This document shows positions 1 through 30,436 of a stretch of DNA of 30,436 bases, piece after piece. The translations under genes and the position numbers were made by a program. This DNA comes from a virus. Each line of letters opens with the position of its first letter. Positions within the stretch are counted from its first letter, which is position 1. The stretch covers positions 1 through 30,436 of the IMG/VR virus record IMGVR_UViG_3300050030_000003. One strand, written 5' to 3'. The notes below the pieces were generated by a model that was not told where the DNA came from, did no database searches, and saw nothing but the letters and a program-made list of their open reading frames with translations.

Positions 1-126
1 TTGATGACGCTGTTGCCGGTGGCCCACTTGATGACGCTGTTGCCGGTGGCCCACTTGATGACGCTGTTGCCGTCGGCCCGCTCGATGACGCTGTTGCCGT
101 CGGCCCACTTGATGACGCTGTTGCCG
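1..126. repeat. 27-bp tandem repeat, about 4.7 copies
   Basis: Units start at 1, 28, 55, 82 and 109. The first two are identical; the third and fourth differ at a few bases (for example gtcggcccgc for gtggcccac), and the fifth is partial and runs into unique sequence near 126. The period of 27 keeps the minus-strand frame, giving a nine-residue repeat. The array continues off the window edge, so the true copy number is unknown. Confidence 0.95.
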
Positions 127-485
127 GTCACGATCCACAGGCCGGAGTCGATGCGCTCCATCTCGCCGTCGCAGAAACCGACCTCACCGATGCGCTCGCC
201 GTGTTCGATGCGCCGCACCAGCCGACACGACGACCCGACCACCTTGTCGTCGTGGTCGGTCGGCTCGGTTCGGTACTCGATCTCGAATATCGCGTTAGCC
301 CCATGCAGCCAGCCGAAAAGCTGCTCGGCGGTGCATGCGTGGTACCCGCGTTGGCAGGCTACGGGACTATCCACGGAGGGAGTCCACTTACCGGGGCGCT
401 TGCCTTTCGGAAGGTACGCCGTCCAATCGAAGCTCCCGCCGTGGCAGGACTTCCAGTCGTTGATCGTCTTGTAGTACGTGGTCAT
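1..485 (-). CDS. Partial repeat-containing phage protein, 3' end missing
   Basis: The reading frame opens at the ATG at 485 (GAAAGGA upstream) and has no stop before the left edge, giving at least 161 residues. The N-terminal ~120 residues form a compact domain with Trp, Cys and His residues (SCHGGSFDW, RGYHAC, FGWLHGANAIFEIEY), which resembles small phage proteins of unknown function whose C-terminus is a string of short repeats. From about residue 120 it becomes tandem nonapeptides of the form GNSVIKWA(T/D), the kind of short regular repeat that can form a beta-solenoid. No enzymatic motif is visible. It follows the SWIM protein gene after 14 bases, so it probably belongs to the same transcript. 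Function unknown; the gene is cut by the window edge, not necessarily broken. Confidence 0.75.
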   Translation of the reverse strand, partial: MTTYYKTINDWKSCHGGSFDWTAYLPKGKRPGKWTPSVDSPVACQRGYHACTAEQLFGWLHGANAIFEIEYRTEPTDHDDKVVGSSCRLVRRIEHGERIGEVGFCDGEMERIDSGLWIVTGNSVIKWADGNSVIERADGNSVIKWATGNSVIKWATGNSVI

Positions 486-499
486 GGCAGGGGGTCCTT

Positions 500-736
500 T
501 CATGGCTGGTACGGGGGATTGAACACGCTGCGGAGCGCCAGCGCGTGTGAGCAGGTGCGGTGCGTCAGCGACCCGGCAGGACACGAGCACTCGGAGACGA
601 TGTGGCCGCCCTCGCTCCACACGCTCACGAGGTAGGTCTGCCCGGAGTCGCCGCGCACGTGGGCGTCCAGGCGGTCGGCGAGGATGGACACGCGACGCGA
701 AGCGATCAGGGCGTGCGCTTTCTCCGCGGCCTTCAC
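500..736 (-). CDS. Small SWIM zinc-finger protein
   Basis: A 78-residue protein starting at a GTG (736) that overlaps the previous stop codon as GTGA. Residues 50-64 carry C-x-C-x9-C-x-H (C50, C52, C62, H64), the SWIM zinc-binding signature known from bacterial ATPases, MuDR transposases and plant/animal signalling proteins, where it binds DNA or protein. Ahead of it is a short beta-rich stretch (QTYLVSVWSEGGHIVSECSC), as in the usual SWIM fold. Nothing else is fused to it, so this is a stand-alone SWIM module of a kind often seen in actinobacterial phages. Inferred role: nucleic-acid binding in the early or recombination operon; target unknown. Confidence 0.75.
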   Translation of the reverse strand: MKAAEKAHALIASRRVSILADRLDAHVRGDSGQTYLVSVWSEGGHIVSECSCPAGSLTHRTCSHALALRSVFNPPYQP

Positions 737-954
737 GGCAAGCTCCGCTCGGCTTCGAGGGCATCGGTGCGATCCTCGGGCATCGGGATCGCGGGACGCA
801 TCAGCCCGCCGTCGTCAACGTGGATAGCCAACAGGTCGGCGCACGGCTTGTCGCAGTAGGGTCGGCCGGCGGCGCAGTCCACGCAGAACGGCGCGAGGGC
901 GCCGGGCGGGTATTCGTCGGGAGTATCGTCGGGGAAGCATCGTCCGAGGCTCAT
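733..954 (-). CDS. Small Cys-rich hypothetical protein
   Basis: A 73-residue protein. The start at ATG 954 is chosen over upstream in-frame codons because it has GAGGAGG about seven bases ahead and overlaps the preceding stop as ATGA. A central cluster (FCVDCAAGRPYCDKPC) offers four cysteines in C-x2-C and C-x3-C spacing that could hold one zinc ion; the rest is acidic and proline-rich without a recognisable domain. It sits between the Tat-leader protein and the SWIM protein and is translationally coupled to both. Function not recognised. Confidence 0.65.
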   Translation of the reverse strand: MSLGRCFPDDTPDEYPPGALAPFCVDCAAGRPYCDKPCADLLAIHVDDGGLMRPAIPMPEDRTDALEAERSLP

Positions 955-1283
955 GGGGCCACCTCCTCGATGACGTAGCGGATAGGGCCGCTGCCGTGGA
1001 CGCTCACGGTCCACACGCCGGTCAGGTAGCGTTGCACGGGAACACCGAACGAGTCGGTAACCTCTCGGTAGTCCGGGTCATACGAAAGCTGCGCGGGCGG
1101 GCCGATCTCGCCATCCATCCGAGCCTTCACCACGCGGCCTGCGTCCATCGTCACGGTGACCGTCAGCCCGCCGAACTCCGGCTCGGCCGCAGCTTCCTCA
1201 GGAGTCAGGACGTCGGGGACGATGCCGCCGAACATGACCGCGAGCGCCCCGGTGATGAGTTCCCTGCGAGTGAGGTCGCTCAT
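951..1283 (-). CDS. Predicted Tat-signal hypothetical protein
   Basis: A 110-residue protein with GAGGAGG upstream and a TAATG overlap with the preceding stop. The N-terminus carries a twin-arginine motif (TRRELIT, residues 5-11) followed by a hydrophobic stretch (LITGALAVMFGGIV) and small residues around an A-A-A-E that could be a signal peptidase site, so export by the Tat pathway is plausible. The mature part (~75 residues) contains beta-prone segments (GLTVTVTMDAGRVVKA, GVWTVSVHG) and no catalytic motif. An exported protein is unexpected between a DNA-annealing gene and a zinc-finger gene. Alternatively the leader is a simple membrane anchor. Function unknown. Confidence 0.65.
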   Translation of the reverse strand: MSDLTRRELITGALAVMFGGIVPDVLTPEEAAAEPEFGGLTVTVTMDAGRVVKARMDGEIGPPAQLSYDPDYREVTDSFGVPVQRYLTGVWTVSVHGSGPIRYVIEEVAP

Positions 1284-1633
1284 TAGGAGACCTCCTCACG
1301 CAGCCGCGCGAACTCGGCGCGCGGATCGAACCAGTCGTCCTTCACAATGTGGCCGATGGCTTGGACGCCGCTGTGCTCGGCCCGAACCCTGACGGTCTTC
1401 CCGACCAGATCAGACCATCCCTCGACTCCCGCCACCTGGAGGATGCGGTAGATGAAGTGTCCGGCGGGTGGTGCGTCCCACGCATGGTGCGCGAACGACT
1501 CCGGCAGGTAGAGCGCGAAGCCGCCGAAACCTTGCCCGCTCCCGCCGTAGTCAAGTGTGATCCATGCCGTCAGCGAACCGTTTTCCTCGATACCGATGCT
1601 CGCGCCTGCGATGATGGCGTTGCACTCATTCAC
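1283..1633 (-). CDS. Conserved hypothetical phage protein
   Basis: A 116-residue protein; the GTG start at 1633 overlaps the stop of the annealing-protein gene as GTGA. It has the conserved pattern known from many phage early regions: an N-terminal I-x-G-A-S-I-G-x-E, then LDYGGSGQGFGGFALY (about residues 28-43), then a section ending in a beta-rich V-G-K-T-V-R-V-R-A and a GHIVKDDWFDP motif. Members of this group are usually annotated only as hypothetical and often lie close to recombination or replication genes, as here. No catalytic residues are evident to me. Function unknown. Confidence 0.75.
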   Translation of the reverse strand: MNECNAIIAGASIGIEENGSLTAWITLDYGGSGQGFGGFALYLPESFAHHAWDAPPAGHFIYRILQVAGVEGWSDLVGKTVRVRAEHSGVQAIGHIVKDDWFDPRAEFARLREEVS

Positions 1634-2433
1634 GATGTCACCCCGGGCACGAACGGAATCTCCTCGGCTCCAAGCTCCCCCACGTAGGGGGGAGTCTCAC
1701 CCTCGGGTTTAGGGTCGGTAACTGGCTCAGGCTCAGGTTTAGGCTTCGCCTTCAAGGCAGCCTCCATCTTGCCTATCAGCTCGCGCACCTGCCCCGGGCC
1801 GAGGTCGCCGGGGTGCTCGTGCGGCGGGTAGTCGCGGGCGATGCCGTTGCGCAGCGTCTTGTCGCTCATGCCGAGCTTCACGCGCAGCTCGTGGACGCGG
1901 CGAACGTCGGCTTCGGTGGCGCGAGGCTCGACGGCGGGGTTGCGTGAGCCGTTGCCGTCGTCGTCCATGCCGTTGCGGGTGAGTTCGGCCTTCGCCTTCT
2001 CGCTCTTGCTCCACAGGTAGGTCCCGACGCCGAAGCGCATGGCGGCGTTGCGTATCGCGTCGCCGATGATCTCTTTGGCGCCGTGGCCGCCGGATGCGTC
2101 GCCGACGCCGAGCCGAGTCACGCCGAGGATGGTCAGACGAATCCACATGTTCCCGCCGTCGGTGAGCATCGGGATTCCTCGCTCGTCGGTCGCCACGGGC
2201 TCCCAGTTCCACTCGGGGTCGACGTCGAGCAGGCGCATCGTCACGCCGGCATGGCCGACGTAGCTCAGGTGGACGGCGGGCAGGCCGTGGTAGCCTCCGC
2301 ACTCGGAGCACTTGCCCTTCGGGGCGTCCTTCCGTAGTGGCTTGGGGAGCAGCTCGATCTCGTCGGCCGCGAACGGGGCGCGCAGGGCGGCCCACGGGTC
2401 GGCAGGGGCGGCGGCAGCCTTGGCGGTCGTCAT
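1630..2433 (-). CDS. Rad52-like single-strand annealing protein
   Basis: A 267-residue protein. Residues 20-140 match the Rad52/22-type annealing fold seen in actinobacterial phages: LSYVGHAGVTMRLLDVDP, WNWEP, a central MWIRLTILGVTRLGVGDA strand region, then GAKEIIGDAIRNAAMRFGVGTYLW. A zinc-ribbon-like insertion KCSECGGYH (C42, C45, H49) precedes the core. The C-terminal third is a charged linker with a Pro/Lys/Glu-rich stretch, typical of a tail that binds partner proteins. Known function of the family: binds single-stranded DNA and anneals complementary strands in phage recombination. It follows the DUF1351-like gene with an ATGA overlap, and RusA lies further upstream, so the three fit one recombination module. 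Confidence 0.85.
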   Translation of the reverse strand: MTTAKAAAAPADPWAALRAPFAADEIELLPKPLRKDAPKGKCSECGGYHGLPAVHLSYVGHAGVTMRLLDVDPEWNWEPVATDERGIPMLTDGGNMWIRLTILGVTRLGVGDASGGHGAKEIIGDAIRNAAMRFGVGTYLWSKSEKAKAELTRNGMDDDGNGSRNPAVEPRATEADVRRVHELRVKLGMSDKTLRNGIARDYPPHEHPGDLGPGQVRELIGKMEAALKAKPKPEPEPVTDPKPEGETPPYVGELGAEEIPFVPGVTS

Positions 2434-3314
2434 CGAGCCACCCCCCGGATTCCGAGCGCGGCGATGGCGGCGATGGCGGCGTCAAGCTGGGAACGCGTGC
2501 AGGTGAGCGTGAGCGTCCAGTCGCGCGCTTCCTCGGCGGGAGCGGGTGCAGGCTCAGGAGCGGGCGCAGGAGCCGCTACGGGCTCGGGAGCGGGCGGAGC
2601 CACCTCGGCGGCGAACGCGGCCTTCTGCTCCTCGAGTACGCGGGCGCGCTCCACCTGCGCGTCGAGTTCCTTGGACCGGGCGATGGCGCGCGACAGGTCC
2701 AGCGTGGCGAAGTACTCCGCCTTGGCCTCTATCGGGTGCGCCAGGCCGAGATCGTCAAGCGCCGCTTCGTCCACGGCGATCCGGTTCACGCGCGCCTCGA
2801 TCTCATCGAAGCCGCGCATGAGGTCGCATGCAGCCAGCAGCCACTTCGCGTCGAAGATGCGCTCGAAGGGCACGGCGTCGACCATGATCGGCGCGTACTC
2901 CTCGTAGTGCTTCTTCAGCTCGGCGCGCTTGGCCTCCCGCGCTTCGTCCTCGAATGCCTTGACCTGCACGTCGATGGCGGTCGAAGCCTCGCGGATAGGC
3001 GCGTCGAGTTCCTTCACCATCGCCTCGAAGGCCACCACGGGCGCCATGTAGCGCTCCTTGACCTCTTTGCGGCGCTGGTTGAGCGACGTGGACAGGCCGT
3101 TCAGGAACGCGCGGTCCTTCTTGGCGACCTTCACGGTGGCGGGCGTCACCGTCACGCCCTGGTAGTTGGCCAGCAGCCGGTCGATGTGAGCCTTGACGGC
3201 CTCGAAGTTGGCGACGATGCCCTCGCCGGGACGCTCGGAGACGATGACGAGTTCGGACGCTTCGACGACTTCTCCGTCGATGGCCTTGGGCTTCTTAGTC
3301 GCGGCGGTTGCCAT
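2430..3314 (-). CDS. DUF1351-like recombination-associated protein
   Basis: A 294-residue protein. The frame is open further upstream to 3527, but that extension is compositionally a shadow of the neighbouring gene; ATG 3314 has GAGGAGG six bases ahead. Most of the protein (residues 35-215) is long amphipathic helix, including a LNQRRKEVKERYMAPV segment, a LDAPIREASTAIDVQVKAFE segment and a basic AREAKRAELKKHYEEYA. A Pro/Ala/Glu-rich linker leads to a small C-terminal domain (WTLTLTCTRSQLDAAIAAIA). This architecture fits DUF1351 proteins that accompany RecT, Erf or Rad52-type genes in phages; their exact role is not established. Coupled to the annealing protein by ATGA. Confidence 0.75.
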   Translation of the reverse strand: MATAATKKPKAIDGEVVEASELVIVSERPGEGIVANFEAVKAHIDRLLANYQGVTVTPATVKVAKKDRAFLNGLSTSLNQRRKEVKERYMAPVVAFEAMVKELDAPIREASTAIDVQVKAFEDEAREAKRAELKKHYEEYAPIMVDAVPFERIFDAKWLLAACDLMRGFDEIEARVNRIAVDEAALDDLGLAHPIEAKAEYFATLDLSRAIARSKELDAQVERARVLEEQKAAFAAEVAPPAPEPVAAPAPAPEPAPAPAEEARDWTLTLTCTRSQLDAAIAAIAALGIRGVAR

Positions 3315-3558
3315 AGCGCACCTCCTCGGACTTGCGCGTGGTGGCGATCTCGTCGGCGATGCGGCCGACCTGGTAGGCGATGGACAGCAGGGCGCGCACG
3401 CCGAGGAGCGCGAGCGTGAAGCTCGCATCCCACAAGCGCGTCTGGTTGGCGAGCGATGCGGCGTGCTCGGCGTCGCGCTCGACTTGGAGCGACTCGCCGA
3501 ACACGTAGCAGGGGTCGAGTCGGTCACGGGTGGGCGTCTTGGGTATCGTGGATGGCAC
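3295..3558 (-). CDS. Hypothetical protein with hydrophobic helix
   Basis: An 87-residue protein. I chose GTG 3558 because AGGAAGGA lies eight bases upstream; the reading frame beyond that overlaps the hairpin region. The middle contains ASFTLALLGVRALLSIAYQVGRIADEIA, a moderately hydrophobic helix that could touch the membrane or pack in a helical bundle. The last 20 bases overlap the start of the DUF1351-like gene. No known family recognised. Confidence 0.6.
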   Translation of the reverse strand: MPSTIPKTPTRDRLDPCYVFGESLQVERDAEHAASLANQTRLWDASFTLALLGVRALLSIAYQVGRIADEIATTRKSEEVRYGNRRD

Positions 3559-3580
3559 GGCAGGGTTCCTTCCTGTCGAA

Positions 3581-3652
3581 GGGGCGGTGTCGGGAGCCTT
3601 CAGGTGGGTGTCGCGGTCCTCCGACCGCACCCCTCCAACCCGGCACCGCCCC
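3581..3652 (-). ncRNA. Long structured leader hairpin, candidate cis-regulatory RNA
   Basis: A 14-base arm at 3581-3594 (ggggcggtgtcggg) pairs with 3639-3652 (cccggcaccgcccc) with a single G-U-type mismatch. Inside, gcggtc 3613-3618 pairs perfectly with gaccgc 3623-3628 around a four-base loop, with a further GGGTG/CACCC helix around it. On the minus-strand transcript this forms one extended hairpin ending about seven bases before the ribosome binding site of the 87-residue gene. There is no U-tract, so it is not a classical terminator. Confidence 0.55.
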
Positions 3653-3663
3653 GATGGACGGCG

Positions 3664-3747
3664 CTAGGCCGCGAGTACGTAGATCAGTGCGCAAGCGGCG
3701 ACGGTGGTCGCCACCACGAGCACGAGTTCGATGAGCAGGTCGCGCAT
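3664..3747 (-). CDS. Tiny single-TM peptide (27 aa)
   Basis: A 27-residue open frame with GGGAGG six bases ahead of ATG 3747, just after the stop of the preceding membrane peptide gene. Almost the whole peptide is one hydrophobic helix (LLIELVLVVATTVAACALIYVL). Its position and good ribosome binding site argue for expression despite its size. Role unknown; tiny phage membrane peptides of this kind can act as superinfection exclusion factors or antiholin-like regulators, but nothing here proves either. Confidence 0.55.
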   Translation of the reverse strand: MRDLLIELVLVVATTVAACALIYVLAA

Positions 3748-3750
3748 GGG

Positions 3751-3882
3751 TTACCTCCCGACGATGAGTGGAGCGATGAAGTCGCGGCCGATGGCCCAGA
3801 AGCCGTAGAAGCACGCGATGATGCACACGGCCACGAGCGCGAGCATCAGCAGTTGGACGATGAGGTCGGCGTCGCGTCTCAT
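3751..3882 (-). CDS. Small single-TM protein (43 aa)
   Basis: The ATG at 3882 overlaps the winged-helix gene's stop as ATGA and has GGAGAGG just ahead. A charged N-terminus (MRRDADL) is followed by a long hydrophobic segment (IVQLLMLALVAVCIIACFYGFW) and a short polar tail. The predicted topology is one transmembrane helix. It pairs with the 27-residue peptide immediately downstream; the two may work together. No family recognised. Confidence 0.6.
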   Translation of the reverse strand: MRRDADLIVQLLMLALVAVCIIACFYGFWAIGRDFIAPLIVGR

Positions 3883-4112
3883 GGCCTCTCCAATCGGTAG
3901 ACGGCCGGAGCGTGTCCGCCCTTGCCCGTGCTGGTGATCGCGTAGCCTTTTCTCCGAAGCGCGCTCACGCGCTGAGCGACGGCCATGATGCGAGCGCCGT
4001 GGCGCCCGTCCCACAGTTCGGTAGCGCAATGCGGCGCGTAGTCGCTCAGGACGTGCAGGACGATGCGCTCGTGAGGCGTGAGCTGCGGGATGGTGAGCGT
4101 GAGCTGAGTCAC
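3879..4112 (-). CDS. Winged-helix DNA-binding protein
   Basis: A 77-residue protein from a GTG at 4112 that overlaps the preceding stop as GTGA; upstream in-frame codons are out-of-frame shadow of the neighbour. The core reads LTPHERIVLHVLSDYAPHCATELWD, then ARIMAVAQRVSALRRKGYAI, then a wing-like TSTGKGGHAPAVYRLE. This helix-helix-recognition helix-wing order is the common small phage winged-helix fold, in which the RVSALRRKGY segment is the recognition helix. Likely a DNA-binding regulator or replication accessory of the early operon; the target is unknown. Confidence 0.75.
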   Translation of the reverse strand: MTQLTLTIPQLTPHERIVLHVLSDYAPHCATELWDGRHGARIMAVAQRVSALRRKGYAITSTGKGGHAPAVYRLERP

Positions 4113-4297
4113 TTCGCCACCCCCCGGCACACGTCGCAGCGATGGTGTCCGCGCTCTCGCGGGCGGGCCTTGCCGCACGTCGGGCAGACCGGGTGACTCG
4201 CGGTGATGGCGCGCTCCATGAAGCGGTCGAGCCACGCCGGGGTGCGCGCGTCGTCGATGGCGTTGAAGAACGCGGACGGATCGTGGGCGGTGGTCAT
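4109..4297 (-). CDS. Small zinc-ribbon protein
   Basis: A 62-residue protein whose ATG (4297) overlaps the rusA-like stop as ATGA. The C-terminal half has CPTCGKARPRERGHHRCDVC, two C-x2-C knuckles separated by about 13 residues, the pattern of a zinc ribbon. The N-terminal half (FFNAIDDARTPAWLDRFMERAI) is probably helical. Such mini-ribbons usually bind nucleic acid or partner proteins. Placed between the resolvase and a winged-helix gene in one coupled operon. Confidence 0.7.
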   Translation of the reverse strand: MTTAHDPSAFFNAIDDARTPAWLDRFMERAITASHPVCPTCGKARPRERGHHRCDVCRGVAK

Positions 4298-4659
4298 GCG
4301 ACCGCCTCCCTCACCGTGAACTCGATGCGGGGAAAGCTGGCGTCTACCGCGAAGCGGTCGGTCCAGCCGAGCACCACGCCCCAGCCGTCGCCGGTAAGCA
4401 CCCCGCGCTCGACCAGCGCGTCGAAGATGACCTTGTGAGCGAAGCCCGCCACGTTGTCGCGATCGCGCTTGCGGTTGGGCTCGTAGTAGGCGAAGTCCAC
4501 CTGGACGGGCTCGGCGACCTTCTGCCGGCCGGTGATCCTCATGCACACCTCGTCTTGCGCGAGGCGCTTCATCTTGGCGCCGAGCGCCCAATGAGAGCGG
4601 CAGGCTGTCGTGTACTCGTTCATGCCGGGCAATCGGCCGGGGACGATGAACGTCCGCAT
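4294..4659 (-). CDS. rusA: RusA-like Holliday junction resolvase
   Basis: A 121-residue protein, normal length for RusA. It starts with the usual FIVPGRLPGMNEY strand-loop, and carries the family's acidic core: RDRDNVAGFAHKVIFDAL (D66, D68, D80) and a following LTGDGWG (D91). These aspartates bind magnesium and cut four-way junctions symmetrically. In phages RusA resolves recombination intermediates before packaging; here it sits upstream of a Rad52-like annealing protein in the same direction. GAGAGAGGGGG precedes ATG 4659 and a possible promoter lies upstream, so it may begin a transcription unit. Confidence 0.88.
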   Translation of the reverse strand: MRTFIVPGRLPGMNEYTTACRSHWALGAKMKRLAQDEVCMRITGRQKVAEPVQVDFAYYEPNRKRDRDNVAGFAHKVIFDALVERGVLTGDGWGVVLGWTDRFAVDASFPRIEFTVREAVA

Positions 4660-4689
4660 GGTGTCCCCCTCTCTCTGGGATGATGATAC

Positions 4690-4717
4690 TACTTCCTCGG
4701 TGCTATGCGGTTGTCAA
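4690..4717 (-). promoter_or_regulatory. Possible promoter ahead of rusA-like gene
   Basis: The minus strand shows a perfect TTGACA (4712-4717) in the 68-base gap between the MazG-like and rusA-like genes, followed by AT-rich TAGTATCAT. The best -10-like hexamers lie 20 to 23 bases from the -35, longer than the optimal 17, so strength is doubtful. The gap is the only sizeable non-coding break between the helicase-MTase and the recombination genes. Confidence 0.3.
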
Positions 4718-4727
4718 AGAGCGACGG

Positions 4728-4985
4728 TCAGAGCGATTCCAGCCAAGCGACCGCGACGGCCGCGACCTGAACGAGTTCGGTGCGCTGCGCGTCCTCGTCC
4801 CATTCGAGCACCGCGCGCGCGACCTCGCCGCACTCCTCGGCCAGCACGGACGACTTGACGATCGGTGGGAGCGCCGACTCGGGCGCCGAACAGTCGCCGT
4901 ATCCCCACTCGTGGCGGCGGTCCCACTTGGCGGACTGCGCGTCGCGTTCGGCGTCGATGAGGCGGTAGATGTCGGCGCGGTTCAC
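4728..4985 (-). CDS. MazG-like nucleotide pyrophosphohydrolase
   Basis: An 85-residue protein; its GTG (4985) overlaps the helicase-MTase stop as GTGA. It has the all-alpha NTP pyrophosphatase signature: AERDAQSAKW near residue 12, VLAEECGEVARAVLE at 47-61 (the E-x2-E metal-binding helix with E50, E51, E54), then a second helix ELVQVAAVAVAWLESL. This is the short single-domain form common in actinobacterial phages. The family hydrolyses nucleoside triphosphates to monophosphates and may alter nucleotide pools or alarmone levels during infection. Substrate cannot be told from sequence. Confidence 0.75.
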   Translation of the reverse strand: MNRADIYRLIDAERDAQSAKWDRRHEWGYGDCSAPESALPPIVKSSVLAEECGEVARAVLEWDEDAQRTELVQVAAVAVAWLESL

Positions 4986-7234
4986 TCGGCCACCTGCGAG
5001 AACAGCGTGCCTTGTTCGCGCAGAGATTCCGCCGCGCGCATGTTCGCGACCGCTTGCCGGTAGTAGCTCGGCTTCAACTCCACGCCGACGAACCGGCGCG
5101 CAAGCTGGACGGCGACGTATCCCTCAGATCCGATGCCCGCGAACGGCGACAGCACGAGATCGCCGGGGTTGCTCCAGAGCAGTAGCGCGCGTTCGATCAC
5201 GTCCAGTTGCAGCGGGCAGATGTGGCGCTCGTCCTTGTCCTCGCGCGCCGATTCCTTCTGCAACGTCCGGGACTGGTTGATATCCATCCATACCGGGCTC
5301 GCGTAGCGCTGCCACAGGTCGATGGACAGCCGACCGCCGGACGTGAACGTGTCGTCGCCTACCCATCGGTCCAGTTCTCCGGCGACAGGATGCGCGTTCA
5401 CGCCCGGCTTGCGCATGGTGACGAGGTAGTCCGGGATTCCCTGGCGGCTCATGCACGAGTCCTTCACCAGTTGCTTGTGCAGCAGCCCGAGCGCTTTCGT
5501 GCGCTGCATGGCGGTAACGGGGTCCTTCCAGATGACGACCTCGGAGTGGTATACGAATCCGCGCTCCTGAAACGCCTTTATCAGCTCGCCCCGGAAGTCG
5601 CGTATCCCGATCTCGCCGTCGCGGACCTTGCTCGTCGGCAGGTTCATGCAGTGGAAGGACACGAGTCGACCCGGCTGCGTGACGCGGAACAGTTCGTCGA
5701 CCAGGAACCCGAAGTGCTCCACGAACTCGTCATAGGTCGCGGAGTTGCCCATGTCGCGGTCGCTGTTCGAGTACGTGTAGAGGCTCGCGAAGGGCGGCGA
5801 GAACACGGAGAATCCGATGGAGTCGTCCGGCAGGTCGCGCACCTTATCGACGCAATCCCCGAGGTGCACGGTCCACCCGTCGCCGGACTCGTCATCGGTC
5901 AGGTACGCGGACTCGTCGCGGGTCGTGGCGTGCAGGTTGCCTTCCGTGATCTTGTGCGTGTGCGCGACCATCGACTCCTGCATGGCGGTCGCGTCGGATT
6001 CCTTGCGCTGGACGTTTCGCACGACTTCCCCCTCCGCTTCTGACGTGACGACGTGGACGGTGACCTCTTGCGTCTGACCGAAGCGCCAGCAGCGGCGGAC
6101 GGCCTGGTAGAACTGTTCGTAGGAGTCAGACAGCCCGCAGAACGCGACGTTGGAGCAGTGCTGCCAGTTCATCCCGAACCCGGCGATGGACGGCTTGGTC
6201 ACGAGCACGCGAATGGACCCGTCAGCGAACCCGAGCATGGATGATTCCTTGTGCTCGGGCGTGTCGGGACCACGAACCTCTACGGCATCGGGAATGGCGC
6301 GGGCCAGTGATTCGGCCTCGGCGTTGAAGTCGCACCACACGATCCACGGGCCGGGGTCGGACGCGACCAGCTCCGCGACCTTGCCGACGCGGTCGGTGAT
6401 CGAGCACTTGCGGGCCGCGCGCCGGTCGTCGAGCGTTCGGGCATCGACACCGAACAGCCGGCCGTCCTCGACCAGCGACGCGCCTACCGTGTGATGTTCG
6501 ATGTGCATCGGCGGCAGGTCGAACCCGTCGTCCGGGTAGCCGAGATCGTGCGGGCTTCGCAGCACCACGGACCATGACGCGACCCATTCCCAGAACTTGT
6601 CCTCGGCGTGGCCCTTGAGCCGCCACTTCGACGTGTCAGACCCGTCGTGTACGAAGAACATGGACAGCATTTCCGTGCGCGACATCACACCCATGAACTC
6701 GGCGTGGTTGCCAAGCTCCATGTAGTCGTTCGGGGCCGGGGTCGCGGTGCACGCGAGCCGGAACGGAGTGCCGCCGAACCCGCCGATGATCGCGTTGCGC
6801 GTCTTGCCGTCGTAGGCTTTCAGGATGCTTGACTCGTCCAGCACCACGCCACCGAACGCGTCCGCGTCGAAGTGCGGGAGCATTTCGTAGTTGGCGATGT
6901 TCACGCCGGGCGTCACGTCGTCTTGAGAGCGGCAAACCGTGACCGGCACGCCGAACTTCTCGCCCTCGCGCCGGGTCTGCTGCGAGACCGCGAGCGGGGC
7001 CAGGATCAGTACGGGACGATGCGTGTAGTCAGCGACGTGACGCGCCCATTCGAGCTGCATGGGAGTCTTGCCGAGGCCGCAGTCGGCGAAGATGCACGCC
7101 CGGCCCTTCGCCACGGCCCAACGTACGATGTCGTGCTGGAAGCCGAACAACTGCGCGTTGATGGCCGTGATCTGGAATCCAGCGTCACGAGCGACAACGC
7201 GCTTCTGGTCGAGAAACTCCGCGTACCCGCTCAT
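4982..7234 (-). CDS. SNF2-type helicase fused to DNA methyltransferase
   Basis: A 750-residue two-part protein. Residues 30-400 form a superfamily 2, SNF2-like ATPase: Walker A DCGLGKT (51-57), LDESS Walker B (132-136), TATP motif III (163-166), the C-terminal motif V region TKPSIAGFGMNWQHC and motif VI QAVRRCWRFGQT (377-388). Residues 450-735 are a methyltransferase: LGDC at 458, the catalytic SPPF (479-482), a recognition-like middle, and the AdoMet-binding SPFAGIGS (696-703) with VELKPSYY. The order catalytic motif first, AdoMet motif last is the permuted beta class of amino-methyltransferases. No nuclease domain is present. Likely modifies phage DNA against restriction or couples translocation to methylation; starts with an ATGA overlap. 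Confidence 0.88.
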   Translation of the reverse strand: MSGYAEFLDQKRVVARDAGFQITAINAQLFGFQHDIVRWAVAKGRACIFADCGLGKTPMQLEWARHVADYTHRPVLILAPLAVSQQTRREGEKFGVPVTVCRSQDDVTPGVNIANYEMLPHFDADAFGGVVLDESSILKAYDGKTRNAIIGGFGGTPFRLACTATPAPNDYMELGNHAEFMGVMSRTEMLSMFFVHDGSDTSKWRLKGHAEDKFWEWVASWSVVLRSPHDLGYPDDGFDLPPMHIEHHTVGASLVEDGRLFGVDARTLDDRRAARKCSITDRVGKVAELVASDPGPWIVWCDFNAEAESLARAIPDAVEVRGPDTPEHKESSMLGFADGSIRVLVTKPSIAGFGMNWQHCSNVAFCGLSDSYEQFYQAVRRCWRFGQTQEVTVHVVTSEAEGEVVRNVQRKESDATAMQESMVAHTHKITEGNLHATTRDESAYLTDDESGDGWTVHLGDCVDKVRDLPDDSIGFSVFSPPFASLYTYSNSDRDMGNSATYDEFVEHFGFLVDELFRVTQPGRLVSFHCMNLPTSKVRDGEIGIRDFRGELIKAFQERGFVYHSEVVIWKDPVTAMQRTKALGLLHKQLVKDSCMSRQGIPDYLVTMRKPGVNAHPVAGELDRWVGDDTFTSGGRLSIDLWQRYASPVWMDINQSRTLQKESAREDKDERHICPLQLDVIERALLLWSNPGDLVLSPFAGIGSEGYVAVQLARRFVGVELKPSYYRQAVANMRAAESLREQGTLFSQVAE

Positions 7235-7458
7235 CGGTTCAGCCCGTCGCAGAGGCGACGGAAGCCGCGCAGCGTGTCGAGCGCATCGGAGCGCGGAACG
7301 ACGCGCTCAATCTCGATACGGTCGGAATCGGGGCGGTAGGTCACCCCGTCGGATTCGTAGATGAGCACTCGCGTCGTCGCGTCGTGCTCGCCACCGATGG
7401 CGCTAACGTAGAATCGTGGGCCTGTTGTGGTGGCATCCTGAGTGCTAGACTCTTTCAT
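7231..7458 (-). CDS. Hypothetical protein, first gene of early operon
   Basis: A 75-residue protein with GAGAGGGG ahead of ATG 7458. It is mostly beta-prone in the first two thirds (PRFYVSAIGGEHDATTRVLIYESDGVTYRP) and ends in a basic helix (LDTLRGFRRLCDGLNR). It is the first gene after the promoter region and its stop overlaps the helicase-MTase start as ATGA, so the two are probably made together. No known family recognised. Confidence 0.65.
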   Translation of the reverse strand: MKESSTQDATTTGPRFYVSAIGGEHDATTRVLIYESDGVTYRPDSDRIEIERVVPRSDALDTLRGFRRLCDGLNR

Positions 7459-7486
7459 GTCGGACCCCTCTCTCGGGTTCGTCCAT

Positions 7487-7519
7487 GCTCCCCGGTCCGT
7501 TCACGCGGTCGCGGGGAGC
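7487..7519 (-). promoter_or_regulatory. Leader hairpin in early 5' UTR
   Basis: gctccccg (7487-7494) and cggggagc (7512-7519) are perfect complements flanking a 17-base loop. It lies between the putative promoter and the first early gene, so it would fold in the nascent leader. It may stabilise the mRNA, act as an attenuator, or be an operator; no U-tract follows on the minus strand. Confidence 0.5.
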
Positions 7520-7533
7520 CTTACGTTTGACTC

Positions 7534-7561
7534 ACGATACACCTTGCGTCTGACACGTCAA
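7534..7561 (-). promoter_or_regulatory. Putative sigma70-type early promoter
   Basis: On the minus strand TTGACG (7556-7561) is followed after 16 bases by TATCGT (7534-7539), a 5/6 and 4/6 match to the -35 and -10 boxes. Initiation near 7527 would give a ~70-base leader before the ATG at 7458. It directly follows the terminator of the late genes, where a new promoter is expected. Confidence 0.55.
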
Positions 7562-7570
7562 GTAGACGAC

Positions 7571-7604
7571 GAAACGCCCTCGCCGGCCGAAGCAAGCGAG
7601 GGCG
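7571..7604 (-). terminator. Intrinsic terminator after the late genes
   Basis: cgccctcgc (7575-7583) and gcgagggcg (7596-7604) form a perfect nine-base GC stem with a 12-base loop. On the minus strand it is followed by GTTTCGTCGTC, a short T-rich tail. It lies about 40 bases after the stop of the holin candidate, the last gene of the lysis cassette. Confidence 0.65.
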
Positions 7605-7641
7605 CGACGTGTCCATGGAGAGCGGCCGGCACCGCTCAGGA

Positions 7642-7884
7642 TCACTTCACGAAGGTACCAGAGAACCGGTCCCCGAACAGCATCGACGCCGCCGTGATGC
7701 ACGCGCTCACGAACGCGCCGATGAACGCGGCACCAGCGGCCGACCACGCGGCCATGTCCGGCCACGCGCCCGCCTTGAGCACGTCGGACAGCGGCGGCCA
7801 CGCGAACGCGAGCGCGGTGAGCGCGGCGGCTCCGATGGCGGTGAGCAGAGCACGGACGGCTCCGTTGGCGAGGAAGGCTTTCAT
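7642..7884 (-). CDS. Holin candidate with two TM segments
   Basis: An 80-residue protein with AAAGGA ahead of ATG 7884. Two hydrophobic segments are visible, VRALLTAIGAAALTALAFAW (about 10-29) and a second, AAGAAFIGAFVSACITAASMLF (about 49-70), separated by a short polar loop, with a basic C-terminal end (GDRFSGTFVK). Size, topology and its place just after the endolysin cluster and before the terminator fit a class II holin that would open the membrane for the endolysin. Sequence family not certain; other small membrane proteins nearby could share the role. Confidence 0.6.
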   Translation of the reverse strand: MKAFLANGAVRALLTAIGAAALTALAFAWPPLSDVLKAGAWPDMAAWSAAGAAFIGAFVSACITAASMLFGDRFSGTFVK

Positions 7885-7911
7885 GGCGAGTCCTTTCTAC
7901 GTGGAACAGTC

Positions 7912-7949
7912 GGCCCCGCCCCGCCGACCGAAGTCAGCGGAGCAGGGGC
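7912..7949 (-). other. GC-rich hairpin with a UUCG tetraloop
   Basis: On the minus-strand RNA, GCCCCTGCTCCGCTGAC pairs imperfectly with GTCGGCGGGGCGGGGC around a C(UUCG)G-type loop at 7929-7932 (GAC UUCG GUC). It lies in the 95-base gap between the 61-residue gene and the holin candidate, just before the holin's ribosome binding site. No U-tract follows, so it is more likely an mRNA-stabilising or processing element than a terminator. Confidence 0.5.
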
Positions 7950-7979
7950 GTAACACCGGCCAAGGGCACCTGCCCGGTA

Positions 7980-8165
7980 TCACGTATCGTTGAGTGGCCT
8001 TGTGTAGCCACGGGTCTTGATGACGTTGGCGAGTATGCGCTTCCACTTGTGCACCTCATGGCAGGCGTTCACGAAGCCGTCGCAGGGGTGTTCGCAGCCC
8101 GCCACCAACTCGGGGGGCGGTTTGTTGCGGTCGCCAGGGCTCAGACCGCTGCGTTCGTAGTTCAC
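7980..8165 (-). CDS. Hypothetical protein with Cys/His cluster (61 aa)
   Basis: A 61-residue protein from GTG 8165, which overlaps the stop of the tiny membrane protein as GTGA; an alternative GTG at 8183 would add six residues. It contains CEHPCDGFVNACHEVHKW, a Cys/His arrangement able to bind zinc or form disulfides, and a basic C-terminus (KRILANVIKTRGYTR). It lies within the lysis cassette. No family recognised. Confidence 0.5.
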   Translation of the reverse strand: MNYERSGLSPGDRNKPPPELVAGCEHPCDGFVNACHEVHKWKRILANVIKTRGYTRPLNDT

Positions 8166-8254
8166 GGCTTCACCGTGCAGCACTGAGTAAACGCGATGGC
8201 GACGATGACGTAGACGATGCCCAGCATGCCGAACGCAAGGATCTGGCGCTTCAC
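8162..8254 (-). CDS. Tiny membrane protein of lysis cassette (30 aa)
   Basis: A 30-residue frame from GTG 8254 (overlapping the preceding stop as GTGA) to TGA 8162. A basic N-terminus (MKRQ) is followed by a single hydrophobic helix (ILAFGMLGIVYVIVAIAF) and a short TQCCTVKP tail with paired cysteines. Both its start and its stop are coupled to neighbours, which supports it as a real gene. It may assist the holin or anchor a complex; no homology is recognisable at this length. Confidence 0.5.
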   Translation of the reverse strand: MKRQILAFGMLGIVYVIVAIAFTQCCTVKP

Positions 8255-8577
8255 TTGACTACGAGATGGCCGGTGAACATGACCCAGATGGCAAGGCCCG
8301 CGATTCCGAACAGGCTCACGAGCGCCCACGCGCACACGGCCACCAGCAGGCCCCAGATGAGCGTCTTCAAGCCCTTCTGCTCATCGGCGAGCACGGTAGC
8401 CTTCTTGTCAGCGTCGGCCTTGTCCTCTTTGGTCTCGGCGAAGTGAGCGATGTCCCGGCGGACCTCCTTCAACTCGTCCTTCACGTCGCACACGTCGGTA
8501 CGCATGGCGTGTACTTCCGCCTCAACCATCGTCAGCCTCGTCTCTGATGTGGGGTTTTGTCGACGCTCGTTCTCCAC
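8251..8577 (-). CDS. XhlA-like coiled-coil membrane protein
   Basis: A 108-residue protein starting at GTG 8577. The first ~70 residues are charged and helical (RLTMVEAEVHAMRTDVCDVKD and following), with heptad-like spacing suggesting a coiled coil. The last 35 are hydrophobic (LIWGLLVAVCAWALVSLFG and IAGLAIWVMF), ending in GHLVVK. Coiled coil plus C-terminal membrane segment is the architecture of XhlA/hemolysin-type proteins encoded beside phage holins and lysins, which help recruit the lysis machinery to the membrane. Position between endolysin and holin candidate supports this. Confidence 0.65.
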   Translation of the reverse strand: MENERRQNPTSETRLTMVEAEVHAMRTDVCDVKDELKEVRRDIAHFAETKEDKADADKKATVLADEQKGLKTLIWGLLVAVCAWALVSLFGIAGLAIWVMFTGHLVVK

Positions 8578-8578
8578 G

Positions 8579-8710
8579 TCACATCCCGTTCGCTTTCTTC
8601 TCGCGCATGGCGAGGGCGATGGTCTCCTCCATCTTCCCGAGGCGCCGCTGCATCTGTTCGTTGAGGTCGAGGACCGCCTGCTCGATAGCCGAGACTTCCA
8701 TCGGTGTCAC
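8579..8710 (-). CDS. Small helical protein after endolysin (43 aa)
   Basis: A 43-residue frame starting at GTG 8710, which overlaps the endolysin stop as GTGA and has AGGGA ahead of it. The sequence is one amphipathic helix (AIEQAVLDLNEQMQRRLGKM and on), which could form a coiled coil. A frame-shifted upstream extension to 9379 is a shadow of the endolysin gene. Perhaps a partner of the XhlA-like protein that follows after no gap; unknown family. Confidence 0.55.
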   Translation of the reverse strand: MTPMEVSAIEQAVLDLNEQMQRRLGKMEETIALAMREKKANGM

Positions 8711-9483
8711 AGTGTCCCTGCCTTCACCCTCGCGAGCATCGCATCCATGCTCTCCGTCTTGGCCGTGACCTTGCGCGAGTTCACCAGCAGGCCCACGCCG
8801 CGCGCTTTGTCCACGATCTGCACCGCGGCACTCTCGCGCGCTTCCGTGAGCCATGCGACCCGCTCGACGCCCCGTGCCGTGTAGCGCCCGCTCACGACCT
8901 TGCACTTGAGGTCGGTCGCGAACTGCGTCATGGCGACGGCGTTGGGGTTCGTGGCCGGTGTCGTGAACCAGATTCTGTGGCGCACTACCGGGACCGGGAC
9001 GCCGGGCGTGTAGTTCGGCCTTCCGTAGCCCGCTACGCCGGACCGTGAGCGCAGACGGCGCATGACCGCGCCACCATTGTCGTCCGAGCTGGTGGATGTG
9101 TTGCCCTCGATGGTCTGGATGCGTCCATCGGCCGGGAGGGCTTCCACGATGCCGACGTGGTGGATGCCGAGGTCGTCGTGCTCCCGGTTCCCGTTGGGTG
9201 CGCCGAAGTTGAAGAAGACCACATCGCCCACGACGGGTGACGTGTGCCACATGCCGTGAGCGCGGAACCACTTGGACATGCTCACGGTGTAGTTGTCGGC
9301 CCCGCCGATCAGCGCAAGCGCGTTGACCTGCCCGAAGCACCACGACACGAACGCGGCGCACCACGCGGCTCCCTGCCATCCCTGGCGCAGGTTGTTGTAC
9401 TTGACGACGTTGGACCCGGCGGGCGATTCGTGGACGCCGAGCTGCGACCGTGCCACGTCGAGGACTTGCCTAGCAGTTGTCAT
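8707..9483 (-). CDS. CHAP-domain endolysin
   Basis: A 258-residue protein. The N-terminal ~160 residues are a CHAP amidase/endopeptidase: GAAWCAAFVSWCF with catalytic C42, GDVVFFNFG, HHVGIVEAL with catalytic H109, and IEGNTS supplying the third polar residue near 126-128. CHAP enzymes cut peptidoglycan peptide bonds. Residues 170-258 form a second region (FATDLKCKVVSGRYTARGVERVAWLTEARES and following) with short helices, perhaps a wall-binding or hydrolase-accessory part. No signal peptide is seen, so it probably needs a holin, in keeping with the membrane proteins that follow. Confidence 0.9.
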   Translation of the reverse strand: MTTARQVLDVARSQLGVHESPAGSNVVKYNNLRQGWQGAAWCAAFVSWCFGQVNALALIGGADNYTVSMSKWFRAHGMWHTSPVVGDVVFFNFGAPNGNREHDDLGIHHVGIVEALPADGRIQTIEGNTSTSSDDNGGAVMRRLRSRSGVAGYGRPNYTPGVPVPVVRHRIWFTTPATNPNAVAMTQFATDLKCKVVSGRYTARGVERVAWLTEARESAAVQIVDKARGVGLLVNSRKVTAKTESMDAMLARVKAGTL

Positions 9484-9604
9484 CTTCGACCACCTGCCCG
9501 GCTTCGTCGTAGCACACGCGGGGATCTTGGCTCACGTCCTGCGGCCCGTCCTCCGGGCGCACGCTGTTGTCGGATTGGTAGATCGGGAACGGGTACTCAG
9601 GCAT
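9470..9604 (-). CDS. Small acidic hypothetical protein (44 aa)
   Basis: A 44-residue frame from ATG 9604 to TAG 9470, with an excellent GAGGAGG five bases ahead. It is acidic, with aromatic residues at the N-terminus (EYPFPIYQ) and two cysteines at the C-terminal half. It bridges the gap between the hub-like tail protein and the endolysin and overlaps the endolysin start by 14 bases, so translational coupling is likely. No known family. Confidence 0.6.
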   Translation of the reverse strand: MPEYPFPIYQSDNSVRPEDGPQDVSQDPRVCYDEAGQVVEDDNC

Positions 9605-9614
9605 GCCTGCCTCC

Positions 9615-10658
9615 TCATCCGGTCGATACTCTCGAAGCCGCGCTCAGTCGCGCGAGCAGCACGTCGAGCCTGCGCGAGTGCGCGTCCAGCGTCAGGGACA
9701 CGGACGTTTCCCCGACGTGGCGCGTGCTCACGATCGGCACGGTGACAGCACCCTCGGTCAGCCCCAGCACGGTCACGAGCTGGTCACTGCGCACCTGCGA
9801 GCAGGGGAACGGCGCACCGTGCGCGTCGCGGACGAACCGCGTGGCGATCTGGCCCGTGACGGTGGCGCAGGACGCGGCGGCGGCGCTGGCCCCGACACGT
9901 GCAGCGTCCCCGGCGTCGGTGGTGTCCGCGCTCACCACCCGCGTCTTCGTGACGCCAAGCTCGGCGAGGTACGGGCTGGTGCCGGCCGTGACATCGAGGT
10001 AGGACGCGCCGCCGTTGTAGAGGACGCCTATCTTGCTGTTCATGGCCGAAGCGTCGCGCAGGTTCAGGTCGTAGTTATCAGCCTCGCGCACGTCCACGAC
10101 GTAGGCCGCGGTGGTCGGCATCGGGCCGAAGTGCGGCACCGCCCGGCCCACGGTGGGCTCGCCGTACCAGCCGTAAGCGTAGTCGGAGATGGCGAGCGTA
10201 GACGATAGGAAGTCGGCGGCGTTCTGCCCGGCCGTTCTAGCCAGCGCCGCGACCGCTGAGGTGTCTTGTGTGACCCACGCGAGGTTGGCCGCGCACTCCG
10301 GTAGCGCCCACGGGTTTTCGGCCGTCACGAGGGCGTGTATCGCATCGATGGCGTCGTGGACGTGCGCCGAGTACGTCGCGCCGCTTGCGAACGCCGACAG
10401 ACCGATCGCTCCGCCCATTCCCTGAAGTTCGTAGGCTCCGGTCACCGGGGAGCGCCACCCGAAGCCGTGCCAGCACAGGCCCCAGCGTCCGGACAGCTTC
10501 ACGTCCGCGAATACGAACCGCTCCCGCTCCCAGCGCGTCAGCAGCGCGTCGATGCTGGCCGGCCCGAGCCCGATACCCGAGTCCGTGCCCCACGTCGGCT
10601 CGCTCTTGAGCGCGACGGTGTACGCGGGGCGGCCTATCGGGGTGACGACGCAGCGCAC
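9615..10658 (-). CDS. Hub-like minor tail protein
   Basis: A 347-residue protein starting at GTG 10658, one base frame after the Dit-like gene (GGGGG ribosome site). It follows tape measure and Dit-like genes, the position of tail-associated lysin/baseplate hub proteins in siphoviruses. The N-terminal half includes a beta-rich part (RFVFADVKLSGRWGLCWHGF), the middle a hub-like sheet region (YVVDVREADNYDLNLRDAS, then KIGVLYNGG), and the C-terminal section (VTVPIVSTRHVGETSVSLTL). No hydrolase motif is visible. Assignment rests mainly on order. Confidence 0.6.
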   Translation of the reverse strand: MRCVVTPIGRPAYTVALKSEPTWGTDSGIGLGPASIDALLTRWERERFVFADVKLSGRWGLCWHGFGWRSPVTGAYELQGMGGAIGLSAFASGATYSAHVHDAIDAIHALVTAENPWALPECAANLAWVTQDTSAVAALARTAGQNAADFLSSTLAISDYAYGWYGEPTVGRAVPHFGPMPTTAAYVVDVREADNYDLNLRDASAMNSKIGVLYNGGASYLDVTAGTSPYLAELGVTKTRVVSADTTDAGDAARVGASAAAASCATVTGQIATRFVRDAHGAPFPCSQVRSDQLVTVLGLTEGAVTVPIVSTRHVGETSVSLTLDAHSRRLDVLLARLSAASRVSTG

Positions 10659-10659
10659 C

Positions 10660-12369
10660 TTAGGCCCCCGGGCTCAGGTAGCGGGGCCTGTAGCTCACCG
10701 CGACCGTCGAGACTCCCGGTGCAGCGGTCGGCGGGGTGGCAGCAGCCACGACGATGCAGTTGGTGCCGGGGCGCAGCATGAACGCGCCGCCCAACGCGTT
10801 CGAGGACGCGAGCAGGCTGTAGCCCGTGCCTCCGGTCGTTTGGTAGTAGAGGTCGCGCTCACGCGATATGGCCGCCATGTTGTCGAGCCTGATCCCCTCG
10901 CCCGCGCCAGCGGCGAAGGTAGCGATGACAGCCGCCTCGTCTATCGGCAGAAGTTCGGTCCAGTCCTGCTTGACGGTCTGCGATGCCTGTGAGGATTGCG
11001 GGCTGACGCCGATGGTGGTCTGGTACGACAGGAGGTAGTAGCCCCACAGTCGGAACAGCAACGCGCCGCCAACATGGGCGCCAGTCCCGTAGTTGTTGCC
11101 GATCATCTGGTGGAGTTCCCCACCGAAAGCGCTGTCGCTGTCTCCGACGTAGGTCGTGGAGGACCCGTAGAATCCGAGGTCGTGAACGCCCGACATCCAA
11201 CGGGGGCTGAAGTTCGCGACAGTTTGCCATCCGGTAGCAGGGCCAGCGATAGACCCCGCCGCGACCCCGTCCACGTACACACTCGTGGCCCAAGTCGAAG
11301 AGTCTATCTTGACGTCCAGTTGAGAGTAGAGTGCCAGCGGAAGACTGATCGTCTGGATGTACCCGCCGCCGCCGCCGTAAGATTCTGTGCCGGTCTCTTG
11401 GCTGCAGATGTCGGTCAAGATAGCGTCCAGCCCAGCCGAGGAAGCTCCAGCGGGGACGTTCATCACGGGGACATGGACGGGCGGGTATAGCGGCATGACG
11501 TCGAATCCGCCACTAGACGTGGTCGGCATGACGTTCGAAGATCCGTACACAGGCGGTCCCGAAGCGGTCCCCATCCACCCGAGCTTCATAGCGCCCGGTG
11601 TGGTCGCGCCGTTCTTGGCGCGGACGATAGGCAGGTAGTCGCCCTTCATGGCCGCCGCGTCCAGCACCGTGGGCGTGCCGACGGCGCTGATGAATGACGT
11701 CGGAACGCCGGACACGGACGCGCACCCGGAGCTGGTCTGCGCGTCACTCACGCCGTTGTAGTCCTGCACGAACGCGGTGCCGCTGGCGGAGGGGTTGGAG
11801 CGCAGGCCGATGGCGGTCATGGTGGTCGCCTGCGCGTGAGTCACGGTCACCATCGTCAGCGCGGGCACGTCCCCGGGCACGAGATCCACGTTCACGAAGC
11901 CACGCCCCTGCGCGATCGCGCCTGACGTGGGAGTGAGTGCGCCGCTGGAAACGTCCACGCGCGGGCCGACCCAGTAGGGCGCGGTCCGCATGTTGAGCGT
12001 GACGGTGAGCATCCCCGCTTCGGCCTTCATGCCCGACAGCTCGGACGTGTCCGATATCGGGGTACAGGCCCGCAGGGTGGTCTCCAGTATCACGTCGCCG
12101 CCCCGGGGCGTGTAGAAGACGGTGACGCCCTTGCGCAAGCGCTGGTACAGGTACGTGCGCCCTTCGTTGGCGGTCGGGCCGTCAGCCGCGACGATGCGCA
12201 CGGTGGCCGTGCGGGTGGCGTCGCCGTGCAGGTCGTTGTCCCACGTGCGCGGGTTGTCGTCCATCGCCTCCGACAGCAGCGGTGCCTCGGGCGCGTCGAA
12301 TCTCTCCAGGCTGAACGTGCAGCCCGCAGCGGTGCCGCCGTCTACGTCGAGTCCGTCGATCTGGAGCAT
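10660..12369 (-). CDS. Dit-like distal tail protein with large insertion
   Basis: A 569-residue protein, roughly twice the size of a plain Dit. Residues 1-160 look like the Dit belt domain (LQIDGLDVDGG start, LYQRLRKGVTVFYTPRGGDV, GMLTVTLNMRTAPYWVGP). A long middle section is glycine/serine rich and beta-prone (SLPLALYSQLDVKIDSSTW, VYVDGVAAGSIAGPATGW), as in carbohydrate-binding jelly-roll insertions of evolved Dit proteins. The C-terminus (NCIVVAAATP and VSTVAVSYRPRYL) closes the tail-ring fold. It would cap the tail tube and may bind the host surface. The tape measure ends one base before its start. Confidence 0.65.
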   Translation of the reverse strand: MLQIDGLDVDGGTAAGCTFSLERFDAPEAPLLSEAMDDNPRTWDNDLHGDATRTATVRIVAADGPTANEGRTYLYQRLRKGVTVFYTPRGGDVILETTLRACTPISDTSELSGMKAEAGMLTVTLNMRTAPYWVGPRVDVSSGALTPTSGAIAQGRGFVNVDLVPGDVPALTMVTVTHAQATTMTAIGLRSNPSASGTAFVQDYNGVSDAQTSSGCASVSGVPTSFISAVGTPTVLDAAAMKGDYLPIVRAKNGATTPGAMKLGWMGTASGPPVYGSSNVMPTTSSGGFDVMPLYPPVHVPVMNVPAGASSAGLDAILTDICSQETGTESYGGGGGYIQTISLPLALYSQLDVKIDSSTWATSVYVDGVAAGSIAGPATGWQTVANFSPRWMSGVHDLGFYGSSTTYVGDSDSAFGGELHQMIGNNYGTGAHVGGALLFRLWGYYLLSYQTTIGVSPQSSQASQTVKQDWTELLPIDEAAVIATFAAGAGEGIRLDNMAAISRERDLYYQTTGGTGYSLLASSNALGGAFMLRPGTNCIVVAAATPPTAAPGVSTVAVSYRPRYLSPGA

Positions 12370-12370
12370 G

Positions 12371-14356
12371 TTATCTCCCCGGTGCCAGAGTCATGGACGC
12401 GGACCCGACGACTTGCCGCAACGCGCTTCCCACGGCAGCCGCGATGCGCGACTCGTCCGCGAAGCTGTCCGCGTTGACGTGGATGGTGATAGGAGCACCC
12501 GCAGCAACCGCCGCCGAGTAGCCGCCTGAAGCGCGCGACACCATCGTCGCGCCGAGCCCAGCAGCGGCCTCGGCGAGACGGGCAAGGTTCGCGGCGCGGT
12601 AGCGAGGATCCTGCGAGATCACGTCCTCGCGGTAGCCGCCCTCGCCGACGAGTGCGAGCGTGGGGGAGAGCACGGTGGCTCCAGATGCCATTCCCCGGAG
12701 CATGGTGGGGTTGGCGTTAGATGATGCGATGTTGTACGTGCGGTAGGTGGTCGTGAACGTGACCGACTTGTCCTCGGCCGGACGGCTGTTCCACGCGCCG
12801 AGTGCGCCGTACGCATCCCATATCTGGCGCTCGGCCGTGGGGAAGGTGGTGGGCGCGGCCTTGTTCGGTACGGGGGTGCCGGTGTAGGTCTTGACCGCAT
12901 CGGTGGCGTGGACTACCTGCTCTTTCAGCAGCGGGAAGTCGCTCGTGACCTTTTTGTGCGGGATAGGCTGCGCGTTGGAATCGCCCGTGGCCTGCATGGA
13001 CTTGAGCACGTCTTCGCGCAGCGTCTTGTACGATCCCGCGTGCGCGTTGGTCGCGTCGGTGGCGAGCTTCTTCTTGCTTGCCGCGATCTCGTCGGCGCGG
13101 GTAGCCTCCATCTGCGCGACCTTGACCTCTTGGGTCATGATGCGCAGCTCTGAGGCGGTCTTCGTGCCTTCCTTCTTCGCCTCGTTCAGCGCCTTGGTCT
13201 TGTCGATTATCGCCTGGTGCGCTTCCATCGCGCGCAGGTCGGCTTGAGCCGAGTTCATGTTGAGGCTGCCGAGGGTGCGGGTCGAAGCGATGAGGTCGTC
13301 GGTGGCGGCCTTCAGGTCCTTCGTGGTGAACGTCAGGTCCTTGTTCGCGCCGGTGAGGTCTTTCGCGCTGTCCTTGGTCTTCGCTGTCTCGCCGGTTATC
13401 AGAGCCAGCGTCTTACCCCACCACGCGCCTGCGGTTATGGAGTTTCCAAACTCATCGCGTGCGACCTTGAGGCTCGACTCCCACTCAAGTACCCCCGCGG
13501 TCACGCCGATGAGCCCGCCCGCAAGCGCGCCCATCGGACCGAGAGCCGAACCTCCGTAACCTGCAAGCTGCTCAACGGCCAATGCGCCGTCCTGTATCGG
13601 GGCCGGAAGCTTTACCGCGACGTCGAGCAGTTTGCTCTGCACCTCGGTCAGTCGGCTTTCAGCCGGCAGGAGTCGCTCGCCGATCGTGGTCTGCAGCGCG
13701 CTCATCTTGTTGTTGAGCGCCTCGGTCTTGCCCTCGGCCGTGGCGAGGAATGCTGCGTCAGACCCCTTGACCTTGTCCATCATCTGGGCCAGGTATCCCG
13801 CAGCCGTCCCGCCCTTTTCGGTCGTGATGCCGTACTGCTTGAGGATCTTCGTGTTGCCGTTCATGACCAGGCCGACTTGCTTGGCCGCGTCGGCGGCGCT
13901 CATCTCTACACCGCGGAGCTTCTGGAAGTCCACGATGTTGGCTACCAGCGGCAGCAGTTCCATCGACTTCTTGAGGTCGCCGGTCTTCGTGACCAGCTCC
14001 GTCAACCCGTCGCGCAGAGCGCCCTTGGATATGGCCGAGGTATCAGACAGCCCTTTGAGCGTGGCGTCGATCGCGGGCTTGGCGTCGGCGAAGCTCGCGC
14101 CGCTGTTGTCCACGGCAACGCGCAGCCCGGCCCATGCAGCCTCGGCTCCTTTAGCCTTCTCCGCGCCCTCAGCCACCCACGCAGCCACGCCGATGCTCGC
14201 GAGCCCCGAAGCGGCACGCCCGAGCAGGCCCATCGCGGTAGACGTTCCCCCGAGAGCCGTATTCGCATCCGACGAACCCTTGGCTACGTCGCTGAGTGCC
14301 GTCTGAGCGCCCTTGGCGTCGCCCGCGATGATGAGCTTCAACGTCTGGTCTGCCAT
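12371..14356 (-). CDS. Tail tape measure protein
   Basis: A 661-residue protein, the longest tail gene, directly after the assembly chaperone. It is largely helical, rich in Ala, Lys and Thr, with hydrophobic stretches near residues 40-65 (MGLLGRAASGLASIGVAAWV) and about 275-300 (ALGPMGALAGGLIGVTAGVL) that can insert in the host membrane. The first residues (MADQTLKLIIAGDAKGAQTAL) match the usual N-terminus of these proteins. It sets tail length and forms the DNA channel; by the usual ~1.5 angstrom per residue, the tail would be near 100 nm. The C-terminal part ends in a small compact domain. Confidence 0.88.
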   Translation of the reverse strand: MADQTLKLIIAGDAKGAQTALSDVAKGSSDANTALGGTSTAMGLLGRAASGLASIGVAAWVAEGAEKAKGAEAAWAGLRVAVDNSGASFADAKPAIDATLKGLSDTSAISKGALRDGLTELVTKTGDLKKSMELLPLVANIVDFQKLRGVEMSAADAAKQVGLVMNGNTKILKQYGITTEKGGTAAGYLAQMMDKVKGSDAAFLATAEGKTEALNNKMSALQTTIGERLLPAESRLTEVQSKLLDVAVKLPAPIQDGALAVEQLAGYGGSALGPMGALAGGLIGVTAGVLEWESSLKVARDEFGNSITAGAWWGKTLALITGETAKTKDSAKDLTGANKDLTFTTKDLKAATDDLIASTRTLGSLNMNSAQADLRAMEAHQAIIDKTKALNEAKKEGTKTASELRIMTQEVKVAQMEATRADEIAASKKKLATDATNAHAGSYKTLREDVLKSMQATGDSNAQPIPHKKVTSDFPLLKEQVVHATDAVKTYTGTPVPNKAAPTTFPTAERQIWDAYGALGAWNSRPAEDKSVTFTTTYRTYNIASSNANPTMLRGMASGATVLSPTLALVGEGGYREDVISQDPRYRAANLARLAEAAAGLGATMVSRASGGYSAAVAAGAPITIHVNADSFADESRIAAAVGSALRQVVGSASMTLAPGR

Positions 14357-14365
14357 GTCACGTCC

Positions 14366-14904
14366 TCACTCAGGGTCGGGCAGCAGCGAGTCGTACTGCA
14401 CGAGCAGCAGGTCCACGTCGGCAGGTGGCATCCGGTACAGATCGAGGAACGTCATGCCCGCGTTCGAGAGCGCAAGGGCCGCACTCAGCGCTTTGCGCTG
14501 CCACGGGCGCGGCCCTTCGTAGGGGGGGCGGGTGTGCCCTTCCTCTCGGACGGCAAGAGCGCATGAAGCGCGTCAGCCACGAGATCACGGACTGCGGCGT
14601 CGATGTTGGCCGTCGAGTCGCGCTCCATCGGCCAGATGCGCAAGACCTCCTGGTACGTCCACACCCGATCGGGTATCCCGCGCTGGTGCGGCTCGCAGTC
14701 GGTGAGCATCGCGGCCAGCACGATGGCCAGCCAGCGGTCGGTAGGCATGGCCTCCTGGACGACCTTCTGCTCAGGGGTGACGTTCACGAAGTAGACGTGG
14801 TCGTCGGTCATGAGGTCGAAGGCGTACTGCGAAGGCGTGTTCAGCCAGTACTCGCGCGGCTCGCGCGTGTCGGGGTCGAGCAGGGTGATGGCGATGCGCT
14901 TCAT
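14366..14904 (-). CDS. Tail assembly chaperone, -1 frameshift product (G-T fusion)
   Basis: This is the long form made when ribosomes slip at the heptamer at 14521-14527. The first 128 residues equal the short chaperone; after the slip the -1 frame continues as YEGPRPWQRKALSAALALS, NAGMTFLDLYRMPPADVDLL and VQYDSLLPDPE, 51 residues ending at TGA 14366. The downstream extension is helical, acidic and of normal T-domain length, and it has no good start of its own in the correct place. In lambda the G and GT pair keeps the tape measure in an assembly-competent state. The fusion ends ten bases before the tape measure ATG, exactly where it should. Confidence 0.88.
14485..14904 (-). CDS. Tail assembly chaperone, short form (G-like)
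   Basis: A 139-residue protein with AGGAGG ahead of ATG 14904. The sequence begins with a strand (MKRIAITLLDPDTREPREYWL) and continues with helices (QKVVQEAMPTDRWLAIVLAA and others), ending in a low-complexity tail (RKGTPAPPTKGRARGSAKR) that contains the slippery codons. It lies between the tail tube gene and tape measure, the standard position of tail chaperones. The short form is the majority product expected when no frameshift occurs. Confidence 0.85.
   Translation of the reverse strand: MKRIAITLLDPDTREPREYWLNTPSQYAFDLMTDDHVYFVNVTPEQKVVQEAMPTDRWLAIVLAAMLTDCEPHQRGIPDRVWTYQEVLRIWPMERDSTANIDAAVRDLVADALHALLPSERKGTPAPPTKGRARGSAKR
14521..14527 (-). promoter_or_regulatory. -1 ribosomal frameshift slippery site
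   Basis: On the minus strand GCC CCC CCT is read in frame, and the heptamer C-CCC-CCT lets both tRNAs re-pair one base back on CCC CCC. After slippage the next codons are TAC GAA GGG, opening the T-like extension. Potential stimulating structures lie downstream: GGGC-CGC-GCCC about six bases away (14505-14515) and CAGCGC-AAA-GCGCTG (14486-14500). Confidence 0.85.
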
Positions 14905-14924
14905 GTGTTCCTCCTGTTGAGGTA

Positions 14925-14976
14925 GGCGGACACGGGACCGGAAGGGGAGGAACAGTCCCCCGGCCCCGAGTCCGCC
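14925..14976 (-). other. Hairpin between tail tube and chaperone genes
   Basis: ggcggac (14925-14931) pairs with gtccgcc (14970-14976), and inside cgggaccgg pairs with ccggccccg with one mismatch. It sits after the tail tube stop and before the chaperone's AGGAGG. Without a U-tract it is a poor terminator, but such a stem can slow transcription or protect the abundant tail tube mRNA, lowering expression of the genes that follow. Confidence 0.5.
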
Positions 14977-14987
14977 ACGTTGCGGGG

Positions 14988-15818
14988 TTAGGCGACGGTG
15001 GTGAAGCTCTTCTCGTAGCCGAGCGGGTTCGGCACGCCGTAGCCGGACTTGAGCCCCGGCACTATGACGACGCGGTACTTCGTGGTCCCGGACAGCGCCG
15101 AGACGGGGACCAGGCTCACGACGGCGCCCGCCTGCGAGATCGTGCAGGGGACGAACGTCGAGTCCGAGTCCTTGAGCATGAAGATGTGGTCGGTCGTCAC
15201 GTCGGCGGCGTCGAGCGCCACGGCGAACGTGATGGCGATGCCCGCCGTCTTGGACGCGGAGGTGCTACCCGAAGCCGGGTTGCAGCTGGCGAACGTCGGC
15301 GCGGTGGTGACGGCCGGGTTCGGCAGGTACTGGAAGACGCCGTTGATCGCGGTCTGGAAGAGCGCCGAGCCCTTGCACTGCCACGTCTGCTGCTTCATGG
15401 TCGGCGCGATCTCGCCGTCCGTCTTGAAGGTCATGGCGGGAATGGACATCTTCTTGGCCTGACCGTCGGCCTTCAGCCCGTACACGAAGACCTGGTACTT
15501 CGTCTTCAGCCCGCCACCGCCGGTGCCCGCCGTCATCGTGTCGTCGGTGGTGGTGGTGGTGGAGAGCGTGCCGGCGAACGCGCGCGCCAGGTTGGCGAGC
15601 GTGATCTGGTCTCCCTCGATCTCGATGTCGGCGCCGTAGCCGTACTCGTACTCGTCGACGACGGCGAAGTTGGCCGCCGCGCTCGTGATCGGCTCGGTCT
15701 TGGCGCTCGGCTTGACCGTGAACTTCACGATGCCGCCGACGCTCACACATGCTGCCTCGGCGGCGCCGAACGCGCCAACCTTTACGTCTGTGACAGGTCC
15801 AAGAACCTCGTATCCCAT
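14988..15818 (-). CDS. Major tail tube protein with C-terminal Ig-like domain
   Basis: A 276-residue protein with CAGGAGG ahead of ATG 15818. Residues 1-180 fit a tail tube subunit (GYEVLGPVTDVKVGAFG, an IEIEGDQITLANLARAFAG helix-strand, AMTFKTDGEIAPTM), and a Thr-run plus Gly-run linker lies near residues 85-103. Residues 185-276 form a Big_5-type bacterial Ig-like domain (PTFASCNPASGSTSASKTAG, IAITFAVALDAADV, GTTKYRVVIVPGLKS). Ig-like add-ons on tail tubes project from the tail surface and are thought to aid weak binding to the cell surface. Position, between tail terminator and chaperone, supports the call. Confidence 0.82.
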   Translation of the reverse strand: MGYEVLGPVTDVKVGAFGAAEAACVSVGGIVKFTVKPSAKTEPITSAAANFAVVDEYEYGYGADIEIEGDQITLANLARAFAGTLSTTTTTDDTMTAGTGGGGLKTKYQVFVYGLKADGQAKKMSIPAMTFKTDGEIAPTMKQQTWQCKGSALFQTAINGVFQYLPNPAVTTAPTFASCNPASGSTSASKTAGIAITFAVALDAADVTTDHIFMLKDSDSTFVPCTISQAGAVVSLVPVSALSGTTKYRVVIVPGLKSGYGVPNPLGYEKSFTTVA

Positions 15819-15904
15819 GATGTCTACCTCCTGATGGTTTCTTGCATGACGACGAGAGCCTGTCCCGGCGGGAAGGCCCTGAGAGAAGGGGGGGAACTAG
15901 CGGT

Positions 15905-16354
15905 CTAGGCGGACTCTACGAGTTCGTGGACCACGCGGACTGCCACGCCTTGCACGAAGGTGGCATCATCCCGAAACGGCGGAGTCGCCCCGGCGAACGT
16001 GACGTTGATGGCCTTGTAGGGACCGGCGAAGCACGCGACCAGGGCGGTCAGGTAGCCGGTCCACAGCGCGCGCATTCCCGCAGGGTCGGCGGTCCGAAAC
16101 GAGATCGTCACCAGCCCTTCGAGAACGGTATCGGTGGATGCCCCCGCGTGCTCGACAGGCCCGCTCACCTCCGCGATCTCGACGCAGGGCCAGATGTAGG
16201 TGACGCGCGGGGAGTCGTAGATGGCGAGCCCGGAAGCGGTGGACGGGTCGGGAGCTATCGGCGGCAGACCAGCGGCCGCAAGAAGCGCGGGAAGGTTCTC
16301 GGTGACTGCGTCGACGCGCGCGGTGATGGTGGCCTCGGCGGCGTTCCATGTCAC
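15905..16354 (-). CDS. Tail terminator/completion-like protein
   Basis: A 149-residue protein. GTG 16354 is preferred because it overlaps the gpG-like stop as GTGA and has GGAG just ahead; an in-frame ATG at 16387 would add eleven residues. The sequence is alpha/beta: an N-terminal helix (ATITARVDAVTENLPALLAAAG), a strand PRVTYIWPCVEIAEV, and later DTVLEGLVTISFRTADPAGM. This pattern and its place between gpG-like and tail tube genes fit tail terminators (gpU-like) that cap the tube during assembly. Sequence similarity is weak, so the role is inferred from order. Confidence 0.55.
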   Translation of the reverse strand: MTWNAAEATITARVDAVTENLPALLAAAGLPPIAPDPSTASGLAIYDSPRVTYIWPCVEIAEVSGPVEHAGASTDTVLEGLVTISFRTADPAGMRALWTGYLTALVACFAGPYKAINVTFAGATPPFRDDATFVQGVAVRVVHELVESA

Positions 16355-16833
16355 TGCTCCCACTCCTTCCGAACGGCGTTGCCCCACTCGGCAAGCGCGC
16401 GGCCGAACAGCGACTTCTCCTGCTCTTCGCCGACGTCTATCGCCTTGCGGCCCTTGGCCCAGTGGTAGCCCGCGAGCCGGGTGGTCCCGACTTCCAGCGT
16501 GGTAGCGGTGGCTTTGAGTATCGAATCCCCGGTCTTGCCCACGAGACTCGCCCGCATGGCCCCGGTGGCGACGAGGATCCCCGCGCCGGGAAACATGGAC
16601 GCCTTGCGCGTGCGGTAGGGCTCGGACAGCTCATCCCACGCCCCGGCGCGTCCGGTCGAGCCCTGCTTCTCGAACAGCTCACGCTCCGACTCGTGGAATG
16701 CCGTGGCGAAGCGGTCCCACAGAGACAGGCCGCCGACGGGCTGGTCCAGCGCCATAGCCCGGCTCACGCGCGTGATGGCGAGCTTGACCTGCTCCTCGCC
16801 CTGGACGGTGATGCTGAGGGGCGCGGTGGTCAC
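16351..16833 (-). CDS. Mu gpG-like virion morphogenesis protein
   Basis: A 160-residue protein. The frame is open to 16989, but GTG 16833 overlaps the connector stop as GTGA and gives the normal N-terminus (TTAPLSITVQGEEQVKLAITRV). The middle carries the family pattern: LWDRFATAFHESERELFEKQGS, WDELSEPYRTRKASMFPGAG, ILVATGAMRASLVGKTGDS, followed by a strand TTLEVGTTRLAGYHWAKG. Phage Mu G and its relatives (phage virion morphogenesis, tail S) act at the head-tail joint or in tail completion. It lies between the connector and terminator-like genes. Confidence 0.75.
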   Translation of the reverse strand: MTTAPLSITVQGEEQVKLAITRVSRAMALDQPVGGLSLWDRFATAFHESERELFEKQGSTGRAGAWDELSEPYRTRKASMFPGAGILVATGAMRASLVGKTGDSILKATATTLEVGTTRLAGYHWAKGRKAIDVGEEQEKSLFGRALAEWGNAVRKEWEQ

Positions 16834-17303
16834 GAGTCGGCCCCGTATGCGCCGATGAACTCCTCGAGCGCCGCATCCACGAACGTGGACGGAGCGTTGG
16901 CGATACCCGCGTTTCCGCCCGTGCGAGGGCCTATCTTCGCGCGTCCCGACACCATCGGGGCTAGGATGCGCTCGGCCTGTTCGCGCCACACGGACGCGAC
17001 GCCTACCCGCTCAGGCGTGGGATTCAGCGAGATGATGAGGCGCTCCAGCAGCGAGGCCGCCACGAGTAGGTTCTCGGCGTCGGCGAGCAGTTCCAGCGCG
17101 CCTGCGTCGGCGATCGGCAGGGTGTAGCCCGCGGTGTCGAGCCGGGAGTTGATGGAGCGGTACTGAGCGGCCGCACACTCTGCGGCTTCGTCCGTCGACG
17201 GCTTCGAGGTTGGCGTGATCGTGAGCATCGTCAGGTAGCGTTGGACGCCCGCCAACGAGCCGTAGGTCGCACCGTCCAACTCCGTCTGCTCAGGGAAGGT
17301 CAT
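16830..17303 (-). CDS. Head-tail connector protein
   Basis: A 157-residue protein; ATG 17303 overlaps the fibre stop as ATGA, whereas the longer frame to 17858 is a shadow of the fibre gene. It is mostly helical (AAECAAAQYRSINSRLDTAGY, GALELLADAENLLVAASLLE, VASVWREQAERILAPMVSG), in keeping with small adaptor proteins of the gp6 or Mu gp36 type that join portal and tail. The gene directly before the gpG-like protein is the expected place for such an adaptor. Exact family uncertain. Confidence 0.6.
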   Translation of the reverse strand: MTFPEQTELDGATYGSLAGVQRYLTMLTITPTSKPSTDEAAECAAAQYRSINSRLDTAGYTLPIADAGALELLADAENLLVAASLLERLIISLNPTPERVGVASVWREQAERILAPMVSGRAKIGPRTGGNAGIANAPSTFVDAALEEFIGAYGADS

Positions 17304-19090
17304 ACCGTCACCTCCTGCGTCACGGTCGCGTGCTTGCGCAGCCTCGCCACGATCCTGTAGGTCGCGTTCTCGGGCAGGTCCATGTGCCACGTGCCGTTGG
17401 CCGCTGCTGTCACGGGGTCGGTCACGGGATCGGAGTAGTCGGTGTCGAACACCAGATAGGCGTCGATGACCGTGCCCGGTAGCAGCGTGCCGAGCGTGGC
17501 GTCTGAGATGCGGACGTAGCCGACGGGCGTCTCGCCGCCGCCGCCCGTCCCCCCATGCGTCAGGTTCGTCGTCGTGTCCACGAGCATCACACGTGCGACC
17601 GGCGTCGTGCCGTCCACGATGTCTTCGATGGCTCCGGTGACGGCGCTCAAGTCCGGCGTCCCGGCGTTGGAGGTCTGCACCTGCCCGCTCGTGTTCGTCA
17701 CCAGCTTGTTGGAGGGCGTGGAGAGGATGGCGGCAGCGACGTCGGCCGTGCTGGGAGCGGCGGCAGGTGGAGCGGCGTAGACGAGCGTGGTCACGAAGTC
17801 GACGAGACGCTTGCCTATCGAGCCAGCCGTGGTCTGTGCCGACGTTAGGGCGTTCCACACGGCCAACTGGACGCCTGAGTTTCCCGCAGTAGACAGCGCA
17901 TAGCCGGTCTTGTCAGCGTTGTTGAGCGTCTTCGCATCGACTTGGTTGGCCGTCGAGAACGCCAGCTGGTCGGTCTTTGCCTGTATGGCTGCCGCCTGCC
18001 CGCTCGTTGCAAGGCCCGCCGTACTCACGGTGGCGTTGGCATCCACGCGGCCGGAGGTGAAGGCGAGCTGGTCGGTCTTTGCCTGAACCGTAGCGACCTG
18101 CCCGCTGGTGGCGAGTCCGGCGACGCTCGGCGGGGCGGTGTACCCGCTCGTAGGCAGACGCGTGGCGATCAGCGCTTCCGTGCGTTGCAGTTCGGTGTTG
18201 ACGAAGCCGCTGGTAGCCAGCCCAGACGTGTCTACGGGAGCGTTCGCATCCACGCGCCCGCTGGTGAACGCCAGCTGGTCGGTCTTGGCTTGGACGGCTG
18301 CGACCTGCCCGCTGGTGGCGAGTGCGGCCACAGATGGCGGAGCGGCGTAGACGAGGGTGGTGACGAAGTCCATGAACCGCTTGCCCGCACTACCGGCCGT
18401 GGTGAGCGCAGACGTAGCCCTGTCCCACACCGCAGCAGCGATGCTCGTGTTCCCGGCCGTTGACAGGGCGTACCCCGTCTTGTCCGAGTTGTTGAGGGTC
18501 TTGGCGTCCACCTGGTTCGCCGTGGAGAACGCCAGCTGGTCGGTCTTGGCTTTGATGGTGGCGTTGTGCCCACCGGATGCGTCTACGGCGGCCAGTATTG
18601 CGTCGCTCGTGGTCTGCGCGACGGCGCTCGCCAGCTTGGTCGAGTTGGAATCCATTTCCGCACGCACGTCGGCGGCAGAAGCGCCGGATCCTGCGTTGGT
18701 GGACGTGACGTACCCCGACGCAGACGTGAGCAGTTTGTTGGCCGGGGTCGTCAGTATCCCGGCGGCTACGGCAGAGACGGACGGCGGTGCGCCGAATCCC
18801 TCGATGGTGGCGGCGTGGACGTGGACGGCCGCGACGTCGGCCACCAGCGCGGGCAGGTCTGCCGGGAACGTCTCCGTGGCGACCTTCGCTGTGCCGTTGA
18901 TGTCCCAGAGCACGGTGAGGCCCGCGAGCGTCGCGTCGGCGACCTGCACGCCGTACATGCCCGACGACGATTGCAGCTCGGTTATGCCCGTGGTCCGGCG
19001 GCTCTGCGCCACGCTCTTGTCCGGGCTGAGCAGCGTGTAGTAGACGCTCGCGCCCGTGTTCGCGGTCCCGAAGTTGGCGGTGATGAGCAC
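17300..19090 (-). CDS. Repeat-built fibre-like protein
   Basis: A 596-residue protein from GTG 19090 (AGGAGG ahead). Residues 1-100 form a beta-rich N-terminal domain (ITANFGTANTGASVYYTLL and on). From about 115 to 460 the protein is modular: two long copies with KTDQLAFSTANQVDAKTLNN, GYALSTAGN, VW..TSA.TTAG, and DFVTTLVYAAPP (residues 180-252 and 370-442), and two shorter copies with KTDQLAFTSGRVDANA (269-284, 338-353). TPANKLLTSASG and TPSNKLVTNTSG near the ends are also related. The C-terminal ~75 residues are a beta-sandwich-like domain. It looks like an extended trimeric fibre; its location before connector genes is atypical for a tail fibre. Confidence 0.7.
   Translation of the reverse strand: MLITANFGTANTGASVYYTLLSPDKSVAQSRRTTGITELQSSSGMYGVQVADATLAGLTVLWDINGTAKVATETFPADLPALVADVAAVHVHAATIEGFGAPPSVSAVAAGILTTPANKLLTSASGYVTSTNAGSGASAADVRAEMDSNSTKLASAVAQTTSDAILAAVDASGGHNATIKAKTDQLAFSTANQVDAKTLNNSDKTGYALSTAGNTSIAAAVWDRATSALTTAGSAGKRFMDFVTTLVYAAPPSVAALATSGQVAAVQAKTDQLAFTSGRVDANAPVDTSGLATSGFVNTELQRTEALIATRLPTSGYTAPPSVAGLATSGQVATVQAKTDQLAFTSGRVDANATVSTAGLATSGQAAAIQAKTDQLAFSTANQVDAKTLNNADKTGYALSTAGNSGVQLAVWNALTSAQTTAGSIGKRLVDFVTTLVYAAPPAAAPSTADVAAAILSTPSNKLVTNTSGQVQTSNAGTPDLSAVTGAIEDIVDGTTPVARVMLVDTTTNLTHGGTGGGGETPVGYVRISDATLGTLLPGTVIDAYLVFDTDYSDPVTDPVTAAANGTWHMDLPENATYRIVARLRKHATVTQEVTV
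17765..18556 (-). repeat. Internal coding repeats of fibre gene
   Basis: Two ~220-base direct repeats (about 17765-17986 and 18335-18556) encode nearly identical segments, and the DNA is close to identical in places (for example the stretch reading aacgccagctggtcggtctt). Two shorter repeats encoding KTDQLAFTSGRVDANA lie between them, near 18239-18286 and 18032-18079. The four KTDQLAF copies use similar codons, suggesting fairly recent duplication or recombination between modules. Confidence 0.8.
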
Positions 19091-19099
19091 GATGGCCTC

Positions 19100-19288
19100 C
19101 TAGACCAGTCGCTTGAGGACTTTGAGCATTCCGAGCTGGACGGTGGCGAGCTTCTTGATCGCCGTGTTGCATTGGGCCACGGTCGTGGAGTTGGTGTCGC
19201 GGACGCTGGTGAGCGTCGTGACAGCAGCCGCGTAGCTGTCCTTGAGGTCTTTGACCTCGGCTGCGGTGACGATAGGTACGACGGCCAT
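19100..19288 (-). CDS. Small helical hypothetical protein (62 aa)
   Basis: A 62-residue protein with GAGGAG upstream of ATG 19288. It is almost entirely predicted helix with heptad-like hydrophobics (VTAAEVKDLKDSYAAAVTTL, AIKKLATVQLGMLKVLKRLV), which could form a coiled coil or trimeric stalk. It lies between the 85-residue protein and the repeat fibre, with short gaps on both sides. Possibly a fibre-associated chaperone or small structural subunit; no recognised family. Confidence 0.6.
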   Translation of the reverse strand: MAVVPIVTAAEVKDLKDSYAAAVTTLTSVRDTNSTTVAQCNTAIKKLATVQLGMLKVLKRLV

Positions 19289-19291
19289 GTG

Positions 19292-19549
19292 CTACTCCTC
19301 GCTCGGCGGTGTCGGCGGGACGTATGGCACCTCGGCCGGCGGCGTCCAGCCGTCCACGGTGTTGAGCGCCCCGGCGACGATGGTGTACTTGCCACGGTCC
19401 CACCAGCGCGACACGTCCACGCAGGTCGCGTTGTTCTCGGCCTCGTCGATCTCGATGGACAGCGCCGGGAGCTTGGCAGCGTCCACCTTCGCGTAGGCGT
19501 CGGCCCACACGACTCCGAGGATGGCGCTTCCGTTGTGGTAGATGCGCAT
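19292..19549 (-). CDS. Small hypothetical protein (85 aa)
   Basis: An 85-residue protein; GGGAG precedes ATG 19549. The N-terminus is a strand (MRIYHNGSAILGVVWADAYAK), the middle has paired Trp (SRWWDRGKYTIVAGAL), and the C-terminus is proline-rich with acidic end (PPAEVPYVPPTPPSEE). It follows the beta-helix spike gene and precedes the coiled-coil gene. Likely a fibre accessory; function not recognised. Confidence 0.6.
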   Translation of the reverse strand: MRIYHNGSAILGVVWADAYAKVDAAKLPALSIEIDEAENNATCVDVSRWWDRGKYTIVAGALNTVDGWTPPAEVPYVPPTPPSEE

Positions 19550-19552
19550 GGT

Positions 19553-21157
19553 CTAGCTCCCGATGACGACGTAGCGGACGGTGTCGGTGTCGGTGAGGTC
19601 GCTGCTGGTGATCGTGAACTGCGTGGCCGAGCCGTTGACCACCTTGAGCGTGCGGTCGTTGAGGCTCGACGCCAGCAGCACCGTGTAGCTGGTAGCCGAC
19701 GTGAAGCCTGCTGCCGCGCCGGTGAGCGTCACCTGCACCGTTCCTGCTGTGAGCGCTGCGCTGCCCTCCACGACGTGCAGCCCGCGCAGGGTGCCGGTGC
19801 TTCCATGTAGACCGCTGGTGCCCTGTACGTTGGCGGTGCAGTTGGCGAACACGGTGCCGGGTGCGTTTGACACGAGCGTCGTGCCCGGTCCCGCGATTCC
19901 GACCGTGCAGCGGAGGATGAAGCCGCCGATGCGCTGCTCGAACACCCCATCGGCGTTGACGAGTGCACCCTGCTCAAAGTTGTAGCCGCTGCTCCCGCAG
20001 ATGGTCGAGTTGTCGCGGTGCTGGAATACGCTTCCTGGTCCGACCGTGACGCCGGGCAGCGTCGTGTAGGCTCCACCGTTGCGAAGCATCGACTGCTGGA
20101 AGGCGACAAACGACGGAGTGAATAGCAAGATGCCGTAGCGCGAGGCGGCGGTCCCGATGGTGGTGAGGCTGCTGTTCTGGATGGTGACGGCCATCGCTGA
20201 CAGGCCCGCTCCGGTGCGCAGGCAGTTGGTCGCGTAGATGTTGCAGAACTGCACGGTCATGCCCGCTTCGCAGGACACCCCGATGCCGCCCGTGGCGTAG
20301 GTGTTGGAGAACTTGAGAAGGTTGAGCAGAAGCCCCGGCTGCTGCCAGCGCGAGCCGTACGTGGTTCCCGTGGTCGAGATGACCGTGTTGTGTGTCACGA
20401 ACGCGAAGGTATCGTTTGCCGCCAGCCCGGTGACGGGGTTGCCGACCAGCGTAAGCGTGTCGGCGGTGTTGGACTGTACGACGCGATAGGTGTCGATCGA
20501 TGGCGACGACCCGGCAACCTTCGTGAACTTCACGAGCTTTCCGACATGCTCGCCCTCACCCGTCGCGGACCATCCCGCACCTGTGACGGTGACGGTCCCC
20601 TGCGTCGGCGTCGCTGTGCTTGCTTGTACCTGCGAGGCGATGGTCTGCGTCGCGCCAAGAGTGACCGAGCCGCGGATCTCAATGGTGAAGCTGCCCGTGG
20701 GGGTCTTTCCACCAAGCGTCGGCGTCGTCTCGCTATACGTCCCGGCTTCGACGATGACGACGACGTTTCCGCCGAAGCTGCCGGGTATCTGCGAGAAGGC
20801 GTAGGCGAGCGTGAGGAACGCATCGGCTCCGCTGGCCCAACCGTGCGCCGTGTCGTTGGTGCCGGTGGTGCTGACGTACAGGGTCATGGCCGCGAAGGAC
20901 TCCAGCGGCACCCAGGCCGTCGTGTAGCCGTAGAGCACGCTGCGGTCGGTGCGGTAGAACACGTCGCCCGCTACCGGCGAGGACGGGAACGCATCTCCCT
21001 TGGGGTAGACCTCGGCAGGGTCAGCCCCACCTAGCGGTGCCCACGACCGTACTCCCGCATCGTCAGACACCAGCGCGTAGCCAGATGTCTCGGGCGCGCC
21101 AAGCGCAGGCTCGGCTCCCACGTCTGCCGGTACGCTCGGGACGTACGTTGCTCCCAT
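19553..21157 (-). CDS. Beta-helix spike/fibre protein
   Basis: A protein of about 534 residues. Two ATGs abut; the second (21157) has better spacing from GGAGG, the first (21160) overlaps the lipoprotein stop as ATGA. The N-terminal ~90 residues are an adapter (GYALVSDDAGVRSWAPLGG, then FPSSPVAGDVFYRTDRSVLYG, a motif common to phage fibres). Next is a pectate-lyase-type start, LYVSTTGTNDTAHGWASGADA, IVEAGTYSE, then many short beta-strand turns rich in Gly, Thr and Asn to the C-terminus, as in right-handed beta-helices. Such spikes bind or cleave surface glycans; catalytic acids cannot be assigned. Confidence 0.75.
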   Translation of the reverse strand: MGATYVPSVPADVGAEPALGAPETSGYALVSDDAGVRSWAPLGGADPAEVYPKGDAFPSSPVAGDVFYRTDRSVLYGYTTAWVPLESFAAMTLYVSTTGTNDTAHGWASGADAFLTLAYAFSQIPGSFGGNVVVIVEAGTYSETTPTLGGKTPTGSFTIEIRGSVTLGATQTIASQVQASTATPTQGTVTVTGAGWSATGEGEHVGKLVKFTKVAGSSPSIDTYRVVQSNTADTLTLVGNPVTGLAANDTFAFVTHNTVISTTGTTYGSRWQQPGLLLNLLKFSNTYATGGIGVSCEAGMTVQFCNIYATNCLRTGAGLSAMAVTIQNSSLTTIGTAASRYGILLFTPSFVAFQQSMLRNGGAYTTLPGVTVGPGSVFQHRDNSTICGSSGYNFEQGALVNADGVFEQRIGGFILRCTVGIAGPGTTLVSNAPGTVFANCTANVQGTSGLHGSTGTLRGLHVVEGSAALTAGTVQVTLTGAAAGFTSATSYTVLLASSLNDRTLKVVNGSATQFTITSSDLTDTDTVRYVVIGS

Positions 21158-21471
21158 CATCGGCCTCCGTCTATCAGGCGGTGCGTGCGCGAGAAAGAGG
21201 CATCATGCGCGTGCAGGTCGGCCTCGAACGCGGCCTCGAAGTCGGTACGGCGCATGTACTCGCCACGGTCAGCTCCCTCGACGTACTGCCAGATCGGGAC
21301 GGTACGGTCGGGCAGGACCGTGACTCCGCTCGCGTCCAGAGTGCGGACGATGATGGGCGTCGTAGTGGACAGCAGGCGAGGGGTGGACGCGGGCGCGGAA
21401 GAGGCGCACCCCGTGAGTAGGAGCACGAAGAAGAGCGCGGCAACTAGGCCCTTGGGGGTCAGACGGGACAT
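21157..21471 (-). CDS. Predicted phage lipoprotein
   Basis: A 104-residue protein with AGGAGG ahead of ATG 21471. The N-terminus has a basic start (MSRLTPKG), a hydrophobic core (LVAALFFVLLL) and a lipobox LTGC with the lipidated cysteine at 22, followed by a Ser/Pro/Thr-rich linker. The remainder is a short alpha/beta region (PIIVRTLDASGVTVLPDRTV, RTDFEAAFEADLHAHDASF). Processed phage lipoproteins can block superinfection at the surface or work as Rz1-type spanins; the position between capsid-associated and spike genes, not in the lysis cassette, favours the former. No specific family recognised. Confidence 0.65.
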   Translation of the reverse strand: MSRLTPKGLVAALFFVLLLTGCASSAPASTPRLLSTTTPIIVRTLDASGVTVLPDRTVPIWQYVEGADRGEYMRRTDFEAAFEADLHAHDASFSRTHRLIDGGR

Positions 21472-21526
21472 GGGTCACCTCCTACGTCGGCGCAACGCGC
21501 GCGGGTGCGTGCGCTGTGTGGACGCA

Positions 21527-21558
21527 CGGAGGCGGACTGGTCTCCCAAGCCGCCTCCG
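21527..21558 (-). other. Perfect 9-bp hairpin in intergenic gap
   Basis: cggaggcgg (21527-21535) and ccgcctccg (21550-21558) are exact complements around a 14-base loop, in the 115-base gap between the HPNG-domain protein and the lipoprotein. The flanks gacgca (21521) and tgcgtc (21572) could extend it. No U-tract follows on the minus strand, so termination would have to be weak or factor-dependent. Confidence 0.45.
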
Positions 21559-21586
21559 CAGACGGGTCAGTTGCGTCGCAGTCGGA

Positions 21587-21922
21587 CTATGCGTCCGGAT
21601 CCGGCTCGGGGTCCGGCTCGGGTGTGGCGAGCACACGCAGCGCAGGATCGGCACGGACCGCGTCGGCCTGCGCCTGCGTCAGCTCGTGCGTCTGCGGCTC
21701 GGCCGTCCACGTCACGCCGCCCCGGACACGCTGTCCGTTGGGGTGGTTCTGGTCGGCCAGACGGGCGGTGACGGGGAAGCGGCAGGAGGCGTGGTCCAGA
21801 GCGGACAGCACCTCGCCCTTCTCCTCACTCGTCACGGTGTGGTCTGCGAGCGCGGCCGACGTGGCCTTGCGGGCGGCTGCTCGAGCGGCTCGCTCCTCCG
21901 GTGTCATGCGTCTGCGTGCCAT
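21587..21922 (-). CDS. HPNG-domain small protein (111 aa)
   Basis: A 111-residue protein. It starts with a basic helix (MARRRMTPEERAARAAARK), then an acidic/helical linker, then a domain RLADQNHPNGQRVRGGVTWT followed by THELTQAQADAVRADPALRV, the same domain as at the N-terminus of the larger neighbour. The short C-terminal tail is a PEPDPEPDPDA run. The domain is of the kind found in Mu-like head clusters (HI1506-like), of unknown function. It lies between the lectin-like protein and the lipoprotein. Confidence 0.65.
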   Translation of the reverse strand: MARRRMTPEERAARAAARKATSAALADHTVTSEEKGEVLSALDHASCRFPVTARLADQNHPNGQRVRGGVTWTAEPQTHELTQAQADAVRADPALRVLATPEPDPEPDPDA

Positions 21923-21935
21923 TGCTCCTCCTAGA

Positions 21936-22718
21936 CTAGGACAGAGCCGTCCGGTAGACGGCTGCGGTGCGTGTGATGATGGTCATGGCGTCGGCCTGGG
22001 AGATGTCGATCCCCAGCGCGAGGTCCGCAACAGTGGTCGCCACGTTGTCCCACGTCCCGGGAGCGGCATAGCCCAGATCGGTCGTGTAGTAGGAATGCTC
22101 GATGTCGGGCCACCAGTTGTACCAGCGCCCGTCCGCATAGGTGTCGTCAGTGGCGCTGAGGATCTCGGTCCACACGACACCGTCCGAGGACTGGTACACC
22201 TTGAGGCTGGCGCCGGTCACCGTGAGCTTGAAGTAGTGGCCGTCGGCCTTGGCTATGGTGGCGGTATCCAGCTCCACTCCGTCGCCGTCGTCCACCCGTG
22301 ACAACCGGCAGAGCGAGTAGTCCTCAGTGGTGCCGTTGTACGTCACGTCGAGCGAGTACCCGTTGTGCTGAGCGGCGTCGGCGGCCGACATGCGGGCGAA
22401 GGCCCAAGCGACGGCGTTGTTGTTCTGGCTGTCGAGTGAGGCGGTGTCGTGGAAGAGGAAGGTCAGCGAACCGTCTACCCCTTCGAGATTAGCGGCCTCC
22501 GGAGCGGTGGCCTTCACGATGGCGGCCGGAGCGATAGCGAGCGGAGAATCGACTTCCCACGCGTCGCTCTCGACCTCCGGGTCGGCGAGGATAGCGGCGG
22601 CTTGTTCATCCGTCACCGTCGCCACTTGCCATGCTCGCTGGATGTCCAGACCCCCAACGGCCCGGCGGCCGTTGGGGTGGTCCGGACGAGCAAGGCGTAC
22701 GTGGACCGTGGTTGTCAC
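21936..22718 (-). CDS. HPNG domain fused to lectin-like domain
   Basis: A 260-residue protein from GTG 22718 with AGGTGG ahead. The first ~55 residues repeat the HPNG-type domain (VHVRLARPDHPNGRRAVGG, TVTDEQAAAILADPEVES). Residues 80-225 look like a concanavalin/laminin-G jelly roll (SLTFLFHDTASLDSQNNNAV, YFKLTVTGASLKVYQSSDG), with Trp-rich loops (GRWYNWWPDIEHSYY). The C-terminus is helical. Following directly after the major capsid gene, it is a good candidate for a capsid-surface decoration protein binding glycans or cells. That role is inference. Confidence 0.65.
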   Translation of the reverse strand: MTTTVHVRLARPDHPNGRRAVGGLDIQRAWQVATVTDEQAAAILADPEVESDAWEVDSPLAIAPAAIVKATAPEAANLEGVDGSLTFLFHDTASLDSQNNNAVAWAFARMSAADAAQHNGYSLDVTYNGTTEDYSLCRLSRVDDGDGVELDTATIAKADGHYFKLTVTGASLKVYQSSDGVVWTEILSATDDTYADGRWYNWWPDIEHSYYTTDLGYAAPGTWDNVATTVADLALGIDISQADAMTIITRTAAVYRTALS

Positions 22719-22727
22719 TCAGACCAC

Positions 22728-23627
22728 CTAGCCCGGGACGATGGTTCCGACAATCGCCTGCGGGAATCCCGCGGCGACGTCCCAGCGACCGTCCACGCCG
22801 TAGAATATCTCGCCGGTCTTGAAGAGGCTGGTGTCGTCTTCCTTGTACTCCGGCATCTTGCGGATGCCCCGGATGATCGGCGGCACCAGCGCGTCGGTGT
22901 CCACGAGGTACCAGTTGGTCGTATCGGTAAGCGACGGGAGAACGACGACCTTCAGCCCGGACAGGGCGTTGTAGTCCGACGTGGTGCCGATCTTGAAGGG
23001 CGACTTGACCAGAGCGTTGGCGACGTACTGCAAGGCGTTGGGAACGACGAGCGCCTTGGCGGACAGGCCGAGGTTACGGCCCTCGGAATCCGCGAAGCCA
23101 GCCATCATGCCCATGCCGGTCAGGACGTAGCCGTAGCCGGTCGCGTCGGCCGACAGCGCCCCGGTGCCGTTCTTGTTGTCGAACGCGGCGTACGCGCCGA
23201 ATGCCGGGTGGCTATCGTCCACGAGCGGCTGGCCGTCGTAGCACGTCGAGTTGGCGTCGAGCACTCCAGAGGCCGCAGCGTCCAGCTCACGCAGCGCGCC
23301 GGCGGCCATGAGCCGGATCTGAGGACCGTACTGGCCCAGGGCATCGTCGTCGATGTCGTCCTGCTTCATGCCGATCGTGTGCTCGTAGTGCTTCGGGGTG
23401 ATCGTGAACGACTTGGCGATCACGTCGCGCACCTGGCGCTCGCCGAGCCACTCACGCATCTTGCCGAGCGCGGCGACCCACGACAGGCTCATCGTGCCGG
23501 TCGTCATCGGCACGTCCAGGACGATGCCGGACAGGTCAGCGCGCGGCGAAGAGTCGAAGGTCTCCATCGCGATCGCGCGGAAAGCGGTCTGAGCCGTGGT
23601 GAGTGCGGCCTTGTTGATGATTCCCAT
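22728..23627 (-). CDS. Mu gpT-like major capsid protein
   Basis: A 299-residue protein, typical size for a gpT-like major head subunit. Visible family features: start MGIINKAALTTAQTAFRAIAM, the conserved SWVAALGKMREWLGERQVRD and then FTITPKHYEHTIGMKQDDI, a DGQPLVDDSHPAFGA segment, and the C-terminal VVLPSLTDTTNWYLVDTDA with FKTGEIFYGVDGRWDVAAGFPQ. It folds as HK97-type capsid protein in this family. AAAGGAGG lies a little far (11 bases) from the ATG, yet this start matches the family N-terminus. It follows the decoration and protease genes. Confidence 0.9.
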   Translation of the reverse strand: MGIINKAALTTAQTAFRAIAMETFDSSPRADLSGIVLDVPMTTGTMSLSWVAALGKMREWLGERQVRDVIAKSFTITPKHYEHTIGMKQDDIDDDALGQYGPQIRLMAAGALRELDAAASGVLDANSTCYDGQPLVDDSHPAFGAYAAFDNKNGTGALSADATGYGYVLTGMGMMAGFADSEGRNLGLSAKALVVPNALQYVANALVKSPFKIGTTSDYNALSGLKVVVLPSLTDTTNWYLVDTDALVPPIIRGIRKMPEYKEDDTSLFKTGEIFYGVDGRWDVAAGFPQAIVGTIVPG

Positions 23628-23657
23628 GAGGTTTCAAGCCTCCTTTCGTGTTTGGGG

Positions 23658-24071
23658 CTACTTGACGTAGCCGTCGATGGCGACGCGGCACTTCGTGGCG
23701 GAGACGACCTCGCGGATGACTCCGCACGCCACGTCGTTGCTGGTGGTTGCGGCCACGTCCACGGTGTCCTCACCGTTGACGTAGACGACCGTCCCGATGC
23801 TGGCAGCCCCAAGGCTCCCGGCTCCGAAGGTGAACTCGAAGGTCCCCTTCGTGTAGATGTCGATGACCGTGTCGGCGGCCAGCGCGTCACGGACGGCGAC
23901 TCCGCCGAACGTGGTGGACGCGGTGTCGGCGCCCGGCTGGACCTTGCCGTCTGAGGTGAGACGGTTCAGCAGCGAGCCGCCGTAGATGGCGGTCGCGGCC
24001 TTCTTCGGGCTCGAAGCGATCACGCCGTTGTCGATGCTGCGCTTGGCCTCTCGGCCTGCGGTGAGCGTCAT
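23658..24071 (-). CDS. Capsid decoration-like protein
   Basis: A 137-residue protein with AAGGAGG ahead of ATG 24071. It is beta-rich and Ala/Gly/Val-rich (FTFGAGSLGAASIGTVVYVN, VAATTSNDVACGVIREVVSA), as in small head decoration proteins of the DUF2190 or gpD type encoded between protease/scaffold and major capsid genes. That is exactly its position. Inferred role: binds the mature capsid lattice and stabilises it. Confidence 0.72.
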   Translation of the reverse strand: MTLTAGREAKRSIDNGVIASSPKKAATAIYGGSLLNRLTSDGKVQPGADTASTTFGGVAVRDALAADTVIDIYTKGTFEFTFGAGSLGAASIGTVVYVNGEDTVDVAATTSNDVACGVIREVVSATKCRVAIDGYVK

Positions 24072-24073
24072 GT

Positions 24074-24493
24074 CTAGTCCTCCTTCGAGTTGTCGGCCTC
24101 GGCCTTGGCGACCTTGGCGGCGAGCATGAAGTCTTCCGAGACGCCCTGCTGCTTGGCAAAGGCGATCTCGGCATCGGTCAGGGTGATCGTGCCGGCGGTG
24201 TTGGCCAGCGCGGTGCCGGGGTCTTCCGTCGCGATCGGCACGAACTCGACGACTGAAGCGAACGCGAGGATGGCGTCGGGCATCTCGACGGGCTCGGCGC
24301 CCTCGGACAGCACGATGGCATCGGGAGTCTCGGTCGTGAGGATGGCGGCCAGCGCATGGCGGGCGGGCTCGGTCATCCCCTTGGCCGACAGGGCGTCCAG
24401 CGCGGCGGTGACCTTCTCGTTGCGGATCGTGGCCTTCAGCTCGGCCAGCTCGACGGCCTCGGGAGTCGGGGTAGTGGGCTTGTCGTCACTCAT
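24074..24493 (-). CDS. Scaffold protein from internal start of protease gene
   Basis: An internal ATG at 24493 (residue 341 of the protease) is preceded by AAAGGAGG seven bases upstream, a near-perfect Shine-Dalgarno inside the coding sequence. Translation from it gives 139 residues in frame: a disordered N-terminus (MSDDKPTTPTPEAVEL), long helices (ATIRNEKVTAALDALSAKGM) and a helical end (AFAKQQGVSEDFMLAAKVAK). Mu I/Z and lambda C/Nu3 make their scaffolds in the same nested way, so it is the likely free scaffold. Confidence 0.75.
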   Translation of the reverse strand: MSDDKPTTPTPEAVELAELKATIRNEKVTAALDALSAKGMTEPARHALAAILTTETPDAIVLSEGAEPVEMPDAILAFASVVEFVPIATEDPGTALANTAGTITLTDAEIAFAKQQGVSEDFMLAAKVAKAEADNSKED

Positions 24494-25513
24494 CTTGGTG
24501 CCTCCTTTCAGGAGCTTGCTCAGCTTCGAGCGCGTCTCGGCGGCAAGAGTGCGCATCGCACGGACGCCGGGGGCGCCTCGCACGATGTCGTCGGCCTTGC
24601 CCATGAGGGCGTCGAAAGCGTCCAATATCTCTGCTACGGGGTCGCTTACCCCGGAGTCAGCGGTGGAGTCGGCCAGCTCTGCGGGAGCGAGCGGGTCGGT
24701 CTGCGGCGTGACTTCGGCGGGGGCGGGCGCTACTTCCGGCCCGTCCTCGCCGTCGTTGGCGCGCGTCACCGCCGCCTCGATAGCCGCGGCGATGGCCTCG
24801 GGAAGATCGGCGGAAAGCTCGGCGATGCGGGCGCGCAGGGCGTCCCCGGCCAGGCCGTCCGCGATGGCCTGGCGCAGCAGCTCGTCCATCGCGGCGAACG
24901 CGGGCCACGAGCCCCACTGCGCCGCCCACAGGTCGGCGGGCGCGGGCTCGGCGTCCTGTTCGGCTATGCGCTCCTCCACGGCGTCCACGACCTCGCCGAA
25001 CTTGATGCCGTCGGCGAGCGTGACCATGTCCGAGAACTCGACGGACAGCGGCTCGGAGTCCACCGGAGGCACGACCATCACCGGGTCGTTCGTGAGCGAC
25101 ACGGCGCGGAGAACGTTCGCGAACACCCTGCCGGTGGCAGGCTGCGTGTATCGCCCGTAGGCGGCCGAGACGTACCGGTACTCGCCCTCGGCCAGCGACT
25201 TGGCCCCTCCGGGCGTCCAGTTGACGCGCATAACGACGGCTGGGGTCTCGTCTCCCGTGACCGGGTCGGCAAACGTCCCGATGCCAAGGCCGGTGATCCA
25301 ACCGGCGGCCTCTCCGAACTCGTGGTCAATGTCCACGCGGATGTCTCGGCCGAGGACCTGGCCGCTGAAGTTGGCGATCAGCTCGTCGGCGACCTTGCGT
25401 GACAAGTCGAGGTCGCCGTACTTGTCGGTGTGCCACTTGCCGATCGGGAGAATGACCACGTCACTCGTGGCGGTCGCCCCCGACGCGAGTGTGGTCTGAA
25501 GCAGTTTCAGCAT
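24074..25513 (-). CDS. Mu gpI-like prohead protease with scaffold domain
   Basis: A 479-residue protein; ATG 25513 has AAGGAG. The N-terminal ~160 residues match the Mu I protease region: LPIGKWHTDKYGDLDLS, VDIDHEFGEAAGWITGLGI, MRVNWTPGGAKSLAEGEYRYV and a RAVSLTNDPVM segment; the conserved DHE is a probable active-site element. The middle is helical and acidic, and the last 139 residues can be made separately as scaffold. The family processes the prohead during maturation. Located between minor head and decoration genes as in Mu-type head clusters. Confidence 0.82.
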   Translation of the reverse strand: MLKLLQTTLASGATATSDVVILPIGKWHTDKYGDLDLSRKVADELIANFSGQVLGRDIRVDIDHEFGEAAGWITGLGIGTFADPVTGDETPAVVMRVNWTPGGAKSLAEGEYRYVSAAYGRYTQPATGRVFANVLRAVSLTNDPVMVVPPVDSEPLSVEFSDMVTLADGIKFGEVVDAVEERIAEQDAEPAPADLWAAQWGSWPAFAAMDELLRQAIADGLAGDALRARIAELSADLPEAIAAAIEAAVTRANDGEDGPEVAPAPAEVTPQTDPLAPAELADSTADSGVSDPVAEILDAFDALMGKADDIVRGAPGVRAMRTLAAETRSKLSKLLKGGTKMSDDKPTTPTPEAVELAELKATIRNEKVTAALDALSAKGMTEPARHALAAILTTETPDAIVLSEGAEPVEMPDAILAFASVVEFVPIATEDPGTALANTAGTITLTDAEIAFAKQQGVSEDFMLAAKVAKAEADNSKED

Positions 25514-25692
25514 GTCGTCTCCTTGCCGATGAGTTCTGACGGGGTGAGCCGCCCTGCGATGACTTCACGCCACACGCGGCGGCGGCTCTGTCGGGACAAC
25601 CCGGCGACGTTCAGCGCGGCGTCCAACGCGTCCAGGTCACGGTGGACCCGGGCGATGCGACGGGCGAGGCGTCGCCTTCTGAGCCAGTTCAC
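25507..25692 (-). CDS. Small basic hypothetical protein (61 aa)
   Basis: A 61-residue protein starting at GTG 25692 with AAGGGG ahead; the previous stop lies five bases upstream. It is very basic at the start (NWLRRRRLARRIARVHRDLD) and forms two helices, then a short segment with an RRVWREVIAGRLTPSELIG pattern. It overlaps the protease start by seven bases. The composition suggests binding to nucleic acid or to capsid proteins; no family recognised. Confidence 0.55.
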   Translation of the reverse strand: MNWLRRRRLARRIARVHRDLDALDAALNVAGLSRQSRRRVWREVIAGRLTPSELIGKETTC

Positions 25693-25697
25693 TTACG

Positions 25698-26600
25698 TCA
25701 CCCCTTCGCGTAGACGATGAGTTCCGCGCAGCGACAGCCCGCGTACAGCGCGCCCTCGCAGTCAGGATTCGGGGCTTGCCCCATGTCCTCTGGGCCGTAC
25801 TCGTCGCCGTCGCGGTCCTCACACACGCCGCACACGCCGGAGTCCATGATCGCGGTGTAGACGACCGTCTCGATCTGGTCGGCAGTCTCCTCAGCGGCGA
25901 TGCGTCGACCCATGCCGTTGGCTTCGCGTGCGTCGTCTCGGGCCATACTCGCCAGCAGTTCGGTGGCCTTGGCGGTGACGAACGCCTCCAGCTTGTCGGC
26001 GTCGTAGACCTCTCGGCCGATCTGCGCGAGCGCCATCTTCTGCGCCGCCGCGATCGCTTCGTTAGTGAGGCTCTCGGCCTGGGCGGAGGACTTGGCGGCG
26101 ATGAACCGCGCGAGGAGCTTGGGCGTGAGCCGAGGCGGCAGGGCCAGCTTGCTCCCGGTCTGCCTGCGGTACTCGTCGAACACCTGGCGCTTTCCGGTGT
26201 CTATGGCCGAGCCGGTCGCGGCCTTGAGCGACTTTGCAAGGTCGGAGGCGTCGGGCTTTGGAAGCGCGCTCGCCTTTGCAAGGTCGCGTGCCTTCACCGC
26301 GGCGATGGCCGAGGACACGACCTCGCGTACCAAGGCCTTGAGCGGCGGGGCCCCGGCCTCCGCGATGGCGACCTCGGAGTCGTTCACGTCGCGAGCTACG
26401 CGCTCGATGTCACCGAACTCCAGCTCGATAGGCGTCAGCTCGCGCCAGAACTTGAGCGGGCCTACCGCGTCGACGGCGGCCGTGGCGAGCCGAAGGTCGG
26501 CCGTGCGGCCCGAGCGGTTGAGCGGGATGGCGTATGCCCCGTCGTCCTCACCCACAAGGCCCAGCGGACTGCTGACGTATCCACCGCACTCCCGGCACAT
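25698..26600 (-). CDS. Mu F-like minor head protein
   Basis: A 300-residue protein. I use ATG 26600, which has GGGGG seven bases ahead; a TTG at 26630 in frame is less likely. The N-terminus has CRECGGY, a possible zinc knuckle. The body is helical. The C-terminus carries the Mu F-type pattern: TAIMDSGVCGVCEDRDGDEY, GPEDMGQAPNPDCEG and CRCAELIVY, including C-x2-C and the conserved Asn-Pro/Cys/Arg. Such proteins (SPP1 gp7-like family) bind the portal and help DNA ejection or head assembly. It follows the portal and a small ORF. Confidence 0.8.
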   Translation of the reverse strand: MCRECGGYVSSPLGLVGEDDGAYAIPLNRSGRTADLRLATAAVDAVGPLKFWRELTPIELEFGDIERVARDVNDSEVAIAEAGAPPLKALVREVVSSAIAAVKARDLAKASALPKPDASDLAKSLKAATGSAIDTGKRQVFDEYRRQTGSKLALPPRLTPKLLARFIAAKSSAQAESLTNEAIAAAQKMALAQIGREVYDADKLEAFVTAKATELLASMARDDAREANGMGRRIAAEETADQIETVVYTAIMDSGVCGVCEDRDGDEYGPEDMGQAPNPDCEGALYAGCRCAELIVYAKG

Positions 26601-26613
26601 CAGCGCACCCCCG

Positions 26614-26865
26614 TCATGGATCGACCTCAATGACTCGGCCGTCGGCGGTGGTCACCTGCGCCCCCGGCCAGTGGTCACCAGGGGCATCGGAATAGCAGTC
26701 CGGAGGAGATGGATAGTCCAACGCAATCGGGCCGACTGCGAACCCTTCCTCGGCGGCACCGCCGGGAACCAGAAGGCTCATCTCCTGGGCGGACTTCTCC
26801 GTGCTCCCGACGCCGATGATGCCCAGCCCTTTGTCGTTCTGCCAGAGAGCCAGCCAGACATTCAT
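26614..26865 (-). CDS. Small hypothetical protein in head operon (83 aa)
   Basis: An 83-residue protein; ATG 26865 overlaps the portal stop as TGATG. It contains beta-prone NVWLALWQNDKGLGIIGVGS, a hydrophobic/Gly loop, and a C-terminal AQVTTADGRVIEVDP strand. It is acidic and compact with no known motif. It separates portal and F-like genes and is coupled to the portal. Function unknown. Confidence 0.6.
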   Translation of the reverse strand: MNVWLALWQNDKGLGIIGVGSTEKSAQEMSLLVPGGAAEEGFAVGPIALDYPSPPDCYSDAPGDHWPGAQVTTADGRVIEVDP

Positions 26866-28238
26866 CAGCGCACCGCCAGTGACAGTCGGGCGGCCTGAAG
26901 TTCGTCTGCCAGACGCATGGCGGCGTCGCGGTTCTCAGCCATCGTGGAGTCGGGCGTGCCTTCGGTCTGCGCGCTCTCGCCGGTCCGTGTGGGAACGCCG
27001 ATGCGCTCGGCTATCGAGTCGCCGTCGACGTCCACGCTCCCGGCCTTCACCAGTTCGGTGAACAGCGAGCCGAGGTAGAGCTTGTCCTCGTCAGACATCC
27101 CGGGGGTGACGATGCGCGGGATGGCAACGTCGCCGAACGTGTAGCGGATCAGCCGAGGCACGATCTGCGCGTTGACGGCGTCGATGATCTCGGAGAACGT
27201 CCCTTGCACACCGAGCAGCCAGACGTCCTTGTGCGTGTCGGACAAGGCGTTGCTCCCGCCGTCGCCGTTGAGCACCTTCTCGGGAGTCAGCAGGCCGAGC
27301 ATCATGCGCATCTCCAGCGCCTTGGCACCCGCGAGGAAAGCGCCGGCGGTCTGCGCGCGCTGCGCGTCCTCCACCAGCGAGACGGCCCAGGAGGCTTCGC
27401 CATCCATCGACGACTGCGTCCACATGCTCGTCGCATCGCTCTGGAAGCCCGCGGCGATCGCGCGTGCCGTGTTGGCGTTCGCGACGCCATCGCTGTTCTC
27501 GCCGGGGGGAAACTCGACGTGAACGGCAGGAGTGGTCCTGCGCGCCATGAAGCGCATGAACAGCGAGTGCAGGATCCGGTGGGCGTACCAGGCGTCGTAG
27601 ACGGAGAGCAGCCGCCCTTCGCCCCAGTAGTTGCCGAAGCGCATCCCGCTTGAGAAGTGGAAGCATCGCTCGGCTTCGAGGTGCAGGTACGGGTAGGTCA
27701 GGCCGAGCCCGTTGAAGTCCTCAAGGCCGTTGACGTAGATGGACACCAGCGACGCGGGGTCGATGTCCTTGACCTTGGACAGCGTCCAGCCGGTGACCGT
27801 GTTCTCGACAACAGCGCCCGCGTCGTCCGCCGTCTTCACGCTCGTGTCGGTGCGCTGGTAGACGGTCTCGAAAGGCGCGCAGCCCTCGTAGACTCCGGTG
27901 CGCGCGCATCCCTTGATGATGGACCCCCACACGGGCTCTATCGCCGCGCGGATGAACTCGGCGTGCAGCGCATCGGGACCGTCCACGTCCCACGGCGCGA
28001 ACCTGAGCGCCAGCTCGGAGAGCGCGGAGCACGCCTTGATCGTGGGGTCGAGCATCATCTTCCGCATGACCGTGAAGCTGATTCCGCTCGGGCGGTACGT
28101 CCCGATGTTGGCTTCCAGGTCGCCGATGTAGCTCGACGCGATAGACCCGCTGCCGTGCCCGGCGATGTCGCCTTCGGGCGGAGTCTCGACGCCTGCGAAG
28201 GCACGGTAAGCGCTACCGAGTCGGGTCGCTATCGTCAC
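26865..28238 (-). CDS. Mu gp29-like portal protein
   Basis: A 457-residue protein starting at GTG 28238 with GGAGG ahead and a GTGA overlap with the terminase. Portal-family features: early helix-rich ARLGSAYRAF-type region, MRKMMLDPTIKACSALSELA, GVYEGCAPFETVYQ, a conserved WYAHRILHSLFMRFMARRTT helix, and GLLTPEKVLNGDGGS near residue 310. This is the DUF935/Mu gp29 pattern. It would form the dodecameric ring at the capsid vertex through which DNA passes. It sits between terminase and minor head genes. Confidence 0.85.
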   Translation of the reverse strand: MTIATRLGSAYRAFAGVETPPEGDIAGHGSGSIASSYIGDLEANIGTYRPSGISFTVMRKMMLDPTIKACSALSELALRFAPWDVDGPDALHAEFIRAAIEPVWGSIIKGCARTGVYEGCAPFETVYQRTDTSVKTADDAGAVVENTVTGWTLSKVKDIDPASLVSIYVNGLEDFNGLGLTYPYLHLEAERCFHFSSGMRFGNYWGEGRLLSVYDAWYAHRILHSLFMRFMARRTTPAVHVEFPPGENSDGVANANTARAIAAGFQSDATSMWTQSSMDGEASWAVSLVEDAQRAQTAGAFLAGAKALEMRMMLGLLTPEKVLNGDGGSNALSDTHKDVWLLGVQGTFSEIIDAVNAQIVPRLIRYTFGDVAIPRIVTPGMSDEDKLYLGSLFTELVKAGSVDVDGDSIAERIGVPTRTGESAQTEGTPDSTMAENRDAAMRLADELQAARLSLAVR

Positions 28239-29878
28239 GTGGTGCCTCCGATGTCCAGACCGCCGCCGAATCCCGCGGACGATGCGCCGCCCGCGTTGTT
28301 GGCGAAGTCGTTCACGAGTTGCGAGAGCGCGTCGGTGAAGTCGTCATGCTCGGCGAACGGGAAGCTCACCAGCTCTTCGATGCAGTCCGCCATCCAACCA
28401 GCCTCACGCGGGTGCGGCAGGAACACGTTGCCCGCCTCGATCATGGGAGTGGCAGCAGCCAGCCGGGCTTCCTTGCTCCCGCGCGGCGGCAGGGCGATGA
28501 TGCCCGGCACGGTGCCCGCGAGCCTGCGTGCGACCTCTGAGCCGTTGGCCGCCTTCTCGATGACCTTGCGGGTAGCCCGGCAGTTGCGAGCGGTGAGCGT
28601 GTGCAGAGCGGCGATGCACCCCGGCAGGCCGAGGCGTTCACGGATGCCGTCGAGCACGTAGACGTTGGCGCCTGCCCTGGCTCCCACGAGCCCCACGGTG
28701 TAGTCGTCTCGCGCCTCTCCCCACAGCCCCATGTCCCAGCTCTGACGATGGCCGGTCAGTGACTCGGGAAGCTCGACGACGTCAGGAGGATCGTCGGCTC
28801 GGCGTCGAAGCGTCCAGTAGCGCAACCATTCGCGCTTGACCATGCCGCCTTCAGCGGGAGTCGGCCGCTGTTGGTACTGCCCGGCGAAGCCGTAGCTCCC
28901 CAGTCGGCGTTTGACGCGCTCGATCTGCGCGGTGTCCTCGCGGGCTTCCCATAGCAGCTCGCCCGTCTTGCGGGTGACCACGCGTCCGCTCCGAGGGAAG
29001 ACGACGGTCTCGTCGACCTCGGCGATGGCCGGCACGCGCACGTGGATCCATCCGCCCTCGTCGAGCACGTGGCCCGTGAGGTCGGACTGGTGCAGGCGCT
29101 GCATGATGAGGACGAATGCCCCGGTGGACTTGTCGTTGAGCCGCGTCGAGAGCGTCTCGTCGAAGAAGCGGTTGGCGGATAGGCGCTTGGCCTCCGAGTG
29201 AGCATCCTGCGGGTTCTGCGGATCGTCGATGACGACGCGATCGCCGCCCTGGCCGGTGGCGCTACCCCCGGTGGAGGTCGCCATCATGTGACCCCGGCGG
29301 TCGTTCTCGTAGTAGGTCTTCACGTTCTGGTCACTCGTGAGCGTGAACGACTTGCCGTAGCCGCCCTGGTACCAGTCGGACTCGACGATGCGACGCCTGG
29401 CCAGCGAGTGCGTGGTCGAGAGGTTGGCGCTGTAGCTTGAGAACAGGTAGCGCATCCCGGGGCGGTCTATCCACTCCCACACCGGCCACATGACGGTGAC
29501 GATCAGCGACTTCATGTAGCGCGGGGGGATGTTGACCACCATCGCGTGAACGGGTTCGGCCGCCGTCCCCATCGCTTCGCAGCACTCGGGGCACGGGGCC
29601 TCGCCGTAGGTGATGCACTCTAGCCATTCGCAGAGGTAGGCGATGTGCCAGTTGTCTACGAAGGCTCCGTGAGGTTCGACGATGCGCCACGCAGCTCGGA
29701 CGAAGTCGTAGAGGCCCCCGCGGGCTCGCGCGTACTCATCGGACCTCGCGGCCTCGTTGCGCTCAGCCTTCAGCTCCATCTGACGCTGCTTGAGGGCGAG
29801 CGTCGCAGAGGAGTTCGTATTCGGAGTCGAGCGCGGAGATCTCGGCTTCGATCTCGTTGAGCGTGCGGTGCCGGACAT
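28235..29878 (-). CDS. terL: Terminase large subunit
   Basis: Up to 547 residues. The ATPase part has a Walker A-like NIPPRYMKS (116-124, Met where Gly is usual), the Walker B VVIDDP (215-220), and the coupling region MQRLHQSDLTGHVLDEGGW. The nuclease part begins QSWDMGLWG (379-387) and has acidic residues near DDYTVG and FAEHDDFTDALSQ. GGAGG lies eight bases ahead of ATG 29878, but starting there gives a 116-base overlap with TerS and a low-complexity N-terminus; ATG 29779 (M34) is the alternative. It cuts and packages DNA with TerS. Confidence 0.9.
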   Translation of the reverse strand: MSGTARSTRSKPRSPRSTPNTNSSATLALKQRQMELKAERNEAARSDEYARARGGLYDFVRAAWRIVEPHGAFVDNWHIAYLCEWLECITYGEAPCPECCEAMGTAAEPVHAMVVNIPPRYMKSLIVTVMWPVWEWIDRPGMRYLFSSYSANLSTTHSLARRRIVESDWYQGGYGKSFTLTSDQNVKTYYENDRRGHMMATSTGGSATGQGGDRVVIDDPQNPQDAHSEAKRLSANRFFDETLSTRLNDKSTGAFVLIMQRLHQSDLTGHVLDEGGWIHVRVPAIAEVDETVVFPRSGRVVTRKTGELLWEAREDTAQIERVKRRLGSYGFAGQYQQRPTPAEGGMVKREWLRYWTLRRRADDPPDVVELPESLTGHRQSWDMGLWGEARDDYTVGLVGARAGANVYVLDGIRERLGLPGCIAALHTLTARNCRATRKVIEKAANGSEVARRLAGTVPGIIALPPRGSKEARLAAATPMIEAGNVFLPHPREAGWMADCIEELVSFPFAEHDDFTDALSQLVNDFANNAGGASSAGFGGGLDIGGTT

Positions 29879-30353
29879 CTATCGGCCCTCCGTTCGCCCC
29901 CGTGTGCTCGACGCGGTTGACGTGCTTCCACCGCTCGGGGCGCCGGTTGCAGAGCCAGAAGATGCAGGCGGTCGTGTCGGCTGCGTGGTACTCGATGACC
30001 TCGCGACCGGCGATGAACGTCCGGCTCTTGACGGACTCGCCGAGAGCGCGCTTGTAGAGCGACTGCTCAACCTCGTCGTCCGGTTCGACCTTGGCCGCTT
30101 TTATGGCTTCCGAGAACTCGATGTGCTCTGCCTGCCACTTCGAGAACGTAGACATCGCGATACCGAGTTCGTCGGCGATCTCAGGGCCGATGAGCCCTAG
30201 CGCGGCGAGAGCTGCAGCAGCGATCGGGTGCGCCTTGGCGTCGTACTTCGTCGGCCGGCCACCCGCGTGCTTCCGCTTTGGTGCGACCTGCGAACTTTCC
30301 GCACCCTCACGCTTGGCGACGATGGCCTCGACCATCGCTTCGGGAGTCTCCAC
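29763..30353 (-). CDS. terS: Terminase small subunit
   Basis: A 196-residue protein from GTG 30353 with an ideal AGGAGG. After a basic segment (KRKHAGGRPTKYDAKAHPIA) comes a helix-turn-helix ALGLIGPEIADELGIAMSTF followed by SKWQAEHIEFSEAIKAAKVE, the DNA-recognition head of small terminases. The rest is helical with FWLCNRRPERWKHVNRVEH, a signature often seen in this family. It recognises the packaging site and recruits TerL, whose gene overlaps. It is the first gene that can be seen on the minus strand. Confidence 0.85.
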   Translation of the reverse strand: METPEAMVEAIVAKREGAESSQVAPKRKHAGGRPTKYDAKAHPIAAAALAALGLIGPEIADELGIAMSTFSKWQAEHIEFSEAIKAAKVEPDDEVEQSLYKRALGESVKSRTFIAGREVIEYHAADTTACIFWLCNRRPERWKHVNRVEHTGANGGPIDVRHRTLNEIEAEISALDSEYELLCDARPQAASDGAEG

Positions 30354-30375
30354 ACGATCACCTCCTGGGAACGTC

Positions 30376-30416
<41 letters not shown>

Positions 30417-30436
30417 AGCCAGGGCGGCGGGGGCGG

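Follow-up and report, generated by a model that had tools for sequence, protein, structure and literature searches.

A putative adsorption gene cassette between the major capsid and connector genes of a phage with a Mu gpT-type head module

The JBD30 protein gp39, the product of the gene directly after the major capsid protein (MCP) gene, forms trimers around the three-fold and pseudo-three-fold axes on the capsid exterior of some but not all virions (PMC11445458); within its family, such trimers are known from JBD30 alone. Its Mu counterpart, gp35, went unresolved in the virion and has been suggested to play a connector role (PMC11915804). In other phages and viruses the capsid has been connected with adsorption. 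Glycan binding, an enzyme-like domain and a part in the first adsorption step have been proposed for the capsid turrets of HFTV1 (PMC12494034), glycan-binding domains are present on both the capsid and the tail tube of mycobacteriophage Douge (PMC13033339), and the head fibre gp8.5 of phi29, Hoc of T4, pb10 of T5 and gp12 of SPP1 are capsid proteins thought to aid attachment (PMC7602432).

The window, i.e. the whole stretch analysed here (30,436 nt, positions 1 to 30,436 of IMG/VR record IMGVR_UViG_3300050030_000003), carries a head module of the Mu gpT type, with a gpT MCP, a gp29-like portal (phrog_113 6e-35), an I-like protease (phrog_328 1.7e-13) and an F-like protein (Phage_Mu_F 0.0014, under the cut-off). 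Seven genes on the minus strand (22718-17300) lie between the MCP gene and the connector genes (Table 1). The original prediction of a 5.4 kb cassette at this place is borne out by the cassette coordinates, which match minus-strand open reading frames exactly, and by the flanking MCP and G/Neck1-like genes. The spacing of the cassette genes is -4 to +13 nt, with the exception of 115 nt ahead of the lipoprotein gene, and the fibre stop codon and the start of the next gene (17303) share an ATGA overlap; the tight spacing and the overlap imply that the cassette belongs to one tight operon. The genes after the cassette were not recognised by the gp36 and gp37 profiles, and since the 157-aa gene was missed by the gp36 profile, its connector label rests on position. 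Two other genes of the phage are of note, a second candidate decoration protein at 24071-23658 (phrog_1731) and a tail tube with a Big_5 Ig-like domain (6.2e-15).

Table 1 Genes of the cassette and its flanks, in order of transcription
Feature	Position	Strand	Features and matches
Major capsid protein (MCP), Mu gpT type	22728..23627	-	PF10124 8.8e-40; phrog_371 7.9e-44; left boundary in gene order
HPNG1, 260 aa	21936..22718	-	FluMu_N/gp35-type domain at about residues 1-52, C-terminal domain of about 200 residues
HPNG2, 111 aa	21587..21922	-	FluMu_N/gp35-type decoration protein (predicted), basic N-terminal extension
Small lipoprotein, 104 aa	21157..21471	-	Signal sequence and lipobox LTGC
Spike, 535 aa	19553..21160	-	N-terminal anchor motif, beta-helix-like body (motif), K1-lyase_C-like C-terminus
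85-aa helper	19292..19549	-	By position; DUF7340 0.0078, under cut-off
62-aa helper	19100..19288	-	By position; helical by composition
Repeat fibre, 596 aa	17300..19090	-	Internal repeat; weak CarboxypepD_reg-like C-terminus
Next gene, 157 aa	16830..17303	-	Connector by position only
Mu G/Neck1-like connector protein	16351..16836	-	G profile E=1e-4; phrog_26 0.0011; right boundary, next after the 157-aa gene

The placement of these genes is as unusual as had been predicted. The distance between the MCP and connector genes is 5,425 nt; in 141 other loci that have a Mu-type MCP with a gp36-type gene downstream (collected from cultured phages and by scanning twice with an alignment of Mu-type MCPs), its median is 376 nt and it never exceeds 881 nt. 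Among cultured phages whose annotated genomes include a related MCP or portal, none has a gene annotated as spike or fibre between MCP and connectors. That the arrangement is a misassembly is very unlikely, as the region is 100% identical along 13.5-17.6 kb in a sister contig (IMGVR_UViG_3300048803_000001, possibly from the same sample as the window), and a relative at 48-69% identity has a comparable layout.

HPNG1 and HPNG2 share 38% identity and have no Pfam match by single-sequence scan. A profile built exclusively from HPNG sequences (HPNG1, HPNG2 and the HPNG protein of relative L045, see below) was searched against 44,333 six-frame ORFs from the collected loci, and its top foreign matches are ORFs located directly after a Mu-type MCP, including D108 gp35 (0.0041), L084/L153 (0.0066), L204 (0.047) and JBD30 gp39 (0.12), among others. 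In the reverse direction, a gp35 profile that was built without HPNG sequences, and 101 of whose 106 matches lie directly after the MCP, detects HPNG2 with E=2.8e-5 (hhalign 94%). HPNG1 scores E=16 against this independent profile, which is not significant, and is tied to the gp35 family only via HPNG2; its start, 9 nt past the MCP stop, is at the position typical of the family. The two-way profile searches rule out a likeness by chance. A mixed profile matches the PDB chains 2out (FluMu gp35) and 8rkc_B (minor capsid protein of JBD30), a result that is not independent because this profile includes gp35 members; its matches to TALE proteins were rejected as repeat noise, no single stretch of them being significant. 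The small proteins after the MCP in Gordonia and Bacillus phages are not HPNG-like. On the evidence of the profiles, the HPNG domain is a member of the FluMu_N family of Mu gp35 and JBD30 gp39. Given the homology to JBD30 gp39, a capsid-exterior coat, HPNG1 is probably located on the capsid, as a decoration protein with an extra domain of about 200 residues.

This extra domain distinguishes HPNG1 within the family. No comparable extension is present in the 106 related gp35-family ORFs, the longest C-terminal tails of which look coiled or of low complexity. FluMu_N matches in 398 genomes amount to 17, in open frames of 76-266 aa; neither the 266-aa frame nor the one 203-aa frame inspected is a lectin fusion, both having N-terminal extensions and no C-terminal domain. 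The C-terminal part of HPNG1 has no match in Pfam, PHROGs, the PDB or the phage collection. AlphaFold2 modelled residues 1-50 of HPNG1 at a pLDDT of 88-96 and most of the remainder at less than 50, and a fold search of the PDB gave nothing significant for HPNG1, HI1506 (2out) being ranked second at E=2. The cassette was predicted to hold two HPNG-domain proteins, one of them lectin-like: both HPNG domains stand, while the C-terminal domain of HPNG1 appears lectin-like by eye, a likeness for which Pfam, the PDB sequence search and AlphaFold2 gave no support.

The spike was similarly judged from the letters to be a beta-helix protein. Its C-terminal 68 residues match almost the entire K1-lyase_C model (PF24146, E=3.8e-4), at 21.3 bits and thus under the Pfam cut-off of 27. 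The body of the spike has no Pfam or PDB sequence match for a beta-helix, and the single-sequence AlphaFold2 model (pLDDT 33) is unusable, so that what stands of the prediction is a K1-lyase_C-like C-terminus below the cut-off, the beta-helix body being a reading by eye that Pfam, the PDB and AlphaFold2 did not support. The spike is a probable receptor-binding or depolymerase protein; a motif recognised by eye suggests that it may be a pectate-lyase-type enzyme. The repeat of the fibre is real, with a local self-alignment score of 334 compared to a shuffle maximum of 82. Its C-terminus resembles CarboxypepD_reg (PF13620, 0.0065, under the cut-off), and relatives of the repeat occur in other phages, where they are near tail-type genes. 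HPNG1, the spike and the fibre have no match in the phage collection, and the 62-aa helper has no significant family in Pfam or PHROGs. The matches of the lipoprotein to spanin- and Cor-like families are weak and not significant (phrog_1275 0.04, phrog_1119 0.15).

The gene order could be compared in relatives, as had been suggested. Scans A1 and A2 of viral_contigs yielded two of them, the sister contig and L045, and scan A2 of genome_contigs yielded zero. L045 has head genes that are 48-69% identical to those of the window. Its MCP is followed by an HPNG protein of 85 aa, then a small ORF, a protein of 552 aa, an ORF of 127 aa and, where the contig ends, the beginning of another gene. At the site of the cassette, L045 thus also has a gene as large as a receptor-binding protein (RBP) gene, and the business end of its product is a different one: the 552-aa protein aligns with the window spike in the N-terminal anchor (score 44, 1 in 2000 shuffles) and departs from it elsewhere, with an Asp-box-like motif (BNR, not significant) and, by eye, a jelly-roll-like insert. 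A shared anchor joined to a different remainder is, as far as sequences can tell, the pattern of an RBP whose business end has been swapped. The site after the MCP looks like a lineage-specific RBP site, conservation being seen in one relative.

The sister contig continues from window position 30377 and ends in the same ORF of 27-bp tandem repeats that opens the window, so the genome closes through this ORF at about 37.5 kb, with an uncertainty in the repeat length. The part outside the window encodes a DnaB helicase, a C5 methylase and small genes, and no recognisable spike or fibre gene was found there. Downstream of the tape measure gene are only a Dit-position protein (12369-10660), a hub-position protein (10658-9615), an endolysin and a holin-position gene. 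The domain libraries recognised no domain in the Dit-position protein, which is large and could carry a binding domain of its own. The tail end of the genome had been described as devoid of a receptor-binding gene; this holds for separate fibre genes, but not necessarily for the Dit-position protein. As the closed genome shows no further gene that is obviously a spike or fibre, the cassette very probably contains the RBPs, and adsorption is very probably the work of the spike and the fibre. The first of two options raised in the original prediction, that the adsorption genes have moved to this site, is supported to this extent.

We propose, with middling confidence, that the cassette serves a siphovirus-like phage as its adsorption locus, placed between capsid and connectors, with HPNG1 on the capsid and with the spike and the fibre as RBPs. 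In this mechanism, the HPNG1 capsid domain and the Ig-like domain of the tail tube would first make weak multivalent contacts, HPNG1 acting as a putative lectin, and the tail tip would then commit. The spike would bind, and perhaps cut, surface polysaccharide and leave specific contact to the repeat fibre; the two helpers, whose genes lie between those of the spike and the fibre, may aid assembly. The candidate decoration protein at 24071-23658 may compete with HPNG1 for capsid sites, which counts against the proposal. Siphophages normally need a tail-tip binder. For this reason, and because the relatives of the fibre repeat are close to tail-type genes, we consider the tail tip the more likely location of the spike and the fibre, rather than the head. 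The second of the predicted options, capsid attachment, is therefore probable for HPNG1, through its homology to JBD30 gp39, and for the spike and the fibre we lean to the tail tip.

Alternatively, the whole cassette could be an adsorption module of the tail or neck whose place in the gene order has shifted, with HPNG proteins related to connectors and a capsid that has no glycan binder. The tail-type genes near the fibre-repeat relatives and the usual tail-tip position of siphophage RBPs fit this alternative as well, and so do the failure to resolve Mu gp35 on the capsid and its suggested connector link (PMC11915804); however, gp39 of JBD30, which among the solved members of the family comes nearest in gene position, lies on the outside of the capsid (PMC11445458), and we regard a wholly moved module as rather unlikely. 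Distinctly less probable is that HPNG1, the spike and the fibre are all attached to the capsid as a head-borne array for head-first adsorption. The site is inside the head block, with decoration genes on one side and connectors on the other, and is kept in L045, and HFTV1 (PMC12494034), Douge (PMC13033339) and the phi29 head fibres (PMC7602432) are precedents for glycan binding by capsids; however, the search of the spike and the fibre found no capsid-binding domain, and the tail tip would have no binder other than, perhaps, the Dit- or hub-position protein. The fuller version, a glycan-binding capsid with a Mu-type decoration domain presenting a lectin at three-fold sites, a head-mounted spike and fibre and head-first adsorption in a bacterial siphophage, we deem equally improbable. 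The predicted capsid-borne glycan-binding array is thus partly supported, as it depends on the lectin call made by eye and on a putative head location of the spike and the fibre. That some of the cassette, namely the lipoprotein, the helpers and the C-terminal domain of HPNG1, is accessory cargo of the head operon and not virion structure, e.g. for superinfection exclusion or lysis, agrees with a lipobox protein that has weak Cor- or spanin-like matches and would hardly be expected in a virion, yet is very improbable given that the 535- and 596-aa proteins resemble a spike and a fibre and that the site in L045 is occupied by an RBP-type protein.

If true, the proposed adsorption locus would tie gp35/FluMu_N proteins, which are common and little-understood small phage proteins, to adhesion domains displayed by capsids, and it would demonstrate that receptor-binding genes can reside in, and be swapped within, the head block. 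The locus also gives capsid-first adsorption in a bacterial siphophage a case that can be tested; up to now the idea has been argued for HFTV1 and partly for Douge. Should the extra domain of HPNG1 not be a lectin, and the spike and the fibre be on the tail tip, the locus would represent a less surprising rearrangement of gene order.

Among described systems, JBD30 gp39, Mu gp35 and HI1506 (Pfam FluMu_N) are like HPNG1 in domain homology and in their position right after the MCP, whereas HPNG1 has a C-terminal domain of about 200 residues and two HPNG genes stand in a row. The C-terminus of the spike resembles, at a score below the curated cut-off, that of K1-lyase-type capsule depolymerase spikes, but its catalytic body is not recognised. 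HFTV1 is an archaeal virus whose turrets have a base protein on the hexamers of the capsid and a head protein proposed to bind glycans, and is likened to the window phage by description, homology not being implied. Both Douge and the window phage have a tail-tube domain (Ig-like in the latter); Douge differs in that its capsid domain is part of the MCP and its RBPs are in the tail tip. The phi29 gp8.5, T4 Hoc, T5 pb10 and SPP1 gp12 proteins have unrelated anchor folds, and are not accompanied by a spike-plus-fibre cassette (PMC7602432). A limited literature search found no description of a FluMu_N decoration protein with a large extra domain or of an RBP cassette in the head block. Glycan-binding capsids are already known or proposed; what would be new is a FluMu_N domain joined to a large extra domain, together with an RBP cassette in the head block.

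The genome closes at the ORF with the 27-bp tandem repeat, because both the window and its sister contig L044 (IMGVR_UViG_3300048803_000001) are broken within it and the reading frame runs on across the break. At the other end, positions 30377-30436 of the window include a G run followed by a C run at the terminal bases. Since L044 continues from 30377 onward as ordinary sequence, unlike these runs, this end of the window is probably an assembly artefact.

Coding features of the window (L044 where named)
Feature	Position	Strand	Remarks
ORF with 27-bp tandem repeat	window 1-474 + L044 1-400		repeat type WADGNSVIE
750-aa protein	4982-7234	-	SNF2-type helicase part and N6/N4 DNA methylase part in one chain
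Endolysin	8707-9483	-	matches mostly from Streptomyces phages
Dit-position protein, 569 aa	10660-12369	-	
Tail-tube-position protein	14988-15818	-	C-terminal Big_5 Ig-like domain, 6.2e-15
Portal	26865-28238	-	~20-23% matches: Gordonia, Bacillus, Staphylococcus, one Pectobacterium phage

The tail-tube and Dit labels are given by gene position. No family was recognised for the Dit-position protein, the size of which leaves room for a binding domain. The match spectrum of the portal and the endolysin makes a Gram-positive, perhaps actinobacterial, host possible.

In L045 (7400-7600), a relative with head genes 48-69% identical to those of the window, a small ORF upstream of the 552-aa protein overlaps the gene of the latter in a different frame, and its terminal part resembles the start of a fibre anchor. 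The two may be a single protein split by a frameshift or a sequencing error. L127 (13100-14300) is a locus with a Mu-type major capsid protein (MCP) in a Rhodocyclaceae MAG; what may be a small adhesin-like ORF lies there after the connector region and before the tape measure gene. Perhaps another case of a large protein sited behind the capsid gene is L206 (10876-14160), from an Armatimonadota MAG: next to its Mu-type MCP come a 97-aa ORF and then one of 1005 aa that has no known family.
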